A stretch of 64,000 nucleotides of DNA from NCBI RefSeq assembly GCF_947497045.1, contig NZ_CANMEU010000007.1, positions 124,001-188,000 on the forward strand, given 5' to 3'. The notes below the pieces were generated by a model. It was not told where the DNA came from and did not search any database. It saw nothing but the letters and a program-made list of their open reading frames with translations. Position 1 is the first letter of the stretch. The number at the start of each line of letters is the position of its first letter. Position numbers and translations under genes: made by a program. Of the stretch, positions 1 through 64,000 are shown in pieces. Source of the stretch: an uncultured Tateyamaria sp. Its GTDB lineage: Bacteria; Pseudomonadota; Alphaproteobacteria; Rhodobacterales; Rhodobacteraceae.

Positions 1-1
1 G

Positions 2-376
2 CAAGACGCGGTGTTTCCGATCACCGAAATGAAATGGGACGCAAAGGCGCGCCGTTTTGGTCTGCTTTTGAATCGGTTCCGGTGGGAAGATGCGGCCAGT
101 GCGCGTCACACCCCCGAACGGGTGCAGTCGGTGCTGGCCTTTGATACGGTGTTGCGGGTGTCGAGCCACGGGATTGATCGCGCGGATACCGACACGATCC
201 TGTCGCTGCTGTCGGTCTCGTTCGAGGCGGGCGAAGATGGGGCGGGGGACATTCTGTTGACCCTCGCGGGCGACGGTGCGATCCGCCTGTCGGTCGAGAC
301 GATTGAGGCCACGCTCAAGGATGTGACCAAGCCCTATGTGGCCCCCTCAAGGTCCGTGCCGCGCCACGATGACTGA
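2..376 (+). CDS. DUF2948 family protein (5' truncated)
   Basis: The reading frame is open to the left edge of the window (codons begin at base 2), so the N-terminus lies outside; the first internal ATG at 11 is unlikely to be the start, because family members have a longer N-terminal part. The visible 124 residues match my memory of the DUF2948 family, small proteins of unknown function encoded just before hisD in Rhodobacteraceae. The stop codon overlaps the start of the next gene by 8 bases, suggesting co-translation. No catalytic motif or membrane segment is visible. Confidence 0.8.
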   Translation, partial: QDAVFPITEMKWDAKARRFGLLLNRFRWEDAASARHTPERVQSVLAFDTVLRVSSHGIDRADTDTILSLLSVSFEAGEDGAGDILLTLAGDGAIRLSVETIEATLKDVTKPYVAPSRSVPRHDD

Positions 377-875
377 CCTGACCGTCCGGGTCGCGACGCC
401 GGATGATGTGCCGGTCTGGTGTGCGTTGCGCTATGACGGGATCTGCAGGTATCCCGGTGCCTTTATCGTGACACCGGATGAGGCTGTTGCGATCCCGGTT
501 GAGGTTGATGCCAGACGCCTTGCGGGCGGTGGCAAGTTTCTGGCCTTTGAGGGCGCGGATGCGGTTGGGCTGGCCGCTCTGAACCCCAATGGTATCTCCC
601 GCGCGCGCCACCGCGCCGAGATTGGTCCGTTTTACGTGGTGGATCAGGCCCGCGGCCGCGGCGTTGCGGATGCTTTGATGGAGGCGATGTGTGCTAGTGC
701 TGTCGCGCGTGGCATCTGGCAACTGGAGTTGTACGTGAATATCGACAATCCCCGTGCGATTGCGTTTTATGCCCGCCATGGATTTGTTGAGATGGGGCGG
801 GTGCCAAACGCGATCCTGGGGGCAGCGGGTCCGGAAACGGATGCGCTGATGATCCGCACGATGTCACAGACCTGA
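369..875 (+). CDS. GNAT family N-acetyltransferase
   Basis: A 168-residue acyl-CoA-dependent acetyltransferase of unknown substrate. The GNAT core is visible: an acetyl-CoA binding loop of type R-G-R-G-V-A at residues 95-100, followed by the helix DALMEAM, and a C-terminal strand/helix with N-P-R-A-I-A-F-Y-A-R-H-G-F typical of the fold. The start at 369 is chosen over an upstream in-frame codon at 336 because it begins the conserved fold and leaves only an 8-base overlap with the DUF2948 gene. It sits between DUF2948 and hisD, probably as an operon passenger. Confidence 0.85.
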   Translation: MTDLTVRVATPDDVPVWCALRYDGICRYPGAFIVTPDEAVAIPVEVDARRLAGGGKFLAFEGADAVGLAALNPNGISRARHRAEIGPFYVVDQARGRGVADALMEAMCASAVARGIWQLELYVNIDNPRAIAFYARHGFVEMGRVPNAILGAAGPETDALMIRTMSQT

Positions 876-882
876 TCACCGG

Positions 883-906
883 GGCGGACGACACGTCCGC
901 CTTACG
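883..906 (+). repeat. Palindromic repeat, CGTAA-hairpin family, copy 1
   Basis: Perfect hairpin with arms GGCGGACG and CGTCCGCC around a 3-base ACA loop (883-901), followed by TTACG (902-906). Read on the minus strand it is CGTAA plus the hairpin, the same unit found at 53313-53336 and 59996-60019 and, with a compensated G-to-C change in both arms, at 49444-49467. It lies between the GNAT gene and hisD. There is no T-run after it, so it is not a classical intrinsic terminator. Confidence 0.85.
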
Positions 907-980
907 CCCTGCGGCAATTGTCCCGTCTTGAGCCGACCTCTATCGCCCGCTATGTGCAGGGTCGAACCGAAAGGACGCCC

Positions 981-2282
981 ATGCCCCAGTTTCTTGACCA
1001 CAGCGATGCCGATTTTGAGGCCAGGTTTGCCGCTCTGCTGAGTGCCAAGCGCGAGGACAGCCCGGATGTGGACGCGGCTGTGGCAGAGATCATCGCGGAT
1101 GTGCGGGCGCGTGGGGATGCTGCTGTGATTGCGCTGACCGAGCGGTTTGACCGCATCGCGTTGACCCCCGAAACGCTGCGGATTGGCCCCGACGAGATAT
1201 CCGCCGCCATTGCGACCGTATCCCCTGAGGATCGCGCGGCCCTGGAATTGGCGGCGGCCCGGATCGAAGCCTATCACGCGCGACAAATGCCAGCGGATGC
1301 GCAGTGGACGGATGAGGCGGGTGCTACTCTTGGGTGGCGGTGGACTGCGGTATCGGCGGCGGGCCTTTATGTGCCCGGCGGCTTGGCGAGTTACCCGTCC
1401 TCGGTGCTGATGAACGCGATCCCGGCCAAAGTCGCGGGCGTGGGCCGCTTGGCGATCACGGTGCCGACGCCGGACGGTGTGCTGAACCCGCTGGTGCTGC
1501 TGGCGGCACACCTGTCAGATGTGGACGAGATTTACCGCATCGGTGGCGCGCAGGCGATTGCGGCGCTGGCCTATGGCACCGAGACCATCGCGCCCGTGGA
1601 CAAGATCACAGGCCCCGGAAACGCGTTTGTGGCCGCCGCCAAGCGGCGCGTCTTTGGCAAGGTTGGCATCGATATGATCGCAGGCCCCTCCGAGATCCTG
1701 GTGATTGCGGATGGGGACAATGACCCGGATTGGATCGCGCTCGATCTGTTGAGCCAGGCCGAACATGACGAGAGTGCGCAATCCTTGCTGATCACCACGG
1801 ATGCCGCCTTTGGTCGCGCGGTGGCCGACGCGGTGAACCGGCGGCTCGAAACGCTGGAACGGCGCGCGATTGCGGGCGCAAGCTGGCGTGACTTTGGCGC
1901 GGTGATCACGGTCCCTGATCTGGCTGTGGCTGCGACCCTGTCGGATCGGATTGCGCCCGAACATCTGGAGTTGTGCGTGGCGGACCCTGCTGGACTGTCC
2001 GGGAAGATTACCCATGCCGGTGCGATTTTTCTGGGCCAATGGACGCCTGAGGCGATTGGTGACTACGTTGGCGGCCCCAATCACGTGTTGCCCACCGCCC
2101 GATCGGCCCGGTTTTCATCCGGCTTGTCGGTCATGGATTTTGTGAAGCGCACGACGCTGGCGCAGATGACCCCGGACGCCTTGCGCGCCATTGGCCCGAG
2201 TGCGGAGCGGCTCGCGGCCTCGGAAAGTCTTGAGGCGCATGGCTTGTCTGTCACCGCGCGGTTGCGCAAGTTGAACGAGTGA
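981..2282 (+). CDS. hisD: Histidinol dehydrogenase
   Basis: Catalyses the last two oxidations of histidine biosynthesis, L-histidinol to L-histidine with two NAD+; cytosolic zinc enzyme. Length is 433 residues, matching the family (about 434). Visible landmarks are the nucleotide-binding stretch around GPGN (211-214), the segment VGIDMIAGPSE (228-238), putative zinc ligands Gln259 and His262 in QAEHD and Asp361, and the catalytic pair Glu327-His328 in PEHLEL. The ATG at 981 is preceded by AAAGGA; the longer in-frame start at 918 would add a non-conserved tail. It is separated from the GNAT gene by a palindromic repeat, so it may have its own promoter. Confidence 0.97.
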   Translation: MPQFLDHSDADFEARFAALLSAKREDSPDVDAAVAEIIADVRARGDAAVIALTERFDRIALTPETLRIGPDEISAAIATVSPEDRAALELAAARIEAYHARQMPADAQWTDEAGATLGWRWTAVSAAGLYVPGGLASYPSSVLMNAIPAKVAGVGRLAITVPTPDGVLNPLVLLAAHLSDVDEIYRIGGAQAIAALAYGTETIAPVDKITGPGNAFVAAAKRRVFGKVGIDMIAGPSEILVIADGDNDPDWIALDLLSQAEHDESAQSLLITTDAAFGRAVADAVNRRLETLERRAIAGASWRDFGAVITVPDLAVAATLSDRIAPEHLELCVADPAGLSGKITHAGAIFLGQWTPEAIGDYVGGPNHVLPTARSARFSSGLSVMDFVKRTTLAQMTPDALRAIGPSAERLAASESLEAHGLSVTARLRKLNE

Positions 2283-2286
2283 GGAT

Positions 2287-2332
2287 GGGGGCCAGCCACC
2301 TCGGCCTTCGGCCTCACCCCCGCGGTTTTTTT
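2287..2332 (+). terminator. Putative terminator after hisD
   Basis: Five bases after the hisD stop, GGGGG (2287-2291) can pair with CCCCC (2317-2321) around an inner GGCC-TTC-GGCC hairpin, followed by seven T (2326-2332). The tail (GG, T-run, GG, then an AAAAGAA stretch) resembles the tail of another element at 49508-49560, so this may be a family of Rhodobacteraceae intergenic elements rather than a unique site. Confidence 0.6.
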
Positions 2333-2438
2333 GGTCAAAAGAAACGGGTAGGCCACTATCAAATTTCCCGCTGGCATTGTGTTGGGCCGAGGCCTTGCGT
2401 AAGCATCATGTCGTTGCCCCCTTGCCAAGATCGATGCC

Positions 2439-2918
2439 ATGACCCGTATTATCCACATAACGCTTGATGACGCGAACCTGCCCCCGCCCACGCCCGAGAT
2501 CGAGCAGGAGCGCAAGGTGGCTGTTTTCGATTTGCTGGAGGAGAACACCTTTGTCCTGCCGGCCCGCAATGGTCAGGATGTGCCAGCGGGGCCTTATCAT
2601 GTGGGTCTGTCCATCCGCGACAAGCGGCTGGTGTTTGATGTGGCGACGGAAACGGCTGAAAAGGCGGCGGAATTTCATCTCTCGCTTGGCCCTTTTCGTC
2701 AGGTTGTCAAAGACTATTTCCAGATTTGCGAGAGCTATTTCGAAGCGGTCAAGAAACTGCCGCCCAGTCAGATCGAAACCATCGACATGGCCCGGCGCGG
2801 CATTCACAACGAAGGCAGCCGGGTGCTTCAGGAGCGGTTGGAGGGCAAGGCGGATGTGGACACTGACACCGCCCGCCGCCTGTTCACCCTGATCTGCGTT
2901 CTGCATTTCGGCGGATAG
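2439..2918 (+). CDS. UPF0262 family protein
   Basis: A 159-residue soluble protein recognised as UPF0262, a family of unknown function conserved in Alphaproteobacteria and often found after hisD. It has a strand-rich N-terminal half and a helical C-terminal half; no signal peptide or membrane segment. The ATG at 2439 fits the family start (MTRIIHITLDD). The next gene begins with an ATG immediately after the TAG stop, so the two are probably translated from one message. Confidence 0.9.
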   Translation: MTRIIHITLDDANLPPPTPEIEQERKVAVFDLLEENTFVLPARNGQDVPAGPYHVGLSIRDKRLVFDVATETAEKAAEFHLSLGPFRQVVKDYFQICESYFEAVKKLPPSQIETIDMARRGIHNEGSRVLQERLEGKADVDTDTARRLFTLICVLHFGG

Positions 2919-3380
2919 ATGACACATCCGCTTCCGCAATCCGTGCTGTTTTGCTGCGATCACAATGCGGTCCGTTCCCCCATGGCCGAGGGGATTATGA
3001 AAAAGTTCTATGGCATAGGCACTTACGTCCAATCCGTGGGTGTGAAGAATGATATGGAGATTGACGGGTTTTCCATTGCAGTCTGCCAGGAGCTTGATGT
3101 CGAGTTGAGCCGCCATCGCTCGCGCAGTTTTGACGAGATGGAGCAGTGGGGCGATGATCTGTCTTCGTTTGATCTGGTTGTTGCGCTAAGCCCGGCCAGC
3201 CAGCGCCGTGCTCTTGAGTTGACCCGGTTTTACCACCTTGAGGTCGAGTACTGGCCGATCCTTGACCCCACGGGCCTTGGGGAGACACGCAGCGCCAAGC
3301 TGGACAGTTATCGCGCGGCCCGCGACCAGATTATCACCCGCCTGACCGAACGGTGGGGCACTGCACAAAAGGACAGCTGA
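2919..3380 (+). CDS. Low-molecular-weight protein-tyrosine-phosphatase/arsenate reductase-like protein
   Basis: A 153-residue protein with the CX5RS phosphate-binding loop of low-molecular-weight phosphatases near the N-terminus (Cys13, Arg19, Ser20 within CDHNAVRS). A DPTGLG segment about 110 residues later sits where the family carries its general-acid Asp. The physiological substrate cannot be told; in Rhodobacteraceae this gene usually follows the UPF0262 gene, as here. It starts directly at the upstream stop codon, and its TGA overlaps the ATG of the next gene by one base, consistent with an operon from about 2439 to 4350. Confidence 0.88.
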   Translation: MTHPLPQSVLFCCDHNAVRSPMAEGIMKKFYGIGTYVQSVGVKNDMEIDGFSIAVCQELDVELSRHRSRSFDEMEQWGDDLSSFDLVVALSPASQRRALELTRFYHLEVEYWPILDPTGLGETRSAKLDSYRAARDQIITRLTERWGTAQKDS

Positions 3381-3772
3381 TGGAGATCGTGGCGCGTTAC
3401 TTTGAGGCTTTCAATGCGGGTGATGTGCCGGGGATGGTTGCGTGTCTGAGCGATGATATCGCCCATCATGTCAACGAGGGTCAGGTCCGAACGGGTAAAC
3501 CTGCCTTCACCGAATTTTGCACCCACATGAACCGCTGCTACCGCGAACAGTTAAGCGATATGGTGATCCTCACAACGTCCGGCGGCACTCGCGCCGCGGC
3601 CGAATATGTGGTGAACGGCACCTATATGGCCACCGATGCGGGGCTGCCCGTTGCCCATGGCCAGACCTACGTGCTGCCTGCGGGGTCATTCTTTGACATT
3701 CGGGACGGGCGGATTTGTCGGGTCACCACCTATTACAATCTGGCTGACTGGATGGCGCAGGTGTCCGCATGA
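3380..3772 (+). CDS. NTF2-like/ketosteroid isomerase-type small protein
   Basis: A 130-residue SnoaL/ketosteroid-isomerase-like protein: an N-terminal helix (VARYFEAFNAGDVPGMVACLSDD) followed by the strand pattern of the NTF2 cone fold, ending RVTTYYNLADW. Members bind small hydrophobic ligands or act as isomerases or hydrolases; no function can be assigned. The ATG at 3380 is chosen because it overlaps the previous stop as TGATG and has AAAAGGA 5-11 bases upstream; the longer reading at 3353 is unlikely. It overlaps the next gene by ATGA. Confidence 0.82.
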   Translation: MEIVARYFEAFNAGDVPGMVACLSDDIAHHVNEGQVRTGKPAFTEFCTHMNRCYREQLSDMVILTTSGGTRAAAEYVVNGTYMATDAGLPVAHGQTYVLPAGSFFDIRDGRICRVTTYYNLADWMAQVSA

Positions 3773-4350
3773 GGATTGAAACCCTGACCGGCGCTGCCTT
3801 GACCGAAGCGCTTGATGACGTGGCCCGTCTGCGCATCGCCGTGTTTCGCGACTGGCCCTATCTTTATGATGGGGATTACGATTACGAACGCCGCTATTTG
3901 CAGATTTACGAGCAAAGCAACCGGGCCATTGTGATCGCGGTCTTTGACGGGGATTGGCTGGTGGGCGCGGCCACCGCTGCACCGCTGGCTGAACATGCGG
4001 ACGACTTTTTCGAGGCTTTCGCAGGCACAACCATCAACATCGACAAGACGTTTTATTGCGGGGAAAGCGTTCTGTTGCCCCGGTACCGGGGGCGGGGGAT
4101 CGGGCGGCAGTTCTATGACTTGCGCGAAGACTATGCGCGGGGGATGGGGTACGAGCACATGTGTTTTGCCGCTGTGATGCGGGCCAGTGATCACCCCTTG
4201 CGCCCCGCAGCCTACAGGTCGCTGGATGGGTTCTGGGAAGGGCGCGGATATCGCCGTTTACCCGGCGTTGTGGCGCATTTTCCATGGAAGGACGTGGATC
4301 AGGCTGTCGAGACGAACAAACCCCTGCAATTCTGGTTTCGTGACCTTTAG
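3769..4350 (+). CDS. GNAT family N-acetyltransferase
   Basis: A 193-residue acetyltransferase-like protein. The acetyl-CoA loop R-Y-R-G-R-G-I-G lies at 105-112, after the strand GESVLLP. It starts inside the stop of the NTF2-like gene (ATGA), so it is translationally coupled and probably last in the hisD-distal operon. Its stop codon overlaps the stop of the convergent lipoprotein gene. Substrate unknown; it is not closely similar to the GNAT at 369-875. Confidence 0.83.
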   Translation: MRIETLTGAALTEALDDVARLRIAVFRDWPYLYDGDYDYERRYLQIYEQSNRAIVIAVFDGDWLVGAATAAPLAEHADDFFEAFAGTTINIDKTFYCGESVLLPRYRGRGIGRQFYDLREDYARGMGYEHMCFAAVMRASDHPLRPAAYRSLDGFWEGRGYRRLPGVVAHFPWKDVDQAVETNKPLQFWFRDL

Positions 4351-4709
4351 GTGCAGAGCCTTGCGGCGCGTTCGCTATAGGCTTTCCAGCGCAACCAGAA
4401 CCGTTCGTCAATGTCGCGATCCGAGGTGCGGACTTCCTGCGCCTGACCGGGATTGTCGAAAAAGACCGATCCGCGGCGTTGGTCATTGGCATTGAGCGAT
4501 TGATCGGCCACCGCCTGCACACATCCACAGCGCGCGCGGCTGGCCTCTCGTCGTCCTGCAAGCTGGCAGGCCGAATAGATGGGTCCGGTTGCAAACAGGT
4601 TGGACGGTGTCGAGGACCGGCCCGCGTCGTTGAACCGCGCCGGGCTTGATGAACAGGCCGCCAGAAATAACGCGGCCACGCCAATGGAAAAAAGTGCAGT
4701 GCGGTTCAT
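4347..4709 (-). CDS. Small putative lipoprotein
   Basis: A 120-residue exported protein with a lipoprotein signal: MNRTALFSIGVAALFLAAC with lipobox L-A-A-C and lipidated Cys19, followed by a Ser-rich linker. The mature part carries a Cys pair (C-G-C-V-Q-A-V-A-D) and a C-terminal Cys, which could form disulfides in the periplasm. Similar small proteins are widespread in Rhodobacteraceae, but I know of no demonstrated function. The start at 4709 is the only one that gives a clean signal peptide; the frame extends upstream to 4880 without conserved features. Confidence 0.75.
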   Translation of the reverse strand: MNRTALFSIGVAALFLAACSSSPARFNDAGRSSTPSNLFATGPIYSACQLAGRREASRARCGCVQAVADQSLNANDQRRGSVFFDNPGQAQEVRTSDRDIDERFWLRWKAYSERAARLCT

Positions 4710-5026
4710 ACGGGATGCCTTGGCCTGTAGGGTCGGCGGGTTTGCCCGCTCTGATCGCATGAGTATGGCGGATTTGGGGGCCGGGTGCAATTCACGAAGG
4801 GGTGGGCGTGTGGCCAAACGGGTGCGGGTTGCCTGGGCACCGCACTGCGGGGAAGAGCCCGAGACAGGACGGCTTTTCAATCTGCGATTTGACCGGAGCG
4901 GGTGGTAGGTCGCGCAGGCGGCCTACGGTGGCGCAGGTCCGCTCAAATGGCGCCTCGAACACTCGCGCCGGATTTGACCGGACCCATGACGCAAGATATA
5001 TCCGCCCCAAACCAAACGGAGGTCCC
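4710..5026. other. Non-coding gap with no clear element
   Basis: These 317 bases separate two divergent lipoprotein genes and should hold both promoters. I see a short hairpin GCGGG-TTTG-CCCGC near 4737-4750 and GGAGG just before the entericidin start, but no convincing operator, RNA gene or conserved open frame. Confidence 0.5.
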
Positions 5027-5152
5027 ATGGCCCGCACCTGCCTGATCCTGATCACCCTTATCGCCACCGTCGCCCTGACAGCTTGCGAAACCGCCAAGGG
5101 CTTTGGCCGTGACATCACCAACGCTGCGGACGCCGTGGATCGCGCGATTTAA
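5027..5152 (+). CDS. Entericidin EcnA/B family lipoprotein
   Basis: A 41-residue lipoprotein: a hydrophobic signal, lipobox L-T-A-C with Cys20, then ETAKGFGRDI and an amphipathic tail, the entericidin pattern. Entericidins are small envelope lipoproteins linked to stress and programmed lysis in enterics; their role in Alphaproteobacteria is poorly known. A GGAGG lies five bases before the ATG at 5027. No second entericidin gene is adjacent, so this is not an ecnAB antidote-toxin pair. Confidence 0.88.
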   Translation: MARTCLILITLIATVALTACETAKGFGRDITNAADAVDRAI

Positions 5153-5170
5153 GGCTGCGGTTTGGGGGCG

Positions 5171-6475
5171 CTACCCTGCGCGCAGCAGCCCCCAAGGCCC
5201 TGTTTTGACCTGCTCTCCCCTCAGGGTGCTGCGCAGATGCGCGAATTTCGGCATCGCGCGCAGCGACCCTGCCAGCAATATCGCGGGCTCTTGTTCGATC
5301 AGGGCGCAACCGGCGGCGGCGACGTGATCGCGGCTGAGCGCCATATACCCGGCCAGTTCTTCATCGCTTTCGATCACCCGACCGCGACTGATGATGTCGT
5401 GGACCATGTCGCCAGATCTGCGTTCGACGTTGTCGGCGGCCATCAACAGGCCGGAACGGCACCGGTTACGCGCATCCTCAAAGTCTTGCTGCGACAGGGA
5501 TTGTGCCACGTCGCGCATCGTCTGAAGCGTCACGTCGCACACTTCCTTCATCTTGCGGGCTTCGCACCAGACTTGCAGTTGCAGCATGTTGTTTTGGCCG
5601 ACCCATTCGAAATGGGTCCATGCGCTGTAGACCAGTCCGCGCTTTTCGCGCAGCTCATCCATCAGCCGGGAAAAGCCGTGGCCGCCCAGAATGTCTTCGT
5701 AGAATACAGTCGCTTTGTGTTGCTGGGTGCCGACCATGGATGTGATATCAAACAGCAGGCTGAAGGAGGCCTGATCGCCCCCCGATGCAATCGAAATTTC
5801 GCCCGGCGCAAAGGTGAGGGTGGGCCGGGCGGATGCGGCCCCCACAGGCAAGTCAGCGAAGGCCGCCTGGACTTCTGCGACAACATCATCGTGGTCGACA
5901 TCGCCCGCAATCGACACGATCAGGTTGCCGGTCACATAGTGGGTGCGGTGAAAGGTCACGATATCGTCGCGGGTGATCGCCTCGATTGTGTCCTCATAGC
6001 CGATCACGGGGTGGCGCAGGCTTTGATCCGGGAAGGCAACCCCATAGAGCGCCTCGCGGGCTGAACAGTTGGGGCAGCCACGGCAGTTTTCCTGCTCGAT
6101 GATGCTCTTTTCCAATGTGATGTCGTCCGGCGCAAAGAGCGGGGCCGTCACCATATCAGCCATCACGCGCAGGGTTGCGATGTAGTCATCCTTGAGGATG
6201 CTGGCGGTATAGACTGTGGAATCTTCATCCGTGCGCCCATTGGTTTCAGCCCCAAGACGGCCAAATGCCTTTTGCAACGCCTGACTGTCGCGCTGCGCCG
6301 TGCCGCGAAAGGCGAGGTGTTCGATCAGATGCGCAATGCCACACAGATCTTCGGGTTCCTGGGTCGAACCGACACGAAACGCCAGTGTGATCGCCACGCC
6401 GTTGAAATGCGGGGCGTGATCCGTCGCAATGACGATGCCATTGTCCAAGGTGGTTTGCGTGATGCCCTGCGCCAT
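5171..6475 (-). CDS. M16 family zinc metallopeptidase
   Basis: A 434-residue pitrilysin-type protease. The inverted zinc motif H-L-I-E-H is at 49-53 and a downstream Glu-rich helix (EKSIIEQE) supplies the third ligand position, so the protein appears catalytically competent. The second M16 domain follows, with the R-E-K-R-G-L-V-Y-S motif typical of the inactive half. Length fits the bacterial PqqL/mitochondrial processing-peptidase-like M16B proteins. The CxxC pair near residues 133-136 (RGCPNC) is unusual. No signal peptide, so probably cytosolic. AAAGGAG precedes the start; the gene is divergent from lepA. Confidence 0.92.
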
Positions 6476-6634
6476 CTGTATTCTCCTTTTGGTGGTATCT
6501 GGCCGTTCTGGTCACGAAATTTGTCACCAAGAAGGAAACAGTTTGGTCATTTGCCGCAGAGACGTCTGACACCGGTCAACACGCCGCGTCTGCGCAGCAT
6601 TGCCAAAGGGGGGAAACCGCGCCATATCCCACCC

Positions 6635-8431
6635 ATGACACCGCTTTCACATATCCGCAATTTCTCCATCGTGGCCCATATCGACCACGGGAAATCGACC
6701 CTTGCCGACCGGCTGATCCAGTCCACAAACACTGTGGCCGACCGGGACATGAAGGAACAGTTGCTCGACAGTATGGATATCGAACGCGAGCGTGGCATTA
6801 CGATCAAGGCCAACACGGTGCGCATCGACTATACCGCCGACAATGGCGAGGCCTATGTGCTGAACCTGATCGACACGCCCGGCCACGTGGATTTCGCCTA
6901 TGAGGTGTCCCGCTCCATGCGTGCGGTCGAAGGTTCGCTGCTGGTTGTGGACAGCACCCAGGGGGTCGAGGCGCAGACGCTGGCCAACGTATATCAAGCC
7001 ATCGATGCGGATCACGACATCGTCCCGGTCTTCAACAAGATCGACCTGCCCGCTTCTGACATCGACCGCGTGGCTGAGCAGGTCGAGGACGTGATCGGTA
7101 TCGACGCCTCCGGTGCCATCGCGGTGTCTGCCAAGACCGGGCAGGGGATCCACGAAACGCTTGAGGCCATCGTGACCCTGCTGCCCGCCCCCAGAGGGGA
7201 CCCGGACGCGGACCTCAAGGCGATGCTGGTGGACAGTTGGTATGACAGCTATCTCGGTGTCATCGTTCTGATTCGCGTCATCGACGGACGGCTCAAGAAG
7301 GGCGAAAAGATCAAATTCATGTCGAACAAAACGGTCCATCACGTGGATCGCATCGGCGTGTTCCGCCCGCAGATGGAGATGGTCGACAGCCTTGGCCCCG
7401 GCGAGATTGGATTTCTGACGGCCTCGATCAAGCAGGTGCGCGACACCCGGGTTGGCGACACCGTCACCCATGAACGCAAAGAGGTCACCCCGCTGCCCGG
7501 CTTCAAACCCGCACAGCCTGTGGTGTTCTGTGGTCTGTTCCCGGTGGATTCCGCGCAATTCGAGGATATGCGCGATGCCATCGACAAGCTGGCGCTCAAT
7601 GACGCGTCCTTCAGCTTCGAGATGGAAACGTCCGCCGCGCTTGGTTTCGGGTTCCGCTGCGGGTTCCTTGGATTGCTGCACCTTGAGGTGATCCGCGACC
7701 GGATCGAGCGGGAATACGATATCGAACTGATCACCACCGCGCCGTCGGTGATTTATCACGTCTACATGCGTGACGGCACGATGATGGAACTGCACAACCC
7801 CGCCGACATGCCGGACCTGTCCATTGTCGATCATCTTGAGGAGCCGCGGATCAAGGCCACCATCCTCGTGCCTGACGACTATCTGGGCGACGTGCTTAAG
7901 CTTTGTCAGGATCGTCGGGGCATCCAGCTGGACCTGACATATGCGGGCAGCCGCGCGATGGTGGTCTATGACCTGCCGCTGAACGAGGTGGTGTTTGATT
8001 TCTATGATCGGCTTAAATCGGTGACCAAGGGCTATGCGTCATTTGATTATCAACTGACGGGCTACCGCGAGGATCATCTGGTCAAGATGTCGATCCTTGT
8101 GAACGACGAACCTGTGGATGCGCTGTCGATCATGGTGCACCGCGACCGGGCCGAGATGCGGGGCCGGGCGATGGTCGAAAAGCTCAAGGACCTGATCCCG
8201 CGTCACATGTTCAAGATCCCGATCCAGGCGGCCATCGGCGGCAAGGTCATCGCGCGCGAAACGCTATCGGCGATGCGCAAGGATGTGACGGCCAAATGCT
8301 ATGGCGGCGACGCGACCCGCAAACGCAAGCTGCTGGACAAGCAGAAGGCCGGCAAGAAGAAGATGCGCCAGTTCGGGAAGGTGGACATCCCGCAGGAGGC
8401 GTTCATTTCGGCGTTGAAGATGGATGGGTGA
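6635..8431 (+). CDS. lepA: Elongation factor 4 (back-translocating GTPase LepA)
   Basis: A 598-residue ribosomal GTPase that binds ribosomes and affects translocation under ionic or cold stress. The G1 loop AHIDHGKST (14-22), G3 DTPGH (80-84) and G4 NKID (about 135) are intact, followed by the domain II barrel and the LepA-specific C-terminal domain ending [24 protein letters not shown]. The start at 6635 matches the usual LepA N-terminus; the frame is open back to 6272 but that part is antisense to the peptidase gene. Confidence 0.98.
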
Positions 8432-8473
8432 TATGTAAGCCGTCTTACTTAGCTAGTAATTGGAGTTAGAGAA

Positions 8474-9334
8474 TTGGACGAAGAGTATATACCGGAGAAT
8501 GTTGCTCACCCCGACGTTTATCGGGCGGCACTTGACGTGCTTTCAGATGCCAACGAGTTTAACGCAATGACTGTTAGTGACCTTATGGATGCGATCGTAG
8601 AAGAGCTTCCGGAGCATCCAAAGTCTTACCTGATTTATCGTGATATCAATGCGTCTGCTCAAGATCCATTAAGCCGAATTCGTAGTAGAAAAGGCCGAAA
8701 TGGTGGTTACTTTTTAGTCGCGGCCACTTTGCAGCCAACTGAACCAAATTTACCAACTAAACAGGAAGCTGACCAAGAGAAAACATATGAACGTCACTTG
8801 TGGCCCTTAGTGGCGATGTGGCTACGTGAAGTTAAACAACTTAACAGCGCGACCCATGAGATTGCCAATTTGAAAAAGGGAGGTGTTTGGTCAAACCCAG
8901 ATGTTGTGGGCCTCACTCCAATAGAGGAACTCGGTTTCTTTGATGTTGAGATAACTACTGTAGAGGTGAAGCCATCATTACATCAATGGCGGTATTTCTT
9001 CTTTGAAGCAGTTTCTCACAAGCGTTTCTCTGAACGGGTCTATTTTGTGTACAAGACCGAAGAACATGATCCGAAAGAAACAGAAGAGCTACGTAGGTAT
9101 GCTGAGAAGCATAATGTCGGTTTAGTCGAATTGCAATTAAGTGATGATGACCATAAGAAATTGACTAAGTGGTCAAAACTTAAGGATTCTGAAAAGTCGG
9201 CACTTCTAGAATATTTCGTTGAAATAATGCCAGCTCCGTTTGAGGCAATTTCAGTGCGCGATAAAGTTAGTTTTCTAAAACAAATGGGTGTTTCGTCCAA
9301 AAAAGAACTATACAGTTTTGGTATCGGTGATTGA
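8474..9334 (+). CDS. Orphan protein, winged-helix plus PD-(D/E)XK-like domain, AT-rich gene
   Basis: A 286-residue protein. Residues about 10-82 look like a winged-helix DNA-binding domain ending in NGGYFLV. Residues about 105-195 carry a nuclease-like pattern: Glu106, Asp143 in NPDVVG and E164-V-K166 in TTVEVKP, then an aromatic helix and a strand, which fits a PD-(D/E)XK fold. This is inference from pattern only. Translation would begin at TTG 8474, with GGAG eight bases upstream. Base composition is far from its neighbours: 9121-9180 has about 32% GC by hand count against about 62% at 8281-8340. This suggests recent acquisition, possibly as a defence or modification-type gene. Confidence 0.65.
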   Translation: MDEEYIPENVAHPDVYRAALDVLSDANEFNAMTVSDLMDAIVEELPEHPKSYLIYRDINASAQDPLSRIRSRKGRNGGYFLVAATLQPTEPNLPTKQEADQEKTYERHLWPLVAMWLREVKQLNSATHEIANLKKGGVWSNPDVVGLTPIEELGFFDVEITTVEVKPSLHQWRYFFFEAVSHKRFSERVYFVYKTEEHDPKETEELRRYAEKHNVGLVELQLSDDDHKKLTKWSKLKDSEKSALLEYFVEIMPAPFEAISVRDKVSFLKQMGVSSKKELYSFGIGD

Positions 9335-9416
9335 GGTGTAGCTATATCTTCCACGGTTGCCAAGGGTGGAGTTTGCGAAAACTGTAGCACTAGAAAAGTG
9401 TAGTATTGTCTTTTTA

Positions 9417-9453
9417 ATAAAAAACGCGCCGACCCAACCAGCCGACGCGCCTT
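9417..9453 (-). terminator. Strand-specific terminator of the PA14-like gene
   Basis: On the minus strand, 22 bases after the PA14 gene stop, AAGGCGCGUCGGCU can pair along its length with the segment ending CGGCGCGUUUU if G-U pairs are allowed, followed by a run of six U. The opposite strand would have A-C mismatches instead of G-U pairs, so the structure should form only in the minus-strand transcript. Confidence 0.65.
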
Positions 9454-9474
9454 AACCTCAAAACTAACCCTAAC

Positions 9475-10038
9475 TCAGTGCCCGAACGCCGCATTGGGCA
9501 TCCAGTCGGGTGCGCCCTTCCCGGCCCGCATGTGCAGACATGACGTTCCAACCCGCTGGAAATATGTGGCTTCCAACTCGTACCAACCCGCTGATGGTAC
9601 CTCGACCTGAACGGCCGGTGTCTCTTGGCAGACCTGTCGACCGTCGAAATACCCGACCGTCTGGCCGCTGATCTGTGCCTCCAACCCATCGTTGGTCAGG
9701 AAATCAATCGTGTACGTGCCGGGGCTGTCGAACCTCACATAGCCCGAAATGCCCGCGACCACCTGTTCGGCCTGTTTCGAGGTCAGTGTCTTGTCGCCTT
9801 CGGCTGTGTCGCGATAATCAAGGCCGCTCAGCGGCGTGCCGGGGGTTGCTTCTTTCAGATAGCGGTTGGCCTGGTTCAGGCTTTTGACATCCGAGGGGTA
9901 GACATACTTTACCGCCAGCCCCGCTTTCAGCCCTGTGGGCTGCGGGTTTGCGGGTGTCAGCTTCAGCGGTGCGGCGAAGCTGGCCGTGGCGACAAAGGTT
10001 GCCAATGCGGCTGTGGCAGCGGTCTTGAAAACAGTCAT
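9475..10038 (-). CDS. Exported PA14-like domain protein
   Basis: A 187-residue secreted protein with a signal peptide (MTVFKTAATAALATFVATASFAA) and one domain resembling PA14, a beta-barrel carbohydrate-binding module: the core segments are GYVRFDSPGTYTIDFLTNDGLEAQI and AGWYELEATYFQ. Two cysteines (in RQVCQE and SCLHMR) may pair in the periplasm. The start at 10038 has AAGGAG upstream on the minus strand. It lies just downstream of the glycan operon on the same strand and could bind its product, but this is only positional inference. Confidence 0.75.
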   Translation of the reverse strand: MTVFKTAATAALATFVATASFAAPLKLTPANPQPTGLKAGLAVKYVYPSDVKSLNQANRYLKEATPGTPLSGLDYRDTAEGDKTLTSKQAEQVVAGISGYVRFDSPGTYTIDFLTNDGLEAQISGQTVGYFDGRQVCQETPAVQVEVPSAGWYELEATYFQRVGTSCLHMRAGKGAPDWMPNAAFGH

Positions 10039-10154
10039 TCGTGTACTCCTTTGGATCGACCACATGCATGGCCTTTGTATCGTCAGCAATCTATGTGGGA
10101 CCAGGGCGTGGTGACAACAGAATGTTCCCTAAATGTGATCAAGGCAGAGTGAGG

Positions 10155-10634
10155 TCACCCGGCCCGGTAGAAAAGATAGCGTTCCGGATCAATCGTGTCG
10201 GGTCCTGCGATCTGTGTCAGCCCCACGAGGGGTTGTTGTGACAGTACAAGCCCTCCGGGGCTTATCAGCTGTGCGATCAACGGGCTGAGCCGCGCCCCTT
10301 CCTCGACATCCTTTTCCTTGACCCCATAGCCGAAGTCGTAGTGCGTAAGCGCCATTTTGTGCCCCCCCTCGATCAGGCGCTGCAACATCGGTTCGGCCTC
10401 GCCTTGCAGAAAGTCTGCTGCGGGTGGTACGCAACTTGGGTGACATTTGAGGATCCGGTCAATGACCCAGATCCGTCTGTCCGTCACCTCCTGGCGCAGG
10501 TGGTCATAGCTGCGCCCATTCCCCAGTCCCATTTCCAACACATCGCCCGGTGTCTCAGCGATTTTGGTGGCGGCCCAGTTGATCCCGTCGATCTGGGCCG
10601 TCAGGCGGCGGCGCATGGATTCAAGTCTGCTCAT
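10155..10634 (-). CDS. Class I SAM-dependent methyltransferase, last gene of the glycan operon
   Basis: A 159-residue protein with the SAM-binding motif E-M-G-L-G-N-G-R at 34-41 and an acidic loop after IWVIDR. The fold resembles a short family of alphaproteobacterial SAM methyltransferases (PF12692-like, from memory). A clear relative lies at 27473-27970, with the matching motif ELGLGNGRTY. It starts inside the deacetylase stop (ATGA), so it is co-translated with the glycosyltransferase genes; methylation of a sugar or lipid intermediate is a reasonable guess. Confidence 0.8.
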   Translation of the reverse strand: MSRLESMRRRLTAQIDGINWAATKIAETPGDVLEMGLGNGRSYDHLRQEVTDRRIWVIDRILKCHPSCVPPAADFLQGEAEPMLQRLIEGGHKMALTHYDFGYGVKEKDVEEGARLSPLIAQLISPGGLVLSQQPLVGLTQIAGPDTIDPERYLFYRAG

Positions 10635-11392
10635 GTTTCAGTCTCCGTTCGAGGTGTGGCCATGGCCCAGGGGGTCGCCCCACCTGTCCTCATTTCGTGC
10701 AGGAATTGTTCGGTAAAAGACCAGATCGCGGGGGTGTGAACGAGGTGGTGGGTCAAGAGGCCCAAAGGCTCGCCCGCGTCTTCGGTCCCTGTCCGTCGCG
10801 CATCCAGATGCGTCACGGTTTGGGCGATCAATTGGTCGGGATCAAGCAGATCGCGCGTCCCCTTCCACCAGATCGGATCGATATGGGTGTTGATATGGAC
10901 GAGGCCCGGTGTGTCGCGGTCTTGGGTCCGTGCTCCGAAGGTTGACAGCGCGCTGTAGCCTTGGCGTGCGAGCCCCGTGGTGACCTGATCATTGATCCGG
11001 TTCCAGGGTGGGACGAACATGGGGCGCAAACGGTTCCCGAACAGGTGCGTCATCACGTTCAGCGCCGTGCCGGTGTCCTCAGTGGCCCCGGCCCGCATCG
11101 TCATAAATTCGTTCTTTTTCTCACCCGGTGCGCTGTGATCCACATGCGCCCATCCATGTACGACCGGGACCATGCCGAAATCCGCAACCGCCCCGACAAC
11201 TGAAGGGTTTGCATGTGCCGGAATCACCGCAAGATGCACTGGCAGCTCCAGTCGGTTCGAAAGCGTGCCAAGCTGATCCAGTGCTGCCGTGTGCGCAATC
11301 GCATCATCATCGCGCCACCAGATCGGGATGTTCAGTGCATCACGGCGGCAGGCTTTGAGGGCTGTGCGCAAAGGGGACCAATCAAATCTCAT
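10631..11392 (-). CDS. Polysaccharide deacetylase family protein
   Basis: A 253-residue protein of the NodB/polysaccharide deacetylase superfamily. A triple Asp (W-W-R-D-D-D, 28-30) and the histidines of H-G-W-A-H-V-D-H (79-86) are the expected metal-binding and catalytic positions, and a FVPPWNRI segment follows as in the family. There is no signal peptide, so the substrate is probably a cytosolic lipid- or nucleotide-linked sugar. The start at 11392 overlaps the upstream stop as ATGA; an alternative start lies at 11410. Confidence 0.82.
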   Translation of the reverse strand: MRFDWSPLRTALKACRRDALNIPIWWRDDDAIAHTAALDQLGTLSNRLELPVHLAVIPAHANPSVVGAVADFGMVPVVHGWAHVDHSAPGEKKNEFMTMRAGATEDTGTALNVMTHLFGNRLRPMFVPPWNRINDQVTTGLARQGYSALSTFGARTQDRDTPGLVHINTHIDPIWWKGTRDLLDPDQLIAQTVTHLDARRTGTEDAGEPLGLLTHHLVHTPAIWSFTEQFLHEMRTGGATPWAMATPRTETET

Positions 11393-12516
11393 CGCACCCT
11401 CTTCTGGCATATGTCGCGCACAATCTGCACGGTGTGTATGGCACCGTCCATGTAGTCGGTTTGTGGTCCGCGGCGGGGGGCCGAACGGACCTGATCCAGC
11501 CCTTGCAGCAGGGTCGCGCTGTCCAGCGTATCCTGCCGCACCACAGCGATGCCGGGCAGGGCCGACAGGGCCTGCGCCCGCAATCCTTGTTCCACCTCGC
11601 CCCCATCGTCAAAGGGCACAAAGACCGCCGGAACGCCGGTTTGCAAAACATCCATGGCGGTGTTGTATCCGCACATCGACACCGAAGCGGCCGCCCCATT
11701 CAATAGCGTGCGGAAATCGGCGCGCGGGGCCTCGCAGATCATGTTGGCAGGCGCGCGTGCGGCAAGGGGCGGGATGCGTTCCGCTGCCCCTCCGACCAGG
11801 CATCGCCAGTGCAGATCGGGTGTCAGGCGGGCCGCCTCGCATGCGGCCTCAAAGATCCGATCACCCACGCCGCCACCGCCCGCGCTCACCAGTATCTCGT
11901 GGTTGGGCGCACTCGGTGGCGGGGGTGTCGGGGCTACGAAGCCGGTATATCGCAGCCGGTTTTCCAGCATCCCGGAGACGGGCCAGCTGCGATCCAGAGG
12001 GATCAGTGCTGGATCGGAATGCACCAACACCCCGTCATAAAATTGCGTGATCATGTCGTCGGCAAACTGGACTTTCGCCGGTTTGCTCGGCGGGGCCAGG
12101 ATGTCGCGGATGGATGACAGGATCACCGGAGGAGAGGCCAAGGCCTGCGCGGCTTCCAGCAGGGCATGGAACTCCTGGTGCAGGATGCGACGGCCAAAGG
12201 GGAACAGTTCGGTGATCAGCACATCAGGGCCGATGTGGCGCAGAGCGGCCAAAAGCACACGGCACCGCGCCGCCATATACGCCGCGTCAACAACCTGTCC
12301 CTGTGCATCCAGCAAGGTTGTAAACTCCACACCGTTTGAGCGTATGGCGGGCAGTTGGATCAGCGTCTGCCCATCTGTGTCAAAGTGGTTGACGGGCAGC
12401 CCACCGCTGAGAACCGTCACCTCATCCCCCGCAGCACCAAAGGCGCGGGCCAAGGTCAGCGCCCGGGCAAGATGCCCGGTGCCAAGCAGGTGCGTGACCA
12501 GGATCATCACCTTCAT
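11389..12516 (-). CDS. COG4671-like GT-B glycosyltransferase (first paralogue)
   Basis: A 375-residue GT-B glycosyltransferase resembling COG4671/MurG-like enzymes. The N-terminal Rossmann half opens with LLGTGHLARAL (11-20). The C-terminal half has the glycine-rich nucleotide loop SAGGGGVG (211-218) and the donor-site motif C-G-Y-N-T (282-286), followed by VPAVFVPF. A related enzyme with G-G-Y-N-T is encoded at the start of the same operon. The start at 12516 overlaps the phosphatase stop as ATGA; the frame extends to 12858 without conserved content. Confidence 0.85.
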   Translation of the reverse strand: MKVMILVTHLLGTGHLARALTLARAFGAAGDEVTVLSGGLPVNHFDTDGQTLIQLPAIRSNGVEFTTLLDAQGQVVDAAYMAARCRVLLAALRHIGPDVLITELFPFGRRILHQEFHALLEAAQALASPPVILSSIRDILAPPSKPAKVQFADDMITQFYDGVLVHSDPALIPLDRSWPVSGMLENRLRYTGFVAPTPPPPSAPNHEILVSAGGGGVGDRIFEAACEAARLTPDLHWRCLVGGAAERIPPLAARAPANMICEAPRADFRTLLNGAAASVSMCGYNTAMDVLQTGVPAVFVPFDDGGEVEQGLRAQALSALPGIAVVRQDTLDSATLLQGLDQVRSAPRRGPQTDYMDGAIHTVQIVRDICQKRVR

Positions 12517-13097
12517 GTGGACCGCGCAATCAGCCGTGTGGCATGGGGTTCGGCGTGCCAGTCGGTGCCGTCTATCGTGATGCAGAACAGGCGGTTTCGC
12601 TTGATCTGAAACGGGGCAGGGCCTGTGAAATCCCAACCTGTGGAGATCGCCATCAAGACCCGCATCACCCCGATATGACAGATCGCGACCGTGTCGTGGC
12701 GCAGGCTTTGCGCCCAGGGCAGGACCCGGTCCCGCACGGCTTGCGGGTCTTCCCCACCCGGCGGGCAATAGTCCCAACCCCACGCTTGGATATCGCGAAA
12801 GCCCGAGGCGGGGTTGCGGCGCAGGTCGGCGCCTTGCTTTCCTTCCCACGTGCCCCAATCCATCTCGATCAGAGCGGGTTCGGTCAGCGGCGTGCGCCCG
12901 GTGAGCAGCGTTCCCGTCTCCATCGCGCGCGACAGGGGGCTTGCCACCAGATCAGCGTCCGCCCAGTCATCGGGCAGGCGCATATCGCCAAGCTGCGCCC
13001 GTGCCGCGTCATCCAGCGGGATGTCGGTGCGCCCCTGAATGCGCCCTGCGCGGTTCCAATGGGTGTGGCCGTGACGCAAGAGGGCAAGGCGGATCAT
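12513..13097 (-). CDS. Histidine phosphatase family protein
   Basis: A 194-residue phosphoglycerate-mutase-like phosphatase. The phospho-acceptor R-H-G motif is at 8-10 (LLRHGHTHWN), the acid residue lies in EMDWGTWEGK, and the second His is in CHIGVMR. In this operon it could dephosphorylate a sugar phosphate used or released by the glycosyltransferases; this is inference from context. It overlaps both neighbours by 4 bases. Confidence 0.87.
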   Translation of the reverse strand: MIRLALLRHGHTHWNRAGRIQGRTDIPLDDAARAQLGDMRLPDDWADADLVASPLSRAMETGTLLTGRTPLTEPALIEMDWGTWEGKQGADLRRNPASGFRDIQAWGWDYCPPGGEDPQAVRDRVLPWAQSLRHDTVAICHIGVMRVLMAISTGWDFTGPAPFQIKRNRLFCITIDGTDWHAEPHATRLIARST

Positions 13098-14164
13098 TGC
13101 GCGACCTCATCCAGAACGGCCGTCAGGGTGTTTGCGGCAGGGCTCAAAAGGTGGTGGGCTTGGATCATTTTGCGCGCCGCTGATCCGGCCTGCGCGCGCC
13201 TCTGATCATCAGTCAAAAGGGCCGTGATGTGATCTGCCATCGCGGCAGGACCTGCATCCACGTCCGACAGGTGGCCGTTCACCACTTCGCGCACGCCGGT
13301 CCGGTCCTGGGCCACGACCGGAACTCCCGCCGCCTGCGCTTCAAGATAGGCAAGCCCAAAGGCTTCGTTCACGCCGGGCCATAGCAGCAGGCTGGCGGTG
13401 CGCAACTGCGCACCAAGAGCATCTGCGTCGAGGGTGCCCGGCATCTGCACCCGGTTGCCAAAGGGGGCCATCAGGGTTGCAATATCGGCCCGCGCCTCCC
13501 CGTCCCCGGCAATAATCAGGCGCCAATCCAGCCCGTCTGGCAGGGCCGTCAGTGTCTGGGCGATCAACGTGTAAGAGGCCAGCTTGTCCCCGGATCGCAT
13601 CATGCCGACACTGATCATGGAACCAGTCAAATCGCTGGCTGGCGGCAGATCGGCATGTGCCAGAAAGGGCGGCAGATGGCGCAAGCGTTGCCCTTGTGGC
13701 GCATCCCGCCGCAGCGTCTGGGCATCGTGCTGTGTGACATAAAGGATCGTGTGGGCCGCATCACTGGCGGCCTCGGCGGCGGCTGCGAATTGCGCCCATG
13801 GGCCGTCCAGCCGCTTGCGCGCCCGCGAGCTTTCGATCTGGAGATAGGGAATGCCAAGCGCATCGGCGACCACAGGCCCGATCAGGTCGGGTGCTTTGTA
13901 GTAGTTGTGATAGGTGATCCATGCCTGCCACGATGCCGCGTCCGGACTGGTGCGCAGTCGGGCGATTTCCTGTTCGGCCTTGGCCATCAGAACGGATTGA
14001 CGACCCGCATCGCCCGTCCCTTCGTAAAGGCGCAAACCGGAGGCAATATCGACCTCGTGCCCGCCATGACCAAGGGCGGCAATCAGCGCGCGCGCCATTG
14101 TGCGATCACCCGATGGGACGGGATGATCGGGGGCCTTGAGCGGGGCATAAAACGCGAGCCTCAT
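13094..14164 (-). CDS. Family 4-type glycosyltransferase
   Basis: A 356-residue GT-B glycosyltransferase. N-terminal MRLAFYAPLKAPDHPVPSGDRTMAR is typical of the acceptor-binding half, and the C-terminal donor half has LLLWPGVNEAFGLAYLEAQAAGVPVVA, the GT4 pattern with its E-x7-E spacing. Retaining transfer from a nucleotide sugar is expected; donor and acceptor are unknown. ATGA overlaps tie it to the genes on both sides. Confidence 0.86.
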   Translation of the reverse strand: MRLAFYAPLKAPDHPVPSGDRTMARALIAALGHGGHEVDIASGLRLYEGTGDAGRQSVLMAKAEQEIARLRTSPDAASWQAWITYHNYYKAPDLIGPVVADALGIPYLQIESSRARKRLDGPWAQFAAAAEAASDAAHTILYVTQHDAQTLRRDAPQGQRLRHLPPFLAHADLPPASDLTGSMISVGMMRSGDKLASYTLIAQTLTALPDGLDWRLIIAGDGEARADIATLMAPFGNRVQMPGTLDADALGAQLRTASLLLWPGVNEAFGLAYLEAQAAGVPVVAQDRTGVREVVNGHLSDVDAGPAAMADHITALLTDDQRRAQAGSAARKMIQAHHLLSPAANTLTAVLDEVAQ

Positions 14165-15399
14165 GGGCGCATGATCCCACGCAGCCGATCAGCAAGGTGG
14201 TCGATGCCGGGCTGCATGGTGAACTCGGCGTGCAGGCGGCTATGTGCGGCCTTGGCAAGGGCAGGGGCGAGGGTCGGGTCCTCGGCCACGCGGACCATGT
14301 GGGCGGCTAATGCGCCGGGGGCATCCTCGCTGAGGATCCCGTGGACGCCATCGTCGATGAATTCGGGGATGGCGGAGACGGGTGTGGACAGAATGGCGAG
14401 CTTTTGGCTCGCGGCCTCCATCAACACGTTTGGCAGTCCGTCCCGGTCGCCATCTGCGGCCACCCGAGAGGGCAGAACGAACAGGTCGGCCGTGCGCATG
14501 GCCTCGATCACTTCGGGCTGATCACAGGCCCCGCGCCATGTGACGCGGTTGCTGACACCTGCGGCATCTGCCCGCGCGCGCATGTCATCTTCCAGCGCTC
14601 CACCGCCAATATGGACCCAGTGCCAGTCGATCTGGGGGGGCAACAGCGCCAGCGCGTCTATGAGGGTGTCAAAGCCCTTTTTCTCGACCAGCCGCCCCAC
14701 TGAGACAAGCACGAGCGGATCGCCTTGTTGGCGCGCGGGGCGCTCGGGTGGCGGTGGAAAGCGGGCAAGGTCAAGACCGTGATAGACCAGATCGACAGGC
14801 GTGCCAGTGGCCAGAGTGTTCAGATGGTCTGCCCCGAACGCGGTGCAGGTCGCGCCAAAGGTGGCACCCGCGCTGCCAGCGCTCAGTTTCTCGCGCAGTT
14901 CCCAGTCGGGCGAGGTCCAGATATCCTTGGCATGGGCCGAGAACGACCATGGCAGGCCGCGGATCATTGCACAGTAGCGTGCGACAGAGGATGGGGTGTG
15001 CAGAAAATGGGCATAAAGCGCCTCGGTCCCTGCGGGCAGTTCGCGGGCCAGCACACAGGCCTGCCCGAACCGGCGCACCCGGTTGCGGTTGAAATCGCGC
15101 ACGAGGTCGCGGGCGAATTGCCTTGCCGCGCCCCAGAATCCGGGCCGGGTCATGGCAGACAGAACCCCGCGTAACACACGGCCCGGTGCGTCATGCAGAT
15201 ATTCGGGTAGATAGAAGACATCCGCGCGCAACTGATCGTGCAGCGGGTGGGTCTTTTTGTCGGTGGGGTGGCGCAGGGACCAGATCGCAAAGTCAATGCC
15301 CGCCCGTTCAAGGGCCACAAGCTCTTGCGCGATGAAGGTCTCGGACAGGCGCGGCCAACCCTTGACCACAATGGCCAGGCGAGGGGCGGTGTTGTTCAT
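14161..15399 (-). CDS. Family 4-type glycosyltransferase (colanic-acid type)
   Basis: A 412-residue GT-B enzyme. It opens with VVKGWPRLSETFIAQEL, the signature of the colanic-acid/exopolysaccharide WcaL-like group, contains FSAHAKDIW in the N-terminal half, SVGRLVEKKGFDTLIDAL at the domain boundary and DGLPNVLMEAASQKLAILST in the donor site. It likely adds a hexose to a lipid-linked glycan on the cytosolic membrane face. It overlaps both neighbours by ATGA. Confidence 0.88.
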   Translation of the reverse strand: MNNTAPRLAIVVKGWPRLSETFIAQELVALERAGIDFAIWSLRHPTDKKTHPLHDQLRADVFYLPEYLHDAPGRVLRGVLSAMTRPGFWGAARQFARDLVRDFNRNRVRRFGQACVLARELPAGTEALYAHFLHTPSSVARYCAMIRGLPWSFSAHAKDIWTSPDWELREKLSAGSAGATFGATCTAFGADHLNTLATGTPVDLVYHGLDLARFPPPPERPARQQGDPLVLVSVGRLVEKKGFDTLIDALALLPPQIDWHWVHIGGGALEDDMRARADAAGVSNRVTWRGACDQPEVIEAMRTADLFVLPSRVAADGDRDGLPNVLMEAASQKLAILSTPVSAIPEFIDDGVHGILSEDAPGALAAHMVRVAEDPTLAPALAKAAHSRLHAEFTMQPGIDHLADRLRGIMRP

Positions 15400-16619
15400 T
15401 CAGCTGCGTTGCTCAGGGGTTGATCCATCAGGTGGCGGGCGCGCTGGTTCACAACCTCAAGCCCGTCCAGCAGGCCATCGGCCCCGGCCTCGGATGGGCG
15501 CTGCTGGCGCGGCAAGGCGCGGATGGCGGCGATCATGCCCTCGACGTTCAACTCGTCACGGAACTGGTCGAGATTACGCACCAGCCCCAACTCTTCGGCC
15601 CGGTTGGCGCGGATCCACTGTTCAAGCCGGGGCTTGGTGCGCGGCACGATCACCGCGCGCTGGTCAAAGGACAACAGCTCGCAGAAGGTGTTGTATCCGC
15701 CCATGCAGATCACCCCTTCGGCCCCGGCAAAAAGCGACTCGATCCGGCTGTCAAACCCGGTGGCGGTGACACGACCCCCAAGGGCAGCCACGCGGGCCTC
15801 GAACCCATCCCGGGTGTCACCCGACAGGAACGGCCCATAGACCAGCACCGCATGGGGGGTGAGGGTCGGATCCTGTTCATAGGCCTTGAGCAGCAGATCG
15901 ACCATGGCCGCCCCATCCCCACCCCCACCGGGCGTGATTAGGATATAGGGGGTGTCAGGCACATCTGCGGGGTCGATGATGCTGCGGCGCAAATATCCGG
16001 TCCAGAAGGTGCGCGCACGTACCGCATCCGACAAGGGCAGACCCTGTGTGGGGTCATAGACGGATTTCACCCCATAGACCCACAACTCGTCATAAAAGGA
16101 TTCGGTGGCCTCAACCGCACCTTTGCGGGCCCATTCGCTGGCCAGCACATCGGGTTCGTCCAGCACGTCGCGCAGACCCAGCACGATGCGGGTGCGCCCT
16201 TGTTGCCGGAGCGTGTTCAGCACGGGCAGCAATTCACCGCGAAAGCCCGTTGGTTCCTTGTCGACGATCAGCAGATCGGGCTCGTATTGGGCAATGGTTG
16301 ATTCAATCAGACCGGCGCGCAGGGCCGTGGTCTGGTCAATGTCCATCCCTGCGCTTTGGCTGGCATAGGAGCCATCTTCGAGCTTTTTGACGCCGGGCAG
16401 GCGGACGTGGTCGACTGCTTCGGGAAAGGTAAAGCGGCCCGCGACTGGGCTGCCAGTCAGGATGATCGCGGAGTCGGCGACGCCCGACTGCGTCAACGCC
16501 GAGGCCAGTGCGCGCGAGCGGCGCAAATGGCCCAGACCAAAGGTGTCGTGACTGTAAAGGACGACGCGCCGACGGCGCATGCCGGATCGATCCGGTGTCG
16601 CAGAGGTGGAATGGACCAT
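15396..16619 (-). CDS. COG4671-like GT-B glycosyltransferase (second paralogue), first gene of operon
   Basis: A 407-residue predicted glycosyltransferase with YSHDTFGLGHLRRSRALA near the N-terminus, a glycine-rich loop TPGGGGDGA and the donor motif G-G-Y-N-T in the C-terminal half. It is related in design to the enzyme at 11389-12516. The start at 16619 is a best guess: an AGGA lies about 15 bases upstream, and ATG 16580 or 16685 are alternatives. It heads the seven-gene minus-strand operon and is divergent from the mechanosensitive channel gene. Confidence 0.82.
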   Translation of the reverse strand: MVHSTSATPDRSGMRRRRVVLYSHDTFGLGHLRRSRALASALTQSGVADSAIILTGSPVAGRFTFPEAVDHVRLPGVKKLEDGSYASQSAGMDIDQTTALRAGLIESTIAQYEPDLLIVDKEPTGFRGELLPVLNTLRQQGRTRIVLGLRDVLDEPDVLASEWARKGAVEATESFYDELWVYGVKSVYDPTQGLPLSDAVRARTFWTGYLRRSIIDPADVPDTPYILITPGGGGDGAAMVDLLLKAYEQDPTLTPHAVLVYGPFLSGDTRDGFEARVAALGGRVTATGFDSRIESLFAGAEGVICMGGYNTFCELLSFDQRAVIVPRTKPRLEQWIRANRAEELGLVRNLDQFRDELNVEGMIAAIRALPRQQRPSEAGADGLLDGLEVVNQRARHLMDQPLSNAAE

Positions 16620-16797
16620 AGTTGTCGTCTTGTTTCCTGTATCGCCCCTGGCCGCATGACAGACCGCGCCCAAAGCCTCACCCATATTCGAAGGCCGTGG
16701 CCAACGGTTTCCCAATCCCGGCGCATGTGATGTGTAGATGTCCACGCCGCTGCACTCCGCTATGACACTATTGCCGCGCATTTGCAAAATGCCAGCG

Positions 16798-16812
16798 TCA
16801 GATGTGATCTGA
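16798..16812. promoter_or_regulatory. Perfect palindrome in divergent promoter region
   Basis: TCAGAT-GTG-ATCTGA is a perfect 6-3-6 dyad in the 281-base gap between the glycan operon (start 16619) and the channel gene (start 16901). Its position suits an operator for one or both, but no regulator gene is adjacent. A second near-palindrome, CATTTGCAAAATG, lies at about 16779-16791. Confidence 0.4.
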
Positions 16813-16900
16813 TGTGTGCCAAAAAGGAAAGGGCATCGATTGTCAAAGAGGCAACGGTTGGCGTAGCGTTTCTGGCATGGAATTTTGAGGCCCCCGGATT

Positions 16901-19231
16901 GTGACATATCGAACATTTATCGCGCTGATTTCAGGTGCTTTTCTGTGGATGTTGTGCACGCTGCCCATGTCTGCTCAGGCGCAGGGGCTGACCAACCTGT
17001 TGCCGTCATCCCCTGCGGCGGTGGAAAACGATATCTCTGAAATCATGCGTACGGCTGCTGAAAATGGCGTCAGCGTGGTGGTCATCGACAGCGACGGGCA
17101 AGTGCTGACCCAAGTGAGCGAGCCTGCGCCGCACAGTGCGACCCCTGCATCGGGGTCTACGTTGATGGGGATACAGGACGATGCGGTGGCTTTCCGCTCG
17201 GCCTTGTTTGACCGGCTTCTGAACCTGCCGGATGCCTTTAACGAGGTGGTGTTCATCCTGCGCGCCGCCAGCCCTGACGGCACGATCTTTGCCTATGTCG
17301 AGGCGTTGCTGATCAGTCTGGCCCTGTTTGCGGCAGGGATGATGTTTGAAACTCAAATCTTTGGCAAACGCATCGCCAAGCGGTTTGTCGTCGCCCGTAT
17401 CCTTGAAAACCCGGTGGGCTATTCGGGCAAGATGCCATTCCTCATGTTCCGCTTCGTCTTTGGGGTGGTGGGCATACTTGTGTCCATGGCCGTGGCCTAT
17501 CTGCTGGGGCTGATCATCTTTGGCCCACTCGAAGATTCTGCGATGCAGTTCACCGTTTCGCTGATCAATGCAGGCTATTTTCTGGCCCGTATCGCCGCCG
17601 GGATATGGCGCATGATCCTGTCGCCCTACCTTGCCCAATACCGCATTCCATTGATGGAGGACCGGCCCGCGCGCGTGCTGCACCTGTGGCTGTCGGTCGG
17701 GGCGGCCCTGGGTTTTTTTACCATCCTGTTCGGGGAATGGATCGAAGAGCTGGGGTTGAATTACGAAGTCTACGTGTTCCTGTTTTCGCTGATGAGCTTT
17801 GGGGTGATGCTGCTGAATATCGCGATGGTTGTCGTGAACGGCCGCACGATCACCACCGCGATCCTGAACGGAAAGACGGTGGCGCAGGCCTCGTGGGTGG
17901 TGCGCCTGCTGGCACGCACATGGGCACCTTTGGCGATGCTGTATTTCCTTTTTGCTTGGGGGGATCAGACCTTTCATCTGGTGCTGGGCGAGCCTCTGGG
18001 CGTGCCCTTGCTGGCGGCGGGGTGGGCGATCCTGACCACGATCATCGTGGTTTACGGGGTGATCAACTTCTTTATCGAGCGCAGCTTTGAACGCGCGCGG
18101 GCCTTGCGGGAACGCAACGCCCTGGCAGGTGAAACGCCCGAAGCCGTACAAACCCGCAACGATGTTGTCCAAGGGCCGCGCATCACCTCGTTTGAAGGGC
18201 TGGCACGGCGGATTGCGGGCATCCTTGCCTTTGTGGCGGGCAGCTATGCCTTTGTTGCGATCTGGGCACCCGAATCGAACGTGATGGGCGAAAGCTGGGC
18301 GGACCGGTTGCTTGATATCATCGTGATCCTGTTCATCGGCTACATCATCTACAACGTGTTCCGCATCTGGATCGACAACAAGATCATCGAAGAACAGGGC
18401 GATATGATTGAGGCCGAATTGGGGGACGAGGGCGGTGGATCGTCCGCGTCGCGCCTTGCCACGCTGCTGCCCCTGTTTCGCAATTTCGTGCTGCTGCTGA
18501 TCATCCTCACCATCGTGCTGATTGTGCTGATGGAGATGGGGATCAATGTCGGCCCGCTGTTTGCGGGCGCGGGGATTATCGGGGTCGCGGTGGGTTTTGG
18601 CAGCCAGAGCCTTGTGCGCGACATCTTTTCGGGTGCGTTCTTTCTGTTCGATGATGCGTTCCGCAAGGGCGAGTATATTGACGTGGGCGGGGTCAAGGGC
18701 ACGGTCGAAAAGATCAGCGTGCGTTCGTTCCAGCTGCGCCATCACCTTGGCGCACTGCACACGATGCCTTTTGGCGAAATTCAGGTGCTTACCAACTATT
18801 CGCGCGATTGGGTGATTATGAAGCTGCCCTTGCGCGTGACCTATGACACCAATGTCGAACGGGTGCGCAAGCTGATCAAGAACCTTGGGGTCCAATTGCT
18901 GGATGATCCGGTGATTGGTGACAATTTCATCCAGCCGCTCAAGTCGCAGGGCGTGATTGAAATGCAGGACAGTGCAATGATCATCCGGGTCAAGTTTATG
19001 ACGAAACCCGGCGATCAATGGCTGGTGCGCAAAAAGGTCTATGAGGAAATCCGCGCCCTGTTTGAGCGCGAAGGGATCAAGTTCGCGCACCGCGAGGTCA
19101 CCGTGCGGCTGGCTGACGGCAAAACCGAGGATCTGACCGAAGAGGATCGCAAGGCAATCACCGCCGCCGCCCAGGCCTCGATCGAAGAGGACCTGCTTGA
19201 GGACGCGATGGATGGGGGCGACGACCGATAA
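16901..19231 (+). CDS. Large MscS-type mechanosensitive ion channel
   Basis: A 776-residue inner-membrane channel (MscK/YbdG-like size class) that should open on membrane tension. It has an N-terminal signal-like segment, a short periplasmic region, many hydrophobic segments between about 130 and 545, then the MscS pore helix and beta domain from about 548 (GPLFAGAGIIGVAVGFGSQS, followed by VRDIFSGAFFLFDDAFRKGEYI) and a cytosolic C-terminus with an acidic tail. Translation starts at GTG 16901. Divergent from the glycan operon; 90 bases separate it from the helicase gene. Confidence 0.92.
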   Translation: MTYRTFIALISGAFLWMLCTLPMSAQAQGLTNLLPSSPAAVENDISEIMRTAAENGVSVVVIDSDGQVLTQVSEPAPHSATPASGSTLMGIQDDAVAFRSALFDRLLNLPDAFNEVVFILRAASPDGTIFAYVEALLISLALFAAGMMFETQIFGKRIAKRFVVARILENPVGYSGKMPFLMFRFVFGVVGILVSMAVAYLLGLIIFGPLEDSAMQFTVSLINAGYFLARIAAGIWRMILSPYLAQYRIPLMEDRPARVLHLWLSVGAALGFFTILFGEWIEELGLNYEVYVFLFSLMSFGVMLLNIAMVVVNGRTITTAILNGKTVAQASWVVRLLARTWAPLAMLYFLFAWGDQTFHLVLGEPLGVPLLAAGWAILTTIIVVYGVINFFIERSFERARALRERNALAGETPEAVQTRNDVVQGPRITSFEGLARRIAGILAFVAGSYAFVAIWAPESNVMGESWADRLLDIIVILFIGYIIYNVFRIWIDNKIIEEQGDMIEAELGDEGGGSSASRLATLLPLFRNFVLLLIILTIVLIVLMEMGINVGPLFAGAGIIGVAVGFGSQSLVRDIFSGAFFLFDDAFRKGEYIDVGGVKGTVEKISVRSFQLRHHLGALHTMPFGEIQVLTNYSRDWVIMKLPLRVTYDTNVERVRKLIKNLGVQLLDDPVIGDNFIQPLKSQGVIEMQDSAMIIRVKFMTKPGDQWLVRKKVYEEIRALFEREGIKFAHREVTVRLADGKTEDLTEEDRKAITAAAQASIEEDLLEDAMDGGDDR

Positions 19232-19321
19232 ACTGCCTAGACAAGCCCCGGTAAAGGGCATAGGCGCGCAGGCTTGGCGCAGCGTCCCGTCTTGCGCCCT
19301 CGTTTTGCTAGGACCGTTCCC

Positions 19322-21415
19322 GTGATCGCACCGCTTCAATCCGCTCTGACCGCCCGTGGTTATACTGACCTGACCCCTGTTCAAGAGGCCGTCACTGACC
19401 CTGACCTGATCGGTGCGGACCTGTTGGTCTCTGCCCAGACCGGGTCAGGCAAGACGGTCGGCTTTGGCCTTGCGCTTGGCCCCACCTTGCTGGGTGACGA
19501 AGAGTTGTTTCAGATCGCCGACGCCCCGCTTGCACTGGTTATTGCGCCCACGCGCGAGTTGGCGATGCAGGTCAAACGCGAGCTTGGTTGGCTTTATGGC
19601 GAGACGGGCGTCGTCATGGCGTCCTGCGTGGGCGGCATGGACATGCGCGACGAGCGCCGCGCGCTTGGCCGGGGGGCGCATATCGTGGTCGCCACGCCGG
19701 GCCGTTTGCGCGATCACATCATGCGTGGCTCCATCGATTTGACGGCCATCCGCGGTGTGGTGCTGGACGAGGCCGACGAGATGCTCGACCTTGGCTTTCG
19801 CGAGGACCTCGAATTTATTCTGGGCGAATGCCCCGACAGCCGCCGCACGCTCATGTTCTCGGCCACGGTGCCGGCGCAGATCGCGCGGCTGGCCAAGACC
19901 TATCAGAAGGACGCCGTGCGCGTTGCGACCACCACAGGCGAAAAGCAGCACGCCGACATCACCTATCAGGCCATGACGGTCGCCAATCACGACGCTGAAA
20001 ACGCGATCATCAACATCCTGCGCTTTCACGAGGCCCCCAATGCCATTGTGTTCTGCAACACCCGCGCCATGGTGAACCGGGTCACGACCCGGCTGTCCAA
20101 CCGGGGCTTTCCTGTTGTCGCACTGTCGGGGGAATTGACCCAATCGGAACGCACCAACGCGCTGCAAGCCATGCGTGACGGGCGCGCGCGGGTGTGTGTG
20201 GCAACGGACGTGGCGGCGCGCGGCATCGACCTGCCCAACCTCGATCTCGTGGTGCATGCCGAACTGCCCTCCAACCACGAAACCTTGTTGCACCGTTCGG
20301 GTCGTACGGGCCGGGCCGGGCGCAAGGGCACAAGTGCGTTGATCGTGACGGCCAAGGTGCGCGCCAAGGCGACACGCATCCTGCGCAGTGCCAAACTGGA
20401 CGCGGAATGGATCAGCGCGCCCTCTGCCGAGGCTGTACGCGCACAGGACGAGTTGCGCCTGATGGACGATCCGATGTGGACCGATCCGATTGGTGAAGGT
20501 GAGGCGGACATGATCGCCAAACTGGTCGATCAGTTCAGTACCGACCAGCTTGCCGCCGCCTTGCTGCGCATCCATGGGCTGCGCCATTCCGCCCCCGAAC
20601 ATCTGTCCGCCGTGGCGGAGGGCAAAGCCCCGAAGGAACGTGCACCCTTCGGGCCAAGCACATGGTTCTCCGTATCGGGCGGGCGCGATCAGGGCGTTGA
20701 AGTGCGCCGTCTCTTGCCCATCGTGTGCAATGCGGGCGACATCACCAAGGACGACATTGGCGCGATCCGCATCCAGAATGATACCTCTTATGTGGAGTTG
20801 AAAACCGAAGCGGTGGACGGGTTCCTCAAGGCGCTCGGGGCTGACATGGTGGTCGAGGGCGGGGCAAAAGTCACCAAACTCGACGGGGTGCCAGATGCGG
20901 CCAGCCAGCCCAAGCCCCGGTTTGAGGGCAAACCCGGTGGCAAGCCCAAACGTGACTTTGGTGACAGGCCTAAACGCGACCACGCGGATAAACCCAAGCA
21001 CGCCTACGATGACACACCCAAACGGGACTTCAAGGACAAGCCCGCGCGCGCAGACGCGCCCAAACCCTCGGCCAAACGGGTGTGGGGTGATCCACCCAAG
21101 GCGCACAATGATGGCGCGCCGATTGACTGGAATGACACCTCGACACCCAAGCCACGCAAACCCAAACCCGGTGCGAAACCGGCTGCTGCAAAATCACGCT
21201 TTGCCAAAGCACCCAGCACCATGGACAAGGCCATTCAGGACGGGGCTGTGAGCACCCCAAAGAAACCCCGTCACAAGACCGCGCAAAAGGGCAAGCCAGG
21301 CGGCAAACCGACAGGTGCCGCGCCCAAGACCGCGAAGTACAATAGCAAGAAGAACAAGGCACGCCGGGCCGCGGGCGCACCCGGTGGCGGGCAACCGCCC
21401 CGGCGCAAACCGTAA
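19322..21415 (+). CDS. DEAD-box RNA helicase with DbpA-like RNA-binding domain
   Basis: A 697-residue ATP-dependent RNA helicase. Q motif GYTDLTPVQ (13-21), Walker A AQTGSGKT (38-45), APTREL, D-E-A-D (149-152), FSATVP and HRSGRTGRAGR are intact. A DbpA/CsdA-type RNA-binding domain follows (around residues 440-510), then a Lys/Pro/Asp-rich tail of about 170 residues with imperfect repeats of a K-P-K-R-D unit (about 20940-21050). The GTG at 19322 has TAGGA upstream; the in-frame TTG at 19274 adds a non-conserved leader. Likely role: ribosome assembly or cold-stress RNA remodelling. Confidence 0.92.
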   Translation: MIAPLQSALTARGYTDLTPVQEAVTDPDLIGADLLVSAQTGSGKTVGFGLALGPTLLGDEELFQIADAPLALVIAPTRELAMQVKRELGWLYGETGVVMASCVGGMDMRDERRALGRGAHIVVATPGRLRDHIMRGSIDLTAIRGVVLDEADEMLDLGFREDLEFILGECPDSRRTLMFSATVPAQIARLAKTYQKDAVRVATTTGEKQHADITYQAMTVANHDAENAIINILRFHEAPNAIVFCNTRAMVNRVTTRLSNRGFPVVALSGELTQSERTNALQAMRDGRARVCVATDVAARGIDLPNLDLVVHAELPSNHETLLHRSGRTGRAGRKGTSALIVTAKVRAKATRILRSAKLDAEWISAPSAEAVRAQDELRLMDDPMWTDPIGEGEADMIAKLVDQFSTDQLAAALLRIHGLRHSAPEHLSAVAEGKAPKERAPFGPSTWFSVSGGRDQGVEVRRLLPIVCNAGDITKDDIGAIRIQNDTSYVELKTEAVDGFLKALGADMVVEGGAKVTKLDGVPDAASQPKPRFEGKPGGKPKRDFGDRPKRDHADKPKHAYDDTPKRDFKDKPARADAPKPSAKRVWGDPPKAHNDGAPIDWNDTSTPKPRKPKPGAKPAAAKSRFAKAPSTMDKAIQDGAVSTPKKPRHKTAQKGKPGGKPTGAAPKTAKYNSKKNKARRAAGAPGGGQPPRRKP

Positions 21416-21433
21416 GGCGGTCCCTGGCCCGCC
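21411..21433 (+). repeat. Possible degenerate CGTAA-hairpin repeat
   Basis: CGTAAGGCGG (21411-21420) followed after eight bases by CCGCC (21429-21433) gives a 5-base stem. As in other members of this repeat family, the TAA is the stop codon of the preceding gene. The arms are short, so membership is uncertain. Confidence 0.4.
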
Positions 21434-21442
21434 TGCATCGGT

Positions 21443-22597
21443 TCAGCTTGTGTAAGGGTCCAGACTGTCGCGCAGGCCGTCGCCAAGAAAGTTGAACGCC
21501 AGCACCACGATGATGATGGGCAGCATCGGGATCGCCGTCCACGGATAGATCTCGATGGATGCGAGGTTCTGAGCATCGTTGAGCATCACGCCCCACGAGA
21601 CCGCAGGGGCGCGCAGGCCAAGGCCAAGGAAGCTCAGCGCCGTTTCACCGAGGATCATCGCGGGGATCGACAAGGTGGCCGAGGCGATCAGATGCGACAT
21701 GAAGTTGGGCAACAGGTGGCGGCGGATCACGCGGCCCGGCTTGGCCCCCATCATCTCTGCGGCGCGCACGTATTCTTCCTCTCTGAGCGACAGGAACTTA
21801 CTTCGGACCGCCCGCGCAAGGCCCGGCCAATCCAGCAATCCCAATATGATCGAGATGATGAAGAACACCGAAACGGGCCCCCAATTTGACGGCACCGCCG
21901 CCGACAGGGCAAGCCACAAGGGCAACTCCGGCAGGGAACGCAGGATTTCGATTGCGCGGTTGACGACCCAATCCACCCAGCCTCCGAAATAGCCCGCAAT
22001 CGCGCCAAATCCGATCCCGAGGATAAAGGACACGGTGATCCCGATCAGCCCCACGGTCAGGGACAATTGCGCGCCATAGGAAATGCGCGAAAACACGTCC
22101 CGCCCCAACCGGTCCGAGCCGAAAATGAACACCGTCGCCCCTTCGGGCGCGCAGAACAGGTGCCGTTCCGTCGGGATCACGCCGAACAGGTTGTACCTGG
22201 TCCGCTTGCAAAAGAACTGCAGTGGCATGGGCCGGGTTTCGTCCGTGGTATAGGTCCAGCGATAATTTTCGAGATCGGCCACCGCCTCGGTCGGATAGAC
22301 GAAGGGGCCGATATAGTCGCCTTCGTGCCAGAACTTGATGGCTTGGGGCGGGTGATAAAGATAGTCTGCGCTGCGTTCATTGGGCGTGTAAGGCGACAAG
22401 AACCCCGCAAAGGGGATCGCCATATAGGCCAGCAGCAGGAACAGCCCTGAAATCAGCCCAAGCCGATGGCGGCGGAACTTGCGCCACACCAGCAGCCAGT
22501 TGGGTGCGTCCATGTCTGTGCGGTCGATGGCCGACAGATCCACATTCGGATCATAAGGCGCGTCGTCGATAAAGCGGCCGTCTGGCAGATTGCTCAT
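21443..22597 (-). CDS. Peptide-type ABC transporter permease (DppC/YejE-like)
   Basis: A 384-residue inner-membrane permease. It has a first membrane segment at about 43-65, a long periplasmic insert of about 100 residues (typical of the YejE/large DppC type), then the permease core with the cytosolic coupling loop EEEYVRAAEMMGAKPGRVIRRHLLPN. The start at 22597 (MSNLPDGRF) is preferred over 22639. Last gene of a four-gene minus-strand importer operon, four bases after the DppB-like gene. Confidence 0.9.
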   Translation of the reverse strand: MSNLPDGRFIDDAPYDPNVDLSAIDRTDMDAPNWLLVWRKFRRHRLGLISGLFLLLAYMAIPFAGFLSPYTPNERSADYLYHPPQAIKFWHEGDYIGPFVYPTEAVADLENYRWTYTTDETRPMPLQFFCKRTRYNLFGVIPTERHLFCAPEGATVFIFGSDRLGRDVFSRISYGAQLSLTVGLIGITVSFILGIGFGAIAGYFGGWVDWVVNRAIEILRSLPELPLWLALSAAVPSNWGPVSVFFIISIILGLLDWPGLARAVRSKFLSLREEEYVRAAEMMGAKPGRVIRRHLLPNFMSHLIASATLSIPAMILGETALSFLGLGLRAPAVSWGVMLNDAQNLASIEIYPWTAIPMLPIIIVVLAFNFLGDGLRDSLDPYTS

Positions 22598-22601
22598 GTC
22601 T

Positions 22602-23630
22602 CTATCCCTCCCGCGCGCCGTAGCGAATGCGCGGATCAAGCAGCACCAGCAGCAAATCTGAAATCATTGTCCCGATCAGGGTCAGCAGCGCGACAAACAT
22701 CAACACGAAGGCCGCCAGAAACTGATCCTGTGACTTGAGGGCCGTCAGCAGCGCAGGCCCGATGGTTTGCAGGCCCAGAACGACCGACACCAGAACCGAC
22801 CCTGACACCATCGCGGGCAGCAGGTTGCCAATATCGGCCACAAAGGGGTTGAAGGCCATGCGCAGCGGATATTTCGTGAGCAACCGGGTCGAGGACAGAC
22901 CCTTGGCCTTGCCCGTTTCCACGTATGGTTTGCTCAGTTCATCCAGCATGTTGGCCCGCAGCCGCTGCATCATCCCCGCCGCGCCCGAGGTGCCGATCAC
23001 GAATGTGGGCACGATCAGGTGGATCAGGATGGATTGCACCTTGGCCAGACTCATCGGCTCGCCCTCGAACTCGGGTGACATGAGGCCCCCGATGGGCAGG
23101 CCGAGGTATTTGTGCCCGTAGTAAAACAGGATCAATGCGAGCAGAAAGTTGGGTGTCGCTAGCCCCAGATAACCCACAAATGCCGTAGTATAGTCCACCC
23201 ACGTAGCTGATTTCCACGCGGCGAGTACGCCCAAAGGCAACGCCACCAGATAGACAAACAGGACAGCCGCAAGATTCACCAGAACTGTCAGCCAAAGTGC
23301 GTCGCCAACGATGTCCGCCACCGGGGCATCAAATTCGAAGGACCAGCCAAAGTCGCCCTGGATCAGCCCCGAAAACCCCTGAGGGCCGGGGATCATCCCC
23401 ACCCAGATCAGGTATTGCTGCCATAAGGGCCGATCCAGCGCGTATTCTTTGCGCAGGAACTCGGCTTTGGCGACACCCTCGGCTTGTCCCGTGGCACGCA
23501 ATTCCGCGATCTGGTTTGACAGATAGTCGCCGGGTGGCAGGTTGATGATGATGAAGACCAACACCGACACCACGGCCAGTGTCAGCAGCATCGTCAGAAA
23601 CCGCCACACCGCATAGCGGATGAACATCAT
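22602..23630 (-). CDS. Peptide-type ABC transporter permease (DppB-like)
   Basis: A 342-residue permease with the DppB architecture: an N-terminal membrane helix (MLLTLAVVSVLVFIIINL), a periplasmic loop, and five further helices with the coupling segment ANMLDELSKPYVETGKAKGLS. It starts inside the stop codon of the substrate-binding-protein gene (ATGA), so stoichiometric coupling is likely. It forms the membrane channel together with the 21443-22597 product. Confidence 0.92.
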   Translation of the reverse strand: MMFIRYAVWRFLTMLLTLAVVSVLVFIIINLPPGDYLSNQIAELRATGQAEGVAKAEFLRKEYALDRPLWQQYLIWVGMIPGPQGFSGLIQGDFGWSFEFDAPVADIVGDALWLTVLVNLAAVLFVYLVALPLGVLAAWKSATWVDYTTAFVGYLGLATPNFLLALILFYYGHKYLGLPIGGLMSPEFEGEPMSLAKVQSILIHLIVPTFVIGTSGAAGMMQRLRANMLDELSKPYVETGKAKGLSSTRLLTKYPLRMAFNPFVADIGNLLPAMVSGSVLVSVVLGLQTIGPALLTALKSQDQFLAAFVLMFVALLTLIGTMISDLLLVLLDPRIRYGAREG

Positions 23631-25549
23631 TGGGACACCTGCGCCAACTCTTCGTCGTCAAAGAAAAACTCGTCAATGCGGTAAATCCCGAAATGCGCGC
23701 CGGGATCCCACGCCCATTTGCCAAACTCCGGCACATTGCGCAGCCGATCGGACACGACAACGGGTTGAGGGGCCTCGGACAGGATGCCGATCCCGTATTG
23801 CTGGTCGGCATGAATGGCGAGCATTTCGCGCCAGATCCGGGTGCGGTCATAGGGGTCAGGCTTGCGTTCCCAAAGGGCGGAGAGTTCCATCAGACGCTTG
23901 GCCTCGGGCATGTCCACAGGCTCGCCCGCTGCCCCGTGGGTCTGGTAATACTGCCCCCATTTGGGCCATGCAAAAAACACCTGATCCGTGGGCGCAAGAT
24001 AGGCGGGCGGCGTGTAGGGTTGCGGGATACCGTTGTCCCAGCCGTACCAGACGGCGGCCATGGTCACGCCTGAAAACACCCGGTTGCGCAGGATGTCGCG
24101 ATCAAGCGGGCGCATGATCAGCTTGATGCCCAGATCGCGCCACGTGTCGGTGATGATGGCGAGCGCATTTTCGACTTCCTGACGCTCGCCCGCAGTTTCG
24201 ATGACAAACTCCATCGCCCGCCCGTCCGGCAGTTTGCGAATGCCGGAGGCATCGCGTTCGGTCAGCCCCATCTCATCCAGCAGCAGGTTGGCGGTGTAGG
24301 GATCATACAGCGCCCATTTGGTGAGGTTCTCGGATTCAAAGAACGGGCTGGCGGCCAGCGCCGTCATGTTCCCTTCCTTGCCCAGACCGAAATAGAGCGC
24401 GCGGTTGATCATCCGCCGGTCGATGCCCATCGACAGGGCACGACGAAAGCGGGCATCGCGGATGACCTGTCGCCAGACCGGATCGGCAAAATTGAGGTTG
24501 GGATAGATCGCGATCTGGCTCGCTGCGCTGTTGGCCCAAAGATAGGTGCGATAGGGCGCGCCGTCCGCCTCGCCTTTCTTCAGGATCGACACATCCCGGA
24601 AATCCAGACCGCGGGCCTGCAGATCGCTTTCACCGGCGTTGGATTTGGCTGCGACCAGACCTGACCCCACGATCCCCATCTCGACCACGTCGATATAGGG
24701 CAGATGCACCCCGCGCGCGTCGATCCGGTGGAAGTAAGGATTGCGCACGAACAATTGGCGCGATTGCCCGCCGGTGCTGGCGGGCATCCACGGCTGGAGG
24801 GTGGGCAGCTCGTGGTTGTCGAATTTGTACATGTTGTCGAGTTTGTTGTGCAGCGGTGCCCAGCTTCGCACCCGCTTGGCGTCGATCATCTCCTCCATCT
24901 CTTCCATGGTGTTGAAGTCGACATGGAACTGTTTGAGGTAATGGGAGGGGCGGTAGATAAATGGTGGGCTGGCCTGCGCCAGCGATTGCAGGAACATCGG
25001 GTTGGCGCGGGGGAATTCGATGACGACGGTGTGTTCATCCGGGAACGTCATTGTGCCCAAATCCGTCCCGACCCGCATCACTTCGGGTGGACCATTGGGG
25101 CTGAGTTCTTCGTTGAGAGCGACGTTTTCCCACCAATATCGGAAATCCTCGGAGGTGAAGGGCGCGCCATCCGACCAACGATGTCCGGGCCGCAGATGCA
25201 GCGTAAAGATGCGCCCATCGACCTCGTCATAGTCGCGTAGAATATCGGCGCGCAGCTCGTATTTTTCGTTATAGCCCACCAGCCGCGCATAGCCGTAGAC
25301 CACCATCTGACGCACGTCCTTGGATCGGGTGACCATCGTGCGCAGCGTGCCGCCTTGCTTGCCGAACTCCCGGCCCTTTGCCTCAAGATCGACAACAAGC
25401 GGGGTGTCGGGAATGCGGTCGGGGGCGGGATCCATCTGCCCCTTTTTCACCTCCGTAGCCCAAAAGCCGCTTTCTTGCACGACAGGTTGTGCAAAGGCGG
25501 GCAGGGCCACGAGCCCGGCGATCAAAACGGCGCTCAGTCGGTCAAGCAT
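23627..25549 (-). CDS. Family 5 ABC transporter substrate-binding protein
   Basis: A 640-residue periplasmic binding protein with a signal peptide ([21 protein letters not shown]). The family 5 signature is visible: RIFTLHLRPGHRWSDGAPFTSEDFRYWW, then a two-lobed fold ending in a C-terminal helix. At 640 residues it is longer than DppA/OppA and nearer YejA in size. The ligand is probably a peptide but opines or oligosaccharides are possible in this family. It overlaps the ATPase gene by 8 bases. Confidence 0.9.
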   Translation of the reverse strand: MLDRLSAVLIAGLVALPAFAQPVVQESGFWATEVKKGQMDPAPDRIPDTPLVVDLEAKGREFGKQGGTLRTMVTRSKDVRQMVVYGYARLVGYNEKYELRADILRDYDEVDGRIFTLHLRPGHRWSDGAPFTSEDFRYWWENVALNEELSPNGPPEVMRVGTDLGTMTFPDEHTVVIEFPRANPMFLQSLAQASPPFIYRPSHYLKQFHVDFNTMEEMEEMIDAKRVRSWAPLHNKLDNMYKFDNHELPTLQPWMPASTGGQSRQLFVRNPYFHRIDARGVHLPYIDVVEMGIVGSGLVAAKSNAGESDLQARGLDFRDVSILKKGEADGAPYRTYLWANSAASQIAIYPNLNFADPVWRQVIRDARFRRALSMGIDRRMINRALYFGLGKEGNMTALAASPFFESENLTKWALYDPYTANLLLDEMGLTERDASGIRKLPDGRAMEFVIETAGERQEVENALAIITDTWRDLGIKLIMRPLDRDILRNRVFSGVTMAAVWYGWDNGIPQPYTPPAYLAPTDQVFFAWPKWGQYYQTHGAAGEPVDMPEAKRLMELSALWERKPDPYDRTRIWREMLAIHADQQYGIGILSEAPQPVVVSDRLRNVPEFGKWAWDPGAHFGIYRIDEFFFDDEELAQVSQ

Positions 25550-27311
25550 GGCAACGCACCTTGTGTCCGGGTTCAACTTGGATGAGGTCAGGGGCATCGC
25601 GCCCCTCAAAGCGAAACTGATCGGGCCATGACGCAGAGGACCCCGCCCCGTGGGCCACTTGTGCCAGATCAATCGGGCGGCTCACGTCCGGTTCGGGTTG
25701 GGCCGCGATCAGGGCCTTGGTATATGGATGGCGCGGGTTGTAAAACAAGGTCGAGGGCGGGGCCTGTTCGACCACCACGCCTTGGCGCATCACAGCCACT
25801 TCGTCTGCAATGCGTGCCACCACAGCCAGATCGTGGCTGATGAACAGATAGCTCAGCCCCATACCGTCACGAATCCGTTCCAGCAAGCTCAGGATCTGTT
25901 CCTGTACCGATACATCGAGCGCCGAGGTCGGCTCATCACAGACCAGCAAGACCGGATCAAGCGTGAGCGCGCGGGCAATCGACAGGCGTTGGCGCTGACC
26001 GCCCGAAAAGGCGTGGGGGTAGCGTTTGAGCATGTCGGGGTTAAGCCCGACCCACCGCAGCATTTCCGCCGCCTTGTCGCGGCGTGCGATCTTGTCACCG
26101 ATGCGGTGGATTTCCATCGGCTCGGTCAGCGCCTCCTGCACCCGCATCCGGGGGGACAGGGACGAATAGGGGTCCTGAAACACCATCTGGGCCTGACGCT
26201 GAAACGCGATCTTTTCGGAGCGGCTGAGGTCGTTGATGCAGACCGGTTCGTCATTTGCCTTGGCGCGAAACAGCACCCGCGACCCGTCGTCCGGGATTTC
26301 GGCGCCCAAGGCGATGCGTGCGCAGGTCGTCTTGCCCGATCCGCTTTCGCCCACCACGGCCAGCGTTTTGCCGCGTTGCAATTTCAGCGAAACGTCGCGA
26401 CAGGCAAAGACCTGTTTCTTGGCCCGCCAGCCCCCGGCGCGGACCGTGTAGGTTTTCGACACGTTCTGAAGTTCAAGGATCAGGTCGTCCTTTTCGACCG
26501 GGGGCACGGGGATGGCGTCCTTGGGAATCATGGGTGCGGCGGCAAAGAGTTTTCTGGTGTAGCCATGGCCCGGATTGCCGAGCACCGCCGGAGCGGGGCC
26601 GCTCTCCATGACGTGCCCCTTGCTCATCACCACCACGCTGTCGGCCATGTTGGCCACAACGCCAAGGTCGTGGGTCACAAGGATCATGGCCATGCCGGTA
26701 TCGCGTTGCAGGTCTTTCATCAGCCCCAGCACCTGCGCTTGGGTGGTCACGTCCAGCGCCGTGGTCGGCTCGTCCGCGATCAGCAGATCGGGTTTGGCCA
26801 CCATCGCCATGGCGATCATCGCGCGTTGACGCATACCGCCCGACATCTCGAAGGGATAGGCCCGAAAGGCGCGTTCAGGATCGGCAAAGCCCACGCGATC
26901 GAACGTGGCCAGCACGTCCTTTTTGGCCTCGGCTGTGGTCATGTCACGGTGCAGGGTCAGCACTTCGGCCACCTGATTACCGATCCGGTGCAGGGGTGAC
27001 AGGGAGTGCATGGGTTCCTGAAAGATCATCGAAATGCGGTCACCGCGAATGTCGCGGATGTCGCAGGAGGGCAGTTTGAGAAGGTCGGTACGCGCCGACC
27101 CGATGCCGAACTCGATGGCCCCGCGCCGCAATTGGGCCGTACGGGGCAGGATGCGCAGGATAGAGCGGCACGAAAGTGTCTTGCCCGACCCGCTTTCGCC
27201 CACGATCGCCAATGTTTCGCCCGCGCTGACGGAAAAGTTGACGCCCGCCACAACCGGCGGTGCCGATCCAAAGCCGATAGAGAGGTCTCTGACGTCAAGA
27301 AGGGGGGCCAT
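25542..27311 (-). CDS. Peptide-type ABC transporter, fused double ATPase
   Basis: A 589-residue protein with two complete nucleotide-binding domains, as in YejF or GsiA. Each half has Walker A (GESGSGKT), a signature (MSGGMRQR in the first, [10 protein letters not shown] in the second), Walker B ending DEPTTALD or DEPTSALD, and the DppD/F-type C-terminal extension with a Y-T-R-K or Y-T-K-A helix. It drives uptake through the two permeases downstream. Unusually, the ATPase gene comes first in the operon and the binding protein second. Confidence 0.93.
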
Positions 27312-27472
27312 ACACCGTCCTTAGTTGTTTGGGCCTTCGTTTCACCGTGGCGTGCCAAATTTCAGTGAACCCGATTTCCGCGCATAGGTCCATACACGGG
27401 CTTCTCGCGGATTCGTGCTGGGCATTTGTGAATTTCTGACCCATCTAATGGGAAACACAAAGGAATATCGTG

Positions 27473-27970
27473 ATGACCCAAAGCCGCCTTGATCTGTTTG
27501 TGGACCGTATGGTGTCTCAGCGTGCCTGTCTTGATCATGCGGCCGACGCGATTGCAGCACTGCCGGGTCCCGTCTTTGAGTTGGGGTTGGGCAATGGGCG
27601 CACCTACCATCATATCCGCCATATTCTGCCGGACCGGGATGTGTTTGTTTTTGAGCGCGCGGTGGCGTCCCATCCCGACAGCACCCCGCCCGAGGATATG
27701 GTGTTGCTGGGCGATGTCTATGACACGCTACCTGCCGCGTTGACGCGGTTTGGTCCGACGACTGCACTGATCCACGCCGATCTTGGCGGTCACAATCGGG
27801 CCAAGAACGACATCTTTGCGCGCAATATCTCGCCTTTGGTCGAGCCGCTGTTGGCGGTTGGGGGACTGATGGTTGCCTCGGACCGGATGTATTTTGAAGG
27901 ACTTGTCGAGCAACCGCTGCCCGCCGGTGCTGTTGAAGGGCGGTGCTTTATCTATCGTCGCGATGCGTGA
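27473..27970 (+). CDS. Class I SAM-dependent methyltransferase (PF12692-like)
   Basis: A 165-residue relative of the methyltransferase at 10155-10634, sharing the motif (E/F)xGLGNGR(S/T)Y (36-45 here) and overall length. AAAGGA lies seven bases before the ATG at 27473; a GTG three bases earlier is also in frame. The gene stands alone between the divergent ABC importer and the beta-oxidation operon. Substrate unknown. Confidence 0.78.
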   Translation: MTQSRLDLFVDRMVSQRACLDHAADAIAALPGPVFELGLGNGRTYHHIRHILPDRDVFVFERAVASHPDSTPPEDMVLLGDVYDTLPAALTRFGPTTALIHADLGGHNRAKNDIFARNISPLVEPLLAVGGLMVASDRMYFEGLVEQPLPAGAVEGRCFIYRRDA

Positions 27971-28125
27971 CTGACTGAACCCGCGCTCATCGAGGGACAG
28001 AAGAAGCGGGACGTCGCGTCCTTTCGGCGAGGGGCTTGCCCTTTTTGATGCGCCCCTTACGCTGATGGTTCGGGCCCCGTGCGGAATATGTCCTGCCGGG
28101 TGGCCTGCATCAGTGGAGGTTCTCG

Positions 28126-30219
28126 ATGAGCGATAAGATAGCCTATGCCCGTCACGGTGAGGTTGCCGTTTTAACCGTTCAGAACCCGCCTGTGAATGCG
28201 CTGAGCCAAGCGGTGCGCCAGGGGCTGTGGGATATGATGGACCGCGCCGAGGCCGATATTGGCGTGCGCGCGGTGCTGATCGTCGGGGAAGGCCGTGCCT
28301 TTTTTGCAGGTGCCGACATCACTGAATTCGGTAAACCACCCTTGCAGCCGCATCTGCCTGACCTGATCAACCGGATCGAGGCGTCGCCGCTCTTGGTTGT
28401 GGCCTCGATGCACGGCGTGTCCCTGGGCGGTGGGCTTGAGGTTGCCTTGGGCTGTCACTACCGCATCGCGGTGCCCTCGGCCCGCGTCGGCTTGCCCGAG
28501 GTGCATCTGGGGTTGTTGCCCGGTGCCGGTGGTACCCAACGTCTGCCGCGCCTGAGCGGTGTTGAGCCCGCCCTTGAGGTGATGACCACGGGCCGTCACG
28601 TGGGCGCAAAAGAAGCGCATGATCTGGGCATTATCGATGTGATCCAAGAAGGTGATCCAGCTGAGAATGGGTTGGCCTATGCGCAGAAACTTCTGGCCAA
28701 GGATGCGCCGCGTCGCCCGGTAAGCGGGATGCCAGCCCCTGCGCCGATTGACTGGGATGCCACGTTCGAGGCTACGTTGGCGCGCAGCAAGGGCCAGATT
28801 TCCCCGGCCTGGTGCGTGCGCGCAGTTCAGGCGTCGGTTGAAAAACTCTTTGCGGAGGGCCTCAAGGCGGAGCGCCAGATATTTTACGATCTGATGCAGA
28901 CGGATCAGCGCGAAGGGATGATCCACGCGTTTTTCTCGGAACGGCAAGTGTCGAATTTACCCGAACTGAAGGGCGTCGCGACCCGTGGCGTGAATGCCAT
29001 CGGCGTCATCGGCGGCGGCACGATGGGCGCGGGCATTGCCACCGCTGCCCTACTTTCTGGCCTACCCGTGACCATGCTGGATATGACCGCCGAGGCCGGG
29101 ATGGCCGCCCGCAAACGCATTGAGGGCAATCTGTCGGGCGCGCTTAAACGCGGCAAGATCAGCGCTGAAGACCATGAAAACATCCTTACCAAGGCGCTAA
29201 GCATCACTACATCCTATGATGATCTATCCGAGGTGGACCTGGTAATCGAAGCCGTCTTTGAGGACATGGATGTTAAGAAAAAGGTCTTTGCCGAGCTTGA
29301 CCGCGTGTGCAGGCCTGGCGCTATTCTCGCCTCCAACACGTCATACCTCGATATTAACGAAATCTCGGCAACGACCAAGCGCCCCAAAGACGTGATCGGC
29401 CTGCACTTTTTTTCTCCAGCCCACGTCATGAAGCTGCTTGAGATCGTGGTGGCGGAAAAAACCGAACTGGACGTGGTAGCCACCAGCTTCGAACTGGGCA
29501 AGCGGCTGGGCAAGATCAGCGTGCGGGCGGGCGTATGCGATGGCTTCATCGGCAACCGCATCCTGTCGACCTACCGCACAGCTGCTGATCACATGATCCT
29601 TGATGGCGCCTCGCCTTACGAGATCGACACAGCGTTGGAAAGGTTCGGCTTTGCGATGGGGCCGTTCGCGGTGGCGGACCTTGCGGGGCTGGATATCGGT
29701 TGGGCCGTGCGCAAGCGCAAACGGGCCGAGGGGCTTGATCCTCGAGCCCGCGATGCGAGCTATGCTGACAAGCTGTGCGAGGCGGGCCATTTTGGTCAGA
29801 AGACCGGCAAGGGCTATTATGACTACGCCGCGGGGGCCAAGGCGCGTGTGCCGAACCCGGATGTCATGCCGTTGATCGAGGCGGAGCGTGCGGCCCATGG
29901 CATTACGCCCCGTGCGTTTACCGGGGACGAGATTGTGCGCCGTTACATGGCGGCGATGGTCAACGAGGCGGCCAAGGTCGTGGGTGAGGGCATCGCGCGC
30001 CGACCGCTTGATGTCGATATGACATTGATCTTTGGCTACGGATTTCCGCGTTATCGTGGTGGGCCGCTGAAATGGGCGGATATGCAGGGGCTGGGCGGTT
30101 TGCTGGACGATATCAAATCCTATGCCCAGACTGACCCGTATTTTTGGACTGCGGCACCCCTGCTTGAACAACTGGTGGCCGAAAACCGGACCTTTGACGA
30201 CCTGAACAAAAAGGGCTGA
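28126..30219 (+). CDS. Bifunctional enoyl-CoA hydratase/3-hydroxyacyl-CoA dehydrogenase
   Basis: A 697-residue FadJ/FadB-type enzyme that hydrates enoyl-CoA and oxidises the 3-hydroxyacyl-CoA. The crotonase domain (about 1-190) has the oxyanion-hole region [20 protein letters not shown] and the catalytic-Glu segment [21 protein letters not shown]. The dehydrogenase domain starts with the NAD loop [11 protein letters not shown] (about 294-304) and carries [16 protein letters not shown] and two C-terminal helical domains. First gene of an operon with two acyl-CoA dehydrogenases, a thioesterase and a ligase; four bases precede the next start. Confidence 0.95.
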
Positions 30220-30223
30220 CACG

Positions 30224-31426
30224 ATGGATATGAGCTTTACCGACGATGAACTGGCCTTCCAAAGCGAGGTGCGGGAGTTCTTGCGCGATGAACTGCCTTC
30301 CGAAATCGTGGACAAGGTGGCCAAGGGGATTGAACTCGGCAAGGACGAGGTTGAGCGGTGGCACGCCATTCTGAATGCGCGCGGATGGCTGGCCCCGAAC
30401 TGGCCCAAATCCTTTGGGGGTGGCGAATGGAACGCTGTGCAGCGCCACATCTTTGATACCGAGGCAGCAGCTGCAAATGCCCCGCGTATCGTGCCCTTTG
30501 GGCTGTCGATGCTGGGGCCTGTGTTGCAGAAATTCGGATCGAAAGAACAGCAGGACCATTGGTTGCCCCGCATTCTGGATGGGTCGGACTGGTGGTGTCA
30601 GGGCTACTCCGAGCCGGGGGCTGGGTCTGATCTCGCCTCGCTCAAGACCCGCGCTGTGCGCGATGGCGATCATTATGTGGTCAATGGCCAAAAGACGTGG
30701 ACGACCCTTGGCCAGCACGCCAACATGATTTTCTGTCTTGTCCGTACGGATCCGGATGTAAAACAGCAGGAGGGCATTTCCTTTTTGTTGATCGACATGA
30801 ACACGCCGGGGATCGAGGTGCGCCCGATCATCCTGCTGGATGGCAGTGATGAGGTGAACGAGGTCTGGTTCACGGATGTGCGCGTGCCGGTCGAAAATCT
30901 GGTGGGCGAAGAGAACAAGGGCTGGACCTATGCCAAATACCTGCTGACCCATGAGCGGGCGAATATCGCGGGCGTCGGTTTCTCTCAGGCGGGGCTGGCG
31001 GCGGTCAAACGGATGGCGCGGGCGGAAAACCACAATGGCAAGCCGCTGATCGAAAACCCCCATTTTGCGGCCCGTGTCGCGCAGGTGGATATCGATCTGC
31101 GGGCCATGGCGACCTCGAACCTGCGGATCATTTCAAAGGCGGCTGCGGGTGGTGCGCCGGGCCTTGAGGCCTCCATGCTCAAGGTGAAGGGGTCGATTAT
31201 TCGGCAGGAAATCAATGACCTGGCACGCCGTGTGGCAGGCCCTTACGCGATGCCCTTTGCCTCAGAAGCGCTGGAAGGTGCCAATGACACAATCCCCGAC
31301 CCGCTTGGTGCGGGGCCGGTGGCGGCGCAGTATTTCAACAACCGCAAACTGTCGATCTTTGGCGGTTCGAACGAAATTCAACGCGGCATCATTGCCAAGG
31401 TCACCATGAGCGGAGGCCGGGCATGA
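30224..31426 (+). CDS. Acyl-CoA dehydrogenase (PimC-like large subunit)
   Basis: A 400-residue FAD-dependent acyl-CoA dehydrogenase. Visible are the flavin/substrate segment GYSEPGAGSDLASLKT, KTWTT, the mid-domain TPGIEVRPI and the C-terminal FGGSNEIQRGIIAK. Pairing with a second, shorter dehydrogenase resembles the PimC/PimD pimeloyl-CoA dehydrogenase pair, so the substrate may be a dicarboxylyl- or branched acyl-CoA. Its stop overlaps the next start by ATGA. Confidence 0.92.
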   Translation: MDMSFTDDELAFQSEVREFLRDELPSEIVDKVAKGIELGKDEVERWHAILNARGWLAPNWPKSFGGGEWNAVQRHIFDTEAAAANAPRIVPFGLSMLGPVLQKFGSKEQQDHWLPRILDGSDWWCQGYSEPGAGSDLASLKTRAVRDGDHYVVNGQKTWTTLGQHANMIFCLVRTDPDVKQQEGISFLLIDMNTPGIEVRPIILLDGSDEVNEVWFTDVRVPVENLVGEENKGWTYAKYLLTHERANIAGVGFSQAGLAAVKRMARAENHNGKPLIENPHFAARVAQVDIDLRAMATSNLRIISKAAAGGAPGLEASMLKVKGSIIRQEINDLARRVAGPYAMPFASEALEGANDTIPDPLGAGPVAAQYFNNRKLSIFGGSNEIQRGIIAKVTMSGGRA

Positions 31427-32493
31427 ATTTTGAACTGACCGAAGAGCGGCAGATGTTGCAGGACACGCTGCGCCGCTATCTGCGTGAGAAATACACAACT
31501 GCGGTGCGCAACGATATACTGACGTCGGATGCTGGGCTGTCCGCTGACATTTGGGCCGAATTGGCGGAGCTTGGTGTTCTTGGCGCGCTCTTCACCGAAG
31601 AGATGGGCGGCTTTGGCGGTGCGGGTTTTGATCTTGCCGTGGTGTTTGAAGAACTGGGGCGCGCTGGCGTTGTGGAACCCGTACTCGATAGCGCGCTGAT
31701 GGGCGGGCGGTTGCTGGCGGCGGCGGGCAAGTCGGATATGGTCGAGCAGGTGATTGCCGGGACGTTGCACCTTGCCGTGGCACATGGCGAACCCGGCGGC
31801 CGGTACGATATGGATTACGTGCATACGAAAGCGGATGGTGGCGTATTGACCGGGCGCAAAGCGGTGGTGATGAACGCCGAAGCGGCGGATCACCTGATCG
31901 TCTCAGCGCGGGATGGCGATGCAATTGCGCTTTACCTCGTCGCGAAGGATGCCAAGGGCGTCGACATTCAGGGTTATCCGTTGCTGGCAGGGGGCCGTGC
32001 GGGCGAAGTGACGTTTGACAATACGCCTGCTGAGCCGTTGGGCCTGTCGCTGTCGGACCTGCAAGCCGCGACCAATCTGGCACTTGTTGCGATCAGTGCC
32101 GAAGCGCTTGGCGCGATGGAATCCGCCACCCACCTGACCAAGGACTATCTGATGACGCGGACCCAGTTCGGCCGGCCCATCGGGACCTTTCAGGCGCTCG
32201 CGCACCGGATGGCCGACCTGTTGATCGAGTTGGAACAGGCCCGCAGTGCGGTGATCAATGCGGCTGGTTATCTTGAGGCACCGGATGCGGACCTGCACCT
32301 GTCCGCCACCAAGAACCTGATCGGAAGGATTGGACGGCTGGTGGCCGAAGAGTCGATCCAGATGCATGGTGGCATCGCGATGACGCAGGAATACGAACTG
32401 GCCCATATCGCCAAACGCATCGTCATGGCCGATCACCGTTTTGGCGACACCGACTATCATCTGGAGCGGTTCATTGCCCTCTCTGCCGCCTGA
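31423..32493 (+). CDS. Acyl-CoA dehydrogenase (PimD-like small subunit)
   Basis: A 356-residue acyl-CoA dehydrogenase homologue, shorter and more divergent than its partner; the N-terminal helical domain and C-terminal MHGGIAMTQEYELAHIAKRI are recognisable, while the EPGAGSD-type segment is replaced by GEPGGRYD. It probably forms a heteromer with the product of the preceding gene, with which it is translationally coupled. Confidence 0.9.
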   Translation: MNFELTEERQMLQDTLRRYLREKYTTAVRNDILTSDAGLSADIWAELAELGVLGALFTEEMGGFGGAGFDLAVVFEELGRAGVVEPVLDSALMGGRLLAAAGKSDMVEQVIAGTLHLAVAHGEPGGRYDMDYVHTKADGGVLTGRKAVVMNAEAADHLIVSARDGDAIALYLVAKDAKGVDIQGYPLLAGGRAGEVTFDNTPAEPLGLSLSDLQAATNLALVAISAEALGAMESATHLTKDYLMTRTQFGRPIGTFQALAHRMADLLIELEQARSAVINAAGYLEAPDADLHLSATKNLIGRIGRLVAEESIQMHGGIAMTQEYELAHIAKRIVMADHRFGDTDYHLERFIALSAA

Positions 32494-32893
32494 TCCGGGC
32501 ATTATCCGGGACGAAACGGGCGCTCAGACGCTGCTTGGCTATGTCGTCGATCTTACGGTCGGGGATGGGGTTGCGCTGTGCCATCTTGAGATCGGGGCCC
32601 AGCACGGCAATCGCCATGGTGGGCTGCACGGCGGGATCATCGCCTGCATGCTGGACAATGCGATGGGCTATGCCGCTGCGCTGAGCTTTGAGGGGGATAC
32701 GCAAACCCGCGTCCACACCCTGTCGATGACCACAAATTTCGTCGCACCCGCGTCCCAAGGCCGGGTGACGGCCAAGGGTGTCGTCACCGGCGGCGGGCGC
32801 GCCACCGTGTTTGCCGAAGGACATTTGCAAGATGAGGAAGGCCGCGTGCTGGCCACAGCCACGGGCGTTTACAAACGGGTCAAAGGGCAATGA
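32474..32893 (+). CDS. PaaI-type hotdog thioesterase
   Basis: A 139-residue acyl-CoA thioesterase of the hotdog fold. The central helix motif H-G-G-L-H-G-G-I-I-A-C-M-L-D matches PaaI-like enzymes (HGG followed by an acidic residue). No ATG fits; TTG at 32474 has GGAG seven bases upstream inside the end of the previous gene, giving a 20-base overlap. A longer reading from TTG 32441 is possible. It could hydrolyse stalled CoA intermediates. The stop overlaps the ligase start by ATGA. Confidence 0.82.
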   Translation: MPSLPPDPGIIRDETGAQTLLGYVVDLTVGDGVALCHLEIGAQHGNRHGGLHGGIIACMLDNAMGYAAALSFEGDTQTRVHTLSMTTNFVAPASQGRVTAKGVVTGGGRATVFAEGHLQDEEGRVLATATGVYKRVKGQ

Positions 32894-34380
32894 GGGCGCC
32901 TTCGGTCATAGACCTGCTGCTTGGGCAAGCAGAGGCGCGACCGGAGGCTCCTGCGCTTGAGGATTCCCTTGGTACCAAGTGGAATTACGCTGATCTGAAA
33001 CATGCTGCCGATGCCCTGTCTGAGGTTTTGGGCAAGGAGGGTGTGACAGCAGGCGACCGCGTTCTGATCGTTTCGGAAAACTGCGGGGCGGCGGTGGCCG
33101 CGCTGTTTGCAACTTGGCTGATTGGTGCGGTGGCGGTGCCGGTGAACGCCCGCCAGACGGCACATGAACTTGACCGGATCATTGCGCATGCCGCGCCGCA
33201 CGCCGTGTTGCTGACCAGTGCTGTGTCTTCGGATGCGGTTGCGCACAGTGCACGCCTGAACGCCTCCGAAACGACAGGGGCGTGGGGTGCGCTTGATCTG
33301 CTGTGCCTGCCCGCACCTGCGTTGGATATCGACCGCGATATTGCTGTGATCCTCTATACCACGGGCACCACCGGCGACCCCAAGGGCGTGATGTTGACCC
33401 AAGCCAATGTATGCTTTGGGGGCCAGACGTCGGCCAATTTGCGGGCGATGACGCCTGCGGACCTGATCTATGGGGTTTTGCCCACGACCCATGTGTTCGG
33501 CTTGTGTTCGGTGGTGGTTGCCGCGATCCATGCAGGCGCGCCTGTGCGTCTGGTGCCCCGGTTTGATGTCTGCGCTGTCTATGATGGGTTGCGTGACGGG
33601 ATCACTCTGTTCTCGGCCGTTCCGCAGATGCACGCGCTGCTGATGGCCCATGCGCGGGCGAATGGGCTGGAGGCTTTGGGGTCCGACACGTTGCGCTATG
33701 TCTCGTCCGGGGCGGCCCCGCTGGACCCAACCTGGAAACGCGAGGCCGAGGCATTCTATGGCGTTGCGATCCAGAACGGATATGGAATGACCGAAAGCAC
33801 CGCAGGCACCGCCGCGACGCGCAATCTGATTGGGGACCTTGACACGTCCGTTGGCCCCGCCTTGCCCGAGATCGAGATTGCGATTGATCAGGCGGATGCG
33901 GTGGATGGTGTGGGCGAAGTCCTGACCCGTGGACCACATGTAATGCGGGGATATTTCCGCAACAAGGTCGAAACCGCACGCACCATTGACGCGCAGGGGT
34001 GGCTACATACCGGCGATCTGGGCTGCATCGATGGGCGCGGGCATCTGCACATCGTCGGTCGCGCCAAGGAGTTGATCATTCATGGCGGGTTCAACGTCTA
34101 CCCACCCGAGGTCGAGGCGGCGCTGAACGATCATCCCGACGTGGTACAGGCCGCCGTGATCGGACGACCCTTCGAGGGGGACGAAGAGGTCCTTGCCTTT
34201 GTTCAGGTCGCACGAGACAGCGGATTGAGCGCGGATATTCTGCGTACCTTCGTGCGCGACCGGCTGGCAGGGTATAAGCGCCCCGCGCGCTATATTCTGG
34301 CGCAGAGCCTGCCAGCGGCCCCGACGGGCAAGGTCCTGAAACACAAGCTGATCGAGACGTTTGCCGCCGAGTTGGCGTGA
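32890..34380 (+). CDS. AMP-dependent acyl-CoA synthetase
   Basis: A 496-residue adenylate-forming ligase that activates a carboxylic acid to its CoA thioester. The phosphate loop Y-T-T-G-T-T-G-D-P-K-G-V (about 155-166), the A5 motif NGYGMTEST, HTGDLG, the hinge GRAKELIIHGGFNVYPPEVE and the catalytic lysine in PTGKVLK near the C-terminus are intact. As last gene of the beta-oxidation operon it likely supplies the acyl-CoA substrate for the upstream dehydrogenases. Confidence 0.93.
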   Translation: MRAPSVIDLLLGQAEARPEAPALEDSLGTKWNYADLKHAADALSEVLGKEGVTAGDRVLIVSENCGAAVAALFATWLIGAVAVPVNARQTAHELDRIIAHAAPHAVLLTSAVSSDAVAHSARLNASETTGAWGALDLLCLPAPALDIDRDIAVILYTTGTTGDPKGVMLTQANVCFGGQTSANLRAMTPADLIYGVLPTTHVFGLCSVVVAAIHAGAPVRLVPRFDVCAVYDGLRDGITLFSAVPQMHALLMAHARANGLEALGSDTLRYVSSGAAPLDPTWKREAEAFYGVAIQNGYGMTESTAGTAATRNLIGDLDTSVGPALPEIEIAIDQADAVDGVGEVLTRGPHVMRGYFRNKVETARTIDAQGWLHTGDLGCIDGRGHLHIVGRAKELIIHGGFNVYPPEVEAALNDHPDVVQAAVIGRPFEGDEEVLAFVQVARDSGLSADILRTFVRDRLAGYKRPARYILAQSLPAAPTGKVLKHKLIETFAAELA

Positions 34381-34385
34381 TCGCC

Positions 34386-35075
34386 CTAGGTCCAGACCCC
34401 GTTTGCGGCCTCCCGAATGGCGCGGATATTCTCACCATAGGGGGCAGGGTCGCTGACGGACCCGCCGCGAAAAACAGCTGAGCCAGCGACCAGCACATCC
34501 GCACCAGCCTTTGCCACTAGAGGCGCGGTTGTAGGGTCCACGCCGCCATCGATTTCGATATGCACAGGGCGATCCCCGATCATCTGACGCAAGGCGGTGA
34601 TCTTGGCCGACATATCGATGAATTTCTGTCCACCAAAGCCGGGATTGACCGTCATCACGCAGATCAGATCGACCATATCCATCACCTCTGCCACAGCACT
34701 TGCGGGTGTGCCGGGGTTCAAGGCAACGCCCGCTTTCATTCCGGCACCCCGGATCGCTTGCAGCGTGCGGTGAATGTGGGGGCCAGCCTCCACATGGGCG
34801 GTCAGCACATCGGCGCCCGCGTCCGCAAAAGCTTCGATATAGGAATCAACGGGCGCGATCATCAGGTGGACATCCATGACCCCCTTGATATGGGGGCGGA
34901 TCGCGGCACAGGTCGCAGGCCCGAAGGTGATGTTGGGCACGAAATGGCCGTCCATGACATCGACGTGGATCCAATCGGCCCCCTGCGCCTCCACCGCGGC
35001 GCATTCAGCCCCGAAATTGGCAAAGTCTGCCGCGAGAATGGAAGGTGCGATTTTGATGGAACGATCAAAGGTCAC
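34386..35075 (-). CDS. rpe: Ribulose-phosphate 3-epimerase
   Basis: A 229-residue TIM-barrel epimerase interconverting D-ribulose-5-P and D-xylulose-5-P, linking the adjacent xylose genes to the pentose phosphate and Calvin-type pathways. Landmarks are APSILAADF, the metal-site HVDVMDGHFVPNI, MTVNPGFGGQ and the phosphate-site AGSAVF. GTG at 35075 is the start because it gives the usual N-terminus and has AGGAG upstream; the frame continues to 35222 without conserved residues. It is convergent with the ligase gene and divergent from xylB. Confidence 0.94.
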   Translation of the reverse strand: MTFDRSIKIAPSILAADFANFGAECAAVEAQGADWIHVDVMDGHFVPNITFGPATCAAIRPHIKGVMDVHLMIAPVDSYIEAFADAGADVLTAHVEAGPHIHRTLQAIRGAGMKAGVALNPGTPASAVAEVMDMVDLICVMTVNPGFGGQKFIDMSAKITALRQMIGDRPVHIEIDGGVDPTTAPLVAKAGADVLVAGSAVFRGGSVSDPAPYGENIRAIREAANGVWT

Positions 35076-35205
35076 GGGCTGTCTGCTCCTGTTTGTGCGT
35101 AGCCGCGATATATCGCCGAGTCGCCCATGTTGAAAGGGGCCCGTCGAGGTGGGCCTGTCAAGTTCAGAGAGGTGTCGCGCGCGCGATGCAATCCGTCGAT
35201 TGCGC

Positions 35206-35236
35206 GTCATTAAATTTGACAATCGAATTAAAGCGC
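35206..35236. promoter_or_regulatory. XylR-type ROK operator before xylB
   Basis: A 31-bp dyad with inner half-sites TTAAATTTG (35210-35218) and CGAATTAAA (35224-35232) around ACAAT, ending 28 bases before the xylB start. It shares the core AATTTG-N5-CGAATT exactly with the site at 42088-42118 between xylR and xylF, so the same repressor probably controls both. Confidence 0.75.
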
Positions 35237-35264
35237 GCGACTGTGCGGATCAGGGAGGACGGCC

Positions 35265-36713
35265 ATGTACCTGGGATTTGATTTGGGCACATCCGGTGTG
35301 AAAGCGTTGCTGGTGGATGACGAAGGTCGGGCCATTGGCAGCGCGGATGCGCACTATGATGTGACCAACGCCGCACCGGGATGGAGCGAGCAGGACCCGG
35401 CCGATTGGATCGCCGGGATGACGGCCGCAATGGCCGCGTTGCGCGCTGCACGTCCTGAGGCCATTGCGACGGTGCGGGGCGTGGCCCTGTCCGGTCACAT
35501 GCACGGCGCGGTTCTGGTCGACGCGGCGGGGGCGGTCTTGCGCCCTTGTATTCTGTGGAATGACACGCGCAGCCACGCTGAAGCTGCCGCGATGGACGCG
35601 GACCCGCTGGCCCGCAAGATCAGCGGCAATATCGTCTTTCCGGGGTTCACCGCCCCCAAACTGGCATGGGTCGCAGCCCATGAACCCGATGTGTTTGCCA
35701 AGGTCGCCAAGGTCATGTTGCCCAAGGACTACGTGGTCTGGTGGCTGACAGGGCGTCATGTGACCGAGATGTCGGATGCCGCCGGCAGCGCGTGGCTGGA
35801 TGTCGGAGAACGTTGCTGGTCGGACGATCTGTTGCGTCTTGGCGGTATGCGCGGCGATCAGATGCCGGAGCTGCTTGAGGGGACAGACGTGGTTGGGTCA
35901 GTGCAATCCGCGCGTGCCGACCTTGGCTTGCCTACCGACTGTCAGGTGGTTGCGGGTGGGGCCGACAATGCGGTGGCTGCCTGCGGCGTGGGCGCGCTTG
36001 GGCAGGGCGATGGTTTTGTGTCCTTGGGCACGTCGGGCGTCGTCTTGGCGGGGCGTGACAGCTATGCGCCCGACGCGGATACGGCGGTTCATACCTTCTG
36101 CCATGCGGTCCCCGAACGGTGGTACCAGATGGGGGTTGTTCTGGCGGCCACCGACAGCCTCAATTGGCTCTCGCGGATCACAGGGCAGTCGCAGGGCGCG
36201 TTGACCGAGGCGCTTGGGCCGACCCTGACCGCGCCGGGCAGCGCGAAATTCTATCCCTACCTGTCGGGCGAACGCACCCCGCACAATGATGCAGATGTCA
36301 GAGGTGGTTTTACCGGCCTTGATATTGGTGCAGGGCCGACCGTGTTGACCCATGCGGTTATGACGGGCGTCAGTTTTGCACTGCGCGACAGTTTTGAGGC
36401 GCTCAAGGGCACGGGGGCCACGCTTGAGGCAGCCCTTGCCATCGGGGGCGGTACCAAGTCAGACCTGTGGACCAGAATGCTGGCGACCACCCTCAATATC
36501 CCGCTGGAGCGACCGGCAGACGGGGCCTTTGGTGCGGCCCTTGGTGCGGCGCGGATCGCGATGTGCGGTGTAACGGGTGATGATCCTCCCACCGTTATGA
36601 CCAAACCGCAGATTGCTGATATCATCAAACCTGACCCGACCCTCACCTCTGCCTATGACGACGCCTATAACGCGTTCACCACTGCCTATCCCAAATTGAA
36701 AGCCATGCCATGA
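35265..36713 (+). CDS. xylB: Xylulokinase
   Basis: A 482-residue FGGY-family kinase that phosphorylates D-xylulose to xylulose-5-P with ATP. The N-terminal phosphate motif [15 protein letters not shown] and the xylulokinase segments [20 protein letters not shown] and [16 protein letters not shown] are present, with GGGTKSDLW in the C-terminal ATPase half. GGGAGGAC precedes the ATG. An operator for the ROK repressor lies just upstream, and the stop overlaps xylA by ATGA. Confidence 0.96.
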
Positions 36714-38017
36714 CCTCCGGATTTTTTGACGCCGTTCCGCCCGCCGCCTTCGAAGGGCCTGACAGTACGAACCCCATGGCCTTTCGCCACTATAACCCCG
36801 ACGAAAAGGTGATGGACAAGCGGATGGAGGATCATCTGCGCTTTGCGGTGGCCTATTGGCATTCCTTCGCGTGGGAGGGCGGGGACCCGTTTGGTGGGCC
36901 GACCTTTGTGCGGCCCTGGCATCCGCAAGACGATATGGGCCGCGCCAAGATGAAGGCGGATGTGGCGTTCGAGATGTTCGAGCGGCTCGGCGTGCCGTTC
37001 TTCTGCTGGCACGACGCCGATGTGCGCCCCGAAGGCGATACGTTGGGCGAAAGCATCGACCGGTTGAACGAGATGACCGACTATTTCGGGGAGAAGATGG
37101 ACAGCGCCAAGGTCCGGCTGCTCTGGGGCACGGCCAACATGTTCAGCCACCGCCGCTGGATGTCGGGGGCCTCGACCAACCCGGACCCGGATGTGTTCGC
37201 CTATGCAGCGGCGACCGTGAAATCCTGCATGGATGCGACCCACAAGCTGGGCGGCGACAACTACGTGCTGTGGGGCGGGCGCGAGGGGTACGAAACCCTG
37301 CTAAACACCGACATGGGCCGCGAGCTGGACCATATGGGCGCGTTCCTGAACATGGTGGTCGAATACAAGCACAAGATCGGGTTCAAGGGGCAGATATTGG
37401 TTGAACCCAAGCCGCAAGAGCCATCCAAACATCAATACGACTATGACGCGGCAACCTGTATCGGGTTCCTGCGTAAATATGGGCTTGAGGATGAGGTCAA
37501 GCTGAACCTCGAACAGGGGCACGCGATTTTGGCGGGCCACAGTTTTGAGCACGAGATCGCAGTGGCGGCAAGCGAAGGCATGCTCGGCTCCATCGACATG
37601 AACCGCAACGACTACCAGTCGGGCTGGGACACGGATCAATTCCCCAACAACGTGCCCGAGGTGGCGTTGTGTTATTACCATATCCTGCAAGCGGGCGGTC
37701 TGGGGCAGGGGGGGACGAACTTTGATGCCAAGCTGCGCCGCCAATCACTGGACGCTGAGGATCTGATTGCTGCTCATGTTGGGGCGATGGATATCTGCGC
37801 GCGGGGCCTCAAGGCCGCAGCCGCCATGATCGAGGATGGCGGTCTGAGCGATGCGCTGGCTGCCCGCTATGCCGGATGGGACCGGGACGCCGCGCAGGCG
37901 ATGCTGAAAAGCGATCTGGGCACGATTTCCGAACGGGTCTTGGGCGACGGGATCGAACCGCAGCCGCAGTCGGGGCGGCAGGAGATTTTGGAAAACCATG
38001 TTTCGCGTTTCGTTTAA
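36710..38017 (+). CDS. xylA: Xylose isomerase
   Basis: A 435-residue class II xylose isomerase (D-xylose to D-xylulose). Active-site His in [12 protein letters not shown] (canonical FxxHDxDxxPEG), metal ligands in [14 protein letters not shown] and in the [17 protein letters not shown] and [17 protein letters not shown] segments are intact. Translationally coupled to xylB. The end of the gene overlaps the diheme peroxidase start by 20 bases. Confidence 0.97.
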
Positions 38018-39302
38018 GGCGGCAGTCCTTGGATTGATCGCAGCGCCGATCTGGGCAAGCGATCTGCCATATGCCGAGCCCGAGTTTCCGACCCATGACC
38101 CTGCTCTGATCGAACTGGGACAGTTGCTGTTTTATGACCCGGTCCTGTCGGGGTCCAAAACGGTCAGCTGTGCCACTTGCCACCACCCCAAACATGCTAC
38201 CGGTGACGGTGTGTCGCTCGGGCTTGGGGATGGCGGCGTTGGTCTGGGGCCTGATCGGGTCGTGGATGCGAAAAACATCCCCGAACAACGCATCCCCCGC
38301 AACGCATCGCCCCTGTTCAACCTGGGCGCACGCGAATTTACCGTTTTTTTCCACGATGGCCGGTTGGAGGAGGATGCGAACCGCCCCTCGGGTATCCGCA
38401 CCCCCCTGGGGTCCGAGATGGAGATGGGCTTTGCCTCTGCCTTGTCCGCGCAATCCATGTTCCCGGTGTTGTCACCTGATGAGATGGCGGGGCATTACGC
38501 CGAAAACGATGTGGCTCAAGCCGTGCGCCAAGGGTTGCTGACAGGGCAGGGCGGGGCGTGGAATATCCTGTCCGAGCGGGTCAGCGCGATCCCGGAATAC
38601 CGTGCGCGCTTTGATATGATCATCGGCGATAGGGGGATTGGGTTCACCGACATTTCGGATGCGCTGGCTGCGTTCCTCGATTTCGAATGGCGCGGTGTGG
38701 CGAGCCCGTTTGACCTTTACCTGCGCAATGGAACCGAGATGGAACCCGCCGCGATGCGCGGGATGGCGTTGTTTTATGGCAAGGCCGACTGTACGAGCTG
38801 CCACTCCGGTCGGTTCCAGACGGATCATGATTTTCATGCGATCGCCATGCCCCAGATCGGGCCGGGCAAGGCGGCCCGGTTCGAGGATCATGCGCGTGAC
38901 ACGGGGCGGATGCGTGTGACGGGCGATCCGGCGGATGCCTATGCGTTCCGCACGCCGCCTTTGCGTAACGTGGTGTACACGGCACCGTATGGACATAGCG
39001 GTGCCTATGCGACCCTCGAAGGGGTCATACGTCACCACCTTGATCCGGTGACCAGCTTGCGCAGCTATGATCCTTCGCAGGCTGTGATGCCGGGCTTTGA
39101 TGCGGATGATCTGCGGGTGATGGGCGACACGGCCGAGATCAATGCCATCGCGGCGGCCAACAGCCTTGCGCCCCAATCGCTGAGCGATGAAGAGGTTTCG
39201 GACCTGATTGCATTCATGGGTGCGCTGACCGATCCGCAAAGCGTGCGCGGGGCGTTGGGTATCCCGGCCAGCGTGCCGAGTGGATTGCCGATCGATCGCT
39301 AG
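37998..39302 (+). CDS. Periplasmic diheme cytochrome c peroxidase family protein
   Basis: A 434-residue exported protein with a signal peptide ([20 protein letters not shown]) and two c-type heme motifs, C-A-T-C-H (about 58-62) and C-T-S-C-H (about 265-269), as in bacterial cytochrome c peroxidase and MauG. The segment [29 protein letters not shown] is typical of the family. It may reduce peroxide or oxidise a periplasmic substrate. It starts inside xylA, so it may be transcribed with xylBA, an odd partner for sugar catabolism; it is convergent with a CRTAC1-like gene eight bases away. Confidence 0.9.
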
Positions 39303-39309
39303 GCGCGCG

Positions 39310-40809
39310 CTATCTGGCGATGCGCAGGTGCTGATTTGCATCTGCGTCCTGCCATTCTGACCACCCGTCGTGCGGCCAGCGCACCCGCAGCTTCACGGCA
39401 TTCGCATCGCCCAATCCAAAGTGCTGCGGCCCTGCCATGCCGCCTGCATGGCCGCCGCCCACTGTGATCTCACGTGCTTGTACGGATGTGCCATCATCCA
39501 CCTGGATCCAAGCACCCACGGCTTGCGCATTGCCATCTTCCTGGGTCAGCGACACGCTCAGCCACTGGCCGTTGGTCGACGTGACGTTCTGCCAGACCTC
39601 AAGCGGTGCGCGCCGATTGACGACTGCCAGATCGAGCAGACCATCGCCGTTGAAATCTGCCAATGCCGCGCCGCGACCACGGTGCAGTGATGCGACGCCA
39701 GCGGTATTTCCGGCTTCGGCAAAGCTGCCATCGCCTTGCGCGATCAACAGGTTGTTGGGGTCTTCCATCGCGTTGCCCGGCATTTGCTGCACATTGCCCT
39801 TGGCGATGAACGCATCATCGCGCCCGTCATTGTTCACGTCGCCAAAGGCGATGTGCCACCCGGTCGAGGGGCGCCCGTCATCGCCGATATAGGGGCGTTG
39901 CGCCGTACTGCCGACGTCAAAGGGGACATCGACATATGTGGGCGTCGCCTCCGCCCGGTGCATCAGGCGTTGATCGCCCATCGAGCTTAGAAACACCTCG
40001 TCGCGCCCGTCCCGATCCAGATCACGCGCCGCGATTCCCATGCCCCAGAGCATGTGACGATCCCAACCGTCGTCCTCGGTATAGAGGCGGGGACTATCCT
40101 CCATCGCCCACAACTGTTCCTGTCCGTCGCGGACATAGTAGTGACGATCATTGGACACCCGCAGATCGGCGCGGCCCGTGCGGGCCCAGTCGGTGAACAG
40201 CATCGACAGCGCACAATGCCCTGGTGTGAGCGGGGTTGCGGCATATCCGCTGGCTGTTGGTCTCCATAGCGTATTGATATCGCAGGCTTCGAACGGCCCT
40301 TCCGGGTCGGCGCGGTCCACGTAGTGCCCGAAGGCGAGCGTTGGTCTGGACTGCCCCGCCTCCCAAGTTGCCGAAAACGCAGTGCTCCAGCGATCTTCGA
40401 AATCCCAAGGGATGGCCTCGAAATCGCACCCGCCAAGGCCGTGCAGCATGATGTCGGCTCCGACGCGCAAGACGACCAGATCAAGGGTGCCATCACCGTC
40501 GAAATCCAGCGGATAGGCCCCGGTGGTACCTGTGATCTTCAGCGCAGGTGGGGTCGCGTCCACAAAAGCCACGGCACCGCCATCCGCTGACACGTTTTGC
40601 AACAGCATCGCCGGGTTCGATCCGCCCGCTGCAACCAGATCCAACCGGCTGTCACCATCGCAATCCAGCACCGCAAGGCCACCGCCCACAAAATGCTCCC
40701 ACCCGCCATCATAGACGTGTTTGGGGACCGTGATAGGCTCAAAGCGAGGCGTACTGTCCGCCAGTACCTGACCTGCCAGAACGGCATATAATGCGAGCGG
40801 CTTAAACAT
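39310..40809 (-). CDS. CRTAC1/ASPIC-UnbV family FG-GAP repeat protein
   Basis: A 499-residue exported protein with a signal peptide (MFKPLALYAVLAGQVLA), several FG-GAP/VCBS calcium-binding repeats (for example DCDGDSRLDLV, DFDGDGTLDLV, DLDRDGRDEVF, DVNNDGRDDAF, DFNGDGLLDLAV) that predict a beta-propeller, and a C-terminal ASPIC/UnbV-like domain. Role unknown; such proteins often sit beside periplasmic oxidoreductases. It overlaps the xylR gene by 8 bases and so is probably co-transcribed with the repressor. Confidence 0.85.
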   Translation of the reverse strand: MFKPLALYAVLAGQVLADSTPRFEPITVPKHVYDGGWEHFVGGGLAVLDCDGDSRLDLVAAGGSNPAMLLQNVSADGGAVAFVDATPPALKITGTTGAYPLDFDGDGTLDLVVLRVGADIMLHGLGGCDFEAIPWDFEDRWSTAFSATWEAGQSRPTLAFGHYVDRADPEGPFEACDINTLWRPTASGYAATPLTPGHCALSMLFTDWARTGRADLRVSNDRHYYVRDGQEQLWAMEDSPRLYTEDDGWDRHMLWGMGIAARDLDRDGRDEVFLSSMGDQRLMHRAEATPTYVDVPFDVGSTAQRPYIGDDGRPSTGWHIAFGDVNNDGRDDAFIAKGNVQQMPGNAMEDPNNLLIAQGDGSFAEAGNTAGVASLHRGRGAALADFNGDGLLDLAVVNRRAPLEVWQNVTSTNGQWLSVSLTQEDGNAQAVGAWIQVDDGTSVQAREITVGGGHAGGMAGPQHFGLGDANAVKLRVRWPHDGWSEWQDADANQHLRIAR

Positions 40810-42004
40810 CCGCCAACTCCTCGACGGCCGTGTCCTGCACATATTCCAGCGCATAGGCGGCCGCCCCTTTGGCCCACATCAGGTTGTTCCATTTGTGGAC
40901 CACGACAGCGGGGGCGGGTTTGTCGATCTCGACGATCAGTTTTTGCATGTCGTCAATCACCGTGTCCGCATAGAGGTGGTCAAATTGCATCTGTTCACCG
41001 GCGAGGATCACCAGTTCGGGGTCAAAGATGTTGACCAGATTGGCAAGACCCATGGCAAACATCTTGCCCGCGCGTTCAATGACGGTCCGGGCGGTGGGAT
41101 CACCCGCCTTGGCGGCGCGCAATACCGTGTTTACGGCTTGTGAGGTCGGCATTGTCAGGCTGACGCCGCCCACGCTGGCCGCCTCGCGCACGAGGGCATA
41201 GTCGGCCACGTAAGCCTCCAGACATCCGCGTTGTCCACAGCGGCACAAGGCCCCGTCCAGATGTACTTTGGTATGACCAAATTCAGCCCCGCACCCGCGC
41301 GTACCGCGATAAAGCTGGCCGCCCAGGACCATGCCCATCCCCACACCGCTTTCGATGGTGATGACGATAAAATCTGAGTGATCCTTGCCAATGCCAAAGG
41401 TCAGTTCGGCCATCGCCACAAGGTTGGCATCGTTATCGAGGTAGACGGCGATCCCCAGGCGTTCGGATAATACGGTACCGAAAGGGACATTGCGCTGATC
41501 AAGTGAGGGGGACCAGTAGACCAGCCCGTGATCGGCATCGACCACACCCGCAAGCCCCACGCCGACACCGGAGACATCCCCAAGGCCCAGCCCGGCCTGG
41601 GCGGTCAGCGCCTCTAGCGCGGTGGCGATCTCTTCGGCAAGGGCGTCGGGCGAATGACGCCCCGGCGCGATCTGTTGTTCGAAATCGGCGATATGGGCCC
41701 CCTCGAAATCCATCAGGACCAGAGAGATTGCAGTGGTCGAAACCTTCAGACCCGCGATCAGGTGGGCCGCTCCTGCAACCTTGAGGTCGACGCGCGGGCG
41801 GCCGCGTGATGCCTCGTCGCTGCGTGATTCGCGCGGCACTTCTTCGATCAATCCGCCGCGCAGCAACTCTCCGGTTACGGAGGTCACAGTCGCCCGGCTG
41901 ATGCCGGTACGTGCGGCCAGATCAATGCGGGGCAGGGGGCCGCGTTGCGCGATCTCGCGCAGCAGCAACCGCCTGCTTTCAACTTTTTGGTGCCCGAACG
42001 CCAT
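40802..42004 (-). CDS. xylR: ROK family transcriptional repressor, probable XylR
   Basis: A 400-residue repressor with an N-terminal winged helix (PRIDLAARTGISRATVTSV, about 25-43) and a ROK sugar-binding domain. The zinc motif C-x-C-G-x-x-G-C-x-E (about residue 250) and the EFGHTKVH segment are intact. It is divergent from xylF, and a 31-bp dyad lies between them; the same core precedes xylB. D-xylose is the likely inducer by context. The ATG at 42004 is chosen since the frame beyond it runs into the operator. Confidence 0.9.
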   Translation of the reverse strand: MAFGHQKVESRRLLLREIAQRGPLPRIDLAARTGISRATVTSVTGELLRGGLIEEVPRESRSDEASRGRPRVDLKVAGAAHLIAGLKVSTTAISLVLMDFEGAHIADFEQQIAPGRHSPDALAEEIATALEALTAQAGLGLGDVSGVGVGLAGVVDADHGLVYWSPSLDQRNVPFGTVLSERLGIAVYLDNDANLVAMAELTFGIGKDHSDFIVITIESGVGMGMVLGGQLYRGTRGCGAEFGHTKVHLDGALCRCGQRGCLEAYVADYALVREAASVGGVSLTMPTSQAVNTVLRAAKAGDPTARTVIERAGKMFAMGLANLVNIFDPELVILAGEQMQFDHLYADTVIDDMQKLIVEIDKPAPAVVVHKWNNLMWAKGAAAYALEYVQDTAVEELADV

Positions 42005-42087
42005 GAAAAGACTTTCTTTTTTCTTCCCGAGGATGGTCGCCGCCGGCGACCTCTCCAGCCGATAGTGACCCTTTTTTGCAAAGCTGT

Positions 42088-42118
42088 CCAATTTAATTTG
42101 CTTTTCGAATTTAATTAG
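42088..42118. promoter_or_regulatory. XylR-type ROK operator between xylR and xylF
   Basis: A 31-bp dyad, half-sites CCAATTTAATTTG (42088-42100) and CGAATTTAATTAG (42106-42118), spaced by CTTTT; 10 of 13 positions are symmetric. It ends 60 bases before the xylF start and 83 bases from the xylR start, so it could control both directions. Inner core TTTAATTTG-N5-CGAATTTAA matches the site before xylB except at two A/T positions. Confidence 0.8.
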
Positions 42119-42178
42119 CTAACAATGAGGAACCCAGTCGAAAAAAATGGTTGGGCCATGTCTTTGGGAGGACACTTA

Positions 42179-43213
42179 ATGAAACGACGCACGATACTCG
42201 GCGCCCTTGCGGCTGCCACGATGTTCACAAGCCCCGTCCTGGCCGATGGCCACGGCGTCACCGTGGGGGTGAGCTGGTCGAACTTCCAGGAAGAGCGCTG
42301 GAAAACAGACGAAGCGGCCATCAAAGCCAAGCTCGAAGAGTTGGGCGCGACATATATTTCCGCAGATGCGCAAGCCTCGGCTGCCAAGCAGCTGACCGAC
42401 GTCGAGGCGCTGATCGCCCAAGGCGCGGACGCGCTGATCATCCTTGCGATGGACAAGGATGCAATCGGCCCCGCCATCGACCAAGCCGACAACGAAGGCA
42501 TCCCGGTCGTGGGTTATGACCGTCTGATCGAAGATGATCGTACGTTCTACCTGACCTTTGACAACAAGGGTGTGGGCCGCATCATCGCCCAGACCGTGAT
42601 GGCCGCACAGCCCGAAGGCAACTATGCCATCATCAAGGGCGACAAGGGTGATCCAAACGCCGGTTTCCTGCTGGAAGGCATGATGGAAGTGATCGGCGAC
42701 AAGGTCGCATCCGGTGATATCAACATCGTCGGCGAAGCGTTCTCGGACGGCTGGAAGCCTGACAATGCCCAGAAGAACATGGAGCAGATCCTGACAGCGG
42801 CCAACAACGACGTTGACGCGGTTCTGTCCCAGAACGACGGCATGGCCGGTGGCGCAATTGCCGCTCTTCAAGCGCAAGGTCTGTCCGTGCCGGTTGGCGG
42901 TCAAGACGGCGACCACGCCGCGCTGAACCGTGTGGCCCGTGGCGAGCAAACCGTGTCGGTCTGGAAAAACGCGCTGGATCTGGGTGGCAAAGCCGCCGAG
43001 ATTGCCGTGGCTCTGGCCGGTGGAACCGCGTTGGCCGATGTCGAAGGCGCGGAAAAGTGGTCCGGTGGTGCGAACGGTGTTGAAATGAACGCCATCTTCC
43101 TTGAGCCGACCCCTGTGACCAAAGACAACATCAGTGCTGTGATTGACGCGGGCCACATTGCCAAAGACAAAGTGTGTGCCGGTGCCATCGACGGTGTTGA
43201 CGGCTGTAGCTAA
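42179..43213 (+). CDS. xylF: D-xylose ABC transporter substrate-binding protein
   Basis: A 344-residue periplasmic sugar-binding protein with a signal peptide ending ...TSPVLADG. The type I two-lobe fold and the xylose-binding segments [20 protein letters not shown]-like [17 protein letters not shown] and [16 protein letters not shown] match XylF. GGGAGGA lies seven bases before the ATG; the 16 bases 42161-42176 are identical to the leader of the frcB gene. Delivers xylose (possibly also glucose) to XylH. Confidence 0.94.
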
Positions 43214-43226
43214 GGGTTGATTCCCT

Positions 43227-43256
43227 GCATCGGCAGCGTTTTTGTGCTGCCGATGC
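43227..43256 (+). other. Perfect hairpin between xylF and xylH
   Basis: Arms GCATCGGCAGC (43227-43237) and GCTGCCGATGC (43246-43256) form a perfect 11-bp stem with an 8-base loop, 13 bases after the xylF stop. No T-run follows, so it more likely protects the xylF message 3' end or attenuates downstream expression, giving more binding protein than permease. Confidence 0.75.
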
Positions 43257-43345
43257 ACTCTCTCGAATTTCCTTATATCCCATCGCGCACGTATGCCCAG
43301 GATATGTCTTGCGGTTAACGGGTGCCCCTTATCCGGGACATTGTG

Positions 43346-44671
43346 ATGACTGACACATCGACTTCTGCCGGACAGCCGACGCCCCCCGCCGCAAAAGGGC
43401 CTGTCGCGCGCTTTATCCAGGCCACCGAACTTGACACCCGCCTGTTGGGGATGATCGGCGCGCTGGCGCTGATCTGGATCGGCTTTCACCTTTACGGCGC
43501 GCTTGTGAATGGCTTTGGCGCGTTCCTGACCCCACGCAACCTTTGGAATCTGAGTGTTCAGACCTCATCTATCGGGATCATGGCCTGTGGCATGGTGTTG
43601 GTCATCGTGACCCGCCACATCGACCTGTCGGTCGGTTCGGTCCTTGGGTTCTGCGCCATCGTCATGGGTGTCACCCAGGTGTGGTTCCTGCCAACGCTTG
43701 TGGGGCTCGAACACTGGTCGATCTGGATCATCGCCGTCATCGTGGGCCTGATCACCGGCACATTGGTGGGGGCGTTCCACGGCTACATGATCGCTTACAT
43801 GCAAATCCCGGCCTTTATCGTAACCCTTGGCGGGTTGCTTGTCTGGCGCGGCGCGGCTTTCCTTGTGGCACGGGGCGAGACGATCTCGCCCGTGGACAGT
43901 ACCTTCCGCCTACTTGGTGGAACCCCCGAAGGGGCGGTCGGTTCGACAGGGTCATGGATCATCGGCCTGATCGCTGCTGTGGTCGTGGTCGGTCTGGTCT
44001 TTGCGGGCCGCTCGCAGCGCAAGAAACATGGGTTTGCACAGCGCCCCATGTGGGCCGACACCTTCATCGCCGCCATTGGGGCAGGGTCCGTCATTGGCGC
44101 GGTTCTGTTGGTCAACGCCTATCCGTGGCCGCGCGGCGTTGTTCGTCGCTATGCCGCGGCTGAGGGCATCGAAATCCCCGAGGGCGGGTTGTTCATCAGC
44201 CACGGCTTTGCCATTCCCGTTCTGATCCTGCTGGCGGTTGCGATCATTATGGCACTGGTAATGAGCCGCACCCGGTTCGGACGCTATGTCTATGCCATCG
44301 GGGGCAATCCCGAAGCAGCGGCATTGGCGGGGATCAACACCAAATGGATGACGGTCAAGATCTTTGCGCTCATGGGGTTCTTGACGGGGCTGTCGGCCTC
44401 GGTCGCCTCGGCCCGGCTTGGCTCGGCCACCAACGCGCTTGGCACGCTGGATGAGTTGTACGTGATTGCGGCGGCCGTCATCGGGGGCACCTCGCTCGCG
44501 GGTGGGGTCGGCACGATCTATGGCGCGGTCCTTGGGGCCTTTGTCATGCAAAGCCTGCAAACCGGGATGGTCCTGATCGGCTTTGATGCGGCCATCCAAC
44601 AGGTCGTCGTGGGTTCCGTCCTTGTGCTGGCCGTCTATCTGGACAACCTGTATCGGAGGTCTTCGAAATGA
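43346..44671 (+). CDS. xylH: D-xylose ABC transporter permease
   Basis: A 441-residue inner-membrane permease of the BPD_transp_2 (ribose/xylose) type, with about ten hydrophobic segments and the motifs [14 protein letters not shown] and [20 protein letters not shown], and near the end [22 protein letters not shown]. Longer than RbsC, as expected for XylH. ATG at 43346 is favoured, though no strong ribosome binding site is visible; a GTG directly precedes it. Coupled to xylG by an ATGA overlap. Confidence 0.94.
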
Positions 44672-45444
44672 GCGTTGAAAAGAAATCCATCGACCGCAGT
44701 GGCACGCCGCTGGTCGACATGCGCGACATCTGCATCTCGTTTGGCGGGGTCCATGCGGTCGATCATGTGTCGGTTGATCTATACCCCGGCGAAGTCGTGG
44801 GCCTTCTGGGCCATAACGGCGCGGGCAAATCGACGCTGATCAAGATCCTGTCGGGCGCCTACGGGATGGACTCGGGCGAGATCTATGTGAACGGCGAAAG
44901 GGCCACGATCACCAACCCGCGCGATGCACGGTCCTACAATATCGAGACGATCTACCAGACGCTTGCGCTGGCCGATAACCTTGATGCGGCGTCCAACCTG
45001 TTTCTGGGGCGCGAGCTGACTTCGGCGGTCGGCTTCGTGGATGATGATGCGATGGAGGCCGAGACGCGCAAGATCATGGCGCGCCTCAATCCGAACTTCA
45101 AAAAGTTCAAGGATCCGGTATCGGCCCTTTCGGGTGGTCAGCGTCAGTCGGTGGCGATTGCGCGCGCGGTCTATTTCAACGCGCGCATCCTGATCATGGA
45201 TGAGCCGACAGCCGCCCTTGGTCCACACGAGACCCAGATGGTGTCCGAACTGATCCAGCAACTCAAGGCGGACGGGATCGGCATTTTCCTGATCAGCCAC
45301 GATATCCACGATGTGATGGAGCTGTGTGACCGGGCCTCGGTGATGAAGAACGGGCAATTGGTGGGCACAGTTGACGTTGATGACGTAACCGACGATGACC
45401 TGCTTGGAATGATCATTCTGGGTAAGAAACCAGGCGAATCCTAA
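44668..45444 (+). CDS. xylG: Xylose-type ABC transporter ATPase (single domain)
   Basis: A 258-residue ATP-binding protein with Walker [10 protein letters not shown], signature [14 protein letters not shown], Walker [12 protein letters not shown] and the switch His in LISHD. It has only one nucleotide-binding domain, whereas enterobacterial XylG has two; a homodimer must form here, as with FrcA. Overlaps xylH by ATGA; two bases before the glucokinase start. Confidence 0.92.
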
Positions 45445-45446
45445 AC

Positions 45447-46361
45447 ATGCGGGACCGGGCGGCGATGCTGTATCTAGTGGCAGATGTGGGGGGCACGAAT
45501 TGCCGTCTGGCTTTGGCGGATGCAACAGGCGTGCGCGCCGATACGGTACGTCGGTTTCGCAATGAAGATCATGCCTGTTTCGCCGATCTGGCGCGCGGCT
45601 ATATTGCCGAACAGCCCCCGCTAAGTGCTGCGGCCATTGCCATCGCGGGACCGGTGGGCAAGGGGGAGGGGCGGTTGACCAACCGGGACTGGCACTTTGA
45701 TGCCGTCGATCTGGCCCGCGATCTGTCGCTGTCGGCGGTCCACCTTCTCAACGATCTTGAGGCACTTGGCCATGCGATCAGCATCTTGCCGGACAGCTCG
45801 CTTGAGCATCTGAGCGGGATGCCGATTGAGGAAGAACCTCAGGCCATGGTCGTGGGCCTTGGCACCGGGTTCAACGTCAGCGTGACACACCGCCCGTCGG
45901 GTGTGGTCTATGCGGCTGAAATGGGCCATGCGCGACTGCCGCACCCCGTGGCGTCGATCGTTGAGGCCGAAATCGAAGATGCGCGGTCCTTTGACACGGT
46001 CGAGCATCTGTTGTCCGGCAAAGGTCTGGCCAGGTTTCACGCGGCCCGCACAGGCGTCACATGTGCCCCCGAAGAGTTGAGCAGCGCACCGGGGGGTCCC
46101 GAGACGCTTGCGATCATGGCGCGCGCCCTTGGCGCGTTGACCCGTGAAGTTGCATATCTCTATCTGCCCGAGGGGGGGATTTACTTTAACGGCAGTCTGG
46201 CGCGCACGTTGCTGACCGGGCCGAACCGCGAGGCTGCCCTTGCGCCGTTGACGTCTGATACGCTGTTTGACGGGCGTATGGCGCGCATCCCGACCTATCT
46301 GCTGACGGATGATGCGTCGGCCTTGCATGGCTGCGCGCGCTACCTGGCCGTCGCGGTCTAG
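45447..46361 (+). CDS. glk: Glucokinase
   Basis: A 304-residue bacterial glucokinase (PF02685-like) phosphorylating glucose at C6 with ATP. It has the N-terminal phosphate motif VADVGGTNCRLALAD, the sugar-site segment LLNDLEALGHAI and GLGTGFNVS. An ATG at 45465 is an alternative start. As fourth gene of the xylFHG operon it suggests that the transporter also imports glucose, or that glucose and xylose use are co-induced. Confidence 0.92.
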   Translation: MRDRAAMLYLVADVGGTNCRLALADATGVRADTVRRFRNEDHACFADLARGYIAEQPPLSAAAIAIAGPVGKGEGRLTNRDWHFDAVDLARDLSLSAVHLLNDLEALGHAISILPDSSLEHLSGMPIEEEPQAMVVGLGTGFNVSVTHRPSGVVYAAEMGHARLPHPVASIVEAEIEDARSFDTVEHLLSGKGLARFHAARTGVTCAPEELSSAPGGPETLAIMARALGALTREVAYLYLPEGGIYFNGSLARTLLTGPNREAALAPLTSDTLFDGRMARIPTYLLTDDASALHGCARYLAVAV

Positions 46362-46369
46362 CGACAGGT

Positions 46370-46392
46370 GCGCATTGCGAATGCGCCTTACG
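46370..46392 (-). repeat. CGTAA-hairpin repeat, variant copy
   Basis: On the minus strand CGTAAG, then arms GCGCATT and AATGCGC around CGC (a perfect 7-bp stem). The TAA at 46390-46388 is the stop codon of the hydratase gene. The arms differ in sequence from the other copies, but the layout (CGTAA, G, stem, 3-base loop) is the same. It lies between convergent glk and hpaH, where a bidirectional stop would be useful. Confidence 0.65.
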
Positions 46393-47182
46393 CAAATTCC
46401 ACTGTCACCGCGCCAAAATTCCCGAAATCCGCGTGGATATTTGTGCCGGACGGGCATTCGATGGGCCGGATGAAGCTGCCTGACAGGATGACCTGCCCCG
46501 CCTTGATCGTGTCGCCATAAATCGCCATGCGGCGCGCCAGCCACACCACGCTCTCCACGGGATCGTTCAGCACACCCGCGCCGAGGCCGGTTTCTTCCAC
46601 CGTGTCGCCTGCTTTGACGATGGCCCCGACCCATCGCAGGTCGTCAGGCTGATGGCGCGCGGTGCCCATCACGATCCCTGCATTGGCGGCGTTGTCGGCG
46701 ATGGTATCGAAGACCTTGCGGGCGTGACCCGTTGCAGGGTCAGTACGCAAGATGCGGGTGTCGAGGATTTCGAGGGCAGGGGCGACATAGTCCGTGGCCT
46801 TCAAAACGTCGTCACGGGTGATGTCCGCCCCCCCAAGGTCCGCGCCCATGATAAAGGCAATCTCGGCCTCCACTCTGGGCTGAATGAAATGGCCCGCCGG
46901 AATGATCGCGCCGGTTTCGAAGTGCATCGAGCGGGTCAGAACGCCGCTGTCGGGAATGTCGATGTTCAGCGCCTGCTGCATGGCGCGGCTGGTCAGCCCG
47001 ATTTTCCAGCCCGTGACCGGATCGCCTGCTGCCACCTTGGCGGCCACGACCTGCGCCTGGATCGCATAGGCGTCGTCCATGGTGATACCGGGGTAGGCGA
47101 GCGACAACAGGCCGGTCTGCGTGCGCATTCGTTCCGCGTCGATCAGGGCGCGTGCCGCGCTTGCGTGCTCCTCAGGTCTCAT
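46388..47182 (-). CDS. hpaH: 2-oxo-hept-4-ene-1,7-dioate hydratase
   Basis: A 264-residue metal-dependent hydratase of the FAH-related 2-keto-4-pentenoate hydratase family, in size and motifs (GWKIGLTSRAMQQAL, GVLTRSMHFETG, PRVEAEIAFIMG) like HpaH of the homoprotocatechuate meta-cleavage path. Start 47182 (MRPEEHASAARALIDAE) overlaps the HpaG-type gene by 11 bases; the longer frame is not conserved. The aldolase (HpaI) is not in this window. Confidence 0.9.
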   Translation of the reverse strand: MRPEEHASAARALIDAERMRTQTGLLSLAYPGITMDDAYAIQAQVVAAKVAAGDPVTGWKIGLTSRAMQQALNIDIPDSGVLTRSMHFETGAIIPAGHFIQPRVEAEIAFIMGADLGGADITRDDVLKATDYVAPALEILDTRILRTDPATGHARKVFDTIADNAANAGIVMGTARHQPDDLRWVGAIVKAGDTVEETGLGAGVLNDPVESVVWLARRMAIYGDTIKAGQVILSGSFIRPIECPSGTNIHADFGNFGAVTVEFA

Positions 47183-48023
47183 CCGCGACCTCGCTGCGCA
47201 GCGTGCCGATGCCTTCGGTGCTGACTTCGACCACATCACCGGGCACGAGGAACTTCGGGGGATCGAACCGTGCGCCCGCCCCAGTGGGCGTGCCCGTGAC
47301 GATGATGTCGCCGGGCACGAGCGTTGTGAAGGTTGAGATATAAGCGATCTGGCGGCGGATCGGGAACAGCATGTGACTGGTGCGATCGTCCTGGCGCAGC
47401 TCGCCGTTCACATGGGTGGTGAGCCGGATGTCATCGAGCTGGGCGGCATGGGTGAAGGGGACAAGCCAGGGTCCCATCGCGCCGGAGGCATCCCAGTTCT
47501 TGCCTTGGGTCACGTTGAATTTGGCGTGGCGCACCCAGTCCCGGATCGTCCCTTCGTTGCACAGCGTCAGGGCCGCGATATGGTCATAGGCGTCACGTTC
47601 GGAAATGCGCCGCCCGCACTTACCGATCACGATGGCGATCTCGCCCTCATAGTCGAGTTTGTGGCTTTCGGGGGGGCGCAGGATGGGTTGGTCATGGCCG
47701 GTAAAGCTGCGCGCGAAACGAAGGAAGAGCGACATGTTGGGCGGGGCATCCTGCCCGTCCTTGTACTCGGCATTGCGGTCGGGAAAGTTGACGCCAACGC
47801 AGATGATCTTTTCCGGGTCCGGGATGGGGATCTTGTAGGTCACATCGGTATGGGTCGCGTTGCGTCCTTGGGCCGCTTGTGCCAGTTCGTGCAATCCGTT
47901 AGCGGCAATCACGTCGCGCAGGCTTGGCCAATGGGGGAAGTTCGGTGACAGGGGGATCATCCCATCGTCGCGCACCGCCCCGTAATAGGTCGCCCTGGCG
48001 GTGGTGTAGGTGGCGAATTTCAT
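47172..48023 (-). CDS. Fumarylacetoacetate hydrolase family protein, probable HpaG-type isomerase/decarboxylase
   Basis: A 283-residue FAH-fold protein. The metal-binding and catalytic segments HKLDYEGEIAIVIGK, TLCNEGTIRDWVRH and the C-terminal TGTPTGAGARFDPPKFLVPGD are intact. By neighbours (HpaE- and HpaH-type genes) it probably acts on 5-carboxymethyl-2-hydroxymuconate-derived acids, but FAH proteins vary widely in substrate. Start 48023 overlaps the decarboxylase stop by ATGA. Confidence 0.85.
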   Translation of the reverse strand: MKFATYTTARATYYGAVRDDGMIPLSPNFPHWPSLRDVIAANGLHELAQAAQGRNATHTDVTYKIPIPDPEKIICVGVNFPDRNAEYKDGQDAPPNMSLFLRFARSFTGHDQPILRPPESHKLDYEGEIAIVIGKCGRRISERDAYDHIAALTLCNEGTIRDWVRHAKFNVTQGKNWDASGAMGPWLVPFTHAAQLDDIRLTTHVNGELRQDDRTSHMLFPIRRQIAYISTFTTLVPGDIIVTGTPTGAGARFDPPKFLVPGDVVEVSTEGIGTLRSEVADET

Positions 48024-49417
48024 AGTGCTCTCGCGATCTCGGTTATGGTGTCGAAGGCGGTGTCGAAATCGCGTTCTTCGCAATCGAACTGACCGGCGGT
48101 GAAGCGGATCACCTTTTGCCCGTCCACCAGTGTTTGAGTGAGATAGATGCGCCCGTCATCATTGATTGCATCAACAAGCCGTTGGGTGTGGGCGTCGCTG
48201 GCCCTCGCGACCTTGAAGGTCCACAGCGACAGGATCGGCTGCGTCGCGATATCAAAGTCGGGCTCGGCTGCGAGGCGGGCGCAGAGCGCTTGGCTCCATC
48301 TCACATGATTGCGGATGCGGGTGCGCAGCCCCTCCATCCCGTAGTGGCGCATCAGGAACCAGAGCTTGAGCGCGCGAAAGCGGCGCCCGAGGGGGATGGA
48401 CCATTCGGAATAGTCGGTGATGTCGCCCTGGGCATGGGTCTTGAGGTATTCGGGTCTGATCGCGAGGGTTTGGCGCAACAGGTCGGGATCGCGCAGGAAA
48501 TGTGCGGCGCAGTCAAACTGCGCGCCCAGCCATTTGTGCGGGTTGAACACGATGCTGTCGAACTGATCGGCCCCCGCCCAGAGCGTGCGAAACTCGGGGC
48601 AGATCATGGCCGTGCCCGCCCATGCGGCATCGAGATGTGTATAGAGGCTCTCGGCGCGTGCGATGGCTGTGACCGCTTCGAGATCATCGCAGGCACCCAT
48701 ACCCGTGGCCCCCGTGGCTGCAATGATCCCGGCGGGTAGGAACCCGGCGGCGCGATCCTTGTTGATTGCGTCCTGAAGGGCGATGCGATCAAGGCTGCGC
48801 AGCGCGCCGATCGAGCGGATCTTGACCAGATTGTCCTGCCCGATGCCTGCGACCCAGATGGCGCGATCAATCGAGCTGTGCACCTGATCCGAGCAGTAGA
48901 TCCGCAACGTCGGCTGGCCCGGCAGCCCGTGTTGATTGCCCGCCCAGTTGAGCGCGCGTTCGCGCATGGTCAGCACCGCCGCGAGGGTGGCTGAACTCGC
49001 GCTGTCCTGAATGACGCCCTGATAGCTGTCCGGCAGGCCAAGGCCCTGACAGAGCCATTCCATCATCCGCGTTTCCATCTCGGTCGCCGCCGGAGAGGTC
49101 TGCCAGAGCATACATTGCGGCGCTATGATTGCGGCCAGAAAATCGGCCAGCACCGAGGCGGGGGCGGCGTTGGAGTTGAAATAAGCGAAGAAGCGGGGGT
49201 GCTGCCAATGGGTGATCCCGGGCATCACGACCGTGTTGAAGTCGGCCATGATTGTGCCGAGATCGGTACCTGTTTCGGGTGGGTGTGTGTCCAATTGCGC
49301 TGCGATATCACCCGGTGTGGTCTGTGCGCGAACGGGTCTGTCGCGCAAGCTGTTGTGATAGCGCGTGCCCCATTCGGCGGCCTCTGTGGCGTGTTTGGCG
49401 AAGTCATCCCAGCTCAT
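48020..49417 (-). CDS. Group II PLP-dependent decarboxylase (aromatic L-amino acid type)
   Basis: A 465-residue enzyme of the aromatic amino acid/glutamate decarboxylase family. The PLP lysine lies in F-N-P-H-K-W-L-G, with the HLDAAWAG segment before it and the HWQHPRFFAYF substrate-region typical of aromatic decarboxylases. It could decarboxylate tyrosine, DOPA or tryptophan, or act as an aldehyde synthase; sequence reading cannot decide. Within this operon an entry step toward hydroxyphenylacetate or homoprotocatechuate is plausible. Start 49417 (MSWDDFAKH) is the conserved one. Confidence 0.88.
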   Translation of the reverse strand: MSWDDFAKHATEAAEWGTRYHNSLRDRPVRAQTTPGDIAAQLDTHPPETGTDLGTIMADFNTVVMPGITHWQHPRFFAYFNSNAAPASVLADFLAAIIAPQCMLWQTSPAATEMETRMMEWLCQGLGLPDSYQGVIQDSASSATLAAVLTMRERALNWAGNQHGLPGQPTLRIYCSDQVHSSIDRAIWVAGIGQDNLVKIRSIGALRSLDRIALQDAINKDRAAGFLPAGIIAATGATGMGACDDLEAVTAIARAESLYTHLDAAWAGTAMICPEFRTLWAGADQFDSIVFNPHKWLGAQFDCAAHFLRDPDLLRQTLAIRPEYLKTHAQGDITDYSEWSIPLGRRFRALKLWFLMRHYGMEGLRTRIRNHVRWSQALCARLAAEPDFDIATQPILSLWTFKVARASDAHTQRLVDAINDDGRIYLTQTLVDGQKVIRFTAGQFDCEERDFDTAFDTITEIARAL

Positions 49418-49443
49418 TTTGGTCCTTCCGGGCGGTGTGTCAC

Positions 49444-49467
49444 GGCGCACGACACGTGCGCCTTACG
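49444..49467 (-). repeat. CGTAA-hairpin repeat, copy 2
   Basis: Arms GGCGCACG (49444-49451) and CGTGCGCC (49455-49462) around ACA, then TTACG. Relative to copy 1 one G-to-C change in one arm is matched by the C-to-G change in the other, so the stem, not the sequence, is conserved. It lies between hpaE and the decarboxylase gene, both on the minus strand. Confidence 0.85.
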
Positions 49468-49507
49468 GTGCTGAGCGAAAGATACCCGCAGGACGGTGAT
49501 GTTGGAA

Positions 49508-49560
49508 TGAGGGGCTGTCTGCCCCTCACACTCCCCGAAGGTATTTTTGGCGAAAGGAAG
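49508..49560 (+). repeat. Hairpin plus GGTATTTTTGG element
   Basis: Perfect stem TGAGGGGC/GCCCCTCA (49508-49515, 49521-49528) with TGTCT loop, then CTCCCCGAAGGTATTTTTGG and a purine-rich tail. It resembles the hisD downstream element (2287-2345) in layout and tail sequence. Here it points toward the 3' end of hpaE, opposite to the direction of transcription, so it cannot be a normal terminator for that gene. Confidence 0.55.
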
Positions 49561-49562
49561 CA

Positions 49563-51074
49563 TCAAACCCCCAGCCTTGGAATGTGCGGGTCTTGTGTGG
49601 CGATGCCGATGTGTTTTTGTTCGGTGTAGATGTCGAAAGACTGCGCGCCGCCGTCGCGTCCGATCCCGCTGGCTTTCATGCCGCCAAATGGGGTTGGGAG
49701 GTGGCGCAGGTTGGCTGTATTGACCCAGATCATGCCTGCGTCGAGTTGGTCCATGAGCCGCATCGCGCGGTTGATGTCAGAGGTCCACAGATATGCGGCC
49801 AGCCCGTAGGGTGTATCATTGGCAATGCGCAGCGCATCGGCGTCGTCCGTGAACCGGATCGAGGTCAGGACCGGTGCGAAGATCTCATGCCGTGCGATGT
49901 CCATGTAGTTGGTCGCATTGGTGACAAGTGTTGGGCCGATGAACGTCTTGGGCCCGTCTGTTGGGACATTCGGTGCGGTCACGGTTGCCCCTTGTGTTTG
50001 TGCCCGGCGGATACTGCCCGAGACCTTGTCACAATGGGCCGCTCCGATCAGCGGTCCGATATCGGTGTTTGGGTCCAGGGGGTGCCCGACCCTGATGATC
50101 TTGATCCGTTTGATCAATGCCGCCTCGAAACGGTCCGCAATCGACGCCTGCACCAGCAGCCGTGACGCCGACGTGCACCGCTCCCCGTTGAGCGAGTAGG
50201 CCATGAACAGCGTTGCATCGAGCGCCCGTTCAAAGTCCGCATCGTCAAACACCACGATCGGGTTTTTGCCGCCAAGCTCAAGGTGCACCCGTTTTAGCGT
50301 CGCTGCCCCTTGCGCCATGATTGCCGTCCCCGTTGCCGTGCCGCCCACAAAGGCAATGGCTTTGATCTCGGGATGTTGGGTGAGGGCGCGCCCAGCCTCG
50401 TGCCCGATGCCATTGATCAGGTTCCAGACGCCGGGGGGTAGCCCTGCCTCTTTGGCGATTTCGCTCAGGATCAGGGCCGTCCATGGGCTGAGTTCGGCGG
50501 GTTTGTGCACGACGGTGCAGCCTGCGGCCAATGCTGGCGCGATCTTCCATGTGGACAGCATGAAGGGGGTGTTCCATGGCGTGATCACCCCCACGGGGCC
50601 AATGGGGATGCGTGTGGTCACGTTCATCAGCCCCGGTGAGGGTAGCGATTGACCGTCCTGCACGCCAGGCGCGAGGTCCGCGAAATAGCGGAAGTTGTCT
50701 GCGCCGCGTTGTGCAGCCTTTGCCATGAACCGGTAGGCCTGGCCCGTGTCCCAGCATTCGCAAAGGGCGATCTCGTGGGCGCGCGCCTCGATCCCGTCAG
50801 CAATTGCATGCAGCACTGCCTTGCGGGCGGTCGGGGTGGTGGTGTGCCACGTGTCGAACGCTGTCTTGGCTGCCTGGACGGCGGTATTCACGTCGCTGGC
50901 GTCACTGCGCGCGACCTCTGCGATCAGGCTGCCATCAAGGGGGGACGTAGTCTGAAAGGTCATACCTGAATGCGCGCTACATGCCTGACCATTGATGTGG
51001 TTGGGGATGCCACGCGTGCGGATGTCGCTGAGGTGTGGCGCAAGCGTGGCAAGATGGGTCGCGAGATCGGTCAT
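49563..51074 (-). CDS. hpaE: 5-carboxymethyl-2-hydroxymuconate semialdehyde dehydrogenase (HpaE-type)
   Basis: A 503-residue NAD-dependent aldehyde dehydrogenase. Motifs: PWNTPFMLSTWKIAPALAAGCTVVHKPAE, FVGGTATG, catalytic Glu in HLELGGKNP and catalytic Cys in NGERCTSASRLL. It best resembles HpaE/BetB-like dehydrogenases; the hpaG- and hpaH-type genes on the same strand favour HpaE. The start at 51074 (MTDLATHLATL) is chosen; the frame runs on to 51515 antisense to iclR. A perfect dyad lies 16 bases upstream. Confidence 0.88.
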   Translation of the reverse strand: MTDLATHLATLAPHLSDIRTRGIPNHINGQACSAHSGMTFQTTSPLDGSLIAEVARSDASDVNTAVQAAKTAFDTWHTTTPTARKAVLHAIADGIEARAHEIALCECWDTGQAYRFMAKAAQRGADNFRYFADLAPGVQDGQSLPSPGLMNVTTRIPIGPVGVITPWNTPFMLSTWKIAPALAAGCTVVHKPAELSPWTALILSEIAKEAGLPPGVWNLINGIGHEAGRALTQHPEIKAIAFVGGTATGTAIMAQGAATLKRVHLELGGKNPIVVFDDADFERALDATLFMAYSLNGERCTSASRLLVQASIADRFEAALIKRIKIIRVGHPLDPNTDIGPLIGAAHCDKVSGSIRRAQTQGATVTAPNVPTDGPKTFIGPTLVTNATNYMDIARHEIFAPVLTSIRFTDDADALRIANDTPYGLAAYLWTSDINRAMRLMDQLDAGMIWVNTANLRHLPTPFGGMKASGIGRDGGAQSFDIYTEQKHIGIATQDPHIPRLGV

Positions 51075-51090
51075 GGAATGCCTGTATGAT

Positions 51091-51107
51091 GGTTCAAATA
51101 ATGAACC
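51091..51107. promoter_or_regulatory. Probable IclR-family operator
   Basis: GGTTCA (51091-51096) AATAA TGAACC (51102-51107) is a perfect 6-5-6 dyad between the divergent hpaE and iclR genes. IclR regulators bind short dyads of this size in such intergenic gaps. The hpaE start is 16 bases away and the iclR start 54 bases away. Confidence 0.7.
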
Positions 51108-51161
51108 TGTAGACGCAAAAATATATTGAATGCGGATCGCAGGTGCGTCAAGCTGATTTAC

Positions 51162-51962
51162 ATGTCGACCGTTGCCAAAGCCTTGGGTCTGTTGGACCTG
51201 TTTTCGGACACGCAACCCCGCTTGGGGCTGTCGGATGTCCAACGTCTGACTGGCCGGGACAAGGCGACCGTGCATCGCCACCTCAGCGCCCTTGAACAGA
51301 TGGGGTTTCTGGAACAGGACCCGATCAGTCGCGCCTATCGTTTGGGGCCTGCCGTGACCCGGTTGGCTGCAATGCGGGCCCGTACCGTGCCCGAAGTCGA
51401 GATGGTGCGTGCTGTTGTGGATGCGGTGAGCCGTGCGGCGGGTGAGTTGGTTCATCTCAGCCGAGTGCGGGGCTTTGATCTGGTGGATATCTATCACGCC
51501 GAACACCACGACCACCCTGTGCGTGTCAGCTTTGATGCCTATGGGTTGCCGCCGCTATTGGCCACGTCATCGGGCAAAGCCTACCTCGCGTTTTCTGCCC
51601 CCGATATACGGGAGCGGGCGCTGGCCGATCCGCGCACCCGCCTAGCCTCGGCCCCTGCGCCGGATGCGGACGTGCTGGCGGCGGAGATGGATGAGATCGC
51701 GGCCCGAGGCTATGCGTGCAACCGGGATCAGTTGCGTGCTGGCGTGTCCTCGGTCGCGATCCCGGTTTTTCAAGCGCAGGGCGCGGTTTTTGCCACCTGT
51801 TCCATCGCATATCCCACAAGCCGCGGCGGTGCAGAGGTCGAGGCCCGCCTAGCGCATCTGCTGGTGCAGCACGGCACCGACATCACCCATGCGATGGGGG
51901 GCCATGTGCCGCCCGCGGTTCAAACGATCTGGACCCAGACTTATGAAAGGACTGCGCCATGA
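51162..51962 (+). CDS. IclR family transcriptional regulator
   Basis: A 266-residue regulator: an N-terminal winged helix (LGLSDVQRLTGRDKATVHRHLSAL, about 21-44) and a C-terminal ligand-binding domain with LATSSGKAYLAF and the SVAIPVF segment. Local regulators of aromatic catabolism often belong to this family, so it likely senses an intermediate of the flanking operons. No clear ribosome binding site precedes ATG 51162. Its stop overlaps the aminotransferase start by ATGA. Confidence 0.9.
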   Translation: MSTVAKALGLLDLFSDTQPRLGLSDVQRLTGRDKATVHRHLSALEQMGFLEQDPISRAYRLGPAVTRLAAMRARTVPEVEMVRAVVDAVSRAAGELVHLSRVRGFDLVDIYHAEHHDHPVRVSFDAYGLPPLLATSSGKAYLAFSAPDIRERALADPRTRLASAPAPDADVLAAEMDEIAARGYACNRDQLRAGVSSVAIPVFQAQGAVFATCSIAYPTSRGGAEVEARLAHLLVQHGTDITHAMGGHVPPAVQTIWTQTYERTAP

Positions 51963-53317
51963 AAGACAGCAATTTCCTCAAGGAAAACAATGCCCGTCAG
52001 TTGTGGCATCCAATGGCGCACCCTGCCGACAGCATGGCAAACCCACCCACTATCCTGACCGGGGGCGAGGGGGTTTATATCACGGACGTGGATGGGCATC
52101 GCAGCATCGACGCGGTGGGTGGCTTGTGGAACGTCAACCTCGGCTATTCCTGTCAACCTGTCAAAAACGCGATTGCCGCGCAGCTCGATGCGCTGCCCTA
52201 CTATTCCACCTTCCGGGGCACATCGAATGACAAGGCGATCGAGTTGGCCTATCTGTTGGCTGACTTCTTCGGCCCCGATGGGATGAGCCGCAGCTTTTTC
52301 ACCTCTGGCGGGTCCGACAGCATCGAAATTGCACTCAAACTGGCGCGCCAGTTTCACCGTATCCGGGGCGATGGCGCGCGGACCAAGTTCATCAGCCTCG
52401 ACAAAGGCTATCATGGGACCCATTTCGGGGGCGCGTCGGTGAACGGCAACGCCAAGTTCCGCAACACCTATGAACCGCTCATGGCGGGCTGTTTCCACAT
52501 TCCGGGCCCATACCTTTATCGCAACCCCTTCGGGACGGACGATCCTGCCGAACTGGCGCGTCTGAGCGCGGGCATGCTTGAGCGTGAGATCGCCTTTCAG
52601 GGGCCCAACACGGTCGCCGCCTTCGTGATGGAGCCGGTGCAGGGGGCGGGCGGTGTAATCGTGCCGCACCCATCATTCATGCCGATGGTGCGTGACATCT
52701 GTGACAAACATGGGGTGTTGCTGATTGCGGATGAGGTAATCACCGCCTTTGGCCGCACCGGCTCACCCACGGGCGCGCGCCATTGGGGGGTGCAACCTGA
52801 TCTGATGTGCACCGCGAAGGCGATCACGAACGGGTATTTCCCCTTTGGGGCGGTGATGATTGCGGACCGGGTCGTGTCTGTGTTTGAGGATGACCAAAGC
52901 GGCGCGGGATCTGTGGACAGCGGATATACCTATTCCGGCCATCCGGTGGGTGCAGCTGCCGCGGTCGCTGCGGTTGAGGAAACCATGTGCCTGCGCCCTT
53001 GGGACAATGCAGCCGTGCGCGGGCGTGAGTTGAAGGCGGGGCTGGACGCCCTCGCAACCCGTTATGATGTGATCGGGGACGTGCGCGGCGAAGGGCTGAT
53101 GTGCGCGATTGAGTTTGTCAGCGACCCATTGGCCAAAACGCCGATTGGCAAGGCGCTACCATTGGCCTTCCAAAAGGCCGCTTACGAGGATGGCGTGATG
53201 ATCCGGGTGTCTGGCAACAACGCCATTTTCTCACCGCCTTTGGTGGTTGAAGCGGGGCATGTGCAAAAGATCCTGAGCGCGACCGAAGCCGGACTGAAGG
53301 CGATGATGGCTGCGTAA
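51959..53317 (+). CDS. Class III aminotransferase
   Basis: A 452-residue PLP-dependent aminotransferase of the omega-amino acid/pyruvate type. The PLP lysine is in CTAKAITNGYFPFGAVM, preceded by the LIADEVITAFGRTG motif; HPVGAAAA follows. It probably deaminates an amine or omega-amino acid to an aldehyde using pyruvate or 2-oxoglutarate. Coupling to the IclR gene and the divergent decarboxylase and dehydrogenase suggests an amine-to-aldehyde-to-acid route. The TAA stop is part of a palindromic repeat. Confidence 0.9.
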   Translation: MKDSNFLKENNARQLWHPMAHPADSMANPPTILTGGEGVYITDVDGHRSIDAVGGLWNVNLGYSCQPVKNAIAAQLDALPYYSTFRGTSNDKAIELAYLLADFFGPDGMSRSFFTSGGSDSIEIALKLARQFHRIRGDGARTKFISLDKGYHGTHFGGASVNGNAKFRNTYEPLMAGCFHIPGPYLYRNPFGTDDPAELARLSAGMLEREIAFQGPNTVAAFVMEPVQGAGGVIVPHPSFMPMVRDICDKHGVLLIADEVITAFGRTGSPTGARHWGVQPDLMCTAKAITNGYFPFGAVMIADRVVSVFEDDQSGAGSVDSGYTYSGHPVGAAAAVAAVEETMCLRPWDNAAVRGRELKAGLDALATRYDVIGDVRGEGLMCAIEFVSDPLAKTPIGKALPLAFQKAAYEDGVMIRVSGNNAIFSPPLVVEAGHVQKILSATEAGLKAMMAA

Positions 53318-53336
53318 GGCGGACGTGTCGTCCGCC
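53313..53336 (+). repeat. CGTAA-hairpin repeat, copy 3
   Basis: CGTAA (53313-53317) then arms GGCGGACG and CGTCCGCC around TGT (53318-53336). The TAA is the aminotransferase stop codon. The unit is identical to copy 4 at 59996-60019 over all 24 bases and is the reverse complement of copy 1. Confidence 0.9.
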
Positions 53337-53423
53337 CTTGCTTCACACGGGCGGCAGGCCAGCGCTTTGCGCCCCTCTTCGATCCGGGGTTTGCGCCGTG
53401 ATCGACGTATTGCGGGCCCCGGC

Positions 53424-54089
53424 TCAGTAGTCGCTGACCAGCAGATGTGTGGGGGCCACGTCTTCGGTAAGGGTTGAAAACCGCCCGATGGGCATCTCGA
53501 AAATATTGTCCGTCAGATCGTCGTTCACGGTCGACACCTCATGGATCAGGCAATCGCCACCTTCTCCCCAAAACGCGTGCCAGGTCGTCGGGGTCAAAGT
53601 CACCGATGCGCCCACGGGCAGCTTCAGGTGCCCGCCCGCAGGCAGGGTCATTGCCACCCCGTCGCTTGTCACATGCACATCCGCCTTGCGATCAATCTGA
53701 CCCTCGGCGTCGCACGTGAACAGCTCAAGCACCAGTGTCGCGCCGCCGCGATTGATGATATCCTCGGTCTTGAGGACATGCCGATGCATGGGTGAAAGTT
53801 GATCGCGCCGCGAGATCATCAGCTTTTCCGCATAAAGCATCGCGCCTTGTTGCCCCATCTCGGACAGATCGCCGTTGCGCAGGGTGAACAGGAACAGGCC
53901 CATCTCATCGAACCGGCCTTGCCCATAATCGGTGATGTCCCAGCCGAGGCGACGGTCGCGGATCAGGGTCCCCTGTGCGCTGCGTATCTCGTCCGGGGTC
54001 CAATGTGCGAACGGCGGCGGCGTCCAGCCGTGGCGGGCAAAAAAATCAGCCCCTTCCGCAAGGATATCGTTGATCCGGGATCGGTCCAT
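53424..54089 (-). CDS. D-lyxose/D-mannose ketol-isomerase family protein
   Basis: A 221-residue cupin-fold sugar isomerase resembling D-lyxose isomerases (PF07385-like), which also convert D-mannose to D-fructose. Metal ligands are likely in the M-H-R-H-V-L-K-T-E-D segment and the later WHAFWGEGG motif. With fructokinase and Frc transport genes in the same operon, a mannose-to-fructose role is the best guess; lyxose-to-xylulose would instead feed the nearby xylB. ATG 54089 overlaps the kinase stop by one base. Confidence 0.85.
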   Translation of the reverse strand: MDRSRINDILAEGADFFARHGWTPPPFAHWTPDEIRSAQGTLIRDRRLGWDITDYGQGRFDEMGLFLFTLRNGDLSEMGQQGAMLYAEKLMISRRDQLSPMHRHVLKTEDIINRGGATLVLELFTCDAEGQIDRKADVHVTSDGVAMTLPAGGHLKLPVGASVTLTPTTWHAFWGEGGDCLIHEVSTVNDDLTDNIFEMPIGRFSTLTEDVAPTHLLVSDY

Positions 54090-55003
54090 CAGTCCAGCTC
54101 CTTGGCCCAAGGCGGGTTCGCACCCGCGCGTGATACCGTCACGGCGGCGGCGCGGGTTGCGAGGCCCAGCATGTCGGTAAGGGTTCCTGCGTTGAGTGTG
54201 TCGATCGCATCCGGCGTCAGCGCGTCAGCCCGGCGCAGCGCGGCAAGGCATCCGGCGTTGAACGTGTCACCTGCGCCCACCGTATCGATTACTTGGGCCG
54301 TGACCGCCCCGGCTCGGGCTTGCGTGCCGTTCTTGAGGTAGGCGGTTGCACCCTTGCTGCCTTCGGTCAGCAGCAACATGCGGGGACCCATGCGCAGGAC
54401 CACCTCTGCCTTTGCGCTCAAGTCGCCCTCGGGCACAAGCCAGCCGATATCATCATCCGACAGCTTCACGATGTCGGCCCGGCCAATCAACCTGGTCAGC
54501 CGCGCGCGGTAGCCCGCGTGATCAGACACAAAGCCGGGACGGATATTGGGATCTGCCATGATCAGCCTGTCCGCTGGCTGGGCCAGTGCAAGGTCCAGCA
54601 ACGTGTCGGCCACGGGCGGGTTACACAGGGATATGCCGCCAAAGAACATCGCTTCGACCGTGTCGGGGATTGCGGGAATATCTGCCGCCTGAATATCGCG
54701 GGTGGCGGTGCCGATATCATAGAATGAATACGTCGCCTGCCCCTGATCCAGATGCACCATGGCCAGCGTCGTGTTGCGGTCGCTGCGTACGGCGTGATCC
54801 GTGCTGACGCGGCTGTCGATCAAGTGTTGTTCGATCTGCGTCCCGAACGGATCGGAGGACAGGCCGGTTACCAACCTCACAGGTTCTCCCAAGCGCCCAA
54901 GTGCGACGGCCGTGTTCAAAACCGCCCCCCCCACATGGGGCACATAGGCCCCGTCGGCATTGGGGATCATATCAATCAGGGCCTCGCCCGCGCACAGGAT
55001 CAT
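54089..55003 (-). CDS. PfkB-family fructokinase
   Basis: A 304-residue PfkB/ribokinase-type sugar kinase. N-terminal GEALIDMIP, the substrate-binding VGGAVLNTAVALGRLG and the C-terminal catalytic motif DTVGAGDTFNAG (catalytic Asp) are present. Likely makes fructose-6-P from imported or isomerised fructose. It starts within the FrcK stop (ATGA). Confidence 0.92.
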   Translation of the reverse strand: MILCAGEALIDMIPNADGAYVPHVGGAVLNTAVALGRLGEPVRLVTGLSSDPFGTQIEQHLIDSRVSTDHAVRSDRNTTLAMVHLDQGQATYSFYDIGTATRDIQAADIPAIPDTVEAMFFGGISLCNPPVADTLLDLALAQPADRLIMADPNIRPGFVSDHAGYRARLTRLIGRADIVKLSDDDIGWLVPEGDLSAKAEVVLRMGPRMLLLTEGSKGATAYLKNGTQARAGAVTAQVIDTVGAGDTFNAGCLAALRRADALTPDAIDTLNAGTLTDMLGLATRAAAVTVSRAGANPPWAKELD

Positions 55004-55623
55004 TGTGGAGTCTCGCTTAGGGTCAGATCAGCGGGCAGCATATGTTGCACCACCAAATCCGCGTTTTTCATATCGTTGTCATTGGCCCGTCTGGCGGCAT
55101 CTTGGGCGCTCAACCCGTGGTCCAGCCAGCGTTGCACAAGCCGGGCCTGCAATACCTCGGGCGGTGGTGTCAGTGCAATCGAAAGCGACCAGCGCGTCGC
55201 CAGATCGCGCCAGATAGGGGCATCAAACAGCAGGTAATTGCCCTCGACCAGCACCGTGTCGCAGTCGGCGGGGGCATAGCCTGCACCCGCAATCGCAATG
55301 TCGCGGTCCCGGTCAAACAGCGGATAGACGACGCCCTCTGGATCTTGCAATGCGTGCACCAGACGCAGCACGCCAGCGGCATCAAAGGTTTGAGGTGCCC
55401 CTTTCTGCGCGCGCAATCCGCGTGCATCGAGCAAGCGGTTGTCGAGGTGAAAGCCGTCCATCGGCACGATCTGCACCGTTTGGCCCGCATGCGCCAGATC
55501 ATCGGCAAGCTGCCCGGCAAACGTCGATTTGCCGCTGCCGGGTGGCCCGACCACTGCTATCAGTCTCCGGTTGGGCCGCAAGGGTGCCGCAAGGATCCGT
55601 GCACAGATCTCGTCGCGTGTCAT
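55000..55623 (-). CDS. frcK: FrcK-type P-loop kinase
   Basis: A 207-residue P-loop protein of the uridine/pantothenate kinase-like group: Walker A GPPGSGKST (26-34), MDGFHLDNRLL and a C-terminal VEGNYLLFD. In Sinorhizobium, frcK is the fourth gene of frcBCAK, a kinase-like protein whose role in fructose uptake was not clearly required; the same order is seen here. ATG 55623 lies one base past the frcA stop; the in-frame TTG at 55635 is less likely. Confidence 0.85.
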   Translation of the reverse strand: MTRDEICARILAAPLRPNRRLIAVVGPPGSGKSTFAGQLADDLAHAGQTVQIVPMDGFHLDNRLLDARGLRAQKGAPQTFDAAGVLRLVHALQDPEGVVYPLFDRDRDIAIAGAGYAPADCDTVLVEGNYLLFDAPIWRDLATRWSLSIALTPPPEVLQARLVQRWLDHGLSAQDAARRANDNDMKNADLVVQHMLPADLTLSETPQ

Positions 55624-55624
55624 A

Positions 55625-56392
55625 TCAGGCCGCAACCTCGGGTTCTGCGGCCCCCGTCATGTAGGCGACAGCGTCGGACATCGAATGGTCCTTGGGGTCG
55701 ATCACGCACAGCCGCCGTCCAAGGCGATGCACGTGGATGCGGTCCGCAATTTCAAACACATGAGGCATGTTGTGGCTGATCAGGATGATCGGAATGCCCC
55801 GTGCGCGCACGTCCTGGATCAGGTCCAGCACCTTGCGGCTTTCCTTGACCCCAAGCGCGGCGGTGGGCTCGTCCAGAATCACGACCTTGGACCCAAAGGC
55901 GGCGGCGCGGGCCACCGCGACCCCCTGGCGCTGCCCGCCCGACAGGGATTCGACGGCCTGATTGATGTTCTGGATCGTGGCGAGCCCCAATTCGTTCAGC
56001 TTGTCCCGCGCGAATTTCTCCATCGCGGGCTTGTCCAATTGGCGAAACAGTTTGCCCATGATCCCCGATTTGCGGATTTCGCGGCCCATGAACATGTTGT
56101 CCGCAATCGACAGGGCAGGGGACATGGCAAGGGTCTGATAGACCGTCTCGATGCCTTCCGCGCGGGCCTCGATCGGGGTGCGAAACTTGATCTCGCGCCC
56201 TTCGAGCCAGACTTGCCCCTCATCCGGTATCGTTGCCCCGGACACGGCCTTGACCATCGAGGATTTGCCCGCCCCGTTGTCCCCGATCACGGCGAGGATT
56301 TCACCGGGCATCAGGTCAAAGTCTGCGTGATCAAGGGCGGTGACTTTGCCATAGCGTTTCACGAGGCCGCGCGCCTTCAGGATCGGTTCCAT
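55625..56392 (-). CDS. frcA: Fructose-type ABC transporter ATPase
   Basis: A 255-residue single nucleotide-binding domain ATPase: Walker A GDNGAGKSS, signature SLSGGQRQGVAVARA, Walker [13 protein letters not shown] and LISHNM. It is a close family relative of the XylG-type protein at 44668-45444. The start at 56392 overlaps the frcC stop by one base, so the longer reading to 56671 is a shadow. Confidence 0.92.
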   Translation of the reverse strand: MEPILKARGLVKRYGKVTALDHADFDLMPGEILAVIGDNGAGKSSMVKAVSGATIPDEGQVWLEGREIKFRTPIEARAEGIETVYQTLAMSPALSIADNMFMGREIRKSGIMGKLFRQLDKPAMEKFARDKLNELGLATIQNINQAVESLSGGQRQGVAVARAAAFGSKVVILDEPTAALGVKESRKVLDLIQDVRARGIPIILISHNMPHVFEIADRIHVHRLGRRLCVIDPKDHSMSDAVAYMTGAAEPEVAA

Positions 56393-57459
56393 TATGCTGA
56401 TACCTTTCTGATCCATTGGTCGACGGCGACGGCTGCGATGATGAGCGTGCCGATGAGCAGGAATGTCCATTGCGGGTTGGCCCCCGCCATCCGCAGGCCC
56501 AGTTCGAACACACCCACGATCAACGCGCCGAACAGCGCCCCGGCGATGGAGCCGCGCCCGCCGAACAGCGATATGCCCCCGATCACGACCGCCGTAATCG
56601 CCTGAATATTGCCGATGACCCCGGTGGTGGCTGAGGGCGAAATGGACCCAAACCGCCCGATCATCACCCACCCGGCCAACCCGCAGATCAGGCCTGCTGC
56701 CATGTAGACGCTCATATAGGTCTTGTGTACGTCAACGCCGGACAGCTCTGCGGCCTCCGGGTCGTCGCCCACCGCATAGACATGTCGCCCCCACGCGGTT
56801 GCGCGCAGTGCATAGGCCAATCCGATGAACAGCAGGATCATCAGGATGACGCCAAGGGTAAAGGTGGCCCCCCCGAATTGCAGTTTTGTGCCGAGGAATT
56901 GGAGGAAGGCGGCCTCCGCCTCGATATCCTGTGAGCGGATGGTTTCGTTGGCTGAATAGAGGTATGTGGCCGCCAGCACGATCTGCCACATCCCCAGAGT
57001 GACGATGAAGGGGGGCAGTTTCATCCGGCTGACAAGCCAGCCGCTGATGGCCCCCAAAGTGGTGCCCACGGTTAGCCCGATGGCGACCGAAATGGCGGGG
57101 GGAACGCCGTAGGTGAACGATGCTTTGCCCATCACCACGGTGCAAAGAACAGCGATGGCCCCGACGCTGAGGTCGATGCCTGCGGTCAGGATAATCAGGG
57201 TCTGGGCCGCTGCCAGCACGCCCACGATCTGCACCTGTTGCAGGATCAGCGTCAGTGCGAAGGGCGAGAAAAAGCGGGATCCCAGCAGGATACCAAACAA
57301 TGCGACCGAAAAGACCAGCACGATAAGCGGCACCAGCGACGGCGTCTGGTGCAGGGTGTGCTGCATCCGTCCGATCAGGCCGGTGCGTGTGTCCTCAAAC
57401 TCTGCGACGCGTGCATCTGCGGTTGTGGCGGCGGATTCGTAGTTGTCCGAATTCGACAT
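56392..57459 (-). CDS. frcC: Fructose-type ABC transporter permease
   Basis: A 355-residue BPD_transp_2 permease with about nine to ten hydrophobic segments and the motifs LTAGIDLSVGAIAVLCTVVMG, KLPPFIVTLGMWQ and VIGGISLFGGRGSIAGALFGA. Together with FrcB and FrcA it makes a fructose/mannose/ribose-type importer. The start MSNSDNYESA at 57459 is preferred over 57525. The gap to frcB carries strong RNA structures. Confidence 0.92.
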   Translation of the reverse strand: MSNSDNYESAATTADARVAEFEDTRTGLIGRMQHTLHQTPSLVPLIVLVFSVALFGILLGSRFFSPFALTLILQQVQIVGVLAAAQTLIILTAGIDLSVGAIAVLCTVVMGKASFTYGVPPAISVAIGLTVGTTLGAISGWLVSRMKLPPFIVTLGMWQIVLAATYLYSANETIRSQDIEAEAAFLQFLGTKLQFGGATFTLGVILMILLFIGLAYALRATAWGRHVYAVGDDPEAAELSGVDVHKTYMSVYMAAGLICGLAGWVMIGRFGSISPSATTGVIGNIQAITAVVIGGISLFGGRGSIAGALFGALIVGVFELGLRMAGANPQWTFLLIGTLIIAAVAVDQWIRKVSA

Positions 57460-57487
57460 CTGGGTCCCCTCCCGAAGGTCAAGAAAC

Positions 57488-57510
57488 GGGGCAGGTGATG
57501 GACCTGCCCC
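57488..57510 (-). other. Perfect hairpin before frcC
   Basis: Arms GGGGCAGGT and ACCTGCCCC (9 bp) with GATGG between them, 28 bases before the frcC start on the transcript. It may limit frcC translation or mark a processing site downstream of frcB. Confidence 0.7.
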
Positions 57511-57561
57511 GATTGGTATTGGCAAAATGGCGAGCCTAGAGTTGCCCTCGGGGCTCCGCCC

Positions 57562-57620
57562 GTGACACCCTCAAACGCCCCACTGGGGCGTTTGCCAGCT
57601 TTGCTGGTTCAGGGTGTCAC
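57562..57620 (-). other. Three-way-junction RNA element overlapping the frcB stop codon
   Basis: Perfect outer arms GTGACACCCT (57562-57571) and AGGGTGTCAC (57611-57620) enclose two perfect hairpins: AAACGCCCC/GGGGCGTTT (57573-57593) and CCAGC/GCTGG (57595-57607). The outer arm includes the frcB stop (57617-57619). The arrangement suggests a structured RNA protecting or terminating the frcB message ahead of frcCAK. Confidence 0.75.
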
Positions 57621-58636
57621 CCCCAGCACCGGTCGGTGCCTTCTGCAACCGAAATGCTTTCGACCCCATCGGCAGGCTTATCCGTGACGAGGGCCACGCC
57701 CGTGTCAAAGAAGTCCTTGCCGTCCGTCGCTGTGGGTTTCTCGCCATCTGCGGCCCATTTCGCAATCGCTTCGATCCCGAGCGAGGCCATCAGCAGCGGA
57801 TATTGCTGTGATGTGGCCCCGATCACGCCATCGGCGATGTTCTGCACACCGGGGCAGCCACCATCGACGGACACGATCAGCACGTCATTCTCGCGCCCGA
57901 TGGCTTTGAGTGCCTCATAGGCCCCCGCCGCAGCCGGTTCGTTGATGGTGTAGACCACGTTGATGAAGGGATCCTTGGCCAAGAGGTTCTCCATCGCGCG
58001 GCGGCCGCCTTCCTCGTTGCCAGCGGTTACGTCATGGCCGACGATGCGTGGATCATCCTCGTCGCCCCACTTGCCGGGATCTTTGACGTCAATGCCAAAG
58101 CCGGTCAGGAAGCCCTGATCGCGCAACACGCCCACGGTGGGCTGGCTGATGGCCAGATCAAGCATCCCGATCTTGGCGTCTGCGGCTGCATCGCCCAAGG
58201 TGGCGGCAGCCCATTGGCCGATCAACTCACCCGCAAGGAAGTTGTCGGTGGCAAAGGTCATATCGGCCGCTCCGATAGGCTCCAGCGGCGTATCCAGTGC
58301 GATGACCAACAGCCCCGCATCCCGTGCCTGCTGCACCACGGGCACAATCGAGGCGGTGTCAGAGGCGGTGATCAGGATGCCCTTGGCCCCGTTTGCGATG
58401 CAGGTCTCAATCGCCTGCACCTGGGTTTCATGGTCGCCGTCAATCTTGCCGGCATAGGAATTGAGGGTAATGCCCAGCTCTTCCGCCTTGGCCGTCGCGC
58501 CTTCGCGCATCTTCACAAAGAACGGGTTGGTGTCAGTTTTGGTGATCAGGCACGCGGAAACGGCGTGACCATCGGCATAGGCAGCGCCACCCATGGCAGA
58601 GATGGCAAAAGCAGTGCTCAAAAGCAGTTTTTTCAT
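57617..58636 (-). CDS. frcB: Fructose-type ABC transporter substrate-binding protein
   Basis: A 339-residue periplasmic sugar-binding protein (type I fold) with signal peptide [63 protein letters not shown] and VSVDGGCPG fit the FrcB/RbsB group. Leader TCTTTGGGAGGACACT (58652-58637) precedes the ATG and equals that of xylF. First gene of the minus-strand frc operon, divergent from a ROK regulator. Confidence 0.93.
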
Positions 58637-58718
58637 AGTGTCCTCCCAAAGAATTTCGCGGCAGACGGGCGGACCCCCTGCCAACAGCCCTTAGGGAAAC
58701 GTGATTCTGTAAAGCTGT

Positions 58719-58749
58719 CAATTAGTAACTCAACTTGATTTATTAATTG
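58719..58749. promoter_or_regulatory. ROK operator between frcB and its regulator
   Basis: A 31-bp dyad centred on 58734: outer arms CAATTAGTAA (58719-58728) and TTATTAATTG (58740-58749), inner TCAA-C-TTGA; 13 of 15 base pairs are symmetric. It lies 83 bases from the frcB start and 12 bases before the regulator start, as expected for autoregulation and repression of the transporter. Confidence 0.8.
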
Positions 58750-58760
58750 CAGGCGGCATT

Positions 58761-59987
58761 ATGCTCGCAAAGAGAGGTATTATCGTGACTGCGGATCATG
58801 TGCGCAGCCTGTCGGGGGGGATCAACCAGACCGGCGTGCGGGCTCATAACGAGCGGCTGATGCTGTCAGTGTTGCAGCGCAATGGCGCACTGCCCGGCAG
58901 TGATCTGGCCCGTCGCACCGGGCTGTCGCCACAGACTGCTTCGGTGATCCTGCGCAAGCTCGAACAGGATGGTCTGTTGCGCCGTGGCGCGTCGGTAAAG
59001 GGCAAGGTGGGCAAGCCGTCCGTGCCCTTTGCGTTGAACCCCGATGGCGTGTTCACCCTTGGCCTCAAGGTGGGGCGGCGCAGCGCGGATATGGTTGTGC
59101 TCGATATGCTGGGCGACATTCGTCACCAGGTGCGCGTGACCTATGATTACCCGCTGCCGGATACGGTGTTCGGTTTTCTGCGTGACGGGTTTGCGGCGTT
59201 GATGAATGATATGCCCGAGGACATGCGCGCCCGGCTGTCCGGCATCGGCATCGCGGCCCCGTTCGAGCTATGGCATTGGCACGAGCTGCTTGGCGCGCCT
59301 GCCGACCAGTTCGCGGCATGGAAAGACGCGGACTTTGCGACCCAGGCCGCGCAGATCACCGGGTTGGCCGTGCATATGGTCAATGATGCAACCGCCGCTT
59401 GCCGCGCCGAACATGTGTTTGGGATTGGACGGGAATACCGGGACTACGTCTATTTCTATGTGGGGGCGTTCATCGGGGGTGGGATCGTGCTGGATCACGC
59501 GGTGTTCGAGGGCAATCAGGACAATGCAGGTGCCTTTGGGTCGATGCCTGTGCCCGACCTGCAAAACCGACCCGCTCAGTTGATTGATCTTGCGTCGATC
59601 CACGCGCTGGAAGGGCGGTTGGAGCGGGCCGGTCAAGACCCCCGCCAGCTTTGGGCGCAACCGCAGGACTGGTCCCATCTGGAGACGCATGTGGGGCCGT
59701 GGCTGGAACAGGCCGCCGATGGGCTGGCATGGGCGGTGGTGTCGTCCTGCGCAGTGATGGATTTCGAGGCCGTGGTGATCGACGGGGCGCTGCCTGCTGA
59801 CATACGGGCGCGGCTGGTCGATATGACGTGCGCGGCTCTTGCGACCAAAGACATGCGGGGGCTGATCCCGCCTGTGACCGTTGCGGGCAATATCGGGGCC
59901 GATGCGCGGGGGATCGGGGCGGCGGCCGGGCCGATGATCAGCCAGTTCCTGCTGGGCAGATCATCGGCGCAGGTGCAGTATCCCTGA
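58761..59987 (+). CDS. ROK family transcriptional regulator (FrcR-like)
   Basis: A 408-residue ROK repressor: winged helix LPGSDLARRTGLSPQTASVILRKLE and a sugar-kinase-like domain with GIGIAAPFELW, VNDATAACRAEH and GAFIGGGIVLDH. The C-x-C-G-x-x-G-C-x-E zinc motif, present in the XylR of this window, is missing: the stretch after GAFGSMPVPD has no Cys. It probably senses fructose or mannose by other contacts. GTG 58785, preceded by GAGAGG, is an alternative start. Confidence 0.88.
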   Translation: MLAKRGIIVTADHVRSLSGGINQTGVRAHNERLMLSVLQRNGALPGSDLARRTGLSPQTASVILRKLEQDGLLRRGASVKGKVGKPSVPFALNPDGVFTLGLKVGRRSADMVVLDMLGDIRHQVRVTYDYPLPDTVFGFLRDGFAALMNDMPEDMRARLSGIGIAAPFELWHWHELLGAPADQFAAWKDADFATQAAQITGLAVHMVNDATAACRAEHVFGIGREYRDYVYFYVGAFIGGGIVLDHAVFEGNQDNAGAFGSMPVPDLQNRPAQLIDLASIHALEGRLERAGQDPRQLWAQPQDWSHLETHVGPWLEQAADGLAWAVVSSCAVMDFEAVVIDGALPADIRARLVDMTCAALATKDMRGLIPPVTVAGNIGADARGIGAAAGPMISQFLLGRSSAQVQYP

Positions 59988-59995
59988 TATCAAGG

Positions 59996-60019
59996 CGTAA
60001 GGCGGACGTGTCGTCCGCC
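59996..60019 (+). repeat. CGTAA-hairpin repeat, copy 4
   Basis: CGTAA (59996-60000) and the hairpin GGCGGACG-TGT-CGTCCGCC (60001-60019), identical to copy 3. It lies between the convergent ROK regulator and the ATPase gene of the alpha-glucoside operon, 8 bases after one stop and 8 before the other. Confidence 0.9.
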
Positions 60020-60027
60020 CTGCTGGC

Positions 60028-61119
60028 CTAGCGGTAGTAAAGCGACTGCCCATTGGCGAACAGCTGCACTTTCTCAGGCACAGCAGTGACCTTGACGGTC
60101 TGGCCACGCAGGCTTTGGTGGATGCCGGGCATCTTGGCCAGCACGGCCTGTGCATCGCCGTTGGCCATGAAATAGAGGATCGTGACCTCGCCCAGGGCCT
60201 CGGTGAAATCGACCACACCCTCATAGGCGGCGTCATCCCCTGTGGTCACAGTCATGTCTTCGGGGCGCACGCCCACGTTGACCTTCAAGCCCTTGTCCGC
60301 ATCTGTCGTGGGCACTGCGGATGTGATCATCAACCCGCTGTCCATCTTGATCTTGGTCATGGCGCCGGTTTCGACGATTTCGCCGGGCAGCAGGTTCATC
60401 GAAGGGGACCCGATGAACTGGGCCACAAACTCGTTCTCGGGACGCTCGTAAAGCTCAAGGGGAGAACCGACCTGCGCGATGCCCTTGTTGGCAAGCACCA
60501 CGATGCGGCTGGCCAGTGTCATCGCCTCGACCTGATCGTGGGTCACATAGATCATTGTGCTGTCGGGCATCGATTCCTTGAGCTGCGCAATCTCGATCCG
60601 GGTGGCGACGCGCAAGGCGGCATCCAGGTTCGAGAGGGGTTCATCAAAGAGATAGACCTTGGGATCGCGCACGATCGAGCGGCCAATGGCAACCCGCTGG
60701 CGCTGCCCGCCGGACAGGGCCTTGGGCAAGCGATCCAGATAAGGTTCGAGTTGCAGGATACGCGCGGCCTTGTCGACGGCGGCGTTGATCTCTTCCGGTG
60801 ATTTCTTGGCCAGCTTCAGCGCGAAGGTCATGTTGTCGCGCACCGTCATATGCGGATAAAGCGCGTAGGACTGGAACACCATCGCGATGCCGCGTTGGGC
60901 CGGAGGGACATCGTTGACGACTGTCCCGTCGATCTCAAGCGTGCCGCCCGAGATTTTCTCAAGACCCGCGATCATGCGCAGCAACGTGGACTTGCCACAG
61001 CCCGATGGGCCGACGAACACGATCAACTCGCCCTTTTGGATGTCGAGGTTGATGTCGTTGAGCACATTGACCGTGCCCCCGTAGGTCTTGGCGACATCTG
61101 TCAGTTTTAGATCAGCCAT
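60028..61119 (-). CDS. aglK: Alpha-glucoside-type ABC transporter ATPase (UgpC/MalK family)
   Basis: A 363-residue MalK-type ATPase. Walker A GPSGCGKST, Q-loop FQSYALYPHMTV, signature [15 protein letters not shown], Walker B FDEPLSNLDA, and a C-terminal OB/TOBE domain (VGVRPEDMTVT). Fits AglK, the energising subunit of aglEFGAK; such ATPases can serve several sugar importers. A GGGAGGGAC precedes the ATG. Confidence 0.93.
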   Translation of the reverse strand: MADLKLTDVAKTYGGTVNVLNDINLDIQKGELIVFVGPSGCGKSTLLRMIAGLEKISGGTLEIDGTVVNDVPPAQRGIAMVFQSYALYPHMTVRDNMTFALKLAKKSPEEINAAVDKAARILQLEPYLDRLPKALSGGQRQRVAIGRSIVRDPKVYLFDEPLSNLDAALRVATRIEIAQLKESMPDSTMIYVTHDQVEAMTLASRIVVLANKGIAQVGSPLELYERPENEFVAQFIGSPSMNLLPGEIVETGAMTKIKMDSGLMITSAVPTTDADKGLKVNVGVRPEDMTVTTGDDAAYEGVVDFTEALGEVTILYFMANGDAQAVLAKMPGIHQSLRGQTVKVTAVPEKVQLFANGQSLYYR

Positions 61120-61171
61120 TGTTGTCCCTCCCTAAATACACCCGCTGGGTCGGGCGATGTCCCTTTGTCTC

Positions 61172-62827
61172 TTATGTTTTCAGCAACAGTGACACTTGCC
61201 ACGCGCCCAGGTGCAGTTTGCCGTCAATCCCGGGTTGCGTGCTGCCAAGTTCGGCCCCGATGGTCACCCAATCGCCCGCAGGCATATCATGGCTGACCAC
61301 ATCATCGCTCAGGTTGAAGACACAATAGATGGTCTGATCCCCATGCGTGCGGGTGAAGTGCAGCACTGATCCGGTCGCGGTGACGTTTTCATGCGCGCCT
61401 TTGATCAGGGCCGGATGGGTGCGCCGGAAATTCAGTGCCTTGCGGTAGTGGTGTAGCAAGGCGGCAGGATCGTCTTCCTGCACCCCGGCTGCGGCATGCA
61501 AATGCTCGGTGCTGATGGGCAGCCACGGCGTGGCACTGGTAAAGCCCGCGTTCTGGTTTGACGCCTCCCACACCATGGGGGTGCGGCACCCGTCACGGCC
61601 CTTGAATTCAGGCCAGAACTCGATGCCATACGGGTCTTGCAGGTCCTCAAAGGCGACATCAGCCTCGTTCAACCCCAACTCCTCGCCCTGATAAAGGCAG
61701 ACAGAGCCGCGCAGCGACAACAGCAACGTGCACAAGGCGCGTTTGGCCGGGTCGCCCAGGTTCCATCGGCTCGCATGGCGCACGACGTCGTGGTTGGAAA
61801 AGGCCCAACAGGCCCACCCGTCCGCCACATGTTCATCCACATCATGCAGGACCTTGGCAAAGCGGGCTGCCGTCGGGGTGGCCCCCGACAGAAACTCGAA
61901 CGAATAGCACATGTGCACCCGATCATCGCCTGCCGTGTATTCGCCCATGATCTCGAGCCCGCGCTGCGCCTCGCCCACTTCGCCCACAGAGGCGGCGGCG
62001 TCATATTCTTCCAGCACCGCGCGGAAGCGCTCGAGAAAGGCCAGGTTTTCGGGTCGGTTCTTTGAATAGAGGTGCAATTGGTGGTTATAGGGGTTCACGC
62101 TTGGCGCGATAGTCGCATCGCGCTGATCGACGGGCAGCGCCGGATTGCTGCGCAATTGCTGATCGTGCACATAAAAGTTGATGGTATCGAGCCGGAACCC
62201 ATCCACACCCCGATCCAGCCAGAACCGCACCACATCAAGCAGCGCGTCCTGCACCGCAGGGCAGTGAAAGTTGAGGTCGGGCTGTTCGACCAAAAAGTTG
62301 TGCAGATAGTACTGCTCGCGACGGGCATCCCACTGCCAGGCCGAGCCGCCAAAGATTGACAGCCAGTTGTTGGGCGGCGTGCCATCATCTTTCGGTTCGG
62401 CCCATACAAACCAGTCGGATTTGGGGTTGTCCCGGTTGGCCCGGCTTTCCACGAACCACGGATGCTGGTCCGAGGTGTGGGACAACACAAGGTCGATCAT
62501 CACCCGAATCCCGAGCGAGTGGGCCGCTTCGACCATTGCGTCGAAATCCGCCAGGGTGCCGAACATCGGATCAACGCCGCAATAGTCGCTCACATCGTAG
62601 CCGAAGTCCTTCATCGGTGAGGTAAAGAACGGCGAAATCCAGATCGCGTCCACCCCAAGAGAGGCCACATAGGGCAGGCGGCTTGTGATCCCGTTCAGAT
62701 CGCCAATACCGTCCCCGTTGCTGTCCTGAAAGCTGCGCGGGTAGATCTGATAGATCACCGCCCCACGCCACCAGTCCTTATCAGCCACGAGGGTCCTGCC
62801 CATGTCGAAGTCCGCTTTCGTATTCAT
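61172..62827 (-). CDS. aglA: GH13 alpha-glucosidase
   Basis: A 551-residue cytosolic alpha-glucosidase/oligo-1,6-glucosidase-type enzyme. The four GH13 regions are visible: LVLSHTSDQHPW, GVDGFRLDTINFY (nucleophile Asp, about residue 213), SVGEVG (acid Glu) and FSNHDVVRHASRW (transition-state Asp). No signal peptide, so it cleaves imported maltose, sucrose or trehalose-like alpha-glucosides inside the cell. Located between the permease and ATPase genes as in rhizobial agl operons. Confidence 0.95.
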   Translation of the reverse strand: MNTKADFDMGRTLVADKDWWRGAVIYQIYPRSFQDSNGDGIGDLNGITSRLPYVASLGVDAIWISPFFTSPMKDFGYDVSDYCGVDPMFGTLADFDAMVEAAHSLGIRVMIDLVLSHTSDQHPWFVESRANRDNPKSDWFVWAEPKDDGTPPNNWLSIFGGSAWQWDARREQYYLHNFLVEQPDLNFHCPAVQDALLDVVRFWLDRGVDGFRLDTINFYVHDQQLRSNPALPVDQRDATIAPSVNPYNHQLHLYSKNRPENLAFLERFRAVLEEYDAAASVGEVGEAQRGLEIMGEYTAGDDRVHMCYSFEFLSGATPTAARFAKVLHDVDEHVADGWACWAFSNHDVVRHASRWNLGDPAKRALCTLLLSLRGSVCLYQGEELGLNEADVAFEDLQDPYGIEFWPEFKGRDGCRTPMVWEASNQNAGFTSATPWLPISTEHLHAAAGVQEDDPAALLHHYRKALNFRRTHPALIKGAHENVTATGSVLHFTRTHGDQTIYCVFNLSDDVVSHDMPAGDWVTIGAELGSTQPGIDGKLHLGAWQVSLLLKT

Positions 62828-62850
62828 CTTACGGTCCTAGTTTCCGCTGG

Positions 62851-64000
62851 TTACTTTACAGAGCCGGCCAACAGGCCGCGCACGAGGTATTTTTGCATCG
62901 CAAAGAACACGACCAATGGGACGGCGATGGACACAAAAGCCGCTGTCGCAAGGATTTCCCAATTTCCGCCACGGGTGCCAAGCAGGTTCACGATTTGGTC
63001 TGTCATCACAGTGGTCTGTCCGGTTGAGTCGATCAGGAACACTTTGGCCACCAGCAGGTCATTCCATGTCCACAGGAACTGGAAGATCGCGAAGGATGCC
63101 AAGGCCGGGAAGGACAGCGGGAGGATGATCTTGGTGAAGATCTGGAAGTCGGTCGCCCCGTCCACCTTGGCGTTTTCGATGATGTCCCTTGGCAGGCCTA
63201 CCATGTAGTTGCGCAACAGATATATCGCGAGCGGCAAGCCAAACCCGGTATGGGCAAGCCACGTGCCCAGATACCCTTTGCCGATCCCGATGCCCACGTG
63301 CAGCGACAGCAGCGGGATCAGCGCCAGCTGCAGCGGCACAACCAGCAGGCCCACAATGATCGCAATCAGCAGCGCGCGCCCCGGAAAGTCCATCCAAGCA
63401 AGCGCATAGGCTGCAAAGGCCGCCACCACGATTGGGATAACCGTCGCCGGGATCGTGACTGTCAGCGTGTTGAAGAACGCCTTGGTCATGTTATCTCCGG
63501 CGGTGCCGGAAAACAGGATCGTGTTGTAGTTGTTGAAGGTGAATTCTGGTGGTGACACCGCCGTCACAAAGGCCCGTTGCCCCCGACCGCTGATCTGTTC
63601 GTCATTCCCGGTCCATGCGTAGTTGCCTTCTGCGTCCACACTGAAGGTTTCACCATCACCCAGATCGGCCACTTCACCGGGCGCATAGGCACCGATCTCG
63701 CGGCTGGACGTGCCCCAGCTTTTGATATCTCCGCCGCCGCGGTTCTCGGTAAAGAAGTTGCCCTTGACCACATAGACACCATCGACGTTGCTGCGGTTGT
63801 CGTCCGGGTCAGCCACACGGTAGCGTTGGGATTGCTCGGACGGGAACAGCGCCGCCCACCAGCCTGATGATGAGATTTGATCTGCTGTCCGGAAGGACGA
63901 GACCAGCAACCCGACGGTGGGAAAAATCCAAAGCGCGACCAAAAGGACGGTACTGATTTGGACAACCCATCCAAGGGATGATTTGGAACCAGCGATATTG
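62851..64000 (-). CDS. aglG: Alpha-glucoside ABC transporter permease AglG (5' truncated)
   Basis: The frame is open to the right edge, so the N-terminus is missing; the apparent TTG start at 63942 is internal, since ...WVVQISTVLLVALWIFP continues upstream as the first membrane helix. A periplasmic insert of about 130 residues follows (rich in Asp and Gly), then the MalG-type core with coupling motif RDIIENAKVDGATDFQIFTKIILPLSFPALASFAI and C-terminal membrane helices. Fits AglG; AglF and AglE should lie just outside. Confidence 0.92.
   Translation of the reverse strand, partial: NIAGSKSSLGWVVQISTVLLVALWIFPTVGLLVSSFRTADQISSSGWWAALFPSEQSQRYRVADPDDNRSNVDGVYVVKGNFFTENRGGGDIKSWGTSSREIGAYAPGEVADLGDGETFSVDAEGNYAWTGNDEQISGRGQRAFVTAVSPPEFTFNNYNTILFSGTAGDNMTKAFFNTLTVTIPATVIPIVVAAFAAYALAWMDFPGRALLIAIIVGLLVVPLQLALIPLLSLHVGIGIGKGYLGTWLAHTGFGLPLAIYLLRNYMVGLPRDIIENAKVDGATDFQIFTKIILPLSFPALASFAIFQFLWTWNDLLVAKVFLIDSTGQTTVMTDQIVNLLGTRGGNWEILATAAFVSIAVPLVVFFAMQKYLVRGLLAGSVK

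Follow-up and report, generated by a model that had tools for sequence, protein, structure and literature searches.

GTAA hairpin repeats at gene ends of Tateyamaria and a conserved RAYT-derived protein that lacks catalytic residues

RESULTS

GTAA hairpin elements in the window

The window, by which we mean the whole stretch of DNA analysed here, comprises 64,000 nucleotides (G000:C7:124001-188000) of the 4.24-Mb draft genome of an uncultured Tateyamaria sp. (G000). An earlier note had pointed to four dispersed copies of CGTAA plus a short perfect hairpin. All four were real: a pattern search allowing 3 mismatches placed them exactly at 883-905 and 49444-49466 on the minus strand and at 53314-53336 and 59997-60019 on the plus strand. 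The GTAAGGCGSACGTGTCGTSCGCC pattern matched 4 times in the window and 0 times in 100 shuffled sequences. The unit consists of a GTAA tag, an 8-bp stem and a 3-base loop, and the four window copies are perfect.

The copy at 53313-53336 (plus strand; CGTAA, 8-bp stem, 3-base loop) closes a class-III aminotransferase ORF (51959-53317), whose stop codon is the TAA of the tag (53315-53317); folded as RNA, it gave -15 kcal/mol (z -3.9). It is identical over 27 bases, beyond the 24 claimed earlier, to the copy at 59996-60019 (plus strand), which lies between the convergent genes 58761-59987 (+) and 60028-61119 (-). The minus-strand copy at 883-906 sits 7 nt past the stop codon of a predicted GNAT-like gene (369-875), with a histidinol dehydrogenase gene (981-2282) next to it. 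Two minus-strand genes flank the minus-strand copy at 49444-49467, in which the previously noticed compensated stem change was confirmed (GGCGCACG/CGTGCGCC in place of GGCGGACG/CGTCCGCC). As had also been said, no T-run follows any of the four copies.

Two variants had been listed as well. The one at 46370-46391 (minus strand, 7-bp stem) lies between convergent genes, and its TTA at 46388-46390 is the stop codon of the minus-strand gene 46388-47182. It is genuine, since the sister genome G011 has a family member at the orthologous place, where the tag is the same but the hairpin differs. The case of the plus-strand variant at 21411-21434 is mixed, as its hairpin is imperfect but its 24 bases are unchanged in G011 amid changed surroundings; the TAA at 21413-21415 ends a DEAD-box helicase gene (19322-21415). 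The tag TAA is thus the stop codon of a predicted gene at three of the six window places. No part of the window matched Rfam at the gathering score. On the minus strand, a hairpin of 10 bp that has a T-rich tail (57487-57511) is a candidate for a classical terminator; terminators of the ordinary kind may therefore coexist with these hairpins.

A genome-wide family with covarying stems

The earlier note proposed a genome-wide count with a covariance model and a check for covariation. A model built from 12 copies gave 130 matches in G000 at E<=10, 104 at E<0.01 and 91 at E<=0.001. The 104 places at E<0.01 were taken as the copy set, most of the 26 weaker matches being the opposite strand of the same places; the 104 copies make up 89 sites. 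The exact 28-base length was found in 97 of the 104 copies, which contain 34 distinct cores, the two leading identical cores accounting for 28 and 14 copies. Compensated stem changes were seen among these 97 copies: C-G and G-C are equally common at pair 13-19 (45 copies each), G-C outnumbers C-G at pair 11-21 (64 against 25), and at pair 14-18 there are 87 copies with G-C and 9 with C-G. The loop sequence TGT is shared by 86 of the 97. Over the distinct cores, 0.98 of the stem pairs were standard; in shuffled sets (n=1000) the mean was 0.82 and the highest value 0.875, the search model itself favouring pairing. These comparisons indicate that the two arms of the hairpin change together. Copies less than 200 nt apart were in minus-plus order with their tags inwards in 15 of 15 pairs. 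Two such REP pairs (G000:C1:67434-67507 and C1:91004-91077) have equal scores and spacing about 23.6 kb apart and perhaps mark a duplicated segment.

Position relative to genes

Genes were called with a purpose-made codon-usage finder, by which contig C7 is 90% coding. Intergenic enrichment was borne out: 93 of the 104 copies are intergenic, 6 lie inside predicted genes and 5 overlap one partially (binomial P ~3e-78). Among 97 typed copies the neighbouring genes are convergent in 51 cases, tandem in 45 and divergent in 1. Of the 97 copies that neighbour a gene end, 79 have a hairpin beginning no more than 15 nt from the stop codon. The untagged side faces the gene in 65 of these 79 and the tag side in 14; an mRNA from the former orientation would contain hairpin-UUAC, which is complementary to the tagged strand. 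In 8 of the 104 copies, including the one at 53313, the tag TAA is itself the predicted stop codon.

Among 97 gene-end/hairpin pairs (within 20 nt), none reached five T within the 8 bases that follow, and the label of intrinsic terminator was rejected because the T-run is missing; the terminator comparison on contig C7 covered 10 REP-bearing gene ends. The bidirectional transcription stop that the earlier note considered would fit the positions, between convergent genes and a few nucleotides past stop codons, though the T-run is missing. GTAG REPs are already known to lie near gene ends and to supply stop codons with their tags, as described in the available text of PMC3733652, so position alone is not new.

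Age and turnover of the sites

G011 is syntenic with the region over about 100 kb at 87% identity and shares seven of eight sites, the 46370 variant among them. The copy at 53313 has the same place and sequence in both genomes, the 49444 copy is identical, and the 59996 copy is present in G011 with one stem C-to-T change. The exception is 883, with no element at the matching place. Few copies, a lack of intergenic enrichment and relatives without the structure had been named as signs against a repeat family; none was the general finding, the exceptions being the 883 copy and the 53313 site. At the latter, which is occupied in G011, the 11 other Tateyamaria loci (of 12 compared) use TGA as the stop codon and lack the element over the 140 nt compared.

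The more distant genomes G001, G016 and G002 were compared over 36 regions around high-scoring copies, and G000 has an element near the matching place for 31 of their 45 sites. Counted per element, G000 offers a partner no more than 30 nt away and in the same orientation for 29 of 58, only a homologous flank for 19, and not even such a flank for 10; the 19 indicate that copies have been gained or lost. In the 29 pairs, flanking positions up to 15 nt away agree in 10-48% of cases, the base before the tag in 66% and the tag bases in 90-100%. Their 232 stem pairs comprise 213 that are the same, 15 changed on both sides, 2 changed on one side and 2 unpaired, the agreement of tag and stem being partly demanded by the search pattern. 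One-sided changes may be scarce because pairing is under strong selection or because one subtype has taken the place of another. Many sites are shared by species in which the intergenic flanks are completely diverged, and for the most part the copies appear to have stayed in place and not to be newly mobilised.

A RAYT-derived gene carries copies of the element

G000 contains two RAYT genes over the NF047646 cut-off. One of them (C2:562962-563399) scores 151 bits (cut-off 80) and has two GTAA elements at its 3' end: the first encodes the C-terminal GRTTRAPY of the protein, and the tag of the second supplies the stop codon (L040:1359-1430). The GRTTRAPY tail is present in most members of the genus. 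The protein aligned with E. coli TnpAREP (4er8) with full-length similarity (E 1.5e-29), and it has V-I-Y at the HUH place, Met for the catalytic Tyr and Ala for the metal-ligand Asn. The numbering of these residues (Y115, N119) follows PMC8266576 and PMC6006769, as given in the portions available to us, and their positions in the alignment were counted by hand. As the first His, Tyr and Asn are lost, we filed the protein as RAYT-derived, not as an active RAYT, and refer to it as the dead RAYT. All 16 aligned Tyr-less proteins match NF047646. The dead RAYT can be aligned along the whole RAYT domain and retains the WQRRFWE and SS.HR regions, and no tyrosine is invariant in the 16-row alignment.

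The other RAYT (C7:100119-100553; L039, region to 100658) lies 23 kb before the window and has both HUH and Tyr. It is flanked by another type of palindrome, GTAGGGTGGGC...GCCCACC, with GTAG at one end and GTAA on the other strand; three palindromes of this type were seen on G000 contig C7 and none on G011 contig C7. This intact RAYT was rejected as the partner of the GTAA element because of its different palindrome and because the dead RAYT carries GTAA copies. Its assignment to IS200 proper was also rejected (NF033573 score 17.9, cut-off 55). PF01797 is too weak a model for these RAYTs: the intact protein fell below its cut-off, the G000 dead RAYT had no match, and 6 of the 16 dead proteins matched weakly (best E 0.025).

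The REP-type nature suspected earlier is borne out by a short palindrome at 104 mostly intergenic places and by an associated RAYT-family gene, copies being linked to it in 13 of the 17 genus genomes that have the dead RAYT. The further suggestion that a RAYT-like transposase mobilises the repeat stood only in part. A RAYT relative does adjoin two copies, but its catalytic residues are gone, many sites are old and shared, and G011 and G001, the genomes of the genus that are richest in copies besides G000, have no other RAYT match.

Spread and conservation of the Tyr-less type

All 20 Tateyamaria genomes had a RAYT match at E<=0.001, 19 of them over the cut-off. The Tyr-less type occurs in 17 of the 20, with Tyr, Asn and the first His missing in 17 of 17. 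Beyond the genus, a family sample of 295 genomes contained 93 with a RAYT, and 29 + 30 loci were fetched from a subset of them; within these fetched loci the Tyr-less type was found in at least ten other genera. In ten proteins from other genera, Tyr is missing from all, Asn is replaced by Ala in nine and by Ser in one, and HUH is kept in three (L090, L177 and L185, from three genera), which suggests that Tyr may have been lost before His. In a tree made without fragments of fewer than 140 residues and without duplicate loci, the Tyr-less rows formed one group of 27 of the 71 rows with support of 100/97, the bootstrap being not fully settled. Four rows outside the clade (L080, L100, L196 and L198) also lack Tyr, so single losses happen elsewhere too. 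A class-wide search of 385 genomes gave hits in 5 genomes of other families, some of them fragments, with the residues intact where readable.

The dead RAYT gene lies between the same two neighbours, read as an SDR gene and a class-I amidotransferase-like gene, in 15 of the 17 genus genomes and beside the second neighbour in the other two. Both neighbours were found in three other genera and the first one in a fourth. These constant neighbours indicate that the gene has been inherited in place. Pairwise dN/dS within the genus had a median of 0.127 and a maximum of 0.29 (16 sequences, the divergent L166 omitted; dS lay between 0 and 2 in the 74 pairs used, out of 120), and by this measure the dead RAYT is under purifying selection. 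In IQ-TREE codon runs some copy-poor genomes were on longer branches; branch length alone is no test of relaxed selection. In three genomes an intact-type RAYT gene is interrupted or broken (L143 in G009, L164 in G019 and L171 in G007), and the same genomes have open dead-type genes.

Copy number and the dead RAYT across genomes

The covariance model counted 91, 83, 47, 43, 54, 45, 0, 39, 7 and 1 copies in G000 to G009 and 1, 95, 69, 1, 45, 0, 58, 6, 26 and 44 in G010 to G019. The three genomes without the dead RAYT (G006, G013 and G015) have 0, 1 and 0 copies (Mann-Whitney P 0.005). Elements were found at the 3' end of the gene in all 13 genomes with at least 26 copies and in none of the 4 copy-poor genomes that have the gene (Fisher P 0.0004, a value that ignores kinship). 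These four genomes (G008, G009, G010 and G017) have an open dead-RAYT frame, yet only 7, 1, 1 and 6 copies, which argues against simple dependence and suggests that the protein may have another reason to stay. In 200-kb samples, GTAA hairpins were absent from G010 and G017 and numbered 11 in G000 and 9 in G011 per ~200 kb.

Several Tateyamaria genomes also hold an intact RAYT. In G001, G011 and G018, with 83, 95 and 26 copies, the dead RAYT is the sole RAYT match at E<=0.001. In two genomes of other genera (G206 and G207) the sole RAYT match is Tyr-less, and its flanking palindrome type is repeated, with counts of 30 and 45 in which the two strands of a palindrome are separate entries; control hits were 0, and this type was absent from G000, G068 and G074. 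The GTAA model itself had no hits in 293 family-sample genomes among the best 25 candidates per genome (the best 25 of 91 in G000), a depth that could overlook copies in other genera if these are few or diverged. As far as tested, the family is restricted to the genus Tateyamaria.

DISCUSSION

Our results are probably best explained by a domesticated, mostly immobile set of REPs that serve as 3'-end hairpins, together with a catalytically dead RAYT that is kept as their likely binder. REPs are normally regarded as moved by an active RAYT. In Tateyamaria the copies persist in place, in some genomes with no RAYT match that retains the catalytic residues, alongside a conserved protein that has the sequence of that family without its chemistry. 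Domestication is the simplest account of this, and the comparisons suggest that DNA elements which were formerly mobile now belong permanently to the gene ends. From the copies, their positions, the residue losses and the selection on the protein, all read from sequence, we infer function and binding as follows. The dead RAYT would no longer move the GTAA copies. The hairpins would be kept for a job at the mRNA 3' end, as a barrier to exonucleases, a transcription stop between convergent genes or a brake on the terminating ribosome. The protein would be kept because it still binds tag and hairpin, perhaps at its own gene too. Two ready mechanisms would be ribosome stalling, as reported for E. 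coli REPs no more than 15 nt from the stop codon (PMC12306157, consulted as excerpts), and a transcription stop between convergent genes. According to the available portion of PMC8266576, active RAYTs bind only the tagged strand; as the mRNA would carry the complement in 65 of the 79 near-stop copies, binding to mRNA is doubtful and single-stranded DNA would be the likelier target. We hold more tentatively, as a real possibility, that in the Rhodobacterales family to which Tateyamaria belongs a RAYT lost catalysis and became a dedicated hairpin binder, with about 100 frozen, formerly mobile gene-end sites, its own gene included, being read by the protein.

The placement of the hairpins past stop codons, the lack of divergent sites and the joint changes of the two arms could also mean that the hairpin alone matters, selection or gene conversion keeping it as a terminator or mRNA 3' stabiliser to which the dead RAYT is unrelated; persistence of the protein in copy-poor genomes is in line with this. 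We consider this reading unlikely. Besides pairing, the tag, the stem base and the loop are kept (a result conditioned on the search model or pattern), an indication that some protein reads them, and copy number is tightly tied to elements at the RAYT gene, kinship being ignored in that comparison. Rather improbable, in our judgement, is an ordinary mobile REP family, moved in trans or until recently by an intact RAYT while the dead RAYT merely decays. In favour of such a family are the intact RAYTs of several genomes, the half of the copies in three relatives that have no G000 partner and the common identical cores (28 and 14 copies). However, G001, G011 and G018 lack another RAYT match at E<=0.001, and the intact RAYT of G000 is flanked by a different palindrome. 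Decay also sits poorly with a gene whose frame is open in 17 genomes, whose locus is fixed and whose median dN/dS is 0.127.

It is highly improbable that the Tyr-less protein is an active nuclease that uses a substitute nucleophile and still moves its REPs. The full domain alignment with its WQRRFWE and SS.HR regions and the turnover of copies between species would agree with activity, but the 16-row alignment contains no invariant tyrosine and Asn and the first His are lost as well. Moreover, Y-to-F mutants of two related enzymes yielded no product in the part of PMC8266576 consulted.

If domestication holds, this lineage bears on the open question of why bacteria retain RAYTs and REPs for so long. 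Enzyme activity is lost while protein and repeats are kept, which separates transposition from the benefit that maintains the system and makes that benefit testable. Surveys that demand an intact HUH and Tyr leave out a conserved protein group.

Within the portions of the open-access literature available to us, we recognised no description of Tateyamaria REPs or of a conserved Tyr-less RAYT clade. A close parallel in the accessible text of PMC3733652 is with GTAG REPs and REPtrons, which share with the GTAA family a short hairpin that carries an unpaired tag of 4 bases, an opposite orientation of the two members of a pair, a place between convergent or tandem genes near 3' ends, a tag that is sometimes the stop codon, and a RAYT gene flanked by copies. 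The published GTAG variants keep their final G, whereas the GTAA tag ends in A. Membership in the GTAG superfamily (GTAG, GYAG, GYRG, GTRG, GTMG) was rejected, the fourth tag base being A in 96 of 97 copies under a search model that favours A. The CGTC superfamily, defined by a CGTC tag, a 4-5 base loop and a stem that opens with two A-T pairs, was rejected too, since the element has GTAA, a loop of 3 and a stem starting G-C, G-C. Every RAYT and TIRYT aligned in PMC3733652 is stated there to conserve Tyr and HUH; in contrast, the Tateyamaria protein has lost Tyr and the first HUH His.

By its NF047646 match and its similarity to 4er8, the dead RAYT resembles RAYT/TnpAREP, the class 2 Y1 HUH proteins in the sections of PMC6006769 and PMC8266576 we cite, but it differs from them in that Tyr, Asn and the first HUH His are gone. 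PMC6006769, as excerpted, kept 722 of 924 proteins by requiring both motifs and set the others aside as probably non-functional. With the REPIN-RAYT systems in the available text of PMC8049555, Tateyamaria shares a RAYT inherited at one locus and a long-lived repeat population. There the RAYT is held to keep replicating REPINs at a low rate, whereas the Tateyamaria RAYT is without catalytic residues. Finally, E. coli REPs, in the excerpts of PMC12306157, and the GTAA family both place a hairpin just past the stop codon. The near-stop share is 446 of 4,072 in E. coli, or 260 of 496 in an earlier study cited there, compared with 79 of 97 for the GTAA family by our own gene calls.
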